From Achromobacter dolens (lineage in GTDB: Bacteria; Pseudomonadota; Gammaproteobacteria; Burkholderiales; Burkholderiaceae_B): a DNA stretch of 63,763 nucleotides. The DNA is taken from the NCBI RefSeq assembly GCF_902859745.1, contig NZ_CADIJW010000035.1, positions 1-63,763 of the forward strand, given 5' to 3'. This document shows positions 1 to 63,763 of this stretch, piece by piece. Both the position numbers and the translations under genes were made by a program. Numbering within the stretch: the stretch's first letter is position 1; each line of letters opens with the position of its first letter. Below the pieces are notes generated by a model. That model worked only from the letters and a program-made list of their open reading frames with translations. It did not search any database and was not told where the DNA came from.

Positions 1-1
1 G

Positions 2-343
2 GCGTCGGGCGCGGCCGCCGCGGCCTGGCTGGCGCAGGCGCAGGGTTGGGCGGCGCAGCCCACGCCGACGGCCTATCTGGCCCAGGCGCTGGGTTCGTTC
101 GGCGCGGGCGCGGCCTCGGTTGCGCTGATGACGCTGGCGATGCGCTTCGCCGCGCGCGGCACGCAGGCCGGCACCGACATGACGGCGGTGCAGAGCGCGC
201 GCGACCTGGGCGAGATCCTGACCTCGTCGCTGATCACGGCGCTGGCGGCGCGGTTGGGCTATGCCGCCGGTTTCGGCGGCGGGCTGCTGGCGGCCGTTGC
301 CACCCTGGCATTCGTGGCGTTGGCGCTGCGCCGCCGAGGGTGA
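2..343 (+). CDS. MFS transporter, C-terminal fragment (RhtX/FptX-like)
   Basis: This reading frame is open from the window edge to a TGA, so only the last 113 residues of a larger membrane protein are present. The fragment holds two hydrophobic Ala/Gly/Leu-rich segments flanking a polar loop that reads GTQAGTDMTAVQSARDLGE, and it ends in an Arg-rich tail. The TD-T-QS-DLGE pattern resembles the last loop of RhtX/FptX-type siderophore importers of the major facilitator superfamily. The family assignment is inference; the substrate cannot be told from this fragment. Confidence 0.6.
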   Translation, partial: ASGAAAAAWLAQAQGWAAQPTPTAYLAQALGSFGAGAASVALMTLAMRFAARGTQAGTDMTAVQSARDLGEILTSSLITALAARLGYAAGFGGGLLAAVATLAFVALALRRRG

Positions 344-407
344 CATGGCGTTTCGGGCGGTTGCGGCTACACTTGTGCGCCGTTTTGCTTTCAAGCCCCG
401 AATTTCC

Positions 408-1661
408 ATGATTTCCACCGCATGCGGCGTCGACTTCGGCACCTCCAACTCCACCGTCGGCTGGAGCCGCCCCGACCAGCGCGCGCTCCTGGCCCTCGAA
501 GACGGCAAGACCACCTTGCCCTCGGCCATCTTCTTCCACGATGAAGACGCCGAGGTCAGTTACGGCCGCGCGGCCATCTCCGACTACCTGGCGGGCTACG
601 ACGGGCGCCTGATGCGCTCGATGAAAAGCCTGCTGGGCAGTTCGCTGATCGACGGCTCCACCGAGGTGCAGGGCCGCTCGATCCCGTTCCGCGTGCTGCT
701 GACGCGCTTCATCGCCGAACTCAAGCGCCGCGCCGAGACCGCCGCCGGCCGCGACTTCACCCGCGCCGTGCTGGGCCGGCCGGTGTTCTTCGTCGACGAC
801 AACCCCGCCGCCGACCAGACCGCCCAGGACACGCTGGGCGAGATCGCGCGCAGCGTCGGCTTCACCGACATCGAATTCCAGTTCGAGCCGCTGGCGGCGG
901 CCTTCGACTACGAGTCGCAGATCGACCGCGAGGAACTGGTGCTGGTCATCGACATCGGCGGCGGCACCTCCGACTTCTCGCTGATCCGCCTGGGGCCGGG
1001 CCGCGCCGCCAAGCCGGATCGCCGCGACGACATCCTGGCCTACGGCGGCGTGCACATCGGCGGGGTGGACTTCGACAAGCAGCTCAGCCTGGCGCACGTC
1101 ATGCCGCTGCTGGGGCTGGGCAGCCAGTTGCGCAGCGGCAAGGATGTGCCGTCCACGCAATACGGCAACCTGGCCTGCTGGCACACCATCAACCAGGCCT
1201 ACACCCGCAAGGCGGCCGAACACTTCGCCTACATCCGCGCCGAAGCCGGCGACCGCGACAAGATCGACCTGTTGCTGAACCTGGTCAAGCAGCGCGCCGG
1301 CCACTGGGTGGCGGTGCAGGTGGAAGAGGCCAAGATCGCGCTGTCGGAAGGCCCGGCCGCGCGCATCGACCTGTCGCGCATCGCGCCCGAGCTGGGCGTG
1401 GACGTGACGCGGCCGTCGTTTGACGCCAGCGTGGCGCGGCTGATCGAGAAGATCGAGCAGACCGTCGGCGTCCTGCTGCGCGACGCGGGCGTCGCCCCCG
1501 CCGACGTGGACACGGTGTTCTTCACCGGCGGTTCCAGCCGCGTGCCGCGCCTGCGCGATTGCGTCTCGGCGCTGGTGCCGCAGGCGCGCAGCGTCGAAGG
1601 CGACCTGTTCGGCAGCATCGGCGCCGGCCTGGCGCTGGACGCCCGCCGCAAGTTCGACTGA
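408..1661 (+). CDS. yegD: Hsp70-family protein, YegD type
   Basis: This 417-residue protein has the Hsp70/actin-type ATPase fold but lacks the canonical substrate-binding domain, as in E. coli YegD (about 450 residues). Phosphate-binding loop 1 is GVDFGTSNSTVGW near the N-terminus. Phosphate loop 2 is DIGGGTSDFS at about residues 182-191, and the adenosine motif FFTGGSSRVP lies near residue 370. I chose the ATG giving MISTACGVDFGTSN because family members begin just before the first nucleotide loop; an upstream in-frame ATG adds an unrelated extension. YegD-like chaperones have no well-defined client. The gene stands alone between the MFS fragment and the Nudix gene. Confidence 0.88.
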   Translation: MISTACGVDFGTSNSTVGWSRPDQRALLALEDGKTTLPSAIFFHDEDAEVSYGRAAISDYLAGYDGRLMRSMKSLLGSSLIDGSTEVQGRSIPFRVLLTRFIAELKRRAETAAGRDFTRAVLGRPVFFVDDNPAADQTAQDTLGEIARSVGFTDIEFQFEPLAAAFDYESQIDREELVLVIDIGGGTSDFSLIRLGPGRAAKPDRRDDILAYGGVHIGGVDFDKQLSLAHVMPLLGLGSQLRSGKDVPSTQYGNLACWHTINQAYTRKAAEHFAYIRAEAGDRDKIDLLLNLVKQRAGHWVAVQVEEAKIALSEGPAARIDLSRIAPELGVDVTRPSFDASVARLIEKIEQTVGVLLRDAGVAPADVDTVFFTGGSSRVPRLRDCVSALVPQARSVEGDLFGSIGAGLALDARRKFD

Positions 1662-1849
1662 TACACGGGCGGCGAGCCTGCCGCCCCGAGATCCTCGGCG
1701 CTTGGTCCTGCGCGGGGGGGCATGATGCCCGTCATTCCCATCACGCCCGTCAGCTCCATGACGCGGCCATGGCGGGCGCGATGGTAAGCTGCAAGCTCTT
1801 CGCGCCGGCCGCCTTGCGTGGCGGCGCTCGCACCTTCCCACGCCGCGCC

Positions 1850-2437
1850 ATGACCGACAAGTCCGATTCCCATCTGTTCGAAGAACGCGTCTCCACCGAG
1901 GCCGCCTACGATGGCCGCTTCCTCAAGATCCGCAACGACACCGTGCGGCTGCCCAACGGCAACACCTCCACGCGCGAGTACGTCGTGCACCCGGGCGCGG
2001 TGGTGGTGATCCCGTTGCTCGACGACGGCCGCGTGCTGCTCGAGCGCCAGTACCGCTATCCGATCGGCCGCGTCATGACCGAATTCCCCGCCGGCAAGCT
2101 CGATCCGGGTGAAGACCCGCTGGCCTGCGGCAAGCGCGAACTGCTCGAGGAAACCGGCTACACCGCCAGCCAGTGGGCCCGCGCCGGCGCGCTGCACCTG
2201 GCCATCGCCTATTCCACCGAGATCATCCACATCTACTTCGCGCGCGGCTTGCGCGCCGGCCCCCGGCAACTGGACCAGGACGAATTCCTCGACGTCTTCA
2301 GCGCCCTGCCCGAAGACCTGTACGCGGCCTGCGCCAAGGGCGAAGTCACCGACGCCAAGACCCTGACCTGCACGCTGTGGCTGCAGAACGTGCTGTCCGG
2401 CGCCTGGCAACTGGACTGGCAGGACCAGCCCGCCTGA
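1850..2437 (+). CDS. nudF: ADP-ribose pyrophosphatase-type Nudix hydrolase
   Basis: This 195-residue Nudix hydrolase probably cleaves ADP-ribose or a related nucleoside diphosphate sugar to AMP and a sugar phosphate. The Nudix box is complete: Gly, five residues, Glu, then the helix with RELLEETGY, at about residues 83-105. It is preceded by an EFPAGKLDPGE segment typical of the NudF/ADPRase group. The start at MTDKSDSH is chosen because the long in-frame extension upstream is Arg/Ala-rich and unlike the family. No strong ribosome-binding site is visible. The exact substrate is inferred from the family. Confidence 0.88.
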   Translation: MTDKSDSHLFEERVSTEAAYDGRFLKIRNDTVRLPNGNTSTREYVVHPGAVVVIPLLDDGRVLLERQYRYPIGRVMTEFPAGKLDPGEDPLACGKRELLEETGYTASQWARAGALHLAIAYSTEIIHIYFARGLRAGPRQLDQDEFLDVFSALPEDLYAACAKGEVTDAKTLTCTLWLQNVLSGAWQLDWQDQPA

Positions 2438-2511
2438 GCGGGCAGCGGCCTTCCCCGCCCTGAAGGCCGGCCCGCGCCGCCGCCCTCACTAGACGAACGA
2501 TCCCGCCGACC

Positions 2512-2847
2512 ATGCCCGCCTTTCCTGTCCTGGTGCACCCGTCCGGACTGCGTTTCGAGGCCGACGCCGATTCGACCCTGCTGGCGGCCGCGCAGGCCGC
2601 CGGCATCAAGCTGCCCAGTTCCTGCCGCAACGGCACCTGCCGCGCCTGCATGTGCCTGATGCTGGAAGGCGAGATCGCCTACCGCATCGAATGGCCGGGC
2701 CTGTCGCGCGACGAGAAGGAAGAAGGCTGGATCCTGCCCTGCGTGGCCCAGGCCCGGTCACCGCTGGAAATCCAGTCGTTGCAGGCCGCGCCTCTCGAAC
2801 CGGCGCCGCCGGCGCCACCGCGGCCGCTGACGGGCGCGCGGCGCTAG
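2512..2847 (+). CDS. 2Fe-2S ferredoxin-like protein
   Basis: This 111-residue protein has a plant-type 2Fe-2S ferredoxin domain. Three cysteines lie in CRNGTCRACMC (Cys-x4-Cys-x2-Cys) at about residues 43-51, and the fourth lies in ILPCVAQ about 30 residues further on. The C-terminus is a short Pro/Ala-rich tail. It resembles the stand-alone ferredoxin domains that feed electrons to oxygenases or reductases, but no partner enzyme is adjacent, so its role is unknown. It follows the Nudix gene by 74 bases and has no obvious Shine-Dalgarno sequence. Confidence 0.86.
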   Translation: MPAFPVLVHPSGLRFEADADSTLLAAAQAAGIKLPSSCRNGTCRACMCLMLEGEIAYRIEWPGLSRDEKEEGWILPCVAQARSPLEIQSLQAAPLEPAPPAPPRPLTGARR

Positions 2848-2868
2848 GCCGCGGTCCAGCAACCTCCG

Positions 2869-2938
2869 CCCGCTTCCCGTTTCCCGCGGCTCGCTGCCCG
2901 CCGCCGGCTGCCAGCCGCCAGCCGCCAGCCGCCCGGCA
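2869..2938. repeat. Degenerate 7-bp periodic array
   Basis: Ten consecutive heptamers fit the pattern C-C/T-N-G-N-N-N, three of them identical (CCAGCCG at 2911-2931). The array lies in the gap between the ferredoxin and AhpD-like genes. A related-looking 6/7-bp array is found at 48541-48600. Such arrays are likely slippage products or binding sites; the function is not known. Confidence 0.6.
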
Positions 2939-3075
2939 CGGCAACCCTCGGATGCGCGGTTGATACGAATCAGCATATAAACGCGATTTTTCGGCTAAAT
3001 AATCGCTGCCAGGTCGCGCATACTGCCTCCATGGCGTCAGGCATTCAGCCACGCCGCTTTTTTAAGGAGCACGAC

Positions 3076-3417
3076 ATGCTGGATTGGGTGAACTACCAAA
3101 AGGAACTGATGGGCCGCATCGGCGAACTGGGCGCGCTCACGCCCGACACGCTCAAGGGCTACCAGGCGTTGTCGGCCGCCGGCGCCAGGACCGCGCACCT
3201 GGATGCCAAGACGCGCGAATTGATCGCGCTGGCGGTGGCGGTCACGACCCGCTGCGACGGCTGCATCACGGTGCATTCGGCGCAGGCGCTCAAGCACGGC
3301 GCCACCCGCGAGGAAATCGGCGAGGCGCTGGGCGTGGCGGTGGCCTTGAACGCTGGCGCCGCGATGGTGTATTCGGCCCGTGTGCTGGACGCCGTCAGCG
3401 CGCATCAGCCGGGCTGA
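3076..3417 (+). CDS. AhpD-like carboxymuconolactone decarboxylase family protein
   Basis: This 113-residue all-helical protein belongs to the carboxymuconolactone decarboxylase/AhpD superfamily. It carries the CxxCxxxH redox motif as RCDGCITVH at about residues 56-64, followed by the family helix EEIGEALGVAVALNAG. The motif suggests a thiol peroxidase or disulfide reductase activity rather than lactone decarboxylation. The start is fixed by AAGGAG seven bases upstream of the ATG; an in-frame upstream ATG at 3031 adds 15 residues not expected in the family. Upstream DNA (2941-3030) is noticeably AT-richer than its surroundings and probably contains the promoter. Confidence 0.87.
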   Translation: MLDWVNYQKELMGRIGELGALTPDTLKGYQALSAAGARTAHLDAKTRELIALAVAVTTRCDGCITVHSAQALKHGATREEIGEALGVAVALNAGAAMVYSARVLDAVSAHQPG

Positions 3418-3448
3418 CGGCCCGTGCGACTTTGCACGGTCGCACATC

Positions 3449-3495
3449 GCCGGCGCGCGCGGCCGGTCGTCGCACGGGCGGCCGCGCGCGCCGGC
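3449..3495. terminator. 16-bp perfect GC stem-loop between convergent genes
   Basis: The arms at 3449-3464 and 3480-3495 are perfect 16-bp complements around a 15-base loop. The hairpin lies between the stops of the convergent AhpD-like and permease genes. It has no T-run, so it may act as an mRNA-stabilising or Rho-assisted terminator in both directions. Confidence 0.55.
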
Positions 3496-3513
3496 CATTC
3501 CCCGCGTGCGGCG

Positions 3514-4815
3514 TCAGTCGTGCCGGTGCATGGCCGACTGATGCTTGGTGTCGCGCATGGTCGCGTACACCAGCAGCGAGATGAAGATCACGCCCGCCAG
3601 GTAGTAGTAGAACCACTGCTCGTGGCCCTGCTGCTTGAACCAGAGCGCGATGGCGGGCGCCGTGCCGCCGAAGATCGACACGGTGATGGCGTAGGGCACC
3701 GCCACGCCGGTGGCGCGGATATTGGTGGGGAACAGCTCGGCCTTCACCACGGCGTTGATCGAGGTGTAGCCGGCCGTGAAGATCCAGGCCGCGCAGATCA
3801 GCAGGAAGGCGATGAACGGCGAGCGGGTCTGCGACAGCGTCATCAGCAGCGGCACGGTAAGCAGCGCGCCGGCGATGCCGAAGAACACCAGCAGCGGCTT
3901 GCGCCCGATCCTGTCGGACAGCGCGCCATACAGCGGCTGCAGGATCAGCGCGAAGATCAGCGACGCGGCGATCACGTAGGTGGTGACGATGTCGGAGAAC
4001 CCGGCGGTCTGCCGCACGAAGGTCTGCATGTAGGTGGTGAAGGTGTAGAACGCCGCCGTGCCGCCGGCCGTCAGGCCCACCACGATGGCGACCTCGCGCG
4101 GATAGCGCAGCAGGCCGCGCAGGGAACTGGTCTTGGGCTTGGTCTGGCTGGCCTGCCGGTAGGAGTCGGTTTCCGGCATGTCGCGCCGCATGACGGCGGT
4201 GATGATGGCCAGCATGGCGCCGATCACGAAGGGAATGCGCCAGCCCCATTGCACCAGTTGCTCGTGCGTCAGGAATACGTTCTGCAGCAACAGCAGCACC
4301 AGGATCGCGCAGAGCTGGCCGCCGATCAGCGTGACGTACTGGAAGCTGGAATAGAAGCCGCGATGATCGGGATCGGCGATCTCGGTGAGGTAGGTGGCGC
4401 TGGCGCCGTATTCGCCGCCCAGGCTCAGGCCCTCGATGACCCGCGCCAGTGCCAGCAGCGCCGGCGCCGCCAGGCCGATGGAGGCATAGGTGGGCGTGAC
4501 CGCGATGATCAGCGACCCCACGCACATCATGCCCACCGAGACCATCAGCGACAATCGGCGCCCGTGCCGGTCGGCCAGGTGGCCGAACAGCCAGCCGCCC
4601 AGCGGCCGCACGATGAAGCCGGCGGCGAACAGCGTGGCGGCGTTCAACTGCTGCACGACGGGATCGTGCGAGGGGAAGAAGGCGGGGGCGAAGTACAGGG
4701 CGAAGGCGGTATAGGCGTAGAAGTCATACCATTCGACCAGGTTGCCCATGGAGCCGACGAAGATCGCCTTGATGCGGCGTTTGGCGTCGGGCATGTCGAG
4801 ATACGCTTGGCTCAT
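3514..4815 (-). CDS. kgtP: Alpha-ketoglutarate permease-like MFS symporter (MHS family)
   Basis: This 433-residue, twelve-helix permease belongs to the metabolite:proton symporter family of the major facilitator superfamily. It aligns closely with E. coli KgtP as I recall that sequence: GNLVEWYDFYAYTAFALYF in helix 1, FAAGFIVRPLGGWLFGHLADRHGRR around the loop 2-3 signature, and LSLGGEYGASATYLTE in helix 5. It should import a dicarboxylate such as 2-oxoglutarate with protons, though related paralogues carry other acids. It is monocistronic and convergent with the AhpD-like gene, with its promoter probably within 4816-4960. Confidence 0.85.
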   Translation of the reverse strand: MSQAYLDMPDAKRRIKAIFVGSMGNLVEWYDFYAYTAFALYFAPAFFPSHDPVVQQLNAATLFAAGFIVRPLGGWLFGHLADRHGRRLSLMVSVGMMCVGSLIIAVTPTYASIGLAAPALLALARVIEGLSLGGEYGASATYLTEIADPDHRGFYSSFQYVTLIGGQLCAILVLLLLQNVFLTHEQLVQWGWRIPFVIGAMLAIITAVMRRDMPETDSYRQASQTKPKTSSLRGLLRYPREVAIVVGLTAGGTAAFYTFTTYMQTFVRQTAGFSDIVTTYVIAASLIFALILQPLYGALSDRIGRKPLLVFFGIAGALLTVPLLMTLSQTRSPFIAFLLICAAWIFTAGYTSINAVVKAELFPTNIRATGVAVPYAITVSIFGGTAPAIALWFKQQGHEQWFYYYLAGVIFISLLVYATMRDTKHQSAMHRHD

Positions 4816-4960
4816 ATCTGTCTTCCACGGAGACGGTTCCCGCCTATGGTGCGCCTGCTGGCGCCAAAATGCACCCCTGCGCCCGTCCGGGTTATTCGTT
4901 CAGCTTGGTGTCAATAATCGCCGGCGGGATACTCCGCGCCGCGTTGCGGTCCGGGCGCGT

Positions 4961-6163
4961 CTACTTGCGCGGCGGTTCGATCACCGTGCAGGCCGCCGCG
5001 CCGGCGGGCGCCTGGGCATCGTCGCCGAGCAAGGCGCGCGCGCCGCAGACCGAGCCGAACATGCCCTTGTTGTCGTGGCCGATGCCCGTTACTTCGAAGC
5101 CGGCGCGATGCAGTGTCACCGGCCGGCTGCCGCGCGCGGCGACGATGCGCTCGTACTGCAGGTAGGCGGTGCCGCGCGCCAGCCGCGTCGCCCCCTGGGC
5201 CTCGGCGCCGCAGGTCTTGTCCAGCAGGCGGTGCTCGGGGTTGTTGTCGGCGCCGCCCAGCAGGTAGGTCACGTCGCGCGCCGCGTAGCGGATGAACAGG
5301 CGCGTGTCGTCGGTTTCCTGCGCGTACGCGGGCAGCTTGTCGGTGCCGTACTTGTATTGGTTGTAGGTCGGGCAGATGCCGCGCTCGTAGGGCGCGTAGC
5401 CCTTGCCGTCCGGGCGCGGGCGTTCGCCGGTCAGATACAGGTACGACGAGGGGTTGGCGATCACGTAGCGCAGCGCGACGCCGTCGCGGCGCAACGGGCC
5501 GTCGATCTGGTTCAGCACGGCGTAGCGCTGCACCAGTTGGCCACCGCCGGAATGCCCGGCCAGCACGATGCCGGCCAGGATCGGCAGGCGCTTGCGATCG
5601 TCCAGGCTGCGCAGCAGGTCGTCAATCACCTGGAACGAGCTGACCGGCGCGGGCCGGCCGTTGGCCTGCACACTGTCCTCGCCGTCTTCCCAGCCGGCCT
5701 TGCGCCACGCGGCCATGCCGGCGAAGCCCGAGTCGATCGAACCGACAAAGCGCGGCGCCAGGATCAGCGTGTCGTTGGCCCGCGCCGGATTGGCGGCCAG
5801 CACCGTGGCGACCGTTTCGTAATAGGCGTCCGCGTTGCGCTTGACCCCATGGAACACGATCACGATCTGCTTGATATCGCGCAGGTCGCCGCGCGCCAGG
5901 TTCCGGTTAGCATAAACCGGTATCTTGTAGCGATGGCCGGGCTTGCCCAGTTCCAGCGTCTGCCAGCGCGGCACCACCACCCGCTTGGGAGCGGGCGCGG
6001 GTTCGTCGTAATCGTAGGGGTCGGGCAGCGGCGTCTGCGCGCGCGCCGCCAGGGGCAGCAGGGCCGCCAGGATCAGCGCCGCCACGCCCCGCGCCCGGCG
6101 CGAGCGCGGCACGCGCGTAGCCGGATGGGGCTGCGCGGCGCCGGGTGCGGCTGTGCGGCGCAT
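4961..6163 (-). CDS. Exported alpha/beta-hydrolase
   Basis: This 400-residue protein starts with an Arg-rich n-region and a hydrophobic core ending in LAARAQ, a likely signal peptide cleaved near residue 43. The mature part has an alpha/beta-hydrolase fold: an IVIVFHGVKRNADAYY oxyanion-side strand at about residue 98 and the nucleophile elbow AGHSGGGQLVQ near residue 197. A C-terminal GHDNKG offers the catalytic His. Several cysteines suggest periplasmic disulfides. The substrate is unknown; similar proteins are annotated only as hydrolases. Its ATG is 14 bases after the fnr stop on the same strand, so the two may be cotranscribed. Confidence 0.8.
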   Translation of the reverse strand: MRRTAAPGAAQPHPATRVPRSRRARGVAALILAALLPLAARAQTPLPDPYDYDEPAPAPKRVVVPRWQTLELGKPGHRYKIPVYANRNLARGDLRDIKQIVIVFHGVKRNADAYYETVATVLAANPARANDTLILAPRFVGSIDSGFAGMAAWRKAGWEDGEDSVQANGRPAPVSSFQVIDDLLRSLDDRKRLPILAGIVLAGHSGGGQLVQRYAVLNQIDGPLRRDGVALRYVIANPSSYLYLTGERPRPDGKGYAPYERGICPTYNQYKYGTDKLPAYAQETDDTRLFIRYAARDVTYLLGGADNNPEHRLLDKTCGAEAQGATRLARGTAYLQYERIVAARGSRPVTLHRAGFEVTGIGHDNKGMFGSVCGARALLGDDAQAPAGAAACTVIEPPRK

Positions 6164-6177
6164 GGCGCGGGCGGGCG

Positions 6178-6906
6178 TCAGCAGCCCTCGTGGCCCAGCA
6201 GTTGCTTGAGCGCGGGCTGGTCCAGGATGCGGACTTCGCGCTGGTTGATGCGGATCAGGCCGTCGCGCGCGAAGCGCGAGAACAGCCGGCTGACCGTCTC
6301 CAGGGTCAGGCCCAGGAAGTTGCCGATTTCCTCGCGGCTCATGCGCAGCACGAACTCGGTCGAGGAGTAGCCCAGCGACGCATAGCGCTGCGACAGGTTC
6401 AGCAGGAACGCGGCCAGGCGCTGTTCGGAACGCATCGATCCCAGCGACGCCAGCATCTGGTGCGAGCGCGTGATTTCGCGGCTCATCAGGCGGCGGAACT
6501 GCTGCTGCAGCGACGGCAGATGGGTGGCCACGCGGTCGACTTCGTTCAGGCGGATCACGCAGACTTCGGAGTCTTCCAGGGCCACGGCGGCCGAGACGTG
6601 CTTGCCATCGAGCATGCCGTCCATGCCGACGATCTCGCCGGGCAGGTGGAAACCGGTGATCTGGATCTGGCCGGTGGCGTCTTCGAGCTGCGTTTTCAGG
6701 CTGCCGAAGCGCACGCCGTAGACGGCGTCCAGGGGATGATCCAGCGAATACAGCGTCTTGCCCTTTTCGAGGCGCACGCGTTCTTTCACCAGTTCGTCCA
6801 GCTTTTCCACTTCGGCGGCTGCCATCCCGACCGGGACACACACGTGGCCCAACATACACGTGGAACAGTGGGCGGCATCAGGGGCAACGGGAACCCGTTT
6901 TTGCAT
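6178..6906 (-). CDS. fnr: Fnr-type oxygen-responsive regulator (Crp/Fnr family)
   Basis: This 242-residue Crp/Fnr-family activator matches Fnr of enterics and Btr of Bordetella. The N-terminal cluster ligands are visible as C14, C17 and C23 (CSTCMLGHVC), with the fourth cysteine in EVCVIRLNE near residue 117. It therefore should hold an oxygen-labile 4Fe-4S cluster. The recognition helix reads MSREEIGNFLGLTLETVSRLFSRF, which keeps the E-x2-S-R contacts for TTGAT half-sites. It controls the switch to low-oxygen metabolism. I see no clear Fnr box in its own upstream region (6907-7030), which has a possible -10 TATAAA close to the gene. Confidence 0.94.
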   Translation of the reverse strand: MQKRVPVAPDAAHCSTCMLGHVCVPVGMAAAEVEKLDELVKERVRLEKGKTLYSLDHPLDAVYGVRFGSLKTQLEDATGQIQITGFHLPGEIVGMDGMLDGKHVSAAVALEDSEVCVIRLNEVDRVATHLPSLQQQFRRLMSREITRSHQMLASLGSMRSEQRLAAFLLNLSQRYASLGYSSTEFVLRMSREEIGNFLGLTLETVSRLFSRFARDGLIRINQREVRILDQPALKQLLGHEGC

Positions 6907-7030
6907 ACGATGACCTTTATAGTGCCTAGACCTGGCCGGTAGCCTGGACGGGCTTAAAAGCGTGAAGACAGGTACCCATTGTAGTCCGTTGTTACTACGG
7001 GTGTCTTACGCGGCATTTTGTAGCGCATTC

Positions 7031-7462
7031 CTACGGCTGCGATCGGGCCGGGCGGGCCCGCCGATAGGCGATCCAGTCGTCCCCGTCGATGTCCGCCGCG
7101 GCCCCGCGCCAGGCCGGGTCGATGGGGTAGTAGTCGCAGGCCACCGGCGCGGCGCCAGGCGCCAGCGGCCGGGCCAGCACCGGCCGGCGCACGAAGCAGC
7201 CGGGGCGGCCGGGGACGTATTCCTCGATCTCATCCATCAGGGCGAGCAGGGCCGGGTCGACCTCGTAGATATCGCCCAGCACCCGCCGGCCATCGGTCAC
7301 CGGGAGCAATCCGGGCCAGTCGCCGAAATCCACCAGCATGCCGGGCACCGTGGCCGGGCCGACGTGGCGCGCCGGCGGCAGGCCGCGGCGCGCGGCGGCT
7401 TGCGCCAGGTCATTGATTTCGCCCGCGCGTAGCGTGCCGTAGACAAAAACGTTTATGCTCAT
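7031..7462 (-). CDS. Gamma-glutamylcyclotransferase-like protein (AIG2/GGCT fold)
   Basis: This 143-residue protein has the N-terminal [13 protein letters not shown] signature of the gamma-glutamylcyclotransferase-like fold. A putative catalytic Glu lies in [11 protein letters not shown] at about residues 76-86, and F/Y-rich strands follow. Members cleave gamma-glutamyl amines or amino acids to 5-oxoproline, but many bacterial ones are uncharacterised. The gene is divergent from clpB, and its start lies within the same 151-base control region. No partner gene is evident. Confidence 0.82.
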
Positions 7463-7523
7463 GGGACAGATTGTTGCTGTACGCGGATGCGTTACCGACC
7501 AAATCCATGCGGCCGACGAGGTA

Positions 7524-7550
7524 TTGAAATTCTCGCATCCGGCCGCATAT
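7524..7550 (+). promoter_or_regulatory. Heat-shock (sigma-32) promoter of clpB
   Basis: A TTGAAA -35 element (7524-7529) is followed after 13 bases by CCGCATAT (7543-7550). This is one base from the RpoH -10 consensus CCCCATNT at a suitable spacing. Transcription would start near 7557, giving a leader of about 57 bases before the clpB ATG. Confidence 0.75.
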
Positions 7551-7613
7551 TCAGGTCATCGAGCCCGCCGGCGCGTATCGGTCAGGCTCACCAACAAGCC
7601 ACCAACGACCATT

Positions 7614-10220
<2,607 letters not shown>

Positions 10221-10257
10221 GCCCGGTCGCCTCGCCCATCCCGGGCGCGCACTCCAA

Positions 10258-10293
10258 AAGCCCCGCAGGCAATCGCTTGCGGGGCTTTGTTTT
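10258..10293 (+). terminator. Intrinsic terminator of clpB
   Basis: AAGCCCCGCA pairs perfectly with TGCGGGGCTT across a ten-base loop, and TGTTTT follows. It lies 38 bases after the clpB stop and could also terminate the convergent DUF1641 transcript. Confidence 0.85.
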
Positions 10294-10331
10294 GGACAAC
10301 GGGGGCCGCGCGGGCGGCCCCGCCAACGGCA

Positions 10332-10772
10332 TCAGGAAGGGGCGTAGTCCCGCCGTTGATCGCCCACCTGACGGCCCAGGCCTTGCAGCGTCCGCAGCAC
10401 CAGCGCCAGCCCGCGCCGCGTGTCCTCGTCGCGCGAGAGCTGGAACAGTCCGCCCAGGCCCGGCGGGCGCGCCTCTTGCAACCCTTGCGCATGGGCCGCG
10501 CGCCAGGCGTTGGACAGGGTCCAGGCCGCGCCCGTGGCCTGCTCCGACAGCGCGCCCAGCTTTTCCACCATGGGGGCATCGAGCAGGTCGACCAGGTCGG
10601 ACGCCAGCGCCAGCAGGTCGACCAGATTGTCCAGCCGGCCGCTGTCGGCCAGCGGTTGCAGCTTGCCGGCGAGCTGCGCCAGCGCATCGTTGCCGGCCGC
10701 CGCGGGCGGCGCATCGAGCAGGGCGTCGCATTGGCCGGCGTTGGACAGGCTGTTGTCGTGCGGTGCGTTCAT
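10332..10772 (-). CDS. DUF1641 protein
   Basis: This 146-residue acidic helical protein has the Leu/Asp-rich core LDNLVDLLALASDLVDLLDAP and the C-terminal block DEDTRRGLALVLRTLQGLGRQVG typical of DUF1641. There are no transmembrane segments. Its ATG overlaps the stop of the upstream flavoprotein gene in an ATGA, so the two are translationally coupled. DUF1641 proteins are often found beside sulfide:quinone-oxidoreductase-like flavoproteins or formate dehydrogenases. The molecular role is unknown; a cytoplasmic accessory of the flavoprotein is the best inference. Confidence 0.82.
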   Translation of the reverse strand: MNAPHDNSLSNAGQCDALLDAPPAAAGNDALAQLAGKLQPLADSGRLDNLVDLLALASDLVDLLDAPMVEKLGALSEQATGAAWTLSNAWRAAHAQGLQEARPPGLGGLFQLSRDEDTRRGLALVLRTLQGLGRQVGDQRRDYAPS

Positions 10773-11959
10773 AGCATTCCCCTGGCGACGGACCAGTACA
10801 GGCCCCGGTTGAAACCATGCCGCAGCAGTCCGCCCAGCTTGGTCGGCGGTGTCGGCCGCACGTCGTGGGTGTAGTCGTACCAGAGCGGCATGCCCGCGTT
10901 CAGGCCCATCTGCGCCACGGCCTGGACGCGGCCGTCGTAGGCGCTGCAGGGATGGCCCAGCCGGATCTCGCCGGAGATGTTGTTGGCGATGACGGGCGCC
11001 TGGTTGTGGCACGAGCCGCCTGCCTTGCTCACCGGCAGGTCCACGGTGTCGCCGATCACGTACACATTGCGCAGGCCATAGACCTGCATGGTTTCGTGAT
11101 CGGTGGGCAGCCAGCCCTCGTTGTCGGGCGCCTGCGAAACGCCCGATTCCAGCACCGCGTCGACCGCGCGGATCGGCGGCGTGGCCATGAGGATGTCGAA
11201 CGGCTGCTCGACGCCTTCCTCCGAGTAGGCAATGCGGCGATCGGGGTCCACCTTCGCCAGCGTGAAGCCGCGCTGGAACCGGATGCCGCGTTGCTCGAAG
11301 ATGGCCGGCAGCACCTCGCAGGTGGGCTTTTGCAGGAACAGGCAGTTGCGCAGCAGTTGCGAGGTGGTGGGGTAGGTGTAGATGATCTCCACACGGTCGC
11401 GCACGCCGCGTCGGCGCAGGTAGTCGTCCAGCATCAGCGTGGTCTCGATCGGCGCGATGCCGCACTGGTGCGGCACGTTCGGTGTCTTGGGAAAGGTGAC
11501 GCTGACGAACACGCGGCCGCGTTCGATCGTGGAGAGGCGGCTGGCCAGTTGCCGCGCCGGCTCGTACTGGTAGAAATGGTCGCCCGCTTCGCGCAGCCCT
11601 TCGATGCGCTCCGGCGCGGGCACGCAGCCGGTGGCGATCACGAGATAGTCGTAGCCGTGGCGCTTGCCGCCGCGGGTGTGCAGTTGCTGGGCATCGAAAT
11701 CGAAGCGCGTCACCTTGTCGACGCGGAAATCGATCTCGGGCCGCAGCAGGGAACGTTCGGGACGCTTGAGTTCTTCCTGGAAAAACAGGTTGAACGCCAC
11801 GTACATGAAGGCCGGCTTGTAGTAATGATCCGGCGAATCGGACAGCAACATGATGCTGACCTTGCCGGCCGCCACTTCGGGGTACAGCTTGTGGGCCAGT
11901 TGGTTGGCCAGCATGGTGCCGCCGACCCCGCCTCCCACGACAACAATTCGCTTGCTCAT
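10769..11959 (-). CDS. Sulfide:quinone oxidoreductase-like FAD oxidoreductase
   Basis: This 396-residue flavoprotein begins with the dinucleotide-binding motif RIVVVGGGVGGTMLANQLA. It has YDYLVIATGC before the second nucleotide domain and VYVIGDTVDLPVSKAGGSCHNQAP near the FAD end. Cysteines at about 105 (ATGC), 156 (PHQCGIAP) and 334 (GGSCHNQ) could supply the redox disulfide/persulfide site of sulfide:quinone reductases. A C-terminal amphipathic segment may anchor it to the membrane. GGAGGA precedes the chosen ATG; an upstream in-frame ATG lies in the promoter. It is coupled to DUF1641. Whether the substrate is sulfide or another thiol is not proven. Confidence 0.83.
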   Translation of the reverse strand: MSKRIVVVGGGVGGTMLANQLAHKLYPEVAAGKVSIMLLSDSPDHYYKPAFMYVAFNLFFQEELKRPERSLLRPEIDFRVDKVTRFDFDAQQLHTRGGKRHGYDYLVIATGCVPAPERIEGLREAGDHFYQYEPARQLASRLSTIERGRVFVSVTFPKTPNVPHQCGIAPIETTLMLDDYLRRRGVRDRVEIIYTYPTTSQLLRNCLFLQKPTCEVLPAIFEQRGIRFQRGFTLAKVDPDRRIAYSEEGVEQPFDILMATPPIRAVDAVLESGVSQAPDNEGWLPTDHETMQVYGLRNVYVIGDTVDLPVSKAGGSCHNQAPVIANNISGEIRLGHPCSAYDGRVQAVAQMGLNAGMPLWYDYTHDVRPTPPTKLGGLLRHGFNRGLYWSVARGML

Positions 11960-12003
11960 AAAAATCCTCCGATGAGAATAATCAGGAACCAAGTGCAGTT
12001 GCG

Positions 12004-12038
12004 CCCTCATATGTAGCAATTGAGGGGTGGTCGGTCAA
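12004..12038 (-). promoter_or_regulatory. Promoter with inverted repeat for the SQR-like/DUF1641 operon
   Basis: On the minus strand TTGACC (12038-12033) is followed after 17 bases by TACATA (12015-12010). CCCTCA (12004-12009) and TGAGGG (12021-12026) form a 6-bp inverted repeat that straddles the -10 element. This would suit a repressor, but no regulator gene is adjacent. Confidence 0.45.
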
Positions 12039-12092
12039 CAAAATAACTGTGACTTATAAAAGGGAATCCGTGCCGGTCGCGTCTCGGATCGG

Positions 12093-12121
12093 GCCGGCGC
12101 GGCTCGAAATGCCGCGCCGGC
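12093..12121 (-). terminator. Strong stem-loop after the PHP-lipoprotein gene
   Basis: An 11-bp perfect GC stem (12093-12103 with 12111-12121) surrounds a 7-base loop, starting 10 bases past the stop of the minus-strand gene. It has no U-run, so it is a terminator-like or stabilising hairpin rather than a textbook intrinsic terminator. Confidence 0.5.
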
Positions 12122-12131
12122 GCAGGCCGTC

Positions 12132-13769
12132 TTACTGTTTGACGGTGACGAACACCGGGTTCGAGTAGAACCACAGGTCGTTGTAATTGCGCGCGTTGAT
12201 GGCGTTGAAGCGGGCCGCGTTGTCGGCCAGATCGACCTTGGCGTCTGGCAACGGCTCGCCGTTGGCGGTTTCGCCCGCCACGTCCGGCGCCAGGTTGGTG
12301 CCGCGCAGGCGCAGATACTGGCTCTTGTCGGCGGTCAGCTTGACCTTGATGACGTTGTAGCCGTCTTTGTCCACGGTCCAGTCCTTGCTGGTGTAGCGGC
12401 CCAGCACGCGGGTGCTGGGATTGGTCGCGTTGTCGTACGCCGGCGTGCCGGCGGCGGCGCGGGCGCCGATATCGCCCACGATCAGGTCGACGTGGTGCAC
12501 GGTCGGCTTGACGTAGGTGGGGTTGCCGCTTTCGATCGGATACTCGTAGTGGTTGCTGGCGGGGCTGCGAAAGCGGATGGTGACCTCCACCTGCTCGCCC
12601 TTGGCCGCCGTCAGTTCGCCGCCCATCTGTGCTGCGCCCGAGGCGCCCTGCGCCTGGAATTCGAGCGCGTCGATCAGGTCGCCGAAGACGCCGAACATGC
12701 GGCCGCTCTTCAGGCCCGCGACCACCGCCGCCATGTCCTTGCCATCCTTCCAGACGTAGGTCTTGGCGTATTCGCCCGGCGCGTAGCCGCTGCTGTACTG
12801 GCCGGTGGCGTTGATGCGGAAATGGAAGTCCGAATCGGCCACGGTCCAGATGTGGCGGCCCTCGCCCAGCAGCGCGTCCCAGGTGCCCCCGAGCTTGGCC
12901 ACCAGGTAGTCGACGCCGCCGTAGGTGCGGTTGGGCAGCTTGTCGGCCGTGTAGGCCTCGGCATAGCCGCCGCGGTCCGGCTCCATCTGGTTGCCGACCA
13001 TGCCTTCGATGGCGAAGAAGATCGACGGCGCCAGGTCGTGCATCTCGCGCAACTGGCCGATGGTGTACTTGCCGGCGTAGCGCGACGGGTGGTTCAACAG
13101 CATGTAGCTGTCGGGGTGCTTGTCGCGCAGCCACTTCAGGGCCGTCAGCGAGTCGGCGTGCGTGGTGTACGCGCGCGTCTGGCCGGCCAGGTCGGCGACC
13201 AGTTGCGCGTCGAACAGGTTGGCGGCCTTGTTGGTGTACAGGTATTCGAATTCGGCCACGGCGCGCAGCGACCTGTCGGACAGCGGGTCGTTGGTGCCGA
13301 TGCCGATGTTGACGTGGTCGTGCGTGGGCATGTCCCATTCGAACGACGAGAAGATGATCTTGCCGGCGTAGCGGCCCGCCGCCTGCGCCTGCTTGATGAA
13401 CGGCACTTCATAGCGCGCCATGCCCGCCGAGAACGGGATCGAGCCGCCGGGAATGTTGGCGCCGGTGTTGTCGCGCGCGGACATGCGCAGGTGGTTCGAA
13501 AGCGCGGCCCAGTCCAGTTGGTAGCGGTCGAAGGCCTGGTCCAGCACGCTTTCCAGCGTGGTCTGGGCGTCGTCGGACTGGATCGTGTGCACGTGCAGGT
13601 CGCCCGCGCTCCAGGCGCCGGTCTTCACCGGCGGCGTGGGTTCGGTCACGACCGGCGGCGCGCTCGCGTCGTCATCGTCATCGCTGCCGCCGCAGGCGCT
13701 CAGCAATGTTACGCAAGCCAGCGACAACGGCATCAGGGCCCGCCGCAGGCGGGTTACTTCGAACTGCAT
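12132..13769 (-). CDS. PHP-domain metal-dependent hydrolase lipoprotein
   Basis: This 545-residue exported lipoprotein has a lipobox LLSAC near residue 26, followed by a Gly-Ser-Asp5 linker. The mature part looks like a PHP-type metallohydrolase: DLHVHT near the start, then SSFEWD, LLNHPSRY and VADSDFHF supply the His/Asp ligands. A C-terminal beta-rich domain of about 200 residues follows and ends in WFYSNPVFVTVKQ. Start choice: GGAG sits six bases before the ATG of MQFEVTRL, whereas an upstream in-frame ATG six codons earlier lacks a site. The substrate is unknown (phosphoester or lactone are possibilities). It is a solitary gene. Confidence 0.78.
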   Translation of the reverse strand: MQFEVTRLRRALMPLSLACVTLLSACGGSDDDDDASAPPVVTEPTPPVKTGAWSAGDLHVHTIQSDDAQTTLESVLDQAFDRYQLDWAALSNHLRMSARDNTGANIPGGSIPFSAGMARYEVPFIKQAQAAGRYAGKIIFSSFEWDMPTHDHVNIGIGTNDPLSDRSLRAVAEFEYLYTNKAANLFDAQLVADLAGQTRAYTTHADSLTALKWLRDKHPDSYMLLNHPSRYAGKYTIGQLREMHDLAPSIFFAIEGMVGNQMEPDRGGYAEAYTADKLPNRTYGGVDYLVAKLGGTWDALLGEGRHIWTVADSDFHFRINATGQYSSGYAPGEYAKTYVWKDGKDMAAVVAGLKSGRMFGVFGDLIDALEFQAQGASGAAQMGGELTAAKGEQVEVTIRFRSPASNHYEYPIESGNPTYVKPTVHHVDLIVGDIGARAAAGTPAYDNATNPSTRVLGRYTSKDWTVDKDGYNVIKVKLTADKSQYLRLRGTNLAPDVAGETANGEPLPDAKVDLADNAARFNAINARNYNDLWFYSNPVFVTVKQ

Positions 13770-13863
13770 TCCATACTCCAGCGTCATGCGGCCCGCACCG
13801 GCGCGGCGCCGCGAAGGCCCGCACTATGCGGGCCGCGAGTGACGTGGGAATGACAGCTTGCTG

Positions 13864-14595
13864 TTAGCGGGCGGCTTGCGTCGCGTCGGCCAGCGCCTGG
13901 CGGATGATGGCCTGCGCGGTCCAGCGGGCGACCTCGGTGACGGCCGGCAATTCCAGGCCCCATATGTCCTTGAGCACCAGGAACACCTCGGTGCCGTAGA
14001 CCAGCGACAGCGCCTGCGCCACGCGTTCCTGTTGCGCCGGCGGCAGCAGGTCCGCCAGCGGCGCGATGGCGCGCTTGAGGATGTCGACCCGATGGCCGCG
14101 CACCAGCCGCGGTTCATTGCCGGCGCGACCGGCGCTGGCTTCGGCGTGCTGCTGCAGCGACACCTGGATGGCCGCGCGCAGCGGCGCCTCGTGGGCGGCC
14201 AGGCGCGGGTAGGCGAAGCGCAGCAGTTCGTCGACGCGGGTGGCGGCGTCGGGCGCGGTCGAGTCCCAGGCCAGGATCGGCCCGAGGCTCTCGTCGACCA
14301 CGGCGGCGATCAGCGCGCTCTGGCTCGGGAAGTAGCGGTAGGCGGTGGCGCGCGACACCTGCGCGTGCTCGGCCAGCTCGGCCACCGACGGGGTGATGCC
14401 TTGCGCCATCAGGCGCTGCGCGGCGTCCAGCAGGATCTTGCGCATGCGCGCGCGCGGTCCGTGCGGCGGTTCGCCGCTGGCGGCCGCCTGGCGGCTGGCG
14501 GGCGCGATCAGGCGCGCCGGGGCGGCGGCCGGCTTGCGCGCCGTGGTCGCGGTTTGACGTGAGACAGGTGTCTCAGTATGATTCTTTCGTCTCAT
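13864..14595 (-). CDS. TetR-family repressor of the adjacent Tm-1-like operon
   Basis: This is a 243-residue TetR-type regulator. A basic, disordered extension of about 49 residues precedes the helix-turn-helix MRKILLDAAQRLMAQG...VAELAEHAQVSRATAYRYFPSQ. The C-terminal ligand domain runs from about residue 105. The annotated ATG is only seven bases from a TAGAAT -10 on the same strand, which would give a near-leaderless mRNA. A start at the ATG of MRKILL (residue 50) is the alternative and would leave the palindrome at 14560-14575 outside the coding region. It is divergent from the Tm-1-like gene and very likely represses it. Confidence 0.88.
   Translation of the reverse strand: MRRKNHTETPVSRQTATTARKPAAAPARLIAPASRQAAASGEPPHGPRARMRKILLDAAQRLMAQGITPSVAELAEHAQVSRATAYRYFPSQSALIAAVVDESLGPILAWDSTAPDAATRVDELLRFAYPRLAAHEAPLRAAIQVSLQQHAEASAGRAGNEPRLVRGHRVDILKRAIAPLADLLPPAQQERVAQALSLVYGTEVFLVLKDIWGLELPAVTEVARWTAQAIIRQALADATQAAR
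14554..14582 (+). promoter_or_regulatory. Promoter with a TetR-type operator filling the spacer
   Basis: TTGACG (14554-14559) and TATGAT (14577-14582) are separated by exactly 17 bases. Within that spacer the arms TGAGACA (14560-14566) and TGTCTCA (14569-14575) form a perfect palindrome with a GG centre. A TetR dimer here would block RNA polymerase. Transcription would start near 14589 and read into the Tm-1-like gene at 14672. Confidence 0.72.
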
Positions 14596-14671
14596 TTCTT
14601 GATTCTACAGGGCCACTAGCCCCGGACATATATCGAGGCGCGCACCGAGTGTAGCCGCCCGCGGAGGAGTC

Positions 14672-15883
14672 ATGACGCATTCGAATCGGCGGGTTTTCGT
14701 GGCCGCCACCTACGACACCAAGGGTCACGAGGCCGAGTACGTGGTCGAGCTGCTCAAGCGCGACGGCCTGGACGTGGTCTCGGTTGACGTGTCCACCACC
14801 GGCGCGGCCAGCGCGGCGCAAGTGCAGGCGCGGGAAGTTGCGCGCAGCCACCCGCAGGGCGAGCAGGCCGTGTTCACGGGCGACCGGGGCACCGCCATCG
14901 CTGCCATGGCGTTGGCATTCGAACACTATGCCGCCGCCAACCCCGACATCGGCGCCTTGCTGGGCCTGGGCGGCTCCGGCGGCACCGCATTGATCACCCC
15001 GGCCATGCGCGCGCTGCCCATCGGCGTGCCCAAGCTGATGGTCTCGACCATGGCGTCGGGCAACGTCGCGCCCTATGTCGGGCCGTCGGACATCGCCATG
15101 ATGTATTCCGTGACCGACGTGGCCGGCCTGAACCGCATCTCGCGCCGCGTGCTGGCCAATGCCGCCGGCGCCATCGGCGGCGCCTTCCGCCAGGCCGCCA
15201 GCGCCACCGGCGATGACAGCCGGCCCGCCGTCGGCATCACCATGTTCGGCGTCACCACCGCCTGCGTGCAGCAGGTCACGCCGCTGCTCGAATCGCGCTA
15301 TGACTGCCTGGTGTTCCACGCCACCGGCACCGGCGGCCAGTCGATGGAAAAGCTGCTCGACAGCCATCTGCTGTCCGGCGTGCTGGACCTGACCACCACC
15401 GAGGTCTGCGACTTCCTGTTCGGCGGCGTGCTGGCCTGCACCGAGGACCGCTTTGGCGCTGTGGCCCGCACGCGCGCGCCCTACGTGGGCTCCTGCGGCG
15501 CCCTCGACATGGTCAATTTCGGCGCCATGGATTCGGTGCCCGAGCGCTACCGCGGCCGCACCTTCTATCCCCACAACCCGCAGGTGACGCTGATGCGCAC
15601 CAGGGCGGAAGAGAACCGCCGCCAGGGCGAATGGATCGCTGAACGGCTGAACCGCTGCGACGGCCCCGTGCGCTTCCTGATCCCGGAAGGCGGCGTCTCG
15701 GCGCTGGACGCGCCGGGCCAGGCGTTCTGGGATCCGCAGGCCGACGCCGCGCTGTTCGAGGCGCTGGAGTCGCGCCTGGTGCAGACCGCAGACCGGCGCC
15801 TGGTGCGCGTGCCGTGCCACATCAACGACCCCCTGTTCGCCCGCACCGCGGTCGAGCAGTTCCTAGCCATCGCCAAACATTGA
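14672..15883 (+). CDS. Tm-1-like ATP-binding protein (UPF0261)
   Basis: This 403-residue protein is homologous to the N-terminal half of the plant virus-resistance protein Tm-1 and to bacterial UPF0261. It has [21 protein letters not shown] at the N-terminus, [25 protein letters not shown] near residue 95, and [14 protein letters not shown] near residue 215. The Gly-rich loops are consistent with the nucleotide binding known for this family. The bacterial function is unknown. GGAGGAG precedes the ATG. It forms an operon with the next gene (11-base gap), which encodes the counterpart of the C-terminal half of Tm-1. Confidence 0.88.
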
Positions 15884-15894
15884 GGATTGCCGCC

Positions 15895-16725
15895 ATGCCG
15901 CGCTTTGACCGTAACCAACTGCTGGACAAGTTCCGCGCCATGGTGCGCGACCGCACCCCCATCGTGGGCGGCGGCGCCGGGACCGGACTGTCCGCCAAGT
16001 GCGAGGAAGCGGGCGGCATCGACCTGATCGTGATCTACAACTCGGGCCGCTATCGCATGGCCGGGCGCGGCTCGCTGGCTGGCCTGCTGGCCTACGGCAA
16101 CGCCAATGAGATCGTGGTCGACATGGGCCGCGAAGTGTTGCCGGTGGTCAAGCGCACGCCGGTGCTGGCCGGCGTCAACGGCACCGATCCGTTCTGCGAC
16201 TTCGACGTGTTCCTGGACGACCTCAAGCGCCAGGGCTTCGCTGGCGTGCAGAACTTCCCCACCGTGGGCCTGATCGACGGCACTTTCCGCGCCAACCTGG
16301 AAGAGACCGGCATGGGCTACGCGCTGGAGGTGGACATGATCCGCCTGGCGCACGAAAAGGGCATGCTGACCACGCCGTACGTCTTCAACAAGGACGACGC
16401 CGTGGCCATGACGCAGGCCGGCGCCGACATCATCGTGGCGCATATGGGCCTGACCACCGGCGGTTCGATCGGCGCCGAGACCGCGCTGACGCTGGATGAC
16501 TGCGTCGCCGCCATCGACCGCATCGCGGCGGCCGCCCTGGCCGTGCGTCCCGACGTGATCGTGCTGTGCCACGGCGGCCCCATCGCCACGCCCGAGGACG
16601 CCGCCCACATCCTGCGCCATTGCCAGCATTGCCACGGTTTCTACGGCGCCAGCTCGATGGAGCGCCTGCCCACCGAGCAGGCGCTGACCGCCGCCACCCG
16701 CGAGTTCAAGCAACTGACGTTCTGA
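15895..16725 (+). CDS. PEP-hydrolase-like TIM-barrel protein (Tm-1 C-terminal homologue)
   Basis: This 276-residue protein belongs to the phosphoenolpyruvate hydrolase-like/TIM-barrel family that corresponds to the C-terminal domain of plant Tm-1. Recognisable blocks are [42 protein letters not shown] (written here as a span at about residues 20-62), [14 protein letters not shown] near 88 and [16 protein letters not shown] near 110. [13 protein letters not shown] is near the C-terminus. The GAG...E and NGTDP elements suggest a PEP-mutase-like active site acting on a small carboxylic acid. GAGGA lies before the ATG. It is the second gene of the TetR-controlled operon. Confidence 0.86.
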
Positions 16726-16779
16726 AATTTCCCCTTCCTCCGTTTCCGCCGGGGCGCCGCGCGCCCGTCAGGAGTCCGC

Positions 16780-17223
16780 ATGCCGCATACCGTCTATACC
16801 AGCGCCATCGTCCAGGCGCCGCTGGCCAAGGTCTGGCCGCTGTTTCGTGATTTCAACGGCCTGGCGGAGTGGCATCCCGGCATTGCGCACAGCCGCCTGG
16901 AAGAGGGCGGCCGCCACGACGCCATCGGCTCGGTGCGCTACCTGTCGCTCAAGCCTTCGGGCTTCGTGCGCGAGCAGTTGCTGATGCTGGACGACCCGGG
17001 CACCGCGCTGCGCTATTCCATCATCGAGACCGATCTGCCGATGCGTGACTACGTCGCCGGCATCAACCTGCGCGCCATCACCGAGAGCGGCACGACGCTG
17101 GTGGAATGGTGGGCCGATTTCCGGGTCGAGGCGGACGCCGACCTGCAGGCGGTGGCGACCGCCGTGGGCCAGGGCGTGTTCGCCGCGGGACTGGCGGCCC
17201 TGGACGCGAAGCTGCGCGCCTGA
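16780..17223 (+). CDS. SRPBCC (polyketide cyclase/START-like) protein
   Basis: This 147-residue protein has the SRPBCC hydrophobic-pocket fold: the N-terminal strand HTVYTSAIVQAPLAKVWPLFRDFNGLAEWHPGI, then the LVEWWADFRVEAD strand and a long C-terminal helix. AGGAG lies seven bases before the ATG. It follows the PEP-hydrolase-like gene by 54 bases and is probably the third gene of that operon. Such proteins bind or cyclise small hydrophobic or aromatic molecules; the ligand is unknown. It is convergent with the LysR gene. Confidence 0.82.
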   Translation: MPHTVYTSAIVQAPLAKVWPLFRDFNGLAEWHPGIAHSRLEEGGRHDAIGSVRYLSLKPSGFVREQLLMLDDPGTALRYSIIETDLPMRDYVAGINLRAITESGTTLVEWWADFRVEADADLQAVATAVGQGVFAAGLAALDAKLRA

Positions 17224-17292
17224 GCGGCGCGTATCGTCGCGGCGGGGCGGGCGCATGCCCCGCTGGCGTTGCCGTGGCGACGCCGCTCCGCG

Positions 17293-18261
17293 TCAGGCGC
17301 GCCGGCGCGTCGCGCCCGCCGACAGTTTGCAGCCGGCCGGCAGCGCCGCGCCGCGCAGGTAGTCGCGGATGGCGCGGATCAGCGCCTCGGCCGCCGGGCT
17401 CAGCGCATGTTCCTTGTGGCGGATGATGCACAGCGTGCGCACCACCGTCGGCCGCGCCAGCAGCGCGAACGCCAATCCCGGTTCCAGCACCCGCTGCGCC
17501 GCCAGCGCGGGCAGCAGCGCCACGCCCATGCCGGCCTTCACCAACGCTGCCTGGGAAGTGGTGCTGGAGGCCTCGTAGAAGGGCGCGGCGGCTTCGATCG
17601 GCAGGTCCGCGCGGGCCCGCAGCAGCGCCATGATGCCGGTCTCGTCCACCACCCCCACCAGCTTGCGGCCCGCCAGGTCGGACCAGCGCATGGCGCCGTC
17701 GCGGCCCGGGCGCAGGCTGGCGTCGTCGCGCCGGTACAGCACGCCGAAGCGGTCTTCCAATAGCGCGTCGAATTGCAGGCCGGGCGCATCGGCCCAACGG
17801 CTGGTCAGGCCGAAATCGACTTCGCGCGCGGCCACCTTGCGCTGGATGCGGCCGGAGTTGTCGTCGCTCAGATAGAGGCGGATGGCGGGATACTGCGCCG
17901 CGAACCGCGCCGCCGCCGGCGCGATCAGCTCGGTGATGGCCGAGGGCGCGGCCGCCACGCCGACCCGGCCGCGTTCCAGCGCGCCGAAGCGCACCACGTC
18001 CTCGATCGCGCCATCGAAATCGGCCAGCAGGCGCATCACGCGCGGCAGGAACTCCTCGCCCGCCGCCGTCAGCAGCACGCGCCGGCTGGTGCGCGCGAAC
18101 AGGCGCGTGGCCAGCGCCTCTTCCAACTGGCGCACCAGGCTGGTCACCGACGACTGGGTCTGGAACAGGCGCTTGCCGGCATGCGTGAAGCTGGATTCCT
18201 GCGCCACCGCGACGAACGCGGTCAGATGCTTGAGGGTGACGTGCTTGGGCAGGCGATTCAT
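17293..18261 (-). CDS. LysR-type transcriptional regulator
   Basis: This 322-residue LysR-type regulator has its winged helix-turn-helix at residues 8-68 (LKHLTAFVAVAQESSFTHAGKRLFQTQSSVTSLVRQLEE, given as a span). A periplasmic-binding-like effector domain runs from about residue 95. The C-terminal tail is Arg-rich. It is transcribed divergently from the D-aminoacylase gene, and the inverted repeat GATCAAT-N17-ATTGATC lies between them. By LysR convention it probably activates the aminoacylase-Bug pair and represses itself. Confidence 0.9.
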   Translation of the reverse strand: MNRLPKHVTLKHLTAFVAVAQESSFTHAGKRLFQTQSSVTSLVRQLEEALATRLFARTSRRVLLTAAGEEFLPRVMRLLADFDGAIEDVVRFGALERGRVGVAAAPSAITELIAPAAARFAAQYPAIRLYLSDDNSGRIQRKVAAREVDFGLTSRWADAPGLQFDALLEDRFGVLYRRDDASLRPGRDGAMRWSDLAGRKLVGVVDETGIMALLRARADLPIEAAAPFYEASSTTSQAALVKAGMGVALLPALAAQRVLEPGLAFALLARPTVVRTLCIIRHKEHALSPAAEALIRAIRDYLRGAALPAGCKLSAGATRRRA

Positions 18262-18279
18262 TTCAAATCACGATGGATG

Positions 18280-18310
18280 GATCAATAAAAACAATTTTTC
18301 CAGATTGATC
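18280..18310. promoter_or_regulatory. Inverted repeat between LysR and D-aminoacylase genes
   Basis: GATCAAT (18280-18286) and ATTGATC (18304-18310) form perfect 7-bp arms 17 bases apart. The AT-rich core between them contains AAAAACAATTTTT. The position in the divergent gap suits the LysR recognition site. Confidence 0.5.
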
Positions 18311-18409
18311 GGGCGGACGATACTAGGGGCTTCATCAAGCATCGGAGCCGTCGGTGGACGGCCCGCAAGCGGCCGGCCTCAATGCCGGCCCTATCGAGAC
18401 GGAAGTGGC

Positions 18410-19876
18410 ATGCAGGAAGAACTGGATCTGGTTATCGAAGGCGGCTGGGTGATCGACGGGACGGGCGCCGCGCGCCGCCGCGCCGACGTCGGCATCCGTG
18501 GCGAGCGCATCGCCGCCATTGGCGATCTGTCGGCCACCCCGGCCGCGCGACGCCTCGATGTCGCCGGCAGGATCGTCGCGCCCGGATTCATCGACACCCA
18601 CGGTCACGACGACCTGATGTTCGTGGAAAGGCCGGGCCTGGAATGGAAGACCAGCCAGGGCATCACCTCGGTGGTGGTTGGCAACTGCGGCATCAGCGGC
18701 GCGCCCGCGCCGCTGCCGGGCAACACCGCCGCTGCGCTGGCGCTGCTGGGCGATTCGCCGCTGTTCGCGGACATGGCCGCGTATTTCGGCGCGCTGCAGG
18801 AACAGCGGCCGATGATCAACGTGGCCGCCCTGGTGGGCCACGCCAACCTGCGCCTGGCCGCGATGCTTGATCCGGCGGCACAGCCCAGCGCCGAGGAGCA
18901 GCGGGCGATGGAGCGCATGCTGGCCGACGCGTTGGAGGCTGGTGCGGTGGGGTTCAGCACGGGCCTGGCCTACCAGCCCGGCGGCGTCGCCGAGGAAGCC
19001 GAACTCGACGGCCTGGCGCGCGTCGCGGCCTCGCACGGCGCGCTGCACACCAGCCACATCCGCAACGAGGGCGACGCGGTCGAGGCCGCCGTCGACGAGG
19101 TGCTGGGCATCGGTCGCCGCACCGGCTGCGCCACGGTGCTGTCGCACCACAAATGCATGATGCCGGCCAACTGGGGCAAGAGCGCCGCCACGCTGGCCAA
19201 CATCGACCGTGCCCGCGCCGCCGGCGTCGACGTGGCGCTGGACATCTATCCGTATCCTGGCAGCTCCACCATCCTGATTCCCGAGCGCGCCGACCAGATC
19301 GACGACATCCGCATCACCTGGTCGACGCCGCATCCCGAATGCGGCGGCCAGTCGCTGGCCGAGATCGCCGCGCGCTGGGGCTGCGATCCGGTCACGGCGG
19401 CGCGCCGCCTGTGCCCGGCGGGCGCGATCTACTTCGCCATGGACGAAAACGAGGTGCGCCGCATCTTCCAGCACGAATGCTGCATGGTGGGCTCCGACGG
19501 CCTGCCCAACGACGCCCATCCGCACCCGCGCCTGTGGGGCAGTTTCACGCGCGTGCTGGGACGCTACGTGCGCGAGGCCGAGCTGCTGACGCTGGAGGCC
19601 GCGGTGGCCAAGATGACCTCGTTGCCGGCGCGCGTCTTCGGCCTGGCCGATCGCGGCCGGCTGGCCGTGGGCGCCTGGGCCGACGTGGTGGTGTTCGACG
19701 CCGACACGGTGTGCGACCGCGCTACCTGGGACGCGCCGACGCTGGCCTCGGCCGGCATCGAGCATGTGCTGGTCAACGGCTGCCCGGTGTTCCCGGCGGC
19801 GCCCGGCACGCATCGTCCCGGCAGGATATTGCGCCGCGACGCCAGCATCGCCGCCGCGCCCGTTCTTTCCCGATAA
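18410..19876 (+). CDS. D-aminoacylase / N-acyl-D-amino-acid deacylase
   Basis: This 488-residue amidohydrolase-superfamily enzyme hydrolyses N-acyl-D-amino acids. The metal ligands of characterised D-aminoacylases can be placed: H-x-H in FIDTHGHDD (about residue 63), Cys in GNCGISG (about 90), His in HTSHIRNEGD (about 215) and His in LSHHKC (about 245). The catalytic Asp lies in GSDGLPNDAHPH (about 363). GGAAG precedes the ATG giving MQEELDLVIEGG; the large upstream in-frame extension runs through the control region and is rejected. Length fits the family. The gene is 33 bases from the Bug gene, suggesting an operon. Confidence 0.9.
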   Translation: MQEELDLVIEGGWVIDGTGAARRRADVGIRGERIAAIGDLSATPAARRLDVAGRIVAPGFIDTHGHDDLMFVERPGLEWKTSQGITSVVVGNCGISGAPAPLPGNTAAALALLGDSPLFADMAAYFGALQEQRPMINVAALVGHANLRLAAMLDPAAQPSAEEQRAMERMLADALEAGAVGFSTGLAYQPGGVAEEAELDGLARVAASHGALHTSHIRNEGDAVEAAVDEVLGIGRRTGCATVLSHHKCMMPANWGKSAATLANIDRARAAGVDVALDIYPYPGSSTILIPERADQIDDIRITWSTPHPECGGQSLAEIAARWGCDPVTAARRLCPAGAIYFAMDENEVRRIFQHECCMVGSDGLPNDAHPHPRLWGSFTRVLGRYVREAELLTLEAAVAKMTSLPARVFGLADRGRLAVGAWADVVVFDADTVCDRATWDAPTLASAGIEHVLVNGCPVFPAAPGTHRPGRILRRDASIAAAPVLSR

Positions 19877-19909
19877 CAAGCAGAACCGATCCCCACAGGA
19901 GACAACCCC

Positions 19910-20869
19910 ATGATCCGCAAGACTTGCGTCGCCCTGGCGCTGGCCGCCCTGTTGCCGGCCGCCCATGCCGAATTCCCCGACCGCCCCATCACCCTGATCG
20001 TGCCGTTCCCGGCCGGCGGCCCCACCGACATCGTCGGCCGGCTGGCCGCGGCCAAGGCGGGCGAGATCCTGGGGCAGCAGGTCGTGGTGGAGAACCGCAC
20101 CGGCGCCTCCGGCACCATCGGCATGGCCGCCACCGCGCGCGCCAAGCCCGATGGCTACACGGTGGGGCTGGCGACCGTCAGCACCCACGGCACCGCGCCG
20201 CACCTGTTCCCCAAGCTGGCCTATGACCCGGTCAAGGACTTCACGCCCATCAGCAACCTGGTGACCAGCCCCAACATCCTCAGCGTCAACCCGCAGTATC
20301 CGGCCAGGACGCTGGCGGAATTCGTGTCGCACGTGCGCGCCAATCCCGGCAAGGACGGCTACGCCAACGCAGGCGCCGGCGGCGTCAACGACCTGGGCAT
20401 GATCTGGTTCCTGCAGATCACCGGCGGCAAGATGAACAGCATCTCGTACCGCGGCTCGGCGCCGGCCCTGACCGACACGGTGGGCGGGGTGGTGCCCGTG
20501 ATCTTCGACAACTTCCCGTCGTCGCTGCCCTACATCAAGAGCAACCACCTGCGCGCGCTGGCCATCACCGGGACCGCGCGCAATCCGCGCCTGCCGGACG
20601 TGCCGACCTTCGCGGAGCAGGGCTACAAGGACTACGACGTCACGGCCTGGTACGGCGTGGTGGGGCCGGCGGGCATGCCGGCCGACGTGCGCGACAAGCT
20701 GGCGCAGGCCTTCGCGAAGGCGGTGCGCGACCCCGCCACCGCCGCCAAGATGGAAGAGACGGGCGCCTTCCCGCTGGGCAATTCACCGGCCGAGTTCGGT
20801 GAGCAGATCCGCGCCGAGCGCGACCGGTGGAAATCGGTGATCGAGCGCGCGCAGATCAAGCTGCAGTAA
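19910..20869 (+). CDS. Bug/TctC-family periplasmic solute receptor
   Basis: This 319-residue Bug receptor has a signal peptide ending in PAAHA|EFP near residue 20. It shows the family blocks [37 protein letters not shown] and [10 protein letters not shown]. Bug proteins bind carboxylates or amides and pass them to tripartite TctAB-type permeases, none of which is nearby. Its link to the upstream D-aminoacylase suggests an N-acylated or D-amino acid ligand; that is inference. AGGAG precedes the ATG. Confidence 0.93.
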   Translation: MIRKTCVALALAALLPAAHAEFPDRPITLIVPFPAGGPTDIVGRLAAAKAGEILGQQVVVENRTGASGTIGMAATARAKPDGYTVGLATVSTHGTAPHLFPKLAYDPVKDFTPISNLVTSPNILSVNPQYPARTLAEFVSHVRANPGKDGYANAGAGGVNDLGMIWFLQITGGKMNSISYRGSAPALTDTVGGVVPVIFDNFPSSLPYIKSNHLRALAITGTARNPRLPDVPTFAEQGYKDYDVTAWYGVVGPAGMPADVRDKLAQAFAKAVRDPATAAKMEETGAFPLGNSPAEFGEQIRAERDRWKSVIERAQIKLQ

Positions 20870-20997
20870 GGCGGGGGAGCCGGCCGTCTCCGGCTGGCAC
20901 GGTCTTTCCGGCCAGCCGGGTCACGGCGGCCAGGCGGTCCACGGGCGGGGAAATTCAAATAAGATAGGTCACCCGTTACGTGTTACCGGAGGTCGTC

Positions 20998-21552
20998 ATG
21001 CTTGAATCGCAAGTCGTGGATCAGATCGGTCGTCATTGGGGTTGGGTGGCGTTGCGCGGCGTCGTCGCCATTCTGTTCGGCCTGATGGCCGTGTTCATGC
21101 CGGCGATCACCTTGTCGGCGCTGGTGCTGGTGTGGGGCGCGTTCGCGCTGGCCGATGGCGTGCTGGCGCTGATCGCCGGCATCCGCATCCGCGACCACGG
21201 CAAGCCGCTGTGGGCATTGATCATCGTCGGCCTGCTGGGCGTGGCGGCCGGCATCGTCACTTTCCTGTGGCCGGGGCTGACGGCGCTGATCCTGCTCTAC
21301 ATCATCGCCATCTGGGCGCTGGTGGCCGGCGTGTTCCAGATCATTGCCGCGATCCGTTTCCGCAAGGAAATCCGCAACGAATGGTTCCTGGGGCTGTCCG
21401 GATTGGTGTCGGTCCTGTTCGGCGCGATGCTGGTGATGCAGCCGGGGGCCGGCGCGCTGGCGCTGGTGTGGGTCATCGGTATCTATGCCGTGTTCTTTGG
21501 CATACTGCTGCTGGTCTTTTCCTTGCGCCTCAAGCAGCACCGCGCGCCCTGA
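20998..21552 (+). CDS. HdeD/DUF308-family membrane protein
   Basis: This 184-residue integral membrane protein has about six hydrophobic helices in three pairs, with the DUF308 pattern WGWVALRGVVAILFGLMAVFMP repeated in weaker form (WALIIVGLLGVAAGIVTFLWPG). HdeD of E. coli is linked to acid resistance at high density; the role here is unknown. GGAGG lies five bases before the chosen ATG. A GTG 18 bases upstream is the alternative start, but that GGAGG sits inside its coding region. The next gene, crcB, starts four bases after the stop. Confidence 0.85.
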   Translation: MLESQVVDQIGRHWGWVALRGVVAILFGLMAVFMPAITLSALVLVWGAFALADGVLALIAGIRIRDHGKPLWALIIVGLLGVAAGIVTFLWPGLTALILLYIIAIWALVAGVFQIIAAIRFRKEIRNEWFLGLSGLVSVLFGAMLVMQPGAGALALVWVIGIYAVFFGILLLVFSLRLKQHRAP

Positions 21553-21556
21553 GTCC

Positions 21557-21949
21557 ATGTCCGCCTACCAGACCCTGATTCCCCTGAACTTCCTGGCCGT
21601 GGGCCTGGGCGCCATGTTCGGCGCCTGGGCCCGCTGGCTCGTCAGCCTGTGGCTCAACACCGAGTCGTGGCCCTGGGGCACGCTCGCGGTCAACCTGGCC
21701 GGGGGCTATCTGGTGGGGCTGGTGCTGGCGCTGGTGGCGGGCCATCCCGAATGGCCCGCCTGGGTGCGGCTGGGGGCCATCACCGGCTTCATGGGCGGTC
21801 TGACCACCTTCTCGACTTTCTCGGCCGAAACCGTGGCGATGCTCGAGCGCGGCGCGTACGGCGGCGCGCTCGGCTACGCCGGCTTCAGTTTGCTCGGATC
21901 CCTGCTGCTGACGGGGTTGGGCCTGGCAACGGCCAGCCTGTTGCGCTGA
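21557..21949 (+). CDS. crcB: Fluoride channel CrcB/Fluc
   Basis: This 130-residue, four-helix membrane protein forms a dual-topology fluoride-specific channel. Family signatures are GLGAMFGAWARW in helix 1, WGTLAVNLAGGYLVG in helix 2 and GFMGGLTTFSTFSAE in helix 3, which carries the conserved Phe-box and sodium-binding break. It begins four bases after the HdeD-like stop, implying cotranscription. There is no room for, and no sign of, a fluoride riboswitch directly in front of it. Confidence 0.94.
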   Translation: MSAYQTLIPLNFLAVGLGAMFGAWARWLVSLWLNTESWPWGTLAVNLAGGYLVGLVLALVAGHPEWPAWVRLGAITGFMGGLTTFSTFSAETVAMLERGAYGGALGYAGFSLLGSLLLTGLGLATASLLR

Positions 21950-22009
21950 GGCGCCCGCGTTGCGGCGGCGCCGGGCCGCCATGCGGTTGCGTGGCGCCTT
22001 GGCGACGCT

Positions 22010-23335
22010 TCAGTCGCCGGCCCGCGGATTCAGCACCCGCGCCGCTTCCAGGCCGCTGCGCACCGCGCCTTCCAGCACGCCGGGATAGCCGGTATCGGTC
22101 CAGTCGCCGGCCAGCGCCAGCGTCGGCCACGGCGTGCTGTTCAAGGGCCGCGTCAGACCCGGCACCGCCGCGAAGGTGGCGCGTTTTTCGATGAACAATT
22201 CCGCCGCCGCGACTTCCGGCATCGGCGGCAGCCGTTGCGGATGGGCGGCGGCCTGTTCGGCCACCTGGTCGATCAGGGCCTCGATGGCCTGCTGGCGGTT
22301 GCGGTCGGCCAGGCTGGTGGCGGCGCTCGCCACCACCGCCAGTTCGCCGGCCAGGGCATCGCCGGCCAATTGCGCGCGGTCGAACAGCCATTGGCCGACG
22401 TGGCCACGGGCCGGCTCTTCGCGCAGCATCATCATGGGCTCGGGCAGGCGCCAGGGGCCGGCCAGCCGCAGGTTGAGCGTGGCGATCGGCAGATAGTCGA
22501 AGGCGCGCAGCGCGTCCAGCAGCCCGGTGGCGCCGGCCGCCCGCAGCGGCGCGTCCAGCAGGCGCGCGGCGAACGCCGGCGGCACCGCCAGCACGGCGGC
22601 GTCGAAGCGTTCCTGGTTGATGTCGATGCCGTCCTCCGCCGGCCGCAACTGGCGCACCGTGCTGCCGTAGCGCATGGTGACCTGGCGCGCGGCGGCGTCC
22701 GGCCACAGCGCCGACAGGTCGGTGCAGGGCAGCAGCAGGTCGCTGTCTTCGCGGCGGCCGGCCAGGCTGTCGCGCAGCACGCGGGCGAACAACCCGGCGC
22801 TGGCGCTGGCCACGGGGGTATTCAGCGCGGCCAGGCACAGCGGTTCCCAGACCTGGCGGATCAGGGCGTCGGACTGCGCGTGATAGTGCAGGAGCTGCAA
22901 CACGGTCCAGTCGCGCGGCGGCGTCCAGGACATGGCTCGCAGGCCGCGCATCAGGCGCAGTGTGGCAAAGCGGTCGGCCCACGACAGGCCGCGCGCGCCC
23001 AGGATCGCCACCGCCATGTGCAGCGGCGCGGGCAGGCGCGGCGCCGACAGCCGGAAGCGGCCGTCCAGGCTCGCCAGCCGCAGCGATCGGCGCATCAACA
23101 GGGCATCGGGGTTGCGGCCCACCCGGCGCATCAGCGCCAGCGTGTGCGTGTAGGCGCCCGACAGCAGGTGCTGGCCGTTGTCCAGCGGCGATTCGAAGCC
23201 ATCGTGGAACACCCGCCGGGCGCGGCCGCCGGGCGTGTGGCCGGCTTCGAACACGGTGACCTTGGCGCCGGCTTCGCGCAGGGCGACGCTGGCCGCCAGG
23301 CCCGCCCAGCCGGCGCCGATGACCGCCGCCTTCAC
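22010..23335 (-). CDS. hpnE: Hydroxysqualene dehydroxylase HpnE
   Basis: This 441-residue FAD-dependent amine-oxidase-like enzyme catalyses the last step of the bacterial three-enzyme squalene route, hydroxysqualene to squalene. The FAD motif is AAVIGAGWAGLAASVALREAGAKVTVFEAG with GGRARR following. The C-terminal FAD block is LALAGDWTDTGYPGVLEGAVRSGLEAA. Translation starts at a GTG that overlaps the hpnD stop (GTGA), so it is coupled to hpnD. The substrate comes from HpnD. Confidence 0.92.
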   Translation of the reverse strand: MKAAVIGAGWAGLAASVALREAGAKVTVFEAGHTPGGRARRVFHDGFESPLDNGQHLLSGAYTHTLALMRRVGRNPDALLMRRSLRLASLDGRFRLSAPRLPAPLHMAVAILGARGLSWADRFATLRLMRGLRAMSWTPPRDWTVLQLLHYHAQSDALIRQVWEPLCLAALNTPVASASAGLFARVLRDSLAGRREDSDLLLPCTDLSALWPDAAARQVTMRYGSTVRQLRPAEDGIDINQERFDAAVLAVPPAFAARLLDAPLRAAGATGLLDALRAFDYLPIATLNLRLAGPWRLPEPMMMLREEPARGHVGQWLFDRAQLAGDALAGELAVVASAATSLADRNRQQAIEALIDQVAEQAAAHPQRLPPMPEVAAAELFIEKRATFAAVPGLTRPLNSTPWPTLALAGDWTDTGYPGVLEGAVRSGLEAARVLNPRAGD

Positions 23336-24195
23336 CGTGCCAACCGGCGGACCAGTCCGCGCCCGCCGCCTACCCAGGTCTTCCACGCCAGCCACAGCTT
23401 GCGCAGCGGCGTCAGCGAGATGCGCTGATGCAGCACCTGCCAGTTGTCGCGCTCGATCTCGTCGAGCAGCGCGTGATAGATCGCCGCCATCATCAGGCCG
23501 GGACGCTGCGCGCGCCGGTCGGCTTCGGGCAGGCTGCGCATCGCCTCGCGGTACAACTCGCGCGCGCGCTCGGCCTGGAACTTCATCAGGGCCGAAAAGC
23601 GCTCGGAATACTCGCCATTCAGGATGTCCGAGGCCTTGACCTCGAACTGCTGCATGTCGTTGACCGGGATGTAGATGCGGCCGCGGCGGGCGTCGTCGCC
23701 CACGTCGCGGATAATGTTGGTCATCTGGAACGCCAGGCCGAGCTTCTCGGCGTACACCAGCGTGGCCGGATCGGTGTAGCCGAAGACGCCGGCCGACAGT
23801 TCGCCGACCACGCCGGCGGCATGCCAGCAATACTTGCGCAGGCCGGGCCAGTCCAGGTAGCGGGTCTGGTCCAGGTCCATTTCCATGCCGTCGACCACGG
23901 CCAGCAGGCGCTCGCGGGTGATCGAACAGCTCTGCAGGTGCGGTTGCAGCGCGCGGGTCACGGGATGGTCGGGCTTGCCGTCGAACATCTGGTCGACCTG
24001 CGTGCGCCACCAGGCCAGCTTGATGCGCGCCAGCGACGGGTCGGTGCATTCGTCGACCACGTCGTCGACTTCGCGGCAATAGGCGTACAGCGCCGTGATG
24101 GCGCGCCGCCGCTCGGGCGGCAGGAACAGGAAGGAATAGTAGAAGCTGGAACCGCTTTTGGCGGCTTTCTCCTGGCAGTACTCGTCAGGGGTCAT
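23332..24195 (-). CDS. hpnD: Presqualene diphosphate synthase HpnD
   Basis: This 287-residue trans-isoprenyl synthase condenses two farnesyl diphosphates to presqualene diphosphate. The two Asp-rich motifs are AYCREVDDVVDE (about residues 38-49) and TNIIRDVGDDARRGR (about 158-172). The N-terminal CQEKAAKSGSSFYYSF is the HpnD/phytoene-synthase signature. It is the middle gene of hpnC-hpnD-hpnE, with hpnC ending upstream and hpnE overlapping downstream. Confidence 0.93.
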   Translation of the reverse strand: MTPDEYCQEKAAKSGSSFYYSFLFLPPERRRAITALYAYCREVDDVVDECTDPSLARIKLAWWRTQVDQMFDGKPDHPVTRALQPHLQSCSITRERLLAVVDGMEMDLDQTRYLDWPGLRKYCWHAAGVVGELSAGVFGYTDPATLVYAEKLGLAFQMTNIIRDVGDDARRGRIYIPVNDMQQFEVKASDILNGEYSERFSALMKFQAERARELYREAMRSLPEADRRAQRPGLMMAAIYHALLDEIERDNWQVLHQRISLTPLRKLWLAWKTWVGGGRGLVRRLAR

Positions 24196-24214
24196 AGTTG
24201 GCAGGGCCGTTTGC

Positions 24215-25045
24215 TTACTTGATGGAGCGCCAGAGCATGATGGCCCAGTCCTTGGCGCCCAATTCGGGTCGGTTCATGAATACATCGTAGCCGCTCGCCT
24301 CGATCCGCTCCAGCACGCGCAGCCCGCCTTGCACCACCAGGCGCAGTTCCAGGCCGATTCGGCCCGGCAGGCGGCGCGCCAGCGGAGCGCCGAAGTGTAG
24401 CAGCGCGCGGGTGCGTTCCACTTGGAATGCCATCAGCGCGCGCCAGCCCGGCGTCAGGCGGCAGGCCGCCAGGTCCTCTTCCGAGACGCCGAAGCGGTCC
24501 AGGTCTTCCTGCGGCAGGTAGACGCGGTGCTTGTGCCAGTCGACCCGCACGTCCTGCCAGAAGTTCACCAGTTGCAGCCCGGTGCAGATGGCGTCCGACT
24601 GCTCCACGTTGTGGGGTTCGGCGGCATCGAACAGATGCAGCATCAGCCGCCCGACCGGATTGGCCGAGCGGGTGCAGTAATCGGCCAGCGTGGCGTAGTC
24701 CTCGTAGCGCTTGACGCTGATGTCCTGTTCGAAGGCCGACAGCAGGTCGTAGAACGGCGTAATGGGCAACTGGTGGCGGGCGATGGTGGCCGCCAGCGGC
24801 ACGAAAATGCCGGCCAGTTGAGGCGCGCCGGGCGCGGGCACGGCGCCCGGTTCGGCGCCGATGCGGTGCAGTTCGGCGCGGAAGGCCGCCAGTTGGGCCA
24901 GCCGCTCGTCGTCGCTGGCGCTGCCTTCGTCGGCGATATCGTCCGCCGCCCGGGCAAACCGGTACAGATCGGTCACGGCGCCGCGCAGCCTGCGCGGCAG
25001 CAGCAGCGAGGCGACGGGAAAATTCTCGTAGTGATCGATGGGCAT
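24215..25045 (-). CDS. hpnC: Hydroxysqualene synthase HpnC
   Basis: This 276-residue squalene/phytoene-synthase-family enzyme converts presqualene diphosphate to hydroxysqualene. The N-terminus HYENFPVASLLLPRRLRGAV is typical of HpnC. Asp-rich motifs are ARAADDIADEG (about residues 31-41) and NFWQDVRVDWHKHRVYLP (about 160-177). It is the promoter-proximal gene of hpnCDE, divergent from alr. No hopene cyclase gene (shc) is in this window, so the end product (hopanoids or other) is not settled here. Confidence 0.92.
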   Translation of the reverse strand: MPIDHYENFPVASLLLPRRLRGAVTDLYRFARAADDIADEGSASDDERLAQLAAFRAELHRIGAEPGAVPAPGAPQLAGIFVPLAATIARHQLPITPFYDLLSAFEQDISVKRYEDYATLADYCTRSANPVGRLMLHLFDAAEPHNVEQSDAICTGLQLVNFWQDVRVDWHKHRVYLPQEDLDRFGVSEEDLAACRLTPGWRALMAFQVERTRALLHFGAPLARRLPGRIGLELRLVVQGGLRVLERIEASGYDVFMNRPELGAKDWAIMLWRSIK

Positions 25046-25180
25046 GGTCTGGTCCTGCTTTCTGACTGCGGTCTGGCCGCGCGGGCCGGATCCCGGTCAT
25101 TTTAGAGTACGTGCGGCGCCGCGGCCCCGCGCCGCCGACACGCCGATCAGTTAGACTTAAGCGCCACAGGATCTCATACC

Positions 25181-26308
25181 ATGCCCCGCCCAATTTCAGC
25201 CACCGTTTCCGTTTCCGCCCTGGCCCACAACCTGGCCGCCGTGCGCAGCCACCTCGACCAGACCGCCGCCGCGGCCGGCGGCGTGCCGCCGTCGATCTGG
25301 GCAGTGATCAAGGCCAACGCCTACGGCCATGGCATCGAACAGGCCGTCGCCGGTTTTTCCAAGGCGCAAGGGCTGGCCATGCTGGACCTGGACGAGGCCG
25401 TGCGCTGCCGCGAGGCCGGCTGGGGCGGTCCGATCCTGCTGCTCGAAGGCTTCTTCAATCCGTCCGATCTCGAGATCGTCGACCGCTACCACCTGAGCAT
25501 CACCGTGCATCAGCGCGAACAGCTCGACATGCTGGCGCGCGCCCGACTGTCGCGCCGCGTGGACGTCATGCTCAAGCTCAACAGCGGCATGAACCGGCTG
25601 GGCTTTTCGCCCGCGGCCTATCCCGCCGCCCACGAGCGCGCGCTGCTGCTGCAACAGCAGGGCGTGATCGGCTCGATCGGCAAGATGACCCATTTCGCCT
25701 GCGCCGACGGCCCCCAGGGCATCACCGAGCAACTGGCCGTGTTCAATTCGGTGACGCATAAGATGACCGGGCCTGTCAGCGTCTGCAATTCGGCGGCCAC
25801 CCTGCGCTTCGCCGAGGTCGCCGTCGGTTCCGAGAGCCAGGCGCACTGGGTCCGTCCCGGCATCTGCCTGTATGGCGCCTCGCCCTTCGCCGACGCCGAG
25901 GCCGCCGCCTTCGGGCTCAAGCCAGCCATGTCGCTGCGCTCCGAGATCATCGCGGTGCAGGAATTGAAGGCCGGCGACTCGGTCGGCTACGGCGCGCTGT
26001 TCCGCGCCGACCGCCCCATGCGCGTCGGCATCGTGGCCTGCGGCTACGCCGACGGCTATCCGCGCCATGCCGCCACCGGTACCCCGGTGGTCGTGGCCGG
26101 CGTCCGTACCCGGCTGGTCGGGCGGGTGTCGATGGACATGCTGATCGTCGACCTGGACCCGATTCCGGCCGCCGGCGTCGGCGCCCCGGTGTCGCTGTGG
26201 GGCGAGGAGGGGCCGTCGGTGGACGAAGTCGCGCTCGCGGCCGGCACCATCGGCTACGAGCTCCTTTGCGCCTTGGCGCCGCGCGTGCCGGTCACCCGGG
26301 ACGCCTGA
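25181..26308 (+). CDS. alr: Alanine racemase
   Basis: This 375-residue PLP enzyme interconverts L- and D-alanine for peptidoglycan. The PLP lysine is in VIKANAYGHGIEQ (about residues 44-56). The second catalytic base, Tyr, lies in SVGYGALFRADRPMRVGIVACGYADGYPR near residue 270, with RVSMDMLIVDL after it. Length and order are normal for the family. It is divergent from hpnC and monocistronic. Confidence 0.95.
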   Translation: MPRPISATVSVSALAHNLAAVRSHLDQTAAAAGGVPPSIWAVIKANAYGHGIEQAVAGFSKAQGLAMLDLDEAVRCREAGWGGPILLLEGFFNPSDLEIVDRYHLSITVHQREQLDMLARARLSRRVDVMLKLNSGMNRLGFSPAAYPAAHERALLLQQQGVIGSIGKMTHFACADGPQGITEQLAVFNSVTHKMTGPVSVCNSAATLRFAEVAVGSESQAHWVRPGICLYGASPFADAEAAAFGLKPAMSLRSEIIAVQELKAGDSVGYGALFRADRPMRVGIVACGYADGYPRHAATGTPVVVAGVRTRLVGRVSMDMLIVDLDPIPAAGVGAPVSLWGEEGPSVDEVALAAGTIGYELLCALAPRVPVTRDA

Positions 26309-26420
26309 TCCCTTTTTGACCAACCCCGGGCACTTTTCCGACTCTTGCCTGTCGCAAGCCTGACGGCGTCCTTTTTCACCGGGTACTTCCGCCCACGGCG
26401 GCAGGTGTCCGGCATGCAAG

Positions 26421-26435
26421 AATTGCTACGCAATT
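26421..26435. promoter_or_regulatory. Perfect inverted repeat upstream of the SDR gene
   Basis: AATTGC-TAC-GCAATT forms a small perfect dyad about 90 bases before the SDR start and 40 bases before a terminator-like hairpin. It could be an operator or the 5' stem of a short RNA. Confidence 0.4.
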
Positions 26436-26474
26436 TACAAGACAGGCAACGCCGGATGGTGTCTACTTGAAAAC

Positions 26475-26496
26475 CGGGCGCCCAAGCGCCCGTTTT
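26475..26496 (+). terminator. Intrinsic terminator between alr and the SDR gene
   Basis: CGGGCGC pairs with GCGCCCG over a four-base loop and is followed by TTTT. It lies 166 bases past the alr stop and only 32 bases before the SDR start, so it could end alr mRNA, a small RNA or an attenuated leader. Confidence 0.65.
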
Positions 26497-26528
26497 CGCC
26501 CCAGTAACGAACGACGAGGTTTCGATCC

Positions 26529-27248
26529 ATGAAGGACAAATGCGTGCTCATCACGGGCGCCACCAAAGGCATAGGCTGGGCCCTTACTCAGCGGCTGTCC
26601 GACATGGGTTGTCATGTGGTCGGTATCGCGCGCAATACCGGTGATGTGGACTTTCCCGGCTACCTCTATGCCTGTGACCTGGCCGACGCCGGCCGCACCG
26701 AGGAAGTGCTGCGCGAGATCCGCGAGAAATTCCCGGTCGATGCCGTGGTCAACAACGTCGGCATCGCCTCGCCCCAGCCGCTGGGCGAGATCGATCTGGC
26801 CACCCTCTACAACGTGCTGGACCTGAATGTGCGCGTCGCCGTGCAGGTGACGCAGGCCTTCATCGAATCGATGAAAGCGCGCCGCGCCGGCCGTATCGTC
26901 AACGTCTGCAGCCGCGCCATCCACGGCGGCCTGGAACGCACCGCCTATTCGGCCGCCAAGAGCGCGCTGGTCGGCTGCACCCGCACGTGGGCGCTGGAAC
27001 TGGCCGAATACGGCGTGACCGCCAACGCGGTGGCGCCGGGCCCCATTGAAACCGAAATGTTCCGCGCCACCCGTCCGGCGGGCAGCGAAGGCGAAAAGCG
27101 CGCGCTGGCCTCGGTGCCGATGAAGCGCCTGGGCACGCCGGCCGAAGTGGCCGCCGCCATCGCCTTCCTGCTGTCGGACGACGCCGGCTTCATCACCGGC
27201 CAGGTGCTGGGCGTGGACGGCGGCGGCAGCCTGGGCGGCCGCTCCTGA
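26529..27248 (+). CDS. Short-chain dehydrogenase/reductase
   Basis: This 239-residue classical SDR enzyme has the cofactor motif LITGATKGIGWAL (about residues 7-19), NNVG at about 76, catalytic Ser in NVCSRAIHG and YSAAK (about 138-142), and a C-terminal GFITGQVLGVDGGGSLGG. The Asn-Ser-Tyr-Lys set is complete, so it should be active. The preference for NAD or NADP and the substrate are unknown. A weak GAGG lies nine bases before the ATG. An intrinsic terminator follows, separating it from the convergent hpa operon. Confidence 0.87.
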   Translation: MKDKCVLITGATKGIGWALTQRLSDMGCHVVGIARNTGDVDFPGYLYACDLADAGRTEEVLREIREKFPVDAVVNNVGIASPQPLGEIDLATLYNVLDLNVRVAVQVTQAFIESMKARRAGRIVNVCSRAIHGGLERTAYSAAKSALVGCTRTWALELAEYGVTANAVAPGPIETEMFRATRPAGSEGEKRALASVPMKRLGTPAEVAAAIAFLLSDDAGFITGQVLGVDGGGSLGGRS

Positions 27249-27299
27249 TCGCCCGCCCGCCCCACGGCCGGCACGCCGCCCGTGGCACGGTATAAAGAA

Positions 27300-27322
27300 G
27301 GCGCCCCACGGGCGCCTTTTTT
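27300..27322 (+). terminator. Intrinsic terminator of the SDR gene
   Basis: GGCGCCC (27300-27306) pairs with GGGCGCC (27310-27316) and is followed by TTTTTT. On the other strand the stem is followed by a TTCTTT run, so it may also serve the convergent hpaI transcript. Confidence 0.88.
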
Positions 27323-27325
27323 GCC

Positions 27326-27396
27326 GCCGGGCTGCCCTCAAAGGCAAAAGCGCGCCTCCGCAGGGGCGGCGACCCGCGTAGCGGCGGAGCGTGGGG
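27326..27396. repeat. Diverged single copy of the 81-bp intergenic repeat family
   Basis: This 71-base segment aligns end to end, with about one indel, with the repeat units at 52061-52303. It shares GCCGGGC at one end and GAGCGTGGGG (GAAGCGTGGGG in the other copies) at the far end. The second hairpin is kept although its bases differ (CCGC-GTA-GCGG here). It sits between the convergent SDR and hpaI genes. Confidence 0.55.
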
Positions 27397-27419
27397 TTTT
27401 TTTCCGTTTGCGGTCCGGC

Positions 27420-28220
27420 TCAGTACGGTCCGCCGGCCTTGGCGGCCGGCTTGACGTCCTTGAACTCGCCGGCCAGCTTCTCGGCGGCGCGCGCCAGCAG
27501 CACCGCGTCCACGCCCACCGCCACGAAGGTCGCGCCCAGCGACAGGTAGTGCCTGGCCTGCGCCACGCCGCTGTGCAGGATGCCGGCGGCCTTGCCCGAC
27601 TTGACGATGCGGCCGATGGCCGCGTCGATGGTGCGGGTGACTTCGGGATGCTCGGGCTGGCCCAGGTAGCCCATGCTGGCCGACAGGTCGGCCGGGCCGA
27701 CGAAGGCGCCGTCCACGCCGTCCACCGCCAGGATGGCCTCCAGCGCCTCCACCCCGCGCGGCGTCTCGATCTGCACCAGCACGCACATCTCGTCGTTGGC
27801 GCGCTCCAGGTAGTCGGGGATGCGGTTCCAGCGCGACGAACGCGCCAGCGCGCTGCCCACGCCACGGATGCCGGCGGGCGGATAGCGCACCGCGGCCACG
27901 GCGGCGGCGGCCTCTTCGGCCGACTGCACCATCGGCACCAGCAGCGTCTGCGCGCCGGTGTCGAGGATCTGCTTGATCTGCACCGGATCGTTCCAGGCCG
28001 GGCGCACCACCGGCGCCACCGGATAGGCGGCCACCGATTGCAGTTGCGCCAGCGTGGTCTGCAGCGTGTTGGGGGCGTGCTCGCCGTCGATCAGCAGCCA
28101 GTCGAAGCCGGCGCCGGCGATGATCTCGGAGGTGTAGGCGCTGGCCAGGCCGGCCCACAGGCCGATCTGGGGCGTGCCGGCGCGCAGCGCGCGTTTGAAC
28201 TGATTGGTCAGGATATCCAT
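27420..28220 (-). CDS. hpaI: HpaI aldolase (4-hydroxy-2-oxoheptane-1,7-dioate aldolase)
   Basis: This 266-residue class II pyruvate aldolase of the HpcH/HpaI family makes the last cut in the homoprotocatechuate meta pathway, giving pyruvate and succinic semialdehyde. Key blocks are [33 protein letters not shown] (metal/base region as a span near residues 18-50), [11 protein letters not shown] near 120, [12 protein letters not shown] with the metal Glu near 148, and [17 protein letters not shown] with the metal Asp near 170. It is the last gene of the leftward hpa operon, 14 bases after hpaH. Confidence 0.92.
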
Positions 28221-28234
28221 GGGCCGCGTTGAGG

Positions 28235-29038
28235 TCAGATGAAGTGGCAGTTGACGGAGCCGAGCACGCCGTAGTCGACGTTGAAGGTGTCGCCGGGGCG
28301 CGCGGCCACCGGCCGGGTAAAGGAACCCGACAGGATGATCTCGCCCGCTTCCAGCGCCACCTCGTGCGCGGCCAGCTTGTTCGCCAGCCATACTACGCCA
28401 TTGGCCGGATGGTTCAAGACGCCGGCGGCCACGCCGGTTTCCTCGATCACCGCGTTGCGCGACAGGATCGCGCCGATCCAGCGCAGGTCCAGCTCGCCGA
28501 TCTTCACCGGCCGCCCGCCCATCACCACGCCGGCGTTGGCCGCGTTGTCGGCGATGGTGTCGAACACCTTGCGCGGATGCTTGCTGTCGGGGTCGATGCC
28601 GTGCGAGCGGGCATCGATGATCTCCAGCGCCGGGATCACGTAGTCGACCGCGTCGTATACCTGGAACAGGGTCACGTTCGGCCCTTGCAGGCGCTTGCCC
28701 AGCACGAAGCCCAACTCCACTTCCAGCCGCGGCAGGATGAAGCGGCCGGCGGGAATGTCGCCGCCATCCTCGAAGAACATGTCATCGAGCAACATGCCGA
28801 AATCGGGTTCGTCGATCTGTGACGACAACTGCATGGCGCGCGAGGTCAGGCCGATCTTGTGGCCGCGCTTGACGCGGCCCTCGGCCAGCTTGATGTCCAT
28901 CCAGGCGCGCTGGATGGCGTAGGCGTCGGCGATGGTGATGTCGGGGTGTTCCAGCGAGATCTGGCGGATCTGCTGGCGGGTGCGTTCGGCGTCGTGCAGG
29001 CGCGCGGCCAGCGCGCGCACGGTGGTGGAATCGAGCAT
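28235..29038 (-). CDS. hpaH: 2-oxo-hept-3-ene-1,7-dioate hydratase HpaH
   Basis: This 267-residue member of the hydratase/decarboxylase (MhpD/FAH-fold) family matches E. coli HpaH in length. It adds water to 2-oxo-hept-3-ene-1,7-dioate, with divalent metal. Visible signatures are [17 protein letters not shown] (about residues 54-70), [12 protein letters not shown] with the E-x-E ligands (about 105) and [13 protein letters not shown] (about 137). The start giving [14 protein letters not shown] is supported by the family length. The longer in-frame extension upstream lies inside hpaG2. Confidence 0.93.
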
Positions 29039-29061
29039 GCGGGGTATCCAGGTAGGGGGGA

Positions 29062-29811
29062 TCAGGCGGGGCAGGGCACCAGCGTGTTGACCAGACGGCC
29101 GATGCCGTCGATCTCGGTCACGACCTCGTCGCCCGGCTGGACGTTGACGATGCCATCCGGGGTGCCGGTCAGGATCAGGTCGCCGGGCGACAGCGTCATG
29201 AAGCCGCTGAAGTACGCGATCAGGGCGGGGATGTCGAACACCATGTCGCGGGTGTTGCCGCGCTGGGTCTCGACGCCGTTGACGGTGGTGCGCAGGTCCA
29301 GGTTCATCGGGTCGGCCACGTCGTCGCGGTCCACCAGCCATGGCCCCAGCGGGGTGCAGGTGTCGCGGCTCTTGACGCGCAGGTTGGGGCGATACCAGTT
29401 CTCCAGGTAGTCGCGCAGCGCGTAGTCGTTGGCCACGGTGTAGCCGGCCACGTAGTCATAGGCCTGCTCGCGCGTGACGTTGCGCGCGGTCTTGCCGATC
29501 ACCACGGCCAGCTCGCATTCGTAGTGCATGAAGCCCACGTCCGCCGGCCGCAGCGTCTGCGCGCGATGGCCGACAAAGGTATTGGCTGCCTTCAGGAAGC
29601 CGAGCGGTTCGGGCGGCGCCTTGAACGCCAGTTCCTTGGCATGGTCGGCATAGTTGATGGCCAGCGTGAAAGTGGTGCGCGGCTCGATCGGCGGCAGCCA
29701 GGTCACCGCGTCCTCGGCCAGCAGGCGGCCGTCGGCCAGGCGGATCTGGCCGTGGCCGGCGTCGGTGGCGGCGTGGATGGCACCTTCGTGGGCGATGCGT
29801 GCGTGTTTCAT
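29062..29811 (-). CDS. hpaG2: HpaG2: 5-oxopent-3-ene-1,2,5-tricarboxylate decarboxylase domain, separate protein
   Basis: This 249-residue FAH-fold enzyme corresponds to the C-terminal half of E. coli HpaG. Matching blocks are LAINYADHAKELAFKAPPEPLGFLKA, FMHYECELAVVIGKTARNV with the E-x-E metal ligands, and NDYALRDYLENWYRPNLRVKSRD with the Asp ligand. It should decarboxylate the ring-cleavage intermediate. In E. coli G1 and G2 are one polypeptide; here G2 stands alone 21 bases after the F-G1 fusion gene and 23 before hpaH. Confidence 0.92.
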   Translation of the reverse strand: MKHARIAHEGAIHAATDAGHGQIRLADGRLLAEDAVTWLPPIEPRTTFTLAINYADHAKELAFKAPPEPLGFLKAANTFVGHRAQTLRPADVGFMHYECELAVVIGKTARNVTREQAYDYVAGYTVANDYALRDYLENWYRPNLRVKSRDTCTPLGPWLVDRDDVADPMNLDLRTTVNGVETQRGNTRDMVFDIPALIAYFSGFMTLSPGDLILTGTPDGIVNVQPGDEVVTEIDGIGRLVNTLVPCPA

Positions 29812-29832
29812 GGCGGGTTCCGTGGGGACGCC

Positions 29833-30861
29833 TCAGGCGCCGGCGATGAGCGTGTTGCCGAGCGTGCCGACCTGGTCGATGCGGATCTCGTAGCGTTGGC
29901 CCGCATGCGCCAGCGGCGCGTCGGCGCGGGCGCCGGCCAGCAGGATGTCGCCGGGTTCGAAGCTCATGAACGCGGTGACGTCGGCGATCAGGCGGGCCAC
30001 CGGCCGCACCAGGTCGGCGGTGCTGGCGCGCTGCGCCAGTGCGCCGTCGATCCAGACCTCGATGGCGAGCGCGTCCGGATCCGCCACGGACGACACCGGC
30101 GCCAGCGCGCGGCCGATCGGGCAGAAGCCGTCGCGGCATTGCTGCTTGAGCGCTGGACGGAAATAGCTGTCGTGCGGCGCCGACAGATCGGCCACCACGC
30201 GATAGCCGGCCACGTGGGACAGCGCCTCGGCTTCGCTGACGCGGCTGGCGCGCCGGCCGAACACGATGCCCAGGGTGGCGCCGATGCGCACCTGGGGCAC
30301 GTCGGCGGGCAGCGTGATCGCGTCGCCGTGGGCGGCATAGGTATTGGCCGGCTTGATGTACAGCACCGGCGCGCGCGGCGCGGCCTGGTAGGGCGGCGCG
30401 TTCACCGCCTCGCCCAGCGCGGCCAGCGCCTGGCGGGTATTGAGCGCGGCGCCCGCCACCGTGCGCGGCAGCGCGGCGGTGCGGGCCGCCAGGTATTCGC
30501 GATAGTTGCTGTGCTTGTAGTTGAGCACCGCGTCGGCTTCTTCCACCTGCAGCGACAGGCCCAGCGGCAGGCGCGCCATTTCCGGCTCCAGCGCGTCGCG
30601 CAGGGCCTGGAACGTGCGTTCGCCCAATGCCGCCTGCTGCGCGGCGCTGCGGCCGTGGCCGATGCGCAGCAGCACGTGCACGAAGGCGTTGTCGGGATGA
30701 CCGTCCGCGATCAGGTAGTCATCGATCCGCACGGCGCGGGTACGGGCCCCGGCCAGCGGATAGAGGCTGCCGTCGCCGACGGCGGCGTCCTGCACCACGC
30801 GCATCAGGGCGCGGGTGTCCAGGTCCAGGTTGGCGGAGTACTCGATCCAGATATGTGGCAT
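29833..30861 (-). CDS. hpaG1: HpaF-HpaG1 fusion: CHM isomerase plus FAH-like isomerase domain
   Basis: This 342-residue protein joins two pathway domains. Residues 1-126 are a 5-carboxymethyl-2-hydroxymuconate isomerase: MPHIWIEYSANL gives the catalytic N-terminal Pro after Met removal, with the tautomerase-fold HVLLRIGHGRSAAQQ downstream. Residues from about 135 match the N-terminal half of E. coli HpaG (AALNTRQALAALGEAVNAPPY, VLYIKPANT and QQCRDGFCPIG). That half lacks the E-x-E metal site, as in E. coli. The start at MPHIW is chosen because a free N-terminal Pro is needed. It is the first gene of the leftward operon. Confidence 0.88.
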   Translation of the reverse strand: MPHIWIEYSANLDLDTRALMRVVQDAAVGDGSLYPLAGARTRAVRIDDYLIADGHPDNAFVHVLLRIGHGRSAAQQAALGERTFQALRDALEPEMARLPLGLSLQVEEADAVLNYKHSNYREYLAARTAALPRTVAGAALNTRQALAALGEAVNAPPYQAAPRAPVLYIKPANTYAAHGDAITLPADVPQVRIGATLGIVFGRRASRVSEAEALSHVAGYRVVADLSAPHDSYFRPALKQQCRDGFCPIGRALAPVSSVADPDALAIEVWIDGALAQRASTADLVRPVARLIADVTAFMSFEPGDILLAGARADAPLAHAGQRYEIRIDQVGTLGNTLIAGA

Positions 30862-30900
30862 GACAGGCGCGGGACCAGCCCCCTCCGGCATATTGTTATC

Positions 30901-30914
30901 ATGTTAATTATCAT
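30901..30914. promoter_or_regulatory. Near-palindrome overlapping the leftward hpa promoter
   Basis: ATGTTAATTATCAT is a 14-base dyad with one mismatched pair. It overlaps the -10 element and predicted start of the leftward operon and shares GTTAA with the palindrome at 31002-31017. It is a candidate second HpaR site. Confidence 0.5.
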
Positions 30915-30939
30915 AGCGAAAAAAGGGCGTCGGCCGCAA
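30910..30939 (-). promoter_or_regulatory. Leftward hpaF/G1-G2-H-I promoter
   Basis: On the minus strand TTGCGG (30939-30934) is followed after 18 bases by TATGAT (30915-30910). Transcription would begin near 30903, about 42 bases before the F-G1 start codon. Confidence 0.6.
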
Positions 30940-30975
30940 TCGTCCGCGCAGCCGCGCGACAGGGGTTTTCCGTCG

Positions 30976-31004
30976 TTGACAGCGCCATCGCCGACGCATA
31001 AAGT
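30976..31004 (+). promoter_or_regulatory. Rightward hpaE-hpaD promoter
   Basis: A perfect TTGACA (30976-30981) and TAAAGT (30999-31004) are spaced by 17 bases. The start would be near 31011, inside the adjoining palindrome and about 67 bases before the hpaE GTG. Confidence 0.68.
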
Positions 31005-31017
31005 TAACGAGTTAACT
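31002..31017. promoter_or_regulatory. Palindromic operator, probable HpaR site
   Basis: AGTTAAC-GA-GTTAACT is a perfect 7-bp dyad that covers the end of the -10 and the start point of the hpaE promoter. Binding of the MarR-type HpaR here would block initiation. The assignment to HpaR is inference from position. Confidence 0.6.
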
Positions 31018-31065
31018 AAAATGTCGAGCCGCCCGCCGCATTGGCGCCGGCCGTCCGCCCAAGGC

Positions 31066-31071
31066 GAGGAG
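31066..31071 (+). promoter_or_regulatory. Ribosome-binding site deciding the hpaE GTG start
   Basis: GAGGAG lies six bases before GTG at 31078. It decides against the in-frame ATG at 31021, which lies about ten bases from the predicted transcription start and has no site. Confidence 0.7.
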
Positions 31072-31077
31072 ACGCAC

Positions 31078-32544
31078 GTGAGCATCAAGCACTGGATCAA
31101 CGGCAGGCAGGTCGACAGCGCCGACCGCTTCACCACCTTCAACCCGGCCACGGGCGAGGCCATCGACGACGTGGCCGCCGGCGGCCAGGCCGAGATCGAC
31201 GCCGCCGTGGCCGCCGCGGCCGAGGCCTTTCCCAAGTGGGCCGGCACGCCCGCCAAGGAACGCGCGCGGCTGATGCGCCGCCTGGGCGAACTGATCGACC
31301 GCAACGTGCCGCAGTTGGCCGAGCTGGAAACCCGCGATACCGGCCTGCCCATCTCGCAGACGCGCAAACAACTGATCCCGCGCGCCTCCGAGAACTTCAC
31401 CTTCTTCGCCGAAGTCTGCACCCGCATGAACGGCCACACTTATCCCGTGGACGACCAGATGCTGAACTACACGCTGTACCAGCCGGTCGGGGTGTGCGCG
31501 CTGGTGTCGCCTTGGAACGTGCCCTTCATGACCGCGACCTGGAAGACCGCGCCCTGCCTGGCGCTCGGCAATACCGCCGTGCTGAAGATGTCGGAGCTGT
31601 CGCCATTGACCGCCGACCAGCTCGGCCTGCTGGCGCTGGAAGCCGGCATCCCGCCCGGCGTGCTCAACGTGGTGCAGGGTTATGGCGCCACCGCCGGCGA
31701 CGCGCTGGTGCGCCATCCCGGGGTGCGCGCGATCTCGTTCACCGGCGGCACCGTCACCGGCAAGAAGATCATGGCGAACGCGGGCGGCATCAAGAAGTTC
31801 TCGATGGAGCTGGGCGGCAAGTCGCCGGTGCTGGTGTTCGACGACGCCGACGTCGAGCGCGCGCTGGACGCGGCGCTGTTCACCATCTTCTCGCTCAATG
31901 GCGAGCGCTGCACCGCGGGCTCGCGCATCTTCGTGCAGGAATCGATTTACGATGACTTCGTGCGCCGCTTCGCCGAGCGCGCCAATCGCCTGGTGGTGGG
32001 CGACCCGACTGATGACAAGACCAATGTGGGCGCGATGATCACCCGCCAGCACTGGGAAAAGGTCACCGGCTACATCCGCCTGGCCAAGGAAGAGGGCGCG
32101 CGCATCCTGGCGGGCGGCGCCGACGCGCCGCAGGGCCTGCCGGCGCACCTGGCCGGCGGCAATTTCGTGCGGCCCACGGTGCTGGCCGACGTCGACAACC
32201 GCATGCGCTGCGCCCAGGAAGAGATCTTCGGGCCCGTCGCCTGCCTGATTCCGTTCAAGGACGAGGCCCACGGCCTGGCGCTGGCCAACGACGTCAAGTA
32301 TGGCCTGGCCTCCTACATCTGGACCCGCGACATCGGCCGCGCCCACCGGCTGGCGCGCGGCATCGAGGCCGGCATGGTGTTCATCAACAGCCAGAACGTG
32401 CGCGACCTGCGCCAGCCGTTCGGTGGCACCAAGGAATCCGGCACCGGCCGCGAGGGCGGGGAATACAGCTACGAAGTGTTCGCCGAGATCAAGAACGTCT
32501 GCGTCTCGATGGGCAGCCACCCCATTCCGAAGTGGGGCGTCTGA
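31078..32544 (+). CDS. hpaE: 5-carboxymethyl-2-hydroxymuconate semialdehyde dehydrogenase HpaE
   Basis: This 488-residue NAD-dependent aldehyde dehydrogenase oxidises the semialdehyde produced by HpaD. It has exactly the length of E. coli HpaE when started at the GTG. Signatures are SPWNVPFMTATWKTAPCLALGNTAVLK (about residues 150-176, span), SFTGGTVTGKKIM near 225, catalytic Glu in MELGGKSPVLVF near 250, and catalytic Cys in NGERCTAGSRIFVQ near 282. It is the first gene of the rightward hpaE-hpaD transcript. Confidence 0.94.
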   Translation: MSIKHWINGRQVDSADRFTTFNPATGEAIDDVAAGGQAEIDAAVAAAAEAFPKWAGTPAKERARLMRRLGELIDRNVPQLAELETRDTGLPISQTRKQLIPRASENFTFFAEVCTRMNGHTYPVDDQMLNYTLYQPVGVCALVSPWNVPFMTATWKTAPCLALGNTAVLKMSELSPLTADQLGLLALEAGIPPGVLNVVQGYGATAGDALVRHPGVRAISFTGGTVTGKKIMANAGGIKKFSMELGGKSPVLVFDDADVERALDAALFTIFSLNGERCTAGSRIFVQESIYDDFVRRFAERANRLVVGDPTDDKTNVGAMITRQHWEKVTGYIRLAKEEGARILAGGADAPQGLPAHLAGGNFVRPTVLADVDNRMRCAQEEIFGPVACLIPFKDEAHGLALANDVKYGLASYIWTRDIGRAHRLARGIEAGMVFINSQNVRDLRQPFGGTKESGTGREGGEYSYEVFAEIKNVCVSMGSHPIPKWGV

Positions 32545-32583
32545 CAGGCGCCCGGATACCGAAAACAACAGGAGACACGCATC

Positions 32584-33435
32584 ATGGGCAAGCTCGCGCT
32601 GGCGGCCAAGGTAACGCACGTGCCGTCGATGTACCTGTCCGAAATGCCCGGCCGCCATCACGGCTGCCGCGAAGCCGCGATCCAGGGCCATCGGATCATC
32701 GGTCAGCGCTGCCGCGACCTGGACGTGGATACGCTGGTGGTGCTGGACGTGCATTGGCTGGTGAACGCCGGCTACCACATCAACTGCAATGAACGCTTCG
32801 CCGGCCGCTACACCAGCAACGAGCTGCCGCACTTCGTCCAGGACATGGATTACGCCTACCGCGGCGACCCGGCGCTGGGCCGCCGCATCGCCGAATGCGC
32901 CGGCGCCGCCGGCGTGCCCACCCGCGCGCACGAGATCGCCAGCCTGGAACTGGAATACGGCACGCTGGTGCCGATGCGCTACATGAATGGCGACGACCGC
33001 TTCAAGGTGGTGTCGGTGGCGGCCTGGTGCGCCTGGCATTCGCTGGACGACAGCCGTCGTTTCGGCGCGGCCCTGCGCCAGGCCATCGCGCAGAGCGACA
33101 GCCGCGTCGCGGTGCTGGCCAGCGGTTCGCTGTCGCACCGCTTCAACGACAACGGCAGCCCCGAGGCCGCCATGCATAACATCAGCCGCGAGTTTTACCG
33201 CCAGGTCGACCTGCGGGTGGTGGACCTGTGGCGCCAGGGCGACTGGAAGACGTTCTGCGCCATGCTGCCGGAATACGCCGAGCTGTGCGTGGGCGAGGGC
33301 GGCATGCACGACACCGCCATGTTGCTGGGGCTGCTGGGCTGGGATGCCTACGACCGGCCGGCCGAGATCGTCACGGACTACTTCACCAGTTCGGGCACGG
33401 GCCAGATCAACGCGATCCTGCCCGTGCCGGACTGA
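32584..33435 (+). CDS. hpaD: Homoprotocatechuate 2,3-dioxygenase HpaD (class III extradiol)
   Basis: This 283-residue LigB-type extradiol dioxygenase opens the ring of 3,4-dihydroxyphenylacetate. The Fe(II)/base region at the N-terminus is THVPSMYLSEMPGRHHGCREAAIQGHR (span near residues 11-37), VVLDVHWLVNAGYHINCN follows near 55, and SGSLSHRF lies near residue 180. CAGGAG precedes the ATG, 39 bases after hpaE. Its stop is one base away from the stop of the convergent hpaR. Confidence 0.93.
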   Translation: MGKLALAAKVTHVPSMYLSEMPGRHHGCREAAIQGHRIIGQRCRDLDVDTLVVLDVHWLVNAGYHINCNERFAGRYTSNELPHFVQDMDYAYRGDPALGRRIAECAGAAGVPTRAHEIASLELEYGTLVPMRYMNGDDRFKVVSVAAWCAWHSLDDSRRFGAALRQAIAQSDSRVAVLASGSLSHRFNDNGSPEAAMHNISREFYRQVDLRVVDLWRQGDWKTFCAMLPEYAELCVGEGGMHDTAMLLGLLGWDAYDRPAEIVTDYFTSSGTGQINAILPVPD

Positions 33436-33436
33436 T

Positions 33437-33889
33437 TCATTCGGTCGGGTCGCGCTTGATCAGGTCGACCATCGCGTCGACGTCGGCGTACAGGCGGTCG
33501 AGCAATTCCTTGCCGATCCGGTCCTCGATTTCCTGGTACTTGGCATCCACCTGCGGCCGCATGCGGTCGATCAGTTTATTGCTCTTGGGCGTCAGCGAAA
33601 TCTCCTGGCGCCGTTGATCCGCGTTCGAGCGAACCCGCTTGATGAGGCCCTGTTCTTCCATGCCCGCCAGCATGCGGGTCAGGCTGGGGCTGAGGATCTG
33701 GCAACTGCGGGCGATCTGGTTGGGTTCCATCGCGCCGACTTCGCTCAGCGTGCGCAACACCCGCCATTGCTGTTCGGTGACGCCGGCCGCGTGCAGGATC
33801 GGGCGGAAATGCGCCATCAGGGTTTCACGCGCGTAAAGCAGCAGGTGGGGAAGGTTGCGGTGGTGGAAGCTCGGACTCATGTTGGCCAT
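33437..33889 (-). CDS. hpaR: MarR-family repressor HpaR
   Basis: This 150-residue MarR-type regulator matches HpaR of the E. coli hpa operon: LLYARETLMAHFRPILHAAGVTEQQWRVLRTL, CQILSPSLTRMLAGMEEQGLI with the recognition helix, and NADQRRQEISLTPKS in the wing. HpaR proteins repress the meta-cleavage genes and are relieved by homoprotocatechuate or hydroxyphenylacetate. An ATG three codons later is an alternative start; neither has a clear ribosome-binding site. It is convergent with hpaD. Confidence 0.91.
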   Translation of the reverse strand: MANMSPSFHHRNLPHLLLYARETLMAHFRPILHAAGVTEQQWRVLRTLSEVGAMEPNQIARSCQILSPSLTRMLAGMEEQGLIKRVRSNADQRRQEISLTPKSNKLIDRMRPQVDAKYQEIEDRIGKELLDRLYADVDAMVDLIKRDPTE

Positions 33890-33937
33890 GTTAGCAAGAA
33901 GCCGATCAGTTTCTGACCGGATCTCGGGGGTATCAAC

Positions 33938-33968
33938 GTCCAGGCCCGCAACGATGGCGGGCCTGGAC
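33938..33968 (-). terminator. Stem-loop after the anchored hypothetical gene
   Basis: A perfect 12-bp stem (33938-33949 with 33957-33968) surrounds a 7-base loop, 26 bases past the stop of the minus-strand gene. The U-tract is poor. Confidence 0.55.
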
Positions 33969-33994
33969 GGGTAAAACGGAACGCGGAAACGGGG

Positions 33995-34642
33995 TCAGGA
34001 CGCGGGGTTCTGCTGCGCCAGTTCCTGCAGGTCGTCGGGCAGGGTCAGGTCGGGGGCGCCCTGCTGCAATTCGCGCAGCGCCGTCACGGCCTCTTCCTGC
34101 TGGTCGTCCTGCATCAAGGCGCGGATGTGCGCCACGCGAGTCTCGATGTCCTGTTCGCTGAAGGCGACCGGCTCGCTGCTGGCCGCCTCGGCCGGCTGTT
34201 CGGCCGCGGCCGTGGCGGCAGCCGGCGTGGCGTCGACGCTGGCCTGCTGGGCGGGGACGGCGGCGGGGGCGTCCGCGGGCGTCTGCACCGCGGCGCGCTG
34301 CACCGGCGCGGACGCCGGCTGCGGCGCGGGCGCTTCGGCGACCTCTGGCCGCGGCGCCGGGCCGCGTTCGATGTTGATGGCCGGTTCGTGCGACACGGCC
34401 AGTTGCGGCGTCATGTCGGCCATTTCCGCGTTTTCACGCATGTCGGTCCAGGCGAACAGGCCGGCGACCAGCGCCGCGCAGGCGGCTGCGGCCCAGCCCG
34501 GGTGCCAACTGCGGCCGGGATGCCAGGCGCGGCGCACCGCCGCATCCAGTTCGGGGCTGCCGCCGGCCCTGGGCTTGCGATACAGGGCGCGCAAATCCAG
34601 TTCGTCGTCTTCGTCGAAGGGGGGGCGATAGGTAATGCTCAT
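33995..34642 (-). CDS. Hypothetical single-pass membrane protein with Pro/Ala linker
   Basis: I do not recognise a family for this 215-residue protein. It has a short acidic cytoplasmic N-terminus (MSITYRPPFDEDDELDLRAL), one transmembrane helix at about residues 50-66 (WAAAACAALVAGLFAW), and a Pro/Ala/Gln-rich low-complexity linker at about 95-160. A conserved-looking helical C-terminus follows (FSEQDIETRVAHIRALMQDDQQEEAVTALRELQQ) that resembles a TPR-like half. GAGGAG precedes the ATG. It is divergent from radA; a role in the envelope is only a guess. Confidence 0.7.
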   Translation of the reverse strand: MSITYRPPFDEDDELDLRALYRKPRAGGSPELDAAVRRAWHPGRSWHPGWAAAACAALVAGLFAWTDMRENAEMADMTPQLAVSHEPAINIERGPAPRPEVAEAPAPQPASAPVQRAAVQTPADAPAAVPAQQASVDATPAAATAAAEQPAEAASSEPVAFSEQDIETRVAHIRALMQDDQQEEAVTALRELQQGAPDLTLPDDLQELAQQNPAS

Positions 34643-35075
34643 GCGCGTACTCCTCGCGCATACGCCTGGTGGCAAGGCGTATCCGCGTCTGACCTTGGCC
34701 TGTGCCGCGCCGGTGGTCCGGCGGTCTCGTCCAGGGGCGGGTCTTGTTCCGGTTTAGGTGGCCGCGTTTGCGGCCCAAGCGTCTTGCGATGCGCCGCGAT
34801 TCCCGTCGTGCCGTCCTGGCGGGCGGCGGCGCCGGGTATGCCGCCAAATAACCGACGGTTCAACATTGCGCATCACCCGGTGATTATGCGCGATTTGCAG
34901 AAATCTGCCAGCGAATTTCTTCTGTTTGCATGGTGTAACTATGACGCGTCCCTGTTTGTGCAAGCCAATTGAAAGCTGGCTGCACCAGGGCGGGGCAAAA
35001 CCTGCCGTGGATGCGCGCCGTGGCGACGCGGTGGCGGCCCCCCCGGCACTGTCCAGTGCCGGTAAACTTGCGCCC
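34643..35075. other. 433-base divergent intergenic region upstream of radA
   Basis: No credible gene is present. The region holds a nested dyad: ATCACC-C-GGTGAT (34872-34884) flanked by GCGCAT (34868-34873) and ATGCGC (34886-34891). Next to radA there is a perfect 9-bp inverted repeat at 35043-35062. The AT-richer stretch 34890-34950 is the likely promoter zone. Confidence 0.5.
35043..35062 (+). promoter_or_regulatory. Perfect inverted repeat just before radA
   Basis: CCGGCACTG and CAGTGCCGG form perfect 9-bp arms with a TC centre, ending 13 bases before the radA ATG. It could be an operator or an mRNA hairpin that limits radA translation. It does not match the LexA box CTGT-N8-ACAG. Confidence 0.5.
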
Positions 35076-36440
35076 ATGGCCAAAACCCGAACCGTCTATG
35101 TGTGCGCCGAATGCGGCGGCACCACTCCGAAATGGCAAGGCAAGTGTCCGCACTGCAATGCCTGGAACACCCTCGAAGAAACCGTGGAGTCGGCCGCGCC
35201 GGCCGCCGCGGCCTCGCACCGCTATGCGCCGCTGGCCTCCAGCAGCCCGGTGCGCAGCCTGTCCGAGATCGAGGCGCGTGAAACCCCGCGCACCCCCACC
35301 GGGCTGGAGGAATTCGACCGCGTGCTGGGCGGCGGCCTGGTGGCCGGCGCCGTGGTGCTGATCGGCGGCGACCCCGGCATCGGCAAGTCGACCCTGCTGC
35401 TGCAGGCGCTGGCCTCGCTGTCCGAAAGCACCAACGTGCTCTACGTCACCGGCGAGGAATCGGCCGAGCAGGTGGCGCTGCGCGCGCGCCGGCTGGGACT
35501 GCAGACCGGCAACGTCAACCTGCTGGCGGAAATCCGCCTGGAGGCAATCCAGGCCGCCGTGTCCGAGCAGAAGCCCAGCGTGGCCGTGATCGACTCCATC
35601 CAGACGCTCTACAGCGGCGAGCTGACCGCGGCGCCCGGCTCGGTGTCGCAGGTGCGCGAGTGCGCCGCCCAATTGACGCGCCTGGCCAAGCAGACCGGCA
35701 TCGCCATCGTCATGATTGGCCACGTCACCAAGGACGGCGCGCTGGCGGGACCACGCGTGCTCGAACACATCGTCGACACGGTGCTGTACTTCGAGGGCGA
35801 CACGCACTCGTCTTTCCGGCTGGTGCGCGCCTTCAAGAACCGCTTCGGCGCGGTCAACGAGCTGGGCGTGTTCGCCATGACCGACCGCGGCCTGCGCGGC
35901 GTGGCCAACCCGTCGGCGCTGTTCCTGTCGCAGCACGAGCAGCAGGTGGCCGGCTCCTGCGTGATGGCCACGCAGGAGGGCACCCGCCCGCTGCTGGTCG
36001 AGATCCAGGCGCTGGTGGACAGCTCCCACGCGCCCAATCCGCGCCGCCTGACGGTCGGCCTGGAGGGCAACCGCCTGGCGATGCTGCTGGCCGTGCTGCA
36101 CCGCCATGCCGGCGTGTCGACCTTCGACCAGGACGTGTTCGTCAACGCCGTCGGCGGGGTGCGCATCACCGAGCCCGCGGCCGACCTGCCGGTGCTGCTG
36201 GCCATCATGTCGTCGCTGCGCGACCGGCCCCTGCCGCGCGGCCTGATCGCCTTCGGCGAAGTCGGGCTGGCGGGCGAGATCCGGCCCGCGCCGCGCGGCC
36301 AGGAACGCCTGCGCGAAGCCGCCAAGCTGGGCTTCTCGATCGCGCTCATCCCCAAGGCCAACGCCCCGCGCCAGCCCATCGAGGGGCTGGAGATCTGGGC
36401 GGTGGACCGGCTCGACGCCGCGCTCGACAAGTTGCGCTGA
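35076..36440 (+). CDS. radA: DNA repair ATPase RadA
   Basis: This 454-residue RecA-related helicase promotes branch migration during recombination. The order is a zinc finger C10-C13-C24-C27, RecA-like ATPase with Walker A GGDPGIGKST (98-106), the RadA-specific KNRFG motif (254-258), and a C-terminal Lon-protease-like domain (FVNAVGGVRITEPAADLPVLLAI, span from about residue 350). The ATG of MAKTRTVYVCAECG is standard for the family. It is followed 12 bases later by the TSUP permease gene. Confidence 0.95.
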   Translation: MAKTRTVYVCAECGGTTPKWQGKCPHCNAWNTLEETVESAAPAAAASHRYAPLASSSPVRSLSEIEARETPRTPTGLEEFDRVLGGGLVAGAVVLIGGDPGIGKSTLLLQALASLSESTNVLYVTGEESAEQVALRARRLGLQTGNVNLLAEIRLEAIQAAVSEQKPSVAVIDSIQTLYSGELTAAPGSVSQVRECAAQLTRLAKQTGIAIVMIGHVTKDGALAGPRVLEHIVDTVLYFEGDTHSSFRLVRAFKNRFGAVNELGVFAMTDRGLRGVANPSALFLSQHEQQVAGSCVMATQEGTRPLLVEIQALVDSSHAPNPRRLTVGLEGNRLAMLLAVLHRHAGVSTFDQDVFVNAVGGVRITEPAADLPVLLAIMSSLRDRPLPRGLIAFGEVGLAGEIRPAPRGQERLREAAKLGFSIALIPKANAPRQPIEGLEIWAVDRLDAALDKLR

Positions 36441-36452
36441 CGGGAGCCCCGA

Positions 36453-37250
36453 GTGAGTCTTTTGCTGATCGCCCTGTGCCTGGGCGCGGGATGCCTCATT
36501 GGCTTCATGGGCGGCGTGCTGGGCATCGGCGGCGGCCTGATCGCGATTCCGGCGCTGGTGCTGCTGCTGGACATGCCGCAGCAACTGGCGCAGGGCACCG
36601 CGCTTATCATGGTGTTGCCCACCATCATGATGGCGGTGCGCAAGTACAACCAGCAGACCCGCATCGACCGCCGCGTGGCGCTGGCCGGCGCGGGCGGGGC
36701 GGTGGTGTTCACCTGGGTCGGCGCGCGGCTGGCGCTGGGCATCGAGCCGGGCGTGCTGCGCCTGAGCTTCGCCGTGTTCCTGTTCTTCATCGCGCTGTTC
36801 TATGCATGGCAGACCTGGCGCGCCGGAAGCGTCCCGCCCGCTGCCCGGCCGGCCACCAGGAAAGGCGGCCTGCCCGCCGGGGAAGCGCCGGCGTTCACGC
36901 CGCGTCGCGCGACCGCGCTGGGCGTGCTGTGCGGCACGCTGGGCGGCTTCTTCGGTGTCGGCGGCGCGGTGCTCGCCGTGCCCATCATCACGTCGGTCTT
37001 TCGCCTGTCGCAGACCACGGCGCAGGCGCTGGCCCTGTGCATGGTGATTCCCGGCTCGGCCGTGGCGCTGGTGACGTATTCCTGGGCGGGCAAGGCCGAC
37101 TGGTGGGTGGGCTTGCCCCTGGCGGCGGGCAGCCTGTTGTTCGTGCCGGTGGGCGTGCGCCTGGCCTACCGTCTGCCTGAACGCAAGCTGAGAGCCTGCT
37201 TCGCGGCGATGCTGTTTGCCACCGTGGCGCTGCTGGTATTTGAAAGCTGA
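36453..37250 (+). CDS. TSUP (TauE/SafE-type) permease
   Basis: This 265-residue membrane protein has about eight helices in two repeats, each carrying the TSUP signature (GFMGGVLGIGGGLIAIPALV near residue 20 and GFFGVGGAVLAVPIIT near 170). Family members export or import sulfonates or other sulfur-containing anions. It begins at GTG with GGGAG seven bases upstream and is probably cotranscribed with radA by proximity. The substrate is unknown. Confidence 0.88.
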   Translation: MSLLLIALCLGAGCLIGFMGGVLGIGGGLIAIPALVLLLDMPQQLAQGTALIMVLPTIMMAVRKYNQQTRIDRRVALAGAGGAVVFTWVGARLALGIEPGVLRLSFAVFLFFIALFYAWQTWRAGSVPPAARPATRKGGLPAGEAPAFTPRRATALGVLCGTLGGFFGVGGAVLAVPIITSVFRLSQTTAQALALCMVIPGSAVALVTYSWAGKADWWVGLPLAAGSLLFVPVGVRLAYRLPERKLRACFAAMLFATVALLVFES

Positions 37251-37453
37251 GCGGCGCGGCGGGGCCGCTCGATTGTCACGATCCCATGACCAAGCGTTAA
37301 CGTCGGAAAGGGCGCGAAAATTCCGCGCGTCCCGCTGAACCTTCGTGGCGGTGCGGGCTCCAACGGAGTACGGGTTTTGCGGCGATGTTGCCGCCCCGTG
37401 TTGGCAAGGCCGGAGGGGCAGCCCTCGGGTCTTCACCATTAGGAGTACATGTA

Positions 37454-37690
37454 ATGACGACTCACTCCCGTATCGCTGCGTTCCTGTCCACGTCGGCCTT
37501 GTGCCTCGGTCTCGCTGCCGCGCCTTCGGCGTTCGCGGCGGGCGCCGACGCCACGACCAAGGCAGGCGACACCAAGACCCACGCGCAGCACAAGCATCAC
37601 AAGTCCGACAAGACGTCCGCCAAGCAGGGCACCGAGAAATCGGGCGCCGCCAAGGTGGATCAATCGGGGGCCACGGTTCCCGCCAAGTAA
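37454..37690 (+). CDS. Small exported His/Lys-rich protein
   Basis: This 78-residue precursor has a clear signal peptide (LSTSALCLGLAAAPSAFA) cleaved near residue 28. The mature 50-residue part is unusually rich in Lys, His, Thr and Ser (KTHAQHKHHKSDKTSAKQ) and has no Cys. The composition recalls enterobacterial acid-shock protein Asr or a metal-binding periplasmic peptide, but I see no confident homology. AGGAG lies eight bases before the ATG, and a strong intrinsic terminator follows, so it is a stand-alone gene that may be highly expressed. Confidence 0.75.
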   Translation: MTTHSRIAAFLSTSALCLGLAAAPSAFAAGADATTKAGDTKTHAQHKHHKSDKTSAKQGTEKSGAAKVDQSGATVPAK

Positions 37691-37766
37691 GTCGGCCGCG
37701 CAGTACCGGATCGCGAGATCCGCGCAGTTCCTTTGCACGGCGGACGGGCTTCGGGCCCGGAAGTCG

Positions 37767-37801
37767 AAAGCCTCTCGGTATGGGCGCCGAGAGGCTTTTT
37801 T
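37767..37801 (+). terminator. Strong intrinsic terminator of the small exported protein gene
   Basis: AAAGCCTCTCGG pairs with CCGAGAGGCTTT over an 8-base loop and continues into a T-run. The stem is 12 bp. Confidence 0.92.
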
Positions 37802-37867
37802 CATGTGTTCCGCCCGCGGCGTGCGGCCTGCCCCGTGGCGCGGGCGGCGCCACGGGGCAGGCCCGTG

Positions 37868-38824
37868 TCAATCCACTGGCGTGATCACGCGGCCGGTATC
37901 GAAATACGCCGCCAGGTTCTCCAGCATCAGGTCTTCCATGGCCTGGCGCGTTTCCAGCGTGGCGCTGCCGATGTGCGGCAGCAGCACCGCCTGGTCGCTC
38001 TTGATCAGGGCCTCGGGCACCTTGGGCTCGTGCTCGAACACGTCGAGCGCGGCGCAGCCGAGCTTGCCGGCCTCCAGCGCGGCCACCAGCGCGGCCTCGT
38101 CGATGACCGGGCCGCGCGCGATGTTGACGATGATGCCGCGCGGGCCGAGCGCTTCCAGCACCTCGCGATTGACCAGGTGGCGCGTGGCCGGGCCGCCCAC
38201 GGTGGCCACGACCAGGAAGTCGGCCCAGGCCGCCAGGTCGGTCAGCGAGGCCTCGTAGCCGTAATCGACGTCGTCGCGCTTCCTGCGGTTGTGATAACGC
38301 ACCTGCATATCGAAGCCGATGCCGCGGCGGGCGATGGCCTCGCCGATGCGGCCCAGGCCCACGATGCCGAGCTTCTTGCCGCTGACGCGCTGGCCCAGCG
38401 GAATGCTGCCGTGCACCTGGCCCCACTGGCCGGCGCGCACGAAGCGTTCGCCCTGGCCCATGCGGCGGGCGCCTGCGATCATCAGGCCCCAGGCCAGGTC
38501 CGCCACGCAGTCGGTCAGCACGTCGGGCGTGTTGCTGACCTGCACGCCGCGCGCATGCGCCGCCTGCACGTCGATGGTCTCGTAGCCCACGCCCCAACTG
38601 CAGATGGCCTTCAGGTCGGGCAGGGCGTTGATGAGTTCGGCGTTGGCGCCGAAGTTGGCCGAGGTGACGACGGCCGTGACGCCCTTGCCGAGTTCGGCCA
38701 GCGCGGCCTTGCGGTCCGGCTGCTTCCAGAGCTCGATGACGTCGTAGCGCTCGGCGAGGCGCTGGTTGGCGGAGGGCGAGCCGGCCAGCGAGCCGACCTG
38801 GATGATGCGATGCTTGGTGGTCAT
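37868..38824 (-). CDS. D-isomer-specific 2-hydroxyacid dehydrogenase
   Basis: This 318-residue enzyme is of the D-2-hydroxyacid dehydrogenase (GhrB/HprA-like) family. The NAD(P) motif is KLGIVGLGRIGEAIARRGIGFD near residue 150. Catalytic Arg lies in NIARGPVIDEAALV (about 234), Glu in FEHEPKVPEAL (about 263) and His in LLPHIGSATLETR (about 281). NRRKR after the second strand suggests NADPH preference. It could reduce glyoxylate or hydroxypyruvate. It is upstream of nothing obvious on its strand and may belong with the adjacent sugar-acid cluster. Confidence 0.88.
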   Translation of the reverse strand: MTTKHRIIQVGSLAGSPSANQRLAERYDVIELWKQPDRKAALAELGKGVTAVVTSANFGANAELINALPDLKAICSWGVGYETIDVQAAHARGVQVSNTPDVLTDCVADLAWGLMIAGARRMGQGERFVRAGQWGQVHGSIPLGQRVSGKKLGIVGLGRIGEAIARRGIGFDMQVRYHNRRKRDDVDYGYEASLTDLAAWADFLVVATVGGPATRHLVNREVLEALGPRGIIVNIARGPVIDEAALVAALEAGKLGCAALDVFEHEPKVPEALIKSDQAVLLPHIGSATLETRQAMEDLMLENLAAYFDTGRVITPVD

Positions 38825-38990
38825 GTTGTCGTACAGGTGGGTGGCGAAACCTTCATGCTACTTGATCCGGCCTTGAATCCGGCTGACAGGGCGCGGGCCG
38901 CGGGACCCGCCGCGGCCGCGCCCTCGAGCGGCTGGCTCGAAGCGGCCCGCCCCAAGCAGTCCACCCCCAGCAGCCCGCCCCCGGGCAGCC

Positions 38991-39959
38991 TTACTCCAGT
39001 TGGATATCGGCCTTCTGGATCACGTCCTTCCAGCGCTTGACCTCGGCCTGCTGGAACGCGCTGAACTGCTGCGGCGTGTTCGCCACCACCTCGAAGCCCA
39101 GGCCCTGCAGCGTCTTCTCGGTCTGCGGATCGCGCAGGGCGGTCTGCAGGGCCTTGGTCAACTGCTGCACCACGGCCGGCGGGGTGCCCTTGGGCACCGC
39201 GAAGCCCTGCCACGAATACACCACCATGTCCTTGATGCCGGCCTCGGCCAGCGTCGGCACGTCCGGCAGGTCCGCCGCGCGCGCGTCGCCGGTGATGGCC
39301 AGCGCCTTGAGCTTGCCGGCCTTGATGTGCGTCTGCACCGCGCCCAGGTTCTGGAACGACACGTTGACCTGGCCGCCGATCAGGTCGGCGATGGCGGCGC
39401 CGCCGCCGCGATACGGCACGTCCACGCCCGAGGTCTGGGTGCGCTGGCGGAACATCACCGCCGACAGGTGGTCCGACGAGCCCGTGCCGGACGAGGCGTA
39501 TGAAACCTTGCCCGGATTCCTGTTCGCATAGTCCACCAGCTCAGCCACCGTGCTGGCCGGGAACGACGGCGAGGCCACCAGCACGTTGGGGTTGCGCACC
39601 GCCTGCGTGAGGTACTCGAAGTCCTTGCTCGGGTTGTACGAGAGGTTCTTGTACAGCGCCTCGTTGATGGCGAAGGTGCCGATCGAGCCGACCATCATGG
39701 TGTAGCCGTCGGGCGTGGCGCGGGCCAGCGCCTGCGCGCCGATGGCGCTGTTGGCGCCCGGCTTGTTCTCGACCACGAAGGTCTGGCCCAGCGCTTTCGT
39801 CAGCCCCGGCGTGACGCTGCGCGCCGTGATGTCGGACGAGCCGCCCGGCACGAACGGCACGATCATCGTGACGGGCTTGGTGGGATAGCCGGCGGCGTGG
39901 ACCGCCGGCCCGGCAAGCAGGGCGGCGGACAGCGCGACCGCGCCGATCGATCTGTTCAT
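38991..39959 (-). CDS. Bug/TctC-family receptor
   Basis: This 322-residue Bug receptor has a signal peptide ending AGPAVHA|AGYP near residue 23. Blocks are VTMIVPFVPGGSSDITARSV, FVVENKPGANSAIGAQ and ATPDGYTMMVGSIGTFAINEALY. It is the second gene leftward from the operator at 41183-41199, 73 bases after the neighbouring Bug gene. Its sequence is clearly different from that paralogue, so the pair probably binds different ligands. Confidence 0.93.
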   Translation of the reverse strand: MNRSIGAVALSAALLAGPAVHAAGYPTKPVTMIVPFVPGGSSDITARSVTPGLTKALGQTFVVENKPGANSAIGAQALARATPDGYTMMVGSIGTFAINEALYKNLSYNPSKDFEYLTQAVRNPNVLVASPSFPASTVAELVDYANRNPGKVSYASSGTGSSDHLSAVMFRQRTQTSGVDVPYRGGGAAIADLIGGQVNVSFQNLGAVQTHIKAGKLKALAITGDARAADLPDVPTLAEAGIKDMVVYSWQGFAVPKGTPPAVVQQLTKALQTALRDPQTEKTLQGLGFEVVANTPQQFSAFQQAEVKRWKDVIQKADIQLE

Positions 39960-40032
39960 GATGTCTCCTGGTTCGCGTGATGATGAAGAACCCGGCGCCC
40001 ACGCGTGGCGGCCGGGCCCGGATCGGCGCGGG

Positions 40033-41031
40033 TCAGTCGACCTTGGCGCCCGATTGCTTCACGACCGCGGCCCATTTGACGGTTTCCCGCGCCATGAACT
40101 GGGTGAATTGCGCCGGCGTGTTGCCCGAGGGCGTCGCGCCCTGGGCCTGCAATTGTTCGCGCACCGCCGCCTGCTGCAGCGCCGCGGCGACATCGCGCTG
40201 GACCTTGTCGACGATCTGTTGTGGCGTGCCCGCCGGGGCCAGCAGGCCGAACCAACTGGACGCCTCGTAGCCTTGCACGCCGGCCTCGGCCAGCGTCGGC
40301 ACGTCCGGCAGCGCCGGCGAGCGCGTGGCGGTGGTGACCGCCAGCGGCCGCAGCTTGCCGCCCTTGATGAAGCCCATCGACGATGGCAGGTTGTCGAAGA
40401 TCAGGTCGGCCGACCCCGCCATCACATCCGTCAGGGCCGGGCTGCTGCCCTTGTAGGGCACGTGCGTCATGCGGGTGCCTGTCATGGTCTGGAATAGTTC
40501 CCCCGACAGGTGGGTCGAGGTGCCGTTGCCGGTCGAGGCCATATTGACGCTGCCGGGATTGGCCTTCAGGTATTTGATCAGGTCCGCCACGCTGCGGATG
40601 CCGTGCTTGTCGGCAAAGGCCGGATTCAGTTCCAGCACGTTGGGCACCGGGATCACCAGCGTGACCGGCGTGAAGTCCTTGACCGGGTCGTAGGGCAGCT
40701 TGGCGTAAACGGACTGGTTGATCGCATGAGTGCTGACGGTGCCCATCAGCAGCGTGTAGCCATCGGGCGTGGCGCGGGCGGCTTCGGCGGTGCCGACGTT
40801 GCCGCCCGCGCCCGCCTTGTTGTCCACCACCACCGCCTTGCCCCAGGCCTTGCCCAGTTCGGCCGCGACCACGCGCGCGGCGATGTCGGCGGTGCCGCCG
40901 GCGGGGAAGGGCACGATGATCCTGACGTCGCGCGCCGGATAGTCGGCGGCGCGCGCGGCGGCGGGTAACAGGGCTGCCGCCGCCAGACAGGCGGCAAGGG
41001 CCAGGCGGCCGCGCAAGGGGGCTGCAAGCAT
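40033..41031 (-). CDS. Bug/TctC-family receptor
   Basis: This 332-residue Bug receptor has a signal peptide ending [11 protein letters not shown] near residue 28. It carries [39 protein letters not shown] and [23 protein letters not shown]. It is the first gene of the leftward transcript facing the DapA-like gene, with a leader of about 126 bases. It is presumably induced with the catabolic genes on the other side of the operator. Confidence 0.93.
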
Positions 41032-41163
41032 GGAAGTCGTCTCCTCGTGTGCGCGTGGCCGCGCATCGTTTGTGGGGTGTTCCTGCCAGGCCGGGGCCCG
41101 GATCTGAATGCTGCCGGCGTCTGTCGCGCCTTGCCGTCGTGAATCCCGATGACTTGTAAAACG

Positions 41164-41192
41164 AATATAGGTATTGAGGGTCTACTTGTCAA
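41164..41192 (-). promoter_or_regulatory. Leftward Bug promoter of the sugar-acid-like cluster
   Basis: On the minus strand a perfect TTGACA (41192-41187) and TATATT (41169-41164) are separated by 17 bases. This is one of the best sigma-70 matches in the window. Confidence 0.75.
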
Positions 41193-41203
41193 CCAAGTAT
41201 ACT
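41174..41203 (+). promoter_or_regulatory. Rightward DapA-like/GntR promoter
   Basis: TTGAGG (41174-41179) and TATACT (41198-41203) are separated by 18 bases. The element overlaps the leftward promoter face to face, giving a leader of about 55 bases to the DapA-like ATG. Confidence 0.6.
41183..41199. promoter_or_regulatory. GntR-type operator shared by divergent promoters
   Basis: TACTTG-TCAAC-CAAGTA is a perfect 6-bp dyad. It overlaps the leftward -35 and the rightward spacer and -10, so one bound dimer would shut both promoters. Its TTGT...CCAA core fits a FadR-subfamily GntR site, and a FadR-type gene lies at 42254. Confidence 0.65.
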
Positions 41204-41263
41204 TTTTCCAAGCTACTCATCTAACAACTGGATTCCCCCTCGGAATCCGCCAGGAGACCCGCC

Positions 41264-42193
41264 ATGAAAACCTCCCCGGTCACCGTGCAGGACCTGCAGC
41301 GTTCCGTCATCGCGGTCCCGCCGCTGGCGCGCCATGCCGACCTGTCGCTGAACGAAGCCGCCAACCAGGCCCTGCTGCGGCACCTGGAGGCGGGCGGGGT
41401 GCGCAACGTGATGTACGGCGGCAATGCCAACTTCTACAACGTCGGCGTGGGCGAATACGCGCGCATCGTCGATATGCTGGCCGCGCTGGCCGGGCCGGAC
41501 ACCTGGATCCTGCCGTCGGTCGGCCCCGATTTCGGCAAGATGATGGACCAGGCGGCGATCCTGCGCGGCCGCGCCTTCCCCACGGCCATGCTGCTGCCGA
41601 TGTCGTTTCCCTACACCGACGCCGGCCTGGCCGACGGCGTGCGCCGCTTCACCGATGCGCTGGGCAAGCCGGCGGTTGTCTACATCAAGTCGGCCGACTA
41701 CCTGGCCCCGGCCACTGCGGCGCGGCTGGTCGAGGAAGGCCGCATCGTGGCGTTCAAGTATGCGGTGGTGCGCGAGGACCCGGCGCGCGACGCCTACCTG
41801 TCGGCGCTGCTGCAAAGCGTGGACGCCAATCGCGTGGTCAGCGGCATCGGCGAGCGCCCGGCCATCGTCCACTATCGCGACTTCGGCCTGAAGAGCTTCA
41901 CCTCCGGCTCGGTCTGCGTGGCGCCGCGCGGCTCGATGCGCCTGCTGCGCCTGCTCAAGGAAGGCCGCTACGACGAGGCCGAGTCGGTGCGCGCCCAATA
42001 CCTGGGCCTGGAGGACTGCCGCGACGCGATCAGCCCGATCCGTGTGCTGCACGACGCCGTGACCCTGTCGGGCGTGGCCGACATGGGCCCGATGCTGCCG
42101 CTGCTGACCGGCATTTCCAGCGCCGAGCGCGAGCGGGTCGCGCCAGTGGCGCGCGCGCTGGCCGAGTGGGACCGCGAAGCCGTCGCGGCCTGA
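41264..42193 (+). CDS. DapA-family (dihydrodipicolinate synthase-like) lyase
   Basis: This 309-residue TIM-barrel protein belongs to the DapA/N-acetylneuraminate lyase superfamily: SVIAVPPLARHADLSLNEAANQALLRHLEAGGVRNVMYGGNANFY (span from about residue 14) and the LLPMSFPYTDAGLADGVRRF block. The usual GTTGE motif is replaced by GGNANFY. The Schiff-base Lys is probably the one in VYIKSADY or FKYAVV. It likely splits or dehydrates a 2-keto-3-deoxy sugar acid. CAGGAG precedes the ATG. It starts the rightward operon. Confidence 0.82.
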   Translation: MKTSPVTVQDLQRSVIAVPPLARHADLSLNEAANQALLRHLEAGGVRNVMYGGNANFYNVGVGEYARIVDMLAALAGPDTWILPSVGPDFGKMMDQAAILRGRAFPTAMLLPMSFPYTDAGLADGVRRFTDALGKPAVVYIKSADYLAPATAARLVEEGRIVAFKYAVVREDPARDAYLSALLQSVDANRVVSGIGERPAIVHYRDFGLKSFTSGSVCVAPRGSMRLLRLLKEGRYDEAESVRAQYLGLEDCRDAISPIRVLHDAVTLSGVADMGPMLPLLTGISSAERERVAPVARALAEWDREAVAA

Positions 42194-42253
42194 TGGCCGC
42201 GCGCGCGGCAACGGCGGTACGATGAGCGCTGCCGATACGCACCAGGAGATTTC

Positions 42254-43027
42254 GTGGCCCGACCCAAAGCATCGCCTCCCTCCGCGCCGCCCGCGTCCGC
42301 CGAGCCGGACGCCATGGGCGCGCTGGTGCTGGAACGCGGCCATCGCGTCCGGCTGGCCGACCAACTTTACGGCCAGATCTTCGAGCAGATCGTCGCCGGC
42401 AATCTCAACGTCGGCGACAAGCTGCCTTCCGAGAACGAGATTTCCGAACGCTTCGGCGTGTCGCGGCCGGTGGTGCGCGAAGCGCTGCTGCGCCTGCGCG
42501 CCGACGGCCTCATCACCGCGCACCAGGGCCTGGGCACCTTCGTCAGCCACCAGCCGGCGCCGCGCCTGACGGCCTTCAGCGACGTTGGCAACGTCGGCGC
42601 CTATCTGCGCGCACAGGAGTTGCGCGTGGCGCTCGAGGGCGATGCCGCGCGGCTGGCGGCGCTGCGCCGCACCGACGAGCAGTTGCACAAGATCGAGGCC
42701 GCGCATGCCGCCTTCGCCGACAGCCTGGCGCGCGGCCAGATGTCGGCCGAGGCCGACCTGGCGTTCCACGCCAGCATCACCGAGGCCACCGGCAACGACT
42801 TCTATCTCGGGGTGCTGGAAAGCATCCACGAGTCCATCAATGGCTTCATGCGCCTGACGCTCAACCTGACCCGCACCGGGTCGCGCCAGCGCGCCCAGCG
42901 CGTCCTCGACGAGCACGCCACCATCCTCGACGCGATCCGCGCCCAGGACGGCGAGCGCGCCCGGGTCGCCATGCAATTCCACCTGGGCCAGGCCCGCCAC
43001 CGGCTGGTCGACCGCGAACGCGATTGA
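42254..43027 (+). CDS. FadR-subfamily GntR regulator
   Basis: This 257-residue regulator starts at GTG with AGGAG six bases upstream. The winged helix is at about residues 30-100 (LYGQIFEQIVAGNLNVGDKLPSENEISERFGVSRPVVREALLRL, span). An FCD ligand domain follows with metal-site histidines in FHASITEATGNDFY and MQFHLGQARHRLV. It lies 60 bases after the DapA-like gene and probably represses the divergent promoters at 41164-41203 until the sugar-acid inducer is present. Confidence 0.9.
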   Translation: MARPKASPPSAPPASAEPDAMGALVLERGHRVRLADQLYGQIFEQIVAGNLNVGDKLPSENEISERFGVSRPVVREALLRLRADGLITAHQGLGTFVSHQPAPRLTAFSDVGNVGAYLRAQELRVALEGDAARLAALRRTDEQLHKIEAAHAAFADSLARGQMSAEADLAFHASITEATGNDFYLGVLESIHESINGFMRLTLNLTRTGSRQRAQRVLDEHATILDAIRAQDGERARVAMQFHLGQARHRLVDRERD

Positions 43028-43081
43028 CCGGCCGCTCGCGCCGTCCGGGAGCTTCACACTGACAACAGCAGGAGACATCGC

Positions 43082-44188
43082 GTGCAAGGCAATGGTTCGG
43101 CAGGAACAGCGGCATCGGCGGGGCAGGTGCGTGAACAGATTCTGATCGTGTTGCAGGCCTGGGGCATGGCGCCCGACCTGGCCGCCATCACCGCCGGCCT
43201 GATGGCCGAGACGGATCTGCTGGGCATCGATTCGCACGGCATCTCGATGCTGCCGTCATACGAGGAAAAGCTGCGCGCGGGCACGCTCAAGCTCGACGCG
43301 CGCCCGCGCGTGGTGCGCGACGGCGGCGCCAGCGCGCTGCTGGACGGCATGGGCGGACTGGGCTATCCGGTATCGGCGCAGGCCATGAACCTGGCCGTCG
43401 ACAAGGCGCTGGAGCATGGCGTGGGCGCGGTGTCAGTGTGCAATTCGCATCACTTCGGCGCGGCTGGCGTCTATGCGCGCATCGCGGTCGAGCGCGGCGT
43501 GGTCGGGCTGGTCACCAGCAGCGCCAACGGCGTCATCATGGTGCCCACGCGCGGCGCCATGCCCATGCTGGGCACCAACCCCATCGCCTTCGGCGCGCCG
43601 GCCGCGCATAACGAGCCGTTCGTGCTCGACATGGCCACCACCACCGTCGCGGCCAACAAGGTCAAGGTCTATGACTTCCTTGGCAAGCCGCTGCCGCCGG
43701 GCTGGGCGGTGGACGGGCAGGGCGAGCCGGTCACCGCGGCCGACAGCGCCATGCAGTTCATCTTCAAGCATCCCGAGGGCGGGCTGACGCCGCTGGGCGG
43801 CACGCCGGCCATGAGCAGCCACAAGGGCTATGGCCTGGCGATGATGGCGCAGATCCTGGGCGGCACGCTCAGCGGCAGCGCGCTGGCGGCGCGCCGCAAC
43901 GTCACGCGCCGTCCCGGCGAACCCGACGACGTCGGCCACTTCTTCCTGGCGCTCAATCCCGACGCCTTCCGCGCCAGCGGCTCGTTCGAGTCGGACATGG
44001 ACGACCTGATCGACACGCTGCACGACACCCCGCCGGCGCGGCCCGACGAACCGGTGCTGGTGGCCGGCGAACCCGAGGCCGCCGAGCGCGCGCGCCGCCG
44101 CGAGCGGGGCATCCCGATCCCGCCCGCCCTTGCCACGCGCCTGCGCGAGATCTGCCAGCGGGCCGCGGTGCCGTATCTGCTGGACTGA
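43082..44188 (+). CDS. Malate/L-lactate dehydrogenase-type (LDH2 family) oxidoreductase
   Basis: This 368-residue NAD(P)-dependent oxidoreductase belongs to the LDH2/YbiC-ComC family. Motifs are TDLLGIDSHGISMLPSYEEKL (catalytic His near residue 56), VCNSHHFGAAGVYARIA (about 125), GTNPIAFGAP (about 165), and SSHKGYGLAMMAQILGG (about 246). Translation starts at GTG, 11 bases after CAGGAG. It should oxidise a 2-hydroxy acid or reduce a 2-keto acid within the cluster. It is the third gene of the rightward operon. Confidence 0.9.
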   Translation: MQGNGSAGTAASAGQVREQILIVLQAWGMAPDLAAITAGLMAETDLLGIDSHGISMLPSYEEKLRAGTLKLDARPRVVRDGGASALLDGMGGLGYPVSAQAMNLAVDKALEHGVGAVSVCNSHHFGAAGVYARIAVERGVVGLVTSSANGVIMVPTRGAMPMLGTNPIAFGAPAAHNEPFVLDMATTTVAANKVKVYDFLGKPLPPGWAVDGQGEPVTAADSAMQFIFKHPEGGLTPLGGTPAMSSHKGYGLAMMAQILGGTLSGSALAARRNVTRRPGEPDDVGHFFLALNPDAFRASGSFESDMDDLIDTLHDTPPARPDEPVLVAGEPEAAERARRRERGIPIPPALATRLREICQRAAVPYLLD

Positions 44189-44302
44189 GCCCTCCGCCCG
44201 GTCGCATGACGTTTTCCCCGCCGCGCGGGCCTGCCCGCGCGTTGATTCACCGACCCGGTCACCGGGCGGCAAGCATTAGAAAAACACGACAAGGAGACAA
44301 CC

Positions 44303-45298
44303 ATGCAACACAAGACATCGCCGGCGCGCCGCCGGCTGGGACTGGCCGCGCTGGCATTGGGCGCGGCCGCGGCGATCGCGCCGGGGCTGCTGCTGGCGCA
44401 GGACTGGCCGACACGGCCGGTCAAGCTGATCGTGCCGTTCCCCGCGGGCGGCAGCACCGACGCGGTCGGACGCCTGCTGGCCGCCGAGCTGTCCAAGGAA
44501 CTGGGACAGAGCGTCGTGGTCGAGAACAAGGGCGGCGCCAACGGCAACATCGGTTCCGATGTGGTCGCCAAGGCCGAGCCCGACGGCTACACGCTGCTGC
44601 TGTCGGGGGTGGGCTCGAACGCCATCAGCTATTCGCTCTATCAGAGCATGCCGTACCGCGACAGCGACTTCGCCCACATCTCGCTGCTGGCCACCGGGCC
44701 CAACGTGCTGGTGGCCAACATGGATTTCCCGGCCACCAACTTCGCCGACTTCATCAAGCTGGTGCGCGCCAACCCGGGCAAGTACACCCACGCCAGCTCG
44801 GGCAACGGGTCGTCGGGCCACCTGGCCATGGAGATGCTCAAGCAGGCCGCCAAGATCGACCTGGTGCACGTGCCCTACAAGGGCGGCGCCGCCGCCATCA
44901 CCGACATGATCGGCGGCCGCGTGTCGGTGATGTTCCTGAACCAGGACACGCTGCTGCCGCAGGTCAAGTCCGGCAAGCTGCGCGCGCTGGCGGTGGCCAG
45001 CGCCAAGCGCAATCCCGCCTATCCGGATACGCCCACGGTCGCGGAGTCCGGCTACCCGGGCTTCGCCGCCGAATCATGGTTCGGCCTGTCGGCGCCGGCC
45101 AAGACGCCGCCGGCCGTCATTCAGCGGCTGAATCAGGCCACCGTCAAAGCCCTGGCTTCACCGGATATCCGGCAGAAGCTGGAAAGCGTAGGCTTCGTGG
45201 TGGTGGGCGACGACCCCAAGGCGTTCTCGGCCTTCGTCCAATCCGAAATCACCAAATGGGGCGCGGCGGCCAAGGCCTCCGGCGCCCGCATGGACTAG
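44303..45298 (+). CDS. Bug/TctC-family receptor
   Basis: This 331-residue Bug receptor has a twin-arginine-like n-region (PARRRLGLAALALG) and a signal peptide ending near LLLAQDWP. Conserved blocks are [38 protein letters not shown] and EPDGYTLLLSGVGSNAISYSLY. It sits between the dehydrogenase and the aldolase, so its ligand is probably the substrate of those enzymes. AGGAG precedes the ATG. Confidence 0.93.
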   Translation: MQHKTSPARRRLGLAALALGAAAAIAPGLLLAQDWPTRPVKLIVPFPAGGSTDAVGRLLAAELSKELGQSVVVENKGGANGNIGSDVVAKAEPDGYTLLLSGVGSNAISYSLYQSMPYRDSDFAHISLLATGPNVLVANMDFPATNFADFIKLVRANPGKYTHASSGNGSSGHLAMEMLKQAAKIDLVHVPYKGGAAAITDMIGGRVSVMFLNQDTLLPQVKSGKLRALAVASAKRNPAYPDTPTVAESGYPGFAAESWFGLSAPAKTPPAVIQRLNQATVKALASPDIRQKLESVGFVVVGDDPKAFSAFVQSEITKWGAAAKASGARMD

Positions 45299-45367
45299 CG
45301 TTCTGTATCAACACTCCCCGCGCGCCGGGCGGCGCCCGGGGTTCAATACGATGGGAAACACGCAGCG

Positions 45368-46135
45368 ATGACTTCACCCTTGCCCAACCGCTTTCGCCAA
45401 CGCATCCTGGCGCGCGAGCGCCTGATCGGCTTCTGGATGTGCATGTCCAGCCACATCACCGCGGAAGTCGCGGGCCTGGCCGACTTCGACTGGCTGCTGC
45501 TGGATGGCGAGCATTCGCCCAACACCGTGCCGATGTTCCTGCAGCAGTTGCAGGCCCTGCAGGGCAGCGCCAGCGCCGCCATCGGCCGGCCGACCTGGAA
45601 CGATCCGGTCGAGATCAAGCGCCTGCTGGACATCGGCTTCTACAACCTGCTGATCCCCTTCATCGAATCCGAGGATGACGCGCGCCGCGCGGTGGCCGCC
45701 ACGCGCTATCCGCCGCAGGGCATCCGCGGCGTGGCCGGCATGCAGCGCAGCAACCGCTACGGCACCGTGCCGGATTACTTGAAGACCATCAACGACAACA
45801 TCTGCGTGCTGCTGCAGATCGAGAGCCGGCCGGGCATCGAGGCGGTCGATGCGATCGCCGCGGTCGAGGGCGTGGACGGCGTCTTCATCGGCCCGTCGGA
45901 CCTGGCCGCGGCCCTGGGCCATCTGGGCAACCCGGGCCACCCGGAAGTGCAGGAAGCGATTCGCCACCTGTACCAGCGCGTCACCGCGCAGGGCAAGGCG
46001 GTGGGCATCCTGGCGCCGGTGCAGGCCGATGCGCGCCGCTACCTGGACATGGGCATGCACTTCGTCGCGGTCGGCACCGACCTGGGCGTGTTCAAGCAGG
46101 CTACCTTCGCCTTGCGCGAGGCCTTCCCCACCTGA
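45368..46135 (+). CDS. garL: GarL-like 2-keto-3-deoxyglucarate aldolase (HpcH/HpaI family)
   Basis: This 255-residue class II aldolase is very similar to E. coli GarL as I remember it: [34 protein letters not shown] (span near residue 22), [19 protein letters not shown] (about 78), [12 protein letters not shown] (about 118), and [21 protein letters not shown] (about 170). It cleaves 2-keto-3-deoxy (or 5-keto-4-deoxy) glucarate to pyruvate and tartronate semialdehyde. It ends the cluster and is convergent with lysA. Confidence 0.88.
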
Positions 46136-46147
46136 TCCTGCCTGATC

Positions 46148-46177
46148 GCGCGGCCGTCGCGTTCGCCACGGCCGCGC
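46148..46177. terminator. Shared stem-loop between convergent garL and lysA
   Basis: GCGCGGCCGT (46148-46157) and ACGGCCGCGC (46168-46177) form a perfect 10-bp stem around a 10-base loop. It lies 13 bases past the garL-like stop and seven bases before the lysA stop, with a short CTT on the plus strand. Confidence 0.6.
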
Positions 46178-46183
46178 CTTGCC

Positions 46184-47413
46184 TTACTGCTCCAGCGCCA
46201 GCAGGTCGGCGACCGTCTGGCGGCGGCGGATCAGGCGCGCCTCGTTGCGCTCCAGCAGCACTTCGGCCGCCAGCGGCCGGGTGTTGTAGTTCGAGGACAT
46301 CGACGCGCCATAGGCGCCGGCATTGTGGAACACCAGGAAGTCGCCGATGCGCGGCCGCGGCAGCGACTGGTCCGAGACCACGCCGCCCGCGTCCTGCGTG
46401 AACACGTCGCCCGATTCGCACAGCGGGCCGGCCACGGCGATGCGGGTCTCGGCCGTCGGCGGCGTGGCGCCGTCCGGCGCGTGCACCGAGATGCGGTGGT
46501 AGCTGCCGTACATGGCCGGGCGCATCAGGTCGTTGAAGCCGGCGTCCACCAGCGCGAAATCGCGCTCGGGGCGGCGGTTGATCGCGTGCACTTCGGCCAC
46601 CAGCGCGCCCGCCTCGGCCACCAGGAAGCGGCCCGGTTCGATCTCCAGGCGCACCGCGTGGCCCAGGCGCTGCTCGATGCGCTTGCGGGCCGCGTCCCAT
46701 TGCTCGAAGTAGTGGTCGCAGTCGATGCGCGGCTCGCCCTCGCGATACGGAATCGAGAGGCCGCCGCCGGCCGAGATGGCCTCGATGTCGTGGTCCAGCG
46801 AGGCGACCACGTCGACCATCGCGTCGCACACGCTGGACAGGTGGCCGTAGTCCACGCCCGAGCCGATGTGCATGTGGATGCCGACCAGCTTCAGGCCGTA
46901 GCGGCGCACGATGCCGATGGCGGCCGCGACGTCGTCGATCCAGATGCCGTGCTTGCTTTGCGGGCCGCCGGTGTTGGTCTTGTTGCTGTGGCCGTGGCCG
47001 AAGCCCGGGTTGATGCGCAGCCAAACGCGGTGGCCCGGCGCGTGCTGGCCGACGCGTTCGAGCATGTCGAGCGAGCCGGCGTTCACGGTGATGCCGTGCT
47101 TGATGACGGTGGCCAGGGTGGCGTGGTCGATCAGATCGGCCGTGAACACCACGCCGGCCGGCTCGCCCGCGGGCTCGAAGCCGGCGGCCAGGCTGCGCTC
47201 GATCTCGCCCAGGGACACCGCGTCCACCATCACGCCCTCGGCGCGCATCAGGCGCAGGATGTGCAGGTTGGAGCAGGCCTTCTGCGCGTAGCGGATGACG
47301 TCGAAGCGGCGCAGTTGGGCGATGCGCTCGCGGATGACGGCGGCATCGTAGACCCACAGCGGGGTGCCGTGCTCGGCGGCGAGTCGGGTGAGTTGGCGCG
47401 GATCGAAAGCCAT
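46184..47413 (-). CDS. lysA: Diaminopimelate decarboxylase LysA
   Basis: This 409-residue PLP enzyme decarboxylates meso-diaminopimelate to L-lysine. It resembles the E. coli type throughout: VRYAQKACSNLHILRLM-like region (here VIRYAQKACSNLHILRLM) with the PLP Lys near residue 45, NPGFGHGHSNKTNTGG near 155, HMHIGSGVDYGHL near 190, EIEPGRFLVAEAG near 255 and GPLCESGDVFTQDAGG near 335. It is transcribed divergently from a LysR homologue, the same arrangement as in E. coli. Confidence 0.94.
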   Translation of the reverse strand: MAFDPRQLTRLAAEHGTPLWVYDAAVIRERIAQLRRFDVIRYAQKACSNLHILRLMRAEGVMVDAVSLGEIERSLAAGFEPAGEPAGVVFTADLIDHATLATVIKHGITVNAGSLDMLERVGQHAPGHRVWLRINPGFGHGHSNKTNTGGPQSKHGIWIDDVAAAIGIVRRYGLKLVGIHMHIGSGVDYGHLSSVCDAMVDVVASLDHDIEAISAGGGLSIPYREGEPRIDCDHYFEQWDAARKRIEQRLGHAVRLEIEPGRFLVAEAGALVAEVHAINRRPERDFALVDAGFNDLMRPAMYGSYHRISVHAPDGATPPTAETRIAVAGPLCESGDVFTQDAGGVVSDQSLPRPRIGDFLVFHNAGAYGASMSSNYNTRPLAAEVLLERNEARLIRRRQTVADLLALEQ

Positions 47414-47534
47414 TGCGGGGTGAACCTTGTTACGGTGATGGGGTAGGGAATCAGGGCAGCATCATGCCTGCGCCAGGTCATCCAGTAAAATGCTTAGATT
47501 TTCCACATCGATTCATTCCTGATATGGGTCAGTC

Positions 47535-48449
47535 ATGCTGACGCACCGACATATCGAAGTCTTCCGCGCCCTCATGATCGCCGGCAGCGTGACCAAGGCT
47601 GCCGACCTGCTGTTCACCTCGCAGCCCACCGTCAGCCGCGAGCTGGCGCGCATGGAGCAGACCATCGGCTTCGCCCTGTTCGAGCGGGTGCGCGGCCGCC
47701 TGCGGCCCACCATGCCCGCGCTGGCGCTGTACGACGAGGTGCGGCAGTCATACGCCGGGCTGGAGCGGGTGGCGTCCACCGCGGCGCGCCTGCGCGCCTT
47801 CCAGGACGGGCAACTGGCGGTAATCGCGTTGCCGGCGTTTTCACATTCGCTGCTGCCGGGGGCCTTCCGGCGCTTCAGCCAGGACTACCCGGGCGTGAGC
47901 CTGGCGCTGGAGGCGCAGGAATCGCCGTTCCTGGAGGAATGGCTCACGGCCCAGCGCTACGACCTGGGCCTGACCGAGCACGAGCTGGAGCCGGCCGGCA
48001 CCCGGCTGGCGTTATTGCTGGAGGTGGACGAGGTCTGCGTGCTGCCCGATGGTCATCGCCTGTTGGCCCGGCCGGCGCTGGAACTGGCCGATTTCGCCGG
48101 CGAACCGTTCGTCAGCCTGTCGTCCAGTGACCCCTACCGCATCCAGATCGACGAGGCCTTCGCGGCCGAAGGCGTGCTGCGGCGCGCGATCATCGAGACG
48201 CCGACGGCGGTCTCGGTATGCGCCTTCGTGCGCCAGGGGCTGGGGCTGGCCATCGTCAATCCATTGACGGCGCTGGATTTCATCGGCCGCGGCCTGCATA
48301 TCCGGCCATTGCGGCGATCGTTCCCGTTCCGGGTCAACCTGGTGTTTCCGGAGCACCGGCCCAAGAACCCGCTGGTGGACGCCTTCACCGCCACCCTGCG
48401 CGACGAGGCCGAGCAGATCCGCGCCCGCCTCGCGGCCCGGCAGGACTGA
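47535..48449 (+). CDS. lysR: LysR, activator of lysA
   Basis: This 304-residue regulator is close to E. coli LysR: LTHRHIEVFRALMIAGSVTKAADLL and TSQPTVSRELARMEQTIGFALFERVRGRL in the DNA-binding region. The effector domain keeps QESPFLEEWLTAQRYDLGLTEH, DEVCVLPDGH and VCAFVRQGLGLAIVNPLTALDF. It should sense diaminopimelate/lysine and activate lysA from the 121-base divergent gap. No clear ribosome-binding site is seen. Confidence 0.92.
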   Translation: MLTHRHIEVFRALMIAGSVTKAADLLFTSQPTVSRELARMEQTIGFALFERVRGRLRPTMPALALYDEVRQSYAGLERVASTAARLRAFQDGQLAVIALPAFSHSLLPGAFRRFSQDYPGVSLALEAQESPFLEEWLTAQRYDLGLTEHELEPAGTRLALLLEVDEVCVLPDGHRLLARPALELADFAGEPFVSLSSSDPYRIQIDEAFAAEGVLRRAIIETPTAVSVCAFVRQGLGLAIVNPLTALDFIGRGLHIRPLRRSFPFRVNLVFPEHRPKNPLVDAFTATLRDEAEQIRARLAARQD

Positions 48450-48540
48450 CGGGCGCTGCCGCCATCGGGCCATGCGGCTGGGGTCCGTAGACGGCAGTCG
48501 GCAATAGGTGGGAACGGGCAGGTGGCAGCAGCCGGCAATA

Positions 48541-48600
48541 GCGCAACGAGCAACTGGCAACAGGAGCAGGCGACAGGAACAGGTAACAGGAACAGGCAAC
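48541..48600. repeat. Short 6/7-bp periodic array (GGCAAC/AGGAAC type)
   Basis: Units such as GCGCAAC, GAGCAAC, TGGCAAC, AGGAGC, AGGCGAC, AGGAAC, AGGTAAC and AGGCAAC follow one another; the last six make three 13-base pairs. Less regular units extend back to about 48490. It lies between lysR and the rpsT terminator. Confidence 0.6.
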
Positions 48601-48624
48601 AAAAAAGGATGCCCGTGGGCATCC
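48601..48624 (-). terminator. Intrinsic terminator of rpsT
   Basis: On the minus strand GGATGCCC and GGGCATCC pair over a two-base loop and are followed by TTTTTT. On the plus strand the stem is followed by TTCTTC, so it may also stop lysR readthrough. Confidence 0.88.
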
Positions 48625-48676
48625 TTCTTCATTTGCCGTATTCATGACGCCCTGCAAGGCAGGGCGGCATAATGGC

Positions 48677-48940
48677 TTAGGCCAGCGCCTTGATGGCGGC
48701 AGCCAGGCGGCTCTTGTGGCGAGCGGCCTTGTTCTTGTGGATGATGTTCTTGTCAGCCACGCGATCGATCACGCTCGACGCCTTCTGGAACACTTCGCCA
48801 GCCGCAGCCTTATCGCCAGCGGCGATGGATTGGCGAACGCGCTTGATGGCGGTGCGCAGCATCGAGCGCAGGCTGGAATTGTGCTTGTTGCGCTCAACGG
48901 ATTGGCGAGCGCGCTTGCGGGCTTGGGCGGTATTGGCCAT
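48677..48940 (-). CDS. rpsT: Ribosomal protein bS20
   Basis: This 87-residue basic protein is the 30S subunit protein bS20: [35 protein letters not shown] (span) at the N-terminus and [23 protein letters not shown] at the C-terminus. The start at MANTAQAR is the family standard; the upstream in-frame ATG lies in the leader. It is monocistronic, with its own promoter 35 bases upstream and an intrinsic terminator. Confidence 0.97.
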
Positions 48941-48974
48941 GTTGCTATGTAAGTTGAATTCGGCAAAGTCGAAC

Positions 48975-49002
48975 ATTTTAGCAAGTCCCAGAGGGATTGC
49001 AA
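48975..49002 (-). promoter_or_regulatory. Sigma-70 promoter of rpsT
   Basis: On the minus strand TTGCAA (49002-48997) is followed after 16 bases by TAAAAT (48980-48975). The predicted start near 48968 gives a leader of about 28 bases. Confidence 0.65.
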
Positions 49003-49228
49003 GCTTTAAATGCCGTGTCTGCCGATGGAGCGCCCGTCAACCGGGCGGGGGGCGCTGCGAGGAAAGCCTCGGACTGCAGGACCCGGGTAGCTTGACCTGG
49101 GCTTCAGACCGCGCGGGCATCGAAGGAATCAACGCCTGGTGGCCCTGCTGCGCCTACTGGATAAAAACACCGTGCCGAGTATACAACGGAAGCGGCCTTT
49201 CGTTACAGCCCCGTTTCAGCGGACGTGG

Positions 49229-50209
49229 TCAGGCCGCGACGTTGATCGACACGAACCAGGGTGTGTAACGCCGCACGTGGATCGGCATCATGTCTTCGAG
49301 CGCGGCCAGCGCCGCGTCCGTGTCGTCGAGCGGGAAATGGCCGGAAACGGGCAGGCCGCCAGCGGCCATGGAGACGCGCAGGGCGCCGCTGCGGTAGGGG
49401 CGCAGGGCGGCGATGACCTCGGCCAGCGGGCGACCGCGGGCGTCGATCCAGCCAGCCTCCCAGGCGGCTTCCGCCATCAGTTCGGCACGGGGGGTGTCGA
49501 TGCGCGAGACATCGAAGCGGGCTCCGGTGCCGGCCCGCACGATGCCGTGGGCGCCCGCCATGGTTTCCACCACCACCTCGTGCTCATGCACCACGACCAC
49601 CGTGCGCTGGGCTTGCTGGCGCACCATGTAGCGGGTGCCCAGGGCGCGCACGGTGCCCTCGGCGGTCTGCACCAGGAAGGGCCGCCGCGCGTCGGGCGCC
49701 ACCGACACGGTGACGGCGCCGTCCAGCAGCCGCACCTGGCGGTAGGCGGGGGTGAAGTCCAGGTTGACGCGGCTGCGCGCGTCCAGCAGCAGTTGGCTGC
49801 CGTCGGAAAGCAGGTAGCGGCGGCGTTCGCCGGTGGCCGTGGCGGCGTCGGCCGCGACGTTGCTCAACGGGTAGAAGGCGTTGCCCACGTACGCGGCGCA
49901 GGCGCCCGCGCTGGCGAGGGCGAGCGAACCCGCCAGGAAGCGCCGGCGCGGCGGCACGACGACGGGCGGCGTGACGGCAGGCGCGGGCGCCGCCTGCGGC
50001 GAGGGCGGCGAGGCGGTCGTGGCGTAACCGGCAGGATAGGCGTCGCCCAGCCGGCCAAAGCCCGATCCCGCCAGAGTGCCCGTCAATTGTTGCCAGGCAT
50101 TCTCATGCAGAGGGTCGGCCGCGCGCCACGCCAGGAAATCGTTGTAGTCCTGCGCCGTCGCTTTACCGGAGCGTAGCAGCAGCAACCAATTGATGACTTG
50201 GTCCGCCAT
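49229..50209 (-). CDS. fecR: FecR-family anti-sigma/signal-transfer protein without an adjacent FecI
   Basis: This 326-residue FecR-like inner-membrane protein has a cytoplasmic anti-sigma-type domain with the DUF4880 pattern INWLLLLRSGKATAQDYNDFLAWRAADPLHENAW at residues 4-37. One transmembrane helix follows RRRFLAGSLALASAGACAAYVG at about 104-125. A periplasmic FecR domain (RYLLSDGSQLLLDARSRVNLDF and beyond) is followed by a short STN-like C-terminal part. Such proteins normally relay a TonB-receptor signal to a FecI-type sigma factor. Neither partner is adjacent here. The start at MADQVINW follows AAGGAC; an upstream in-frame ATG is rejected. Confidence 0.88.
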   Translation of the reverse strand: MADQVINWLLLLRSGKATAQDYNDFLAWRAADPLHENAWQQLTGTLAGSGFGRLGDAYPAGYATTASPPSPQAAPAPAVTPPVVVPPRRRFLAGSLALASAGACAAYVGNAFYPLSNVAADAATATGERRRYLLSDGSQLLLDARSRVNLDFTPAYRQVRLLDGAVTVSVAPDARRPFLVQTAEGTVRALGTRYMVRQQAQRTVVVVHEHEVVVETMAGAHGIVRAGTGARFDVSRIDTPRAELMAEAAWEAGWIDARGRPLAEVIAALRPYRSGALRVSMAAGGLPVSGHFPLDDTDAALAALEDMMPIHVRRYTPWFVSINVAA

Positions 50210-50353
50210 GGGTTGTCCTTGGGCGTACTTCACTTCAAGCTGCCGCCTGGGAGGCCAGGCGGGAATCCTTTTGATGGCAATTTGTAAATAATAAAGGTTT
50301 TTTACCAAAGATTACCGGCCGCTTGTCAATTCTTGACGAATCAAATGCAAAAA

Positions 50354-50377
50354 AAGCCGGCGGGTAGCCGGCTTTTT
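50354..50377. terminator. Bidirectional intrinsic terminator between murJ and fecR
   Basis: GCCGGC pairs with GCCGGC over GGGTA, with A-runs on the left and T-runs on the right, so the hairpin works on both strands. It ends murJ transcripts 28 bases past the stop. Confidence 0.88.
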
Positions 50378-50405
50378 GCTGAGATTGAGGCGCGAACCCT
50401 GGAAA

Positions 50406-51965
50406 TTAACGGGGGGATCGGCGTCCGAAGTCTCGGGGACGGAACCCAAACAGTAACAACATGCCGAAGTAGGCCGCCGCGCTGGCCGCCAATACGCCGG
50501 TCAGCCACAGCGCGCGATGGCCGGCATGGGCCTGCAGGCCGATCCAGTCAATACGACCATCGGCGTATAGCAGCAGCGCGGCCAGGGCCGCCAAGGCCGG
50601 CACCAGGCGCAGGCAGAAGCGGCCCCAGCCGTCGCCGGGCCGGTAGACGCCCCGGCGGCGCAGGCCGATCAGCAGCGCCAGCGCATTCAGGCAGGCGCCC
50701 AGGCCGATGGCGAGCGCCAGGCCGGCGTGGGCCAGCAGCGGCACCAGCGCCAGGTTCATCAGTTGGGTCAGGATCAGTACGCCGATGGCGATTTTCACGG
50801 GCGTGCGGATGTCCTGCTTGGCATAGAAGCCGGGCGCCAGGATCTTCACCGCCAGCAGGCCGATCAGGCCGGCCGAATAGGAAATCACGGCCAGCCGGGT
50901 CTGCAGCACGTCTTGCGCCGAGAACGCGCCATAGTGGAAGAGCGTCGCCACCAGGCCGTCCGACAGCAGCGCCATGCCCACCGCCGCCGGCAGTCCCAGC
51001 AGCAGCACCAGTCGCAGGCCCCAGTCGAGCAGCGCGCTGTAGCCGCCATGGTCGTCGCGGGCGTGGGCGGCCGACAGGCTCGGCAGCAGCACCGTGCCCA
51101 GCGCCACGCCCAGCAGGGCGGTCGGGAATTCCATCAGGCGGTCGGCGAACGACAGCCAGGTGACGCTGCCGGGCGCGAGCCAGGTGGCGATGTTGGTGTT
51201 GATCAGCAGCGAAATCTGCGCCACCGACACGCCCAGCGTGGCCGGCGCCATCTGCTTGAGGATGCGCTGCACCGTGGGGTCGGCCCAGGCTTCGCGAAAG
51301 CGCAGCGAGAAGCGCGGCGTCAGGCCCAGCCGCGCCAGCGCCACCCATTGCACCGCCAGTTGCGCCACGCCGCCGATCATCACGCCGATGGCCAGGGCAT
51401 AGACCGGCACGTCCATGCGCGGGGCCAGCCAGAGGCAGGCGGCGATCATGGACAGGTTCAGCAGCACTGGCGTGAAGGCCGGCACGGCAAAGCGCCGCCA
51501 GGTGTTGAGCACGCCGGAGGCGAACGCAATCAGCGACATGCAGAAGATGTAGGGAAACATCACCCGCGTCATCCAGACGGCGGCGCCAAATTCGGTGTCG
51601 CGCGCGGCGCCGCGCAGGCCGCTGGCCATGGCCGACACCACCCAGGGCGCGGCGATGATGCCGATCAGCGTGATCGCCATCAGGGCCGCGGTCAGCAGCA
51701 GCGCCACCCGGTCCAGCAGGGTGCGGACCTCGGCTTCGGAGCGGTTGTTGCGGGCATGGCCCAGGATCGGCACGAAGGCCTGGGCGAAGGCGCCTTCGGC
51801 GAACAGCCGGCGCAACAGGTTGGGAATGCGGAAGGCGACCCAGAAGGCGTCGGTGATGGGGCCGGCGCCGAAGGCGCGCGCCACCAGGATGTCGCGCACC
51901 AGCCCGGAAATACGGGACAGCAGGGTGAAGCTGCTGACGGTGGCCGCGGAACGGAACAGGCTCAT
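50406..51965 (-). CDS. murJ: Lipid II flippase MurJ (MviN)
   Basis: This 519-residue, fourteen-helix MOP-superfamily protein flips lipid II to the periplasm for peptidoglycan synthesis. The N-terminus LFRSAATVSSFTLLSRISGLVRDILVARAFG and TDAFWVAFRIPNLLRRLFAEGAFAQAFVPIL (spans, residues 3-68) carries the essential Arg residues of MurJ. Its upstream region contains a triple 81-bp hairpin repeat, and an intrinsic terminator follows. Confidence 0.96.
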   Translation of the reverse strand: MSLFRSAATVSSFTLLSRISGLVRDILVARAFGAGPITDAFWVAFRIPNLLRRLFAEGAFAQAFVPILGHARNNRSEAEVRTLLDRVALLLTAALMAITLIGIIAAPWVVSAMASGLRGAARDTEFGAAVWMTRVMFPYIFCMSLIAFASGVLNTWRRFAVPAFTPVLLNLSMIAACLWLAPRMDVPVYALAIGVMIGGVAQLAVQWVALARLGLTPRFSLRFREAWADPTVQRILKQMAPATLGVSVAQISLLINTNIATWLAPGSVTWLSFADRLMEFPTALLGVALGTVLLPSLSAAHARDDHGGYSALLDWGLRLVLLLGLPAAVGMALLSDGLVATLFHYGAFSAQDVLQTRLAVISYSAGLIGLLAVKILAPGFYAKQDIRTPVKIAIGVLILTQLMNLALVPLLAHAGLALAIGLGACLNALALLIGLRRRGVYRPGDGWGRFCLRLVPALAALAALLLYADGRIDWIGLQAHAGHRALWLTGVLAASAAAYFGMLLLFGFRPRDFGRRSPR

Positions 51966-52304
51966 GGAGTGACTGGATGGAGGCGGGCGGCCGTCAATGG
52001 AAAATCGCCTTCCTCGAAGGGAAGGACCGCTGCATGCCCGGGCGCTTCAAAGGATGGCTTTTCCCCGCCGGGCCGCCCCAAGGGGAAAAAGCCCCCTCGG
52101 GGGGCAGAGAGCCCCCGCAGGGGGCGAAGCGTGGGGGCATATTCCCCGCTGGGCCGCCCCAAGGGGAAAAAGCCCCCTCGGGGGGCAGAGAGCCCCCGCA
52201 GGGGGCGAAGCGTGGGGGCATATTCCCCGCCGGGCCGCCCCAAGGGGAAAAAGCCCCCTCGGGGGGCAGAGAGCCCCCGTAGGGGGCGAAGCGTGGGGGC
52301 ATTT
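51966..52304. other. 339-base gap upstream of murJ, mostly tandem repeat
   Basis: No gene is supported here. About 95 bases next to murJ are unique and probably hold its promoter. The remaining 243 bases are three 81-bp repeat units. Open frames across the repeat exist only because 81 is a multiple of three. Confidence 0.75.
52061..52303. repeat. Three tandem copies of an 81-bp hairpin-rich repeat
   Basis: Copies begin at 52061, 52142 and 52223 and differ at only a few positions (for example GCC to GCT at the front of copy 2, and CCCCCGC to CCCCCGT in copy 3). Each contains CCCC-AA-GGGG, a GCCCCC-TC-GGGGGC stem and a second C5/G5 stem, then GAAGCGTGGGGGC. The last copy abuts the stop codon of the SDR gene. 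A diverged single copy lies at 27326-27396. Confidence 0.9.
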
Positions 52305-53063
52305 TTACTTCGGGGGCATCCGGATGGCGCCGTCCAGGCGGATCGTCTCGCCGTTCAGCATGTCGTTGGTGATGATGGCGTGCACCAGCTTGGCGTAGTC
52401 CTCCGGACGGCCCAGGCGGGCGGGGAAGGGGATGCTGGCGGCCAGCGAGTCCTGCACTTCCTGCGGCATGCCGAAGATCATCGGCGTGCCGAAGATGCCG
52501 GGAGCGATCGTCATGCAGCGGATGCCGGTCTTGGCCAGGTCGCGGGCGATCGGCAGGGTCATGCCAGCCACGCCGGCCTTGGAGGCGGCGTAGGCCGCCT
52601 GGCCGATCTGGCCGTCGAACGCGGCGACCGACGCGGTGTTGATCATCACGCCGCGCTCGCCGGTGGGCTCGGGCGTGTTGCCGCTCATGGCCTCGGCGGC
52701 CAGCCGCATCATGTTGAAGCTGCCGATCAGGTTGATCGACACGACCTTCTGGAACAGATCCAGCGGGTGCGCGCCGTTCTTGCCGACGATCTTGGCGGCC
52801 GGCGCCACGCCGGCGCAGTTGACCAGGCCGAACAGGGTGCCCAGTTCCTTGGCCGCGGCAACGGCGCGCTGGCCGTCGGCCTCTTGCGTCACGTCGCAGT
52901 GGACGTAGCGCTGGCCCAGTTCCTTGGCCAGTTCCTCGCCGGGGCCGTCCTGCAGGTCGGCGATGACCACCTTGGCGCCGTTGGCCACCAGCATGCGCAC
53001 GGTGCCGGCGCCCAGGCCGGATGCGCCGCCGGTAACGATGAATACCTTGTTCGCGATTTCCAT
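52305..53063 (-). CDS. 3-hydroxyacyl-CoA dehydrogenase-like SDR (HSD17B10 type)
   Basis: This 252-residue classical SDR resembles type-II 3-hydroxyacyl-CoA dehydrogenases of the HSD17B10 group: [30 protein letters not shown] (NAD motif with the selecting Asp, span at about residues 8-37), [47 protein letters not shown] with Ser-Tyr-Lys. [10 protein letters not shown] near residue 190 is typical of the group. It probably oxidises a 3-hydroxyacyl-CoA or branched analogue. It is followed by the tandem repeat and then murJ on the same strand. Confidence 0.9.
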
Positions 53064-53123
53064 GTCTCTACCACCAGATCAATTCAAGGGATGAAAACGG
53101 CGCGCCGGGCGCCGGATGCGAAA

Positions 53124-53176
53124 AGGCCTTCGGGCCGGGGGCGGAACGCGTCGCGTCCGGCCGGCGCCGAAGGCCT
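53124..53176 (-). terminator. Stem-loop after adk
   Basis: AGGCCTTCGG (53124-53133) and CCGAAGGCCT (53167-53176) form a perfect 10-bp stem around a GC-rich 33-base loop. On the minus strand it is followed by TTTTCG, starting 18 bases after the adk stop. Confidence 0.7.
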
Positions 53177-53194
53177 GGGCCTGCGAAGCGCCTA

Positions 53195-54708
<1,514 letters not shown>

Positions 54709-54720
54709 GATACGGGCGGG

Positions 54721-54903
54721 TCAGGAGGAAACGGGGGCGTCGTCCAGCGAGCGCGCTTCCGATTCGAGCATGACGGGAATGCCGTCGCGCAGCGGGAATG
54801 CCAGGCGGTCGGCGCGGCAGACCAGTTCGGCCCGGGTGCGGTCGTGTTCGAGGCGGCCCTTGCACAGGGGGCAGACGAGGATGTCGAGAAGGCGGGATTC
54901 CAT
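54721..54903 (-). CDS. Trm112/UPF0434 family small protein
   Basis: This 60-residue protein has the YcaR/Trm112 pattern [22 protein letters not shown] with two cysteines (C11, C14) and [17 protein letters not shown]. In many proteobacteria it lies between lpxK and kdsB. Here it is the first gene of the Trm112-kdsB-adk block, and an igaA-like gene on the other strand separates it from lpxK. The C-terminal metal-binding cysteine pair of some members is incomplete (a single C29). Confidence 0.9.
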
Positions 54904-55096
54904 GACCGGGATTCTAAAGCAGTTTGGGCGGGCGCAGCCCGCGCCGGGCCGCCTCGCGCGCCGGAAATGAGGGGCGCGGGAGGGTCGAATTACTTGTTTT
55001 GTTAATTGTTGTCATGTTTTGACGCTCCGCGCCAGAAATTTCGGGACGGATGATGGCTATGATCCGCCGCGACGTGAGGAAAGAGGAAACACGACA

Positions 55097-57334
55097 ATGG
55101 ATTCCAACACCATCCGCATCGGACTGATGCTCATCATCCTGGCCTGGACGGTCATCAGCGCCATCACCTACATGGCGCGCCGCAGCGGCAACAAGGACGC
55201 ACTGCGCCAGCTCAAGCGGGAAGGCCAGCCGTTGCGCCGCCTTGGCGCCGAGGAGCAGGCGCTGGTGCAGCCATTCCTGGTGCGGCCCGCCAAGCCCACG
55301 CAAAGCGTCGCGCTGCTCAATGACGGCGTGTTCCCGCTGCGCGGCGCCTTCGTGCGTCACGGGCTGGAATCGAGCCACGGCGCCGCCACGCTGCACGACA
55401 CGCTGGGCGGCGTCGACGTGGTGCTGCCCTACGACGCGCGCGACTATCTGCGCGAGGACAACCAGGCCGAAGTGGTGCTGACGGAGAAATTCGCCATCGT
55501 GGTGGCGCTGAACGGCGGGTTCGACCTGGCCGGCGGCCGCGAGCGCGAGGCGCGCCGGCAGAAGCAGAACCAGCAATGGTCCAGCGGCAAGCTGGGGGCG
55601 ATGCAGGACGTGGTCGATGCCGACGCGCCCGCCGCGCAGGACGCTGGCAACGCGCCCGACGCCCAGGCCGAACGCGAGTTCGCCGACGCCATGCGGGTCG
55701 AGATCCTGAGCCAGCGCGAGGAAACGCCCGCCGAGATCGCCTGGCGCCGTCCGGCAGGCGTCGCCTTCTGGCCCGCCGTGTGGTGGCTGGCGGCGTTCGT
55801 CTGCCTGGGCGTGGCCGCGGCGGGCGGCGGCCTGGCGTGGCTGGCCTCGGCCGCCGCGCCGGCGCTGCTGGCCGTCTGGCTGACATGGCGCCGGCGCCCG
55901 TTGGGCGCGGCGCAGAAGGTGAACCGGGTGCGAGGCGAACTGAACGCGATCGTGCTGACCAATCCGGCCAACGCGCAGGCGGTGTCGACCCAATTGTTCC
56001 TGGGCGACAAGCTGCCGGTGACGCTGCCCGATCATTGGCGCGCCAACCTGGAGCTGCCGGATGACGGCCGCGTCGACGTGGACCTGCGGGTGGAGGACTA
56101 CACCGTGCTGCGCCTGGGCAACCGGTTTTCCGTGGATGAAGAGCAGCGCCTGTTTCCCCAGGTGGCCTGGGGGCGCCACGTGACACTGGCGCTTGCGGGG
56201 CTGATCGCGGGCGCGGCGTTCGGCCTGATCGGTGACGGCGATCTGCGCGGCGACGTCGCGCTGGCGTCGGCGTGGGCGCGTGGCGCCCAGCCGCGGGTCT
56301 ACGACTCGGCCACGGCGTTGGCCCAGGACCCGCCCGCGCCCGGCGACGTGGTGGCCCTGAAGGGCGCGGGCCGCTGCCAGTTCCAGCCGGACGCTTACCG
56401 TCAGGGCGAGGTGCGCTTCGATTGCGAGCGCATCCGTTGGCAGGGCGATGCGATCCAGGCTGGCGAACTGCGGGTCACGCCGGCCGCGCTGGCGTTGTAT
56501 TCGGGCGGTTTCCTGAAGACCCGGCCCAATCCGATGATGGACATGCTGGTCCGCAACCAGGTGTATGGCAGCGTGGCCGGCAATCCGCTGGCCGCTTACA
56601 ACGCCCGCAATGTCTCCGCGGTGACCGTGAATCGCGTGACCGATCTGGTGCTGACGATCGAACTGGCCTGCGAGGCCGCCACGGGCCAGGCCATCGCCGA
56701 GTGCGACCGCCTCAAGGCCGAGACGGTCGATGGCCTGATGCTGGCGCGCGACGAGCCGGACAGTTGGCTGGCACTGTTGCGGCTGGCGCAGGGCGGGGCC
56801 TTCAGGCAGCAGGGCAATGCCGACGAGGGCGTCATCATCGCGCACGTCGCCAACCGGCTGCGCGGCCTGGCCAGGAGCAGCATGGAGCCGCAGTTGCGCG
56901 AGGCGTTGGCGCGCGCCGGCAACGACCTGATGGCGCGCCAGCGCGGCGGTGTCGTCCTGCAGGTGTGGCCCGGCCGCTACGCCGATATGCCGCAATTGCC
57001 GCCGCGCGACGAAATGCCCGATCTGCTGCAGTCGTGGAGCCACCAGACCGCGATGCTGGCGGCCGATGGAGCCCGGCCATTCCAGGCTGGCGGCGTGGTC
57101 ACCGCGGTCGGGCGCGAGGCGTCCGGCACAACGGTCGTCGACGTCGATGCGCGGCTTTCGCTGGACGATCCATGGCCGTCGCTTGCGCGGGTCATCTGGC
57201 TGGCGCTGGCGTTGCTGCTGCTGGCGGTGCATGTGCCGCTGGCGGTGCTGCGGTTGCGCGCGGCGGCTGCCCGCAAGCGTGGACTGGCGGAATACGCGCG
57301 GCGACCGGTCGCTGCGCGTTCGGCCTTTTTCTAG
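55097..57334 (+). CDS. IgaA/UmoB-family inner-membrane protein
   Basis: This 745-residue membrane protein is homologous to IgaA (YrfF) of enterics. It has one N-terminal transmembrane helix ([22 protein letters not shown]), a large cytoplasmic part, then helices near residues 225-265 and 365-385. A periplasmic domain of about 260 residues follows, with a final helix near 705. The periplasmic blocks GAGRCQFQ...[10 protein letters not shown] and [19 protein letters not shown] preserve the four cysteines of IgaA (here C427, C443, C525, C536). IgaA restrains the Rcs phosphorelay; no Rcs gene is visible. Its TAG overlaps the lpxK stop. An upstream in-frame ATG (55019) is rejected. Confidence 0.82.
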
Positions 57335-58383
57335 GAAGGCTGTCCCACAGCGCGCTGGCGCAGCGTCTGCGCCAGCCAGTCGAACAATCGCGGATCGGAA
57401 AAGCCGGCCCGCACCGGCACCTCCCACAGGCGCGCGTCATGCAGGGCGGCGCATTTGATGGCGTCCTTGGACGTGACCAGGATGGTCCGAGCGGCCAGCG
57501 CCTGGAAGGGCGAGGTGGCGTAGTCGTGGTGGTCAGGCAGGGGCAGCGTGGCCGCCAGCGTGATCCCCTGGGTTCGCAGCGTGGCGAAGAAACGCTCCGG
57601 GTTGCCGATGCCGGCGGCCGCCGCCACGTCCGGCTGGCCGGCGAAGGCGGCCAGCGGGCGGCGCGCGCCGCCTTCGATCTGGCGGGCGTCATCGGGTTCC
57701 AGCCACATGGCGACCTGGCGCGGCCCCGGGCCGGAGGGCGCCGCCGCGTGTCCGCCGGGCACGCCGATATTGGTGATCACCGCGTCCACCTCGCGCAGCC
57801 GGCTGGCCGGTTCGCGCAAGGGGCCTGCCGGCAGCAGGCGGCCATTGCCGACGCCGCGCTGGTCCTGCACGACGATTTCCAGGTCGCGCGCCAATGCCAG
57901 GTGTTGCAGGCCGTCGTCGGAAACGATCACGTCCACCTGGGGATGGGCGCGCAGCAGTGCCTGGGCGGCCAGCGCGCGGCGCGGATGCACCGCCACGGGC
58001 GCGCCGGTGGCGCGCGCGATCAAAGCGGGCTCGTCGCCGAATTGCGCGGCTTCCAGTTCGCCCTGGCCGACGCGTGCCTGCGGTCCGAGTTTCACGCCGT
58101 AGCCGCGGCTGACCACGCCGGGCGTATAGCCGCGGGCGCGCAGCGCGTCGACGGTGGCAATGACCATGGGCGTCTTGCCGGTGCCGCCCACGTAGATGTT
58201 GCCGATCACCACCACGGGCACCGGCGCCCGGTAGGCCGTCGCGCGGCCGTCGCGGTAGCGCGCGCGCTTGCGCGCCACCACGCTTGCGGTCAGCGCGGAC
58301 AGCGGGCGCAGCAGGGTGGAGAGCCAGCCGCCGCGCTGCCATTGGCGCGCAATCAGCGAGGCCTTGGGGCGGGACGAAGTCAC
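57331..58383 (-). CDS. lpxK: Tetraacyldisaccharide 4'-kinase LpxK
   Basis: This 350-residue kinase phosphorylates the lipid A disaccharide. The P-loop is [19 protein letters not shown] near residue 55, with VVSRGYG near 90, [17 protein letters not shown] near 160 and LPDHHDY near 300. Translation starts at GTG overlapping the exbD stop (GTGA), so it is coupled to exbB-exbD. Its stop shares a CTAG with the stop of the convergent igaA-like gene. Confidence 0.94.
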
Positions 58384-58793
58384 CGGGCGGTCTGGGCGGC
58401 GAAGTTGACGCGGCCGATGCCGGCCAGGCGCGCCGCTTCCATGACGTTGATCACGGACTGGTGGGTGGCCTGCGCATCGGCGTTGATGACCACCAGCGGT
58501 TCGGTCTTGCCGGCGGCGGCCTGGCGCAGCACGTCGGCGATCTCGGGCGGCGTGGAGACGTCGATCAGCGTGCCATTGAGCGCATAGCGCCCATCCTGGC
58601 TGATCGCCACTTCCAGCGCCGGCGGGGTTTCCTGCTCGGCCGAGGCCTGCGGCAGCGTGACCTTCAGTTGCGTGAAGCGGGCGAACGAGGTGGTCGCCGC
58701 CAGGAAGATGAGGATGACCAGCAGGACGTCGATGAGCGGAATCAGGTTGATGTCCAGCTCGTCGCGGTCGCCCCGGGAGCCCCGGAAATTCAT
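58380..58793 (-). CDS. exbD: ExbD/TolR biopolymer transport protein
   Basis: This 137-residue protein has one N-terminal transmembrane helix with the essential Asp in [25 protein letters not shown] (residues 13-37, span) and a periplasmic domain ending in [19 protein letters not shown]. With ExbB it uses the proton gradient to energise TonB-type transport. It starts at an ATGA overlap with exbB and ends in a GTGA overlap with lpxK. Confidence 0.95.
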
Positions 58794-59464
58794 GGACGGT
58801 CCTCGCGCGCGGCGGAGGCGGGCGACACCGCGCGCGCCAGCCGCGCGGCCGACAGTTCCATGGCGTTCAGGTAGCCGTCGACCCGGCCGCGCAGATAGCG
58901 GTGCGCGATCATGGCGGGGATGGCGATGAGAATGCCGAAGCCGGTGTTGTAAAGCGCGATCGAGATGCCCCGCGCCAACTGGGCGGGGTCGCCGCCGCCA
59001 GGCGTGTACGAACCGAAGATTTCGATCATGCCGACCACGGTGCCGAACAGTCCCATCAGCGGCGCGACCACGGCGATGGTGCCGATGGCGGGGATGTAGC
59101 GGCTCAGGTCATGGGCCACGGCGCGGCCGGTGTCCTCGACCACGCTGCGCAATTCCTCGCGCGGCAGATGGCGGTGGCGCATGACCTCGGCCAACACGCG
59201 GCCGAGCGGCGAATTGCGTTCCAGGCGGCTCAGGGATTCGGGAGAATCCTGGCGGTTGCGCAGCATCTCGGCCACTTGTTCGTTCAGGCCGCGCGGCATG
59301 ACCTGGCTGCGGCGCAGCGACAGGAAGCGCTCGAAGATCAGCGCAAGACCCAGCACGGAAGTCGCCAGCAGGGGCCAGATCGGCCAGCCGGCCTCGCGCA
59401 AGATGGAAAGCAAAGCGGTCAACTCCAGGTGCGCCGGGGGACGGGGAGGGCCACGCGCCGGCAT
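58790..59464 (-). CDS. exbB: MotA/TolQ/ExbB proton-channel protein
   Basis: This 224-residue membrane protein has three transmembrane helices: [24 protein letters not shown] (about residues 26-49), [28 protein letters not shown] (about 123-150) and [25 protein letters not shown] (about 167-191). The second and third carry the channel Thr/Ala residues. The start is uncertain; the ATG of MPARGPP is used here, and an in-frame ATG 20 codons upstream or a TTG further in are alternatives. It heads exbB-exbD-lpxK. Confidence 0.9.
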
Positions 59465-59766
59465 CTGCTCAAGCCGGAACTGTAACGGCGCGGCCGGGAT
59501 GTGGCAAGGCCGGCCGGACGGCAAAACTATCCACAGAATTTGTGGATAATTCTGTGCAAAACTTCGCCGGAACGCTTGCGGGCACAGGGCTTGCGCTTGG
59601 TTGCTTCAAATTCGAGCAACCGTGCATGGTCAGAAATTCCATAAAAATCATGTTCTTAGGTCGAATTTGCTAGCTTTCGGGGCCTGCCGCGGCAAAAATG
59701 CCCGGACGCGGTATCATGGCGGCCCGCTACGTATGCCCTGTGGACAGGTACGCATCGGAAAGCCTT

Positions 59767-61131
59767 ATGACAATTGAACTTGCAGTCACAAACAACGTAT
59801 TTGCGCGGGATATCCTGACAGTTGCCCAGCTGAACCAAGCGGTGGGGCAGTTGTTGGAGCGCAGCGTCCCGGCACTGTGGGTTCGCGGCGAGATTTCCAA
59901 CTTCACGCAGGCGGCTTCCGGGCATTGGTACTTCACGCTCAAGGACAGCCGCGCCGCCGTGCGCGCCGTCATGTTCCGGGGCCGCGCCAGCGCGGTCGGC
60001 TTCGTGCCGCGCGCCGGCGACCAGGTGGAAATCAGGGCCAGAGTGTCGCTTTACGAACCCCGTGGCGACTATCAACTGCAGGTCGACGCCATGCGCCGCG
60101 CCGGCCTGGGCAATCTGTACGAAGCCTTCCTGCGCCTGAAGGAACAGTTGAACGCGGAAGGCCTGTTCGATCCGGCGCGCAAGCGCGAACCCGTGCCGTT
60201 GCCGCGCGCCATCGGCGTGATCACCTCGTTGCATGCCGCCGCGCTGCGTGATGTGCTGTCGGCGCTGGCGCGGCGCGCGCCGCAGGTGCCGGTCATCATC
60301 TACCCGGCGCCGGTGCAAGGCGCCGACGCGGCCGGCCGGCTGGCCGCGCAGGTCCGCCAGGCGAACGCCCGCGGTGAGGTCGATACGCTGCTGCTGGTGC
60401 GCGGCGGCGGCAGCATCGAGGACCTCTGGAGCTTCAACGACGAAGCCCTGGCGCGCGAGATCGATGCAAGCGCCATCACCACCATCAGCGGCGTTGGCCA
60501 CGAAACCGACTTCACGATCGCCGACTTCGTCGCCGACGTGCGCGCGCCGACGCCGACAGCGGCCGCCGAATTGGCCTGCGTGCCGCGCTCCGAACTGCTG
60601 GGCCGCGTCATGTACGCGGCCGAAACCTTGGTGCGCGGCCAGCAGCGCCGCCTGGAACGCGCGGCGCAGCGTCTCGACCGCGCCGCCGCGCAACTGGTGT
60701 CGCCGGCCCAGCGGCTGGAACACCAGCGCGAGCGCCTGAACAGCCTGAGCTACCGGCTGGCATCGGCCTGGGCCGGTCCGCAGGCCCGGCGCGGCGCCCG
60801 CGTCAACCTGCTGGCGCAGCGTCTGGCGCATCGCGCGCCCGACACGCGCCGGGGCGCGGAACGCCTGGCCGCCGTGACGCGCCAGCTTGGCCAGACACAC
60901 GCGCGCCTGCTGGCGCGGCGCCGCGACCAGTTGGCCGCGGCCGGCGCGCAACTGCGCGCGCTCGATCCCGGCAACACGCTGGCGCGCGGGTATGCTATCG
61001 CGCGGGACGCCGACGGCCGCATCGTGCGCGATGCCGCCAGCCTGGCGGCGGGGCAGGGCCTGGACCTGAGCTTCGCGCAGGGCGGCGCCCGGGTCGAGGT
61101 CACGCAGGTGCGCGAGACGCGCGACCTCTGA
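59767..61131 (+). CDS. xseA: Exodeoxyribonuclease VII large subunit XseA
   Basis: This 454-residue subunit of the single-strand exonuclease has an N-terminal OB domain (VPALWVRGEISNFTQAASGHWYFTLKD, span near residue 35). The catalytic ExoVII domain shows GVITSLHAAALRDVLSAL near 145, LLLVRGGGSIEDLWSFNDEALAREI near 210, and ISGVGHETDFTIADFVADVRAPTPTAAAE near 240. A long Arg/Gln-rich coiled coil and a C-terminal beta domain follow. The start MTIELAVTNNVF is the family's. It is divergent from exbB across about 300 bases. Confidence 0.95.
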   Translation: MTIELAVTNNVFARDILTVAQLNQAVGQLLERSVPALWVRGEISNFTQAASGHWYFTLKDSRAAVRAVMFRGRASAVGFVPRAGDQVEIRARVSLYEPRGDYQLQVDAMRRAGLGNLYEAFLRLKEQLNAEGLFDPARKREPVPLPRAIGVITSLHAAALRDVLSALARRAPQVPVIIYPAPVQGADAAGRLAAQVRQANARGEVDTLLLVRGGGSIEDLWSFNDEALAREIDASAITTISGVGHETDFTIADFVADVRAPTPTAAAELACVPRSELLGRVMYAAETLVRGQQRRLERAAQRLDRAAAQLVSPAQRLEHQRERLNSLSYRLASAWAGPQARRGARVNLLAQRLAHRAPDTRRGAERLAAVTRQLGQTHARLLARRRDQLAAAGAQLRALDPGNTLARGYAIARDADGRIVRDAASLAAGQGLDLSFAQGGARVEVTQVRETRDL

Positions 61132-61195
61132 AGCGCCGCGAACAGGCGGTAGTGGGACAACGCGGCCCTCGGGGCCGGCCGTCAGGGATGGAACG

Positions 61196-63763
61196 ATGCG
61201 GTTGAACGAACCACGCAAGCCTGAGCGCCGCATGCGCCAGGCCGCTATGCTGGCGGCGCTGTTGGCCGCCATGACGCTGGCCGCGACGACGCCGGCGCGG
61301 GCCGGATTTCAGAACGACCCGCCGCCGCCCGCCGCGCCGCTGTCGGTGGCGCCGCCGCCTCCGGCCGCGCCGTCGCCCCGGGCCGAGCCCAAGCCGCCGT
61401 CCGATTGCGACTGCGCGTCGCCCTACCGCGAGTATCGGGCGGCCGAGACCGCCGAGACCCGCGCCTTGTTCAACGCCGTTGCCGCCGGCGACGAGGCGGC
61501 CTTCGCCGCCGCGCTGGCCAAGGTGAAGCAGCCGGGCGACTACGCGCTTGAAGGCGTGCCGCTGCTGCACGCGCTGCTGATGCCGGCGGGCAAGCGCGGC
61601 AAGCACGTGTATTGGGACATGCCGACGGACGAGGCGGCGCGCCTGCGCCAGGCCTGCCACGCGGCGCTGCCGGCCCGCACCCGCATGCTGGCGGCCCTGC
61701 TGGCCACCAGGCCGGCGCTGGACGACATCACCTACGAATCGCGCCGTCCGTCGCTGCAACTGGCGCTGCTGTATGGCACGCCCGAGATCCTGGACATGCT
61801 GCTGGCGGCCGGCGCCCGCCCCGACCAGCGCGGCGACGAGAACAAGACTCCGCTCGAATTCCTGCTCAGCCGCGATTTCGAATTCGCGGTGCGCATGACC
61901 TACCTGCCGCGACTGGTTGACCGCCAGCAGACCACGCGCATGGTGCTGGCCCTGCTCAAGGCCGGCGCCGCGCGTCCCTTCGCCTATATCGACGAACACG
62001 CCGATGACGCCATGCGCCAGGCCTTCACGGACGCGCAGGGGCAACCGCGCCGGGCCGCGGACTACCTGGCCTGGGGGCCGCTGGTCGAATTGACCGAAGG
62101 CGCCGAAGTCGTGCGCGCGCTGGCCGCCACCGGCACCCGGCCCGCGTACGGCGAGGGCGCCAGTCCGCTGGCGCTGGCGGCCTACACCGGCAACGCGGGC
62201 GCGGTGACGGCGCTGGCGGAGCTGGGGCCGCGCACCGCGCCCGACACCGGCTACGGCGCCAGCGGCGACCGCGACCTATGGCTGGACGCGGCCCAGGCCG
62301 CCGTGGCGGCCGGACACGGCGACATCGCCGTGCCGCTGTTGCGCGCCGACATGCCGTTCAATCAGCGCGGACCGCAGACCGGCACCGACGCGGCGGTCTT
62401 CGTGCGCATGGAAGCCGAGGAGCGCCCCATCATGAATCTGGCGGCTGGCAAGGGCGACGTCGTCACCTTGCAGCGCTTGCTGGCGCTGGGCGCGACGGTT
62501 GAGGGCGACGATACCGAACCGCATGGCGACACGCCCCTGGCGGACGCGGTGCGGGCCCGCCAGGCCGCGGCCGTGCGCGTGCTGCTGGCGGCCGGCGCCA
62601 ATCCGACCACCACGCGGGAGGGCTATGACCGCAAGTCCGCCCTGCAGCGCGCCATCGAGGCTGATGACGCGCCATTGCTGCACGACCTGCTGGCGGCCAC
62701 GCCGCCGGCCGCGCTGCAGGCGCTGCTGGCCGACCCCGCGCGCTCGCCATTGGCGCAGGCGCTGCGCCAGCCGGGCAAGCAGGGCGCCGCGATGCTGCGG
62801 CACCTGGTCGATGCCGGCCTCGACCTGAAGACGCTCGATGCCAGCGCCATTCGCCAGGCGCTGGAGAACCGCGACGGCGAGATGGCCAGGTATCTGATTG
62901 ACGCGGGCGTCCCGGTCAATCCGCAGGCCGCCGCGGCGGCGTCGGACGATCCCTATGACAACAAGGGCGTGCCGCCCTTGCTGGTGGCGGTGACTTCGGG
63001 CCAGGCGGCCATGGTCGATGCGTTGCTGGCCAAGGGCGCCGATCCGCTCGGCCTGGCCCCGGACGGCCGCAGCGCCCTGTATTGGGCCATCGGCGGCGGC
63101 GACGCGGCCATGCTCGAACGCCTGCTGGCCGCCGGCGCGCGGCTCGACGATCCGCGCTTGCCGCGCGCGCCGGCCGCTCATGCCTTGTTGAACGCCGCGC
63201 TTGCCTCCGGCGACCTGGCGCTGGTCAAACGTGTGGAGCAGGGCGCCAAGCAGCCGCTGGCCGACGCCTGCCTGCCGTCGGGGGGCGAATACGCGCTGCT
63301 CGACCGGCCCGGGTACTTCGCGCAATTGCAGGCGGCGGGCTACACCGGCGCGCGCGCCGAGTGCGTCGGCAAGGACGGCGCCTTGCCGCAGCGCCTGCTG
63401 TCGGCGCTGTTGCGCGACCGCCAGTTGGCGATCGCGCGCCGCGACACGGTGATCGATGTGCTCACGCGCATGAAGGCCGTGGGCGCCGATCTGGACGCGC
63501 GCCAGACCGAGAGCGGCGATACGCCGCTGGTCGCCGCCATCCTGCTGGGCCGCGCCGATCTGGCCGATGCCCTGCTGGCGGCCGGCGCGAGCCCGGACGC
63601 CGCCGATGCGCAGGGTCGCAGTCCGGCCTGGGCGGCGCTGGCCAGCGGGCAGCCGGACATGCTGGCGCTGCTGGCGCGGCACCACGCGCGCTTTGATGGC
63701 GCGGCGGCGCCCTCGGGCCAGTCGTTCAGCCAGACGCTGGCGTGCCAGGCCGCGCCCGGCTTT
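61196..63763 (+). CDS. Exported ankyrin-repeat protein, partial
   Basis: The frame is open from the ATG to the window edge (856 residues and continuing). Residues 1-37 form a signal peptide ending TTPARA|GFQ, followed by a Pro/Ala-rich linker with CDC at about residue 70. From about residue 80 onward there are many ankyrin-like units (for example TPLADAVRARQAAAVRVLLAAGANP, LLVAVTSGQAAMVDALLAKGADP and TPLVAAILLGRADLADALLAAGASP, each as a span), interrupted by longer irregular insertions. It is likely a periplasmic scaffold; no partner is known. It begins 64 bases after xseA. Confidence 0.85.
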   Translation, partial: MRLNEPRKPERRMRQAAMLAALLAAMTLAATTPARAGFQNDPPPPAAPLSVAPPPPAAPSPRAEPKPPSDCDCASPYREYRAAETAETRALFNAVAAGDEAAFAAALAKVKQPGDYALEGVPLLHALLMPAGKRGKHVYWDMPTDEAARLRQACHAALPARTRMLAALLATRPALDDITYESRRPSLQLALLYGTPEILDMLLAAGARPDQRGDENKTPLEFLLSRDFEFAVRMTYLPRLVDRQQTTRMVLALLKAGAARPFAYIDEHADDAMRQAFTDAQGQPRRAADYLAWGPLVELTEGAEVVRALAATGTRPAYGEGASPLALAAYTGNAGAVTALAELGPRTAPDTGYGASGDRDLWLDAAQAAVAAGHGDIAVPLLRADMPFNQRGPQTGTDAAVFVRMEAEERPIMNLAAGKGDVVTLQRLLALGATVEGDDTEPHGDTPLADAVRARQAAAVRVLLAAGANPTTTREGYDRKSALQRAIEADDAPLLHDLLAATPPAALQALLADPARSPLAQALRQPGKQGAAMLRHLVDAGLDLKTLDASAIRQALENRDGEMARYLIDAGVPVNPQAAAAASDDPYDNKGVPPLLVAVTSGQAAMVDALLAKGADPLGLAPDGRSALYWAIGGGDAAMLERLLAAGARLDDPRLPRAPAAHALLNAALASGDLALVKRVEQGAKQPLADACLPSGGEYALLDRPGYFAQLQAAGYTGARAECVGKDGALPQRLLSALLRDRQLAIARRDTVIDVLTRMKAVGADLDARQTESGDTPLVAAILLGRADLADALLAAGASPDAADAQGRSPAWAALASGQPDMLALLARHHARFDGAAAPSGQSFSQTLACQAAPGF

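Follow-up and report, generated by a model that had tools for sequence, protein, structure and literature searches.

The igaA-family gene that we describe here, located in a 63,763-nucleotide stretch of Achromobacter dolens DNA (the window), encodes what is, by profile comparison, a full-length member of the IgaA family in a distant version. Its function is likely to be other than that of the canonical Rcs brake, as had been predicted: RcsD and RcsF were not found in the genome with one domain model each, and most of the residues with which enteric IgaA contacts these proteins are not kept. A preprint presents IgaA as a unique protein of the inner membrane whose role is to restrain the Rcs system (PMC13317618). 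We consider it quite possible, if still short of probable, that the Achromobacter protein is an IgaA-type brake on an envelope-signaling partner other than RcsCDB/RcsF, one in which the cytosolic switch is conserved and the periplasmic partners are others, a mechanism that we infer.

The gene (55097 to 57334, + strand) starts with an ATG behind an AG-rich, Shine-Dalgarno-like stretch read directly from the sequence (55076 to 55089, +) and encodes 745 amino acids. IgaA (PF07095) was the only Pfam-A family on this open reading frame (118.3 bits against a cut-off of 25; E = 3.6e-34), and a search of the protein against NCBIfam matched no family. An hhalign comparison of a profile built from 21 Achromobacter homologues with one built from 15 enteric IgaA sequences aligned 652 columns (probability, 99.9; E = 2.2e-35). 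Cysteines C427, C443, C525, and C536 of the window protein align with C404, C425, C498, and C504 of E. coli IgaA and are unchanged across a 12-sequence alignment; the set of four is complete in 20 of the 21 Achromobacter homologues, one carrier (G973) being without one of them, and in all 5 of the other non-enteric homologues. These four periplasmic cysteines are the sites of two disulfides in the IgaA family, and the corresponding bonds in the Achromobacter protein are predicted. The original prediction of a 745-residue IgaA homologue with four periplasmic cysteines was thus borne out by a significant family match and by the cysteine alignment. Hydropathy peaks at residues 2 to 28, 219 to 264 (with room for two segments), 360 to 383, and 691 to 725 fit five membrane segments, on hydropathy only, and the predicted protein would have about that many, together with a large periplasmic domain that holds the four cysteines. 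The AlphaFold2 model of the window protein was poor (mean pLDDT, 47.6), and profile matches to the sequences of structures 9biy and 4uzm had E values of 3.7e-4 and 0.051, respectively.

Domain matches confirmed all of the neighbors that had been named around the gene, with igaA on the opposite strand between lpxK and the trm112-kdsB-adk block. Among its immediate neighbors, igaA alone is on the + strand; the genes matching ADK, KdsB, Trm112p, LpxK, ExbD, and MotA/ExbB are all on the − strand. The gene converges with lpxK (57331 to 58383, −; LpxK, 360.6 bits), with which it shares the sequence CTAG as overlapping stop codons. Upstream of lpxK are exbD and exbB/tolQ-type genes (58380 to 59524, −; ExbD, 99.5 bits; MotA_ExbB, 94.2 bits). 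On the other side, 193 bases separate igaA from the divergent genes, which are a trm112-like gene (54721 to 54903, −; Trm112p, 62.3 bits), kdsB (53944 to 54708, −; CTP_transf_3, 196 bits), and adk (53195 to 53851, −; ADK, 195.7 bits). The window also contains an 81-base tandem repeat of 3.0 copies at 98% (52061 to 52302), which has murJ on one side and a short-chain dehydrogenase gene on the other.

When the stretch from kdsB to lpxK served as a DNA query, all 43 Achromobacter genomes searched were matched, and the sites were then tested by tblastn; this set includes G975, which is 57% complete and has its site interrupted by the end of a contig, and the 78% complete G970. The igaA gene lay between trm112 and lpxK in 21 of the 43 genomes, and none was present at the site in the other 22, where 44 to 160 bases separate the end of the lpxK match from trm112. 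PF07095 was missing genome-wide in six of these noncarriers (G003, G075, G118, G137, G153, and G192); for the other 16, the site and the DNA search are the basis for calling igaA absent. There was no igaA in the best loci of nine outgroup genomes from eight genera of the same family, and trm112 and lpxK lie within about 310 bases of each other in eight of the nine. The adjacency of lpxK and trm112, which had been taken to be the usual state, was therefore found both in the Achromobacter genomes that have no igaA and in nearly all of the outgroup. The remaining outgroup genome, G009 (locus L136), has about 1.2 kb between the two genes, and igaA was not matched there. Another arrangement was seen in G964 (L108, 227 to 4186), which has two lpxK copies about 2.9 kb apart, each 81% identical to the window LpxK.

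Beyond this site, a search whose reach is limited to close relatives returned seven named relatives of the window protein at 59 to 93% identity, all of them from Achromobacter. Carriers of PF07095 made up 7 of 200 genomes in a family sample (in 3 of 43 genera), 3 of 399 in an order sample, and 17 of 398 in a phylum sample, 14 of the last being in family f58, which we treated as enteric because its IgaA matches score 945 to 1190 bits. Five carriers in these samples are outside both Achromobacter and f58: G103, G031, G308, G673, and G772. A search of a plasmid collection for IgaA gave four records, three of which are chromosome-sized and come from E. coli. In the same collection, a gene of Eleftheria terrae bears the annotation IgaA/UmoB family; its product is 37% identical to the window protein, and such relatives are therefore already named in public annotation. 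The Eleftheria gene is surrounded by genes for non-ribosomal peptide synthetases, on a linear plasmid of 784 kb (NZ_CP106952.1; L159, 11992 to 14220).

The place of igaA beside lipid A, KDO, and ExbBD genes had been taken as a hint of a lipopolysaccharide or TonB link. We rejected this link because the flanks of other carriers differ and because noncarriers have the same block: 22 Achromobacter genomes keep lpxK-trm112-kdsB without igaA, and the scanned igaA flanks in the five other non-enteric carriers hold neither lpxK nor trm112. In G103 and G031, kdsB and lpxK are on a different contig from igaA.

Alignment of the 21 carriers revealed a conserved block upstream of igaA (54999 to 55022, +; consensus about TTGTTAATTAWTGTCATRTTTTGA), which in the window lies 75 to 98 bases ahead of the start of igaA and which we propose as a regulator site of igaA. 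The block can be recognized in 21/21 carriers, those of G045, G966, and G975 being changed at several positions, and its 16-base core is matched once in the 63.8-kb window (expectation at ≤3 mismatches, 0.03). Within it, TGTYA recurs 10 bases apart, a pattern that could serve a response regulator as a direct-repeat site. We found no convincing match to the block upstream of igaA in the five other non-enteric carriers; the fractions of 200 shuffles that scored as well were 0.18 for G103, 0.045 for G031, 0.07 for G308, 0.455 for G673, and 0.795 for G772. A proposed −10 element of igaA, TATGAT (55058 to 55063, +), appears as TATSAT at the same place in all 21 carriers; a consensus scan scored no sigma-70 promoter and no terminator. 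Closer to trm112, the proposed promoter of trm112-kdsB-adk, GATTCTAAARCAGTTTG (54910 to 54926, −), is retained, little changed, in both carriers and noncarriers. Two upstream blocks stand out in the carriers, TTGTTAATTAWTGTCATRTTTTGA and, next to trm112, GATTCTAAAACAGTTTG, the latter being kept by noncarriers as well.

By tree and scars, igaA dates to the base of Achromobacter and was later lost about eight times. On a DNA tree of kdsB, trm112, and lpxK, the distribution of igaA needs nine changes, at least six of them forced by well supported branches. Eight changes are needed on a protein tree rooted with the nine outgroup genomes, a tree made by a quick method and with long outgroup branches, on which the earliest-diverging lineages of Achromobacter (G045 and then G968 and a clade of nine) contain carriers only. 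For the 21 carriers, the tree of igaA itself has the same branching as that of the flanks, the exceptions being G980 and G968. As for scars, in G961, the sister of carrier G971, roughly the final 30 bases of igaA remain ahead of lpxK, and weaker 3′ igaA remnants were found in G955, G003, and G981. This 3′ test covered 20 of the 22 noncarriers (G963 and G964 were too short); 16 of the 20 showed no remnant, and the other 4 beat all 100 shuffles. At the 5′ side, the TTGTTAATTAWTGTCATRTTTTGA block was sought in all 22 noncarrier spacers and stood out in G962 only, where a degraded copy with 3 differences in 24 positions (the best of 300 shuffles had 9) now runs into the end of lpxK. These five noncarriers likely carry deletion scars, which represent four separate losses, two of them clear (G961 and G962), because G003 and G955 are sisters. 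As another reading of the 3′ remnants, the last igaA codons may have arisen from pre-existing spacer, which we consider less likely. The original description of igaA as inserted is amended accordingly: we rejected a recent insertion in this strain because the igaA and flank trees nearly agree and some losses left scars, and the gene is instead, on the same evidence, ancestral to Achromobacter and repeatedly deleted.

The repeated losses, together with an igaA protein identity that drops faster than that of its flanks, would suit a decaying leftover without function. Such decay is very unlikely, given that the reading frames are intact in 21/21 Achromobacter genomes, with no internal stops, that the upstream block is conserved, and that 20 of the 21 proteins retain the four cysteines. 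In seven close pairs, dN/dS was 0.15 to 0.39 for igaA, compared with 0.14 to 0.19 for lpxK and 0.03 to 0.21 for kdsB, and igaA is, by this measure, under purifying selection. So the gene is old in Achromobacter yet dispensable to the genus, about half of whose genomes have no igaA at the site, while by comparison igaA is reported to be essential in E. coli and Salmonella (PMC5744062). Essentiality in those two is ascribed to the harm that freed Rcs does there (PMC5744062, PMC7418988). Loss on about eight occasions implies that the Achromobacter protein restrains nothing lethal in the species that lost it or that it went together with its client. Achromobacter igaA is in this respect like gumB of Serratia, an enteric with Rcs in which a gumB deletion mutant is used (PMC6586354), and dispensability alone therefore does not distinguish Achromobacter igaA.

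We searched for Rcs partners in 19 genomes, comprising 5 Achromobacter carriers, the 5 other non-enteric carriers, 6 Achromobacter noncarriers, and 3 f58 controls. RcsD_ABL (PF16359) matched 0/16 non-enteric genomes, including the window genome, and 3/3 enteric controls; RcsF (PF16358) gave the same result, with 0/16 non-enteric genomes, the window genome included, and 3/3 controls positive. The expectation that Rcs is absent held for RcsD and RcsF in the window genome and extends to these two models only. This result suggests that the brake serves another partner in Achromobacter.

The residues of IgaA pointed in the same direction. Work on Salmonella IgaA reports that R188H, T191P, and G262R weaken Rcs repression and that R188H is unstable in stationary phase (PMC5744062), and a preprint assigns A94 and R97 to the cyt1 switch of IgaA, L472, I476, M481, and L483 to contacts with RcsF, and R506, N509, N513, and strand 535 to 540 to contacts with RcsD (PMC13317618). 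R188, T191, and G262 correspond to R207, T210, and G280 of the window protein and are identical in 21/21 Achromobacter and 5/5 other non-enteric homologues. R97 is kept in 25 of these 26 (21/21 and 4/5), and A94 varies among enterics also and is uninformative. In the periplasmic domain, L472 is kept in 1 of the 26 non-enteric homologues, N509 in 2, and R506 in 12, all of the last counted among the 21 Achromobacter proteins and including the window protein, and I476, M481, L483, N513, and V537 are kept in none; the alignment over E. coli residues 472 to 483 and 535 to 540 is weak, at about 24% identity. The alignment of helix 506 to 514 is firm because the helix directly follows the fourth cysteine; when it is read without gaps, N513 faces D in the window protein and N in 1/26 homologues (G772). 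Seven of the contacts (L472, I476, L483, R506, N509, N513, and V537) are invariant in 15 enteric sequences, and the window protein retains R506 only. Over the 26 non-enteric homologues, these seven are retained on average at 8%, compared with 36% for 73 other enteric-invariant periplasmic columns, and 2.8% of random draws were as low. As aligned here, most of the periplasmic contact residues for RcsF and RcsD are replaced and the cytosolic repression residues are kept. Conservation of the core and of the cytosolic switch, combined with replacement of the recognition face, is in keeping with a brake on a different client, although the cytosolic residues could serve folding only, given the reported instability of R188H (PMC5744062).

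The same conserved switch, R97 included, would also be expected if IgaA restrained a divergent Rcs-like phosphorelay that the RcsD_ABL and RcsF models miss. The absence data cover just those two models, and yet IgaA itself was detected at an identity to E. coli of only about 24%; the models failed in every non-enteric genome while finding their targets in every control, and the periplasmic contact residues are mostly lost. On balance, we regard a divergent Rcs system as distinctly unlikely.

Compared with E. coli and Salmonella IgaA (YrfF), the window protein shares whole-length homology, the four disulfide-type cysteines, R188/T191/G262, R97, and probably, as judged by hydropathy, the topology, and it differs in its low identity, in having no RcsD or RcsF match beside it in the genome, and in the replaced contacts. 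The neighborhoods also differ, since Achromobacter igaA is next to lpxK and trm112 and enteric igaA is next to nudE, yrfG, and hslRO. UmoB of Proteus and GumB of Serratia are linked to the window protein through the family name borne by its Eleftheria relative; GumB acts via Rcs, and UmoB, 42% identical to GumB, is reported to fail to replace it (PMC6586354). The homologues of the five other non-enteric carriers are 32 to 41% identical to the window protein and have the same conserved core, again with RcsD_ABL and RcsF not found, and, unlike the window igaA, each is beside different genes. The open-licence literature that we consulted describes no function of IgaA outside enterics.

Two of these neighborhoods contain signaling genes. 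In G031 (L014, 6421 to 11335), the igaA relative has a GGDEF protein on each side, and one of these also contains PAS domains. In G308 (L041, 4410 to 11283), a response regulator, a kinase, a DUF218 gene, igaA, and creD are in a row on one strand, the regulator and kinase being named CreB/CreC by position. This row indicates that the IgaA family can sit with a two-component system. Control of the CreBC system itself by IgaA, as that layout would suggest, is extremely unlikely. CreD (504 bits) and the regulator-kinase pair do flank igaA in G308, and carriers G673 and G772 have CreD as well; CreD is missing from carriers G031 and G103 and from 43/43 Achromobacter genomes, carriers and noncarriers alike, and only 1/10 genomes of the G308 family has igaA, the other 9 being without it. 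We rejected a Cre link for the window, as far as CreD marks the system, and the client in Achromobacter must therefore be another. The signaling genes in G308 and G031 also bear on the reading of IgaA as a structural or envelope-assembly protein with no signaling client, whose fold had another envelope role before its recruitment to Rcs. The scanned neighbors in G103, G673, and G772 are unrelated to signaling, the conserved residues can be read as a fold core, and igaA is absent from its site in so many Achromobacter genomes, all of which suit a structural role; the G308 row and the GGDEF neighbors in G031 argue against it, and we hold this role to be unlikely.

Returning to the brake on a different partner, the periplasmic domain would bind a different sensor or anchor, and cytosolic loop 1 would use the same switch surface, the one near the RcsD PAS-like domain, to hold its client, a sensor kinase or the like. 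Envelope stress would loosen the periplasmic contact and thereby free the client, and a regulator may bind the conserved block upstream of igaA. The gene could be lost, unlike in E. coli and Salmonella, because a freed client need not be lethal. It is also possible, if on the unlikely side, that IgaA is older than Rcs and arose as a mobile, loss-prone membrane brake with interchangeable clients, in which a constant cytosolic switch is coupled to a periplasmic recognition face that changes fast, that the Achromobacter client is an envelope-stress kinase, and that Enterobacterales later fixed IgaA on RcsD/RcsF, where it became essential in E. coli and Salmonella. Homologues that keep the core and the switch without RcsD or RcsF let one ask what IgaA does before or without Rcs and which part of IgaA acts as the brake in general. 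For these questions, nature has already run an experiment in Achromobacter, with 21 genomes that have igaA and 22 that do not, at one fixed site and in some cases with a scar.
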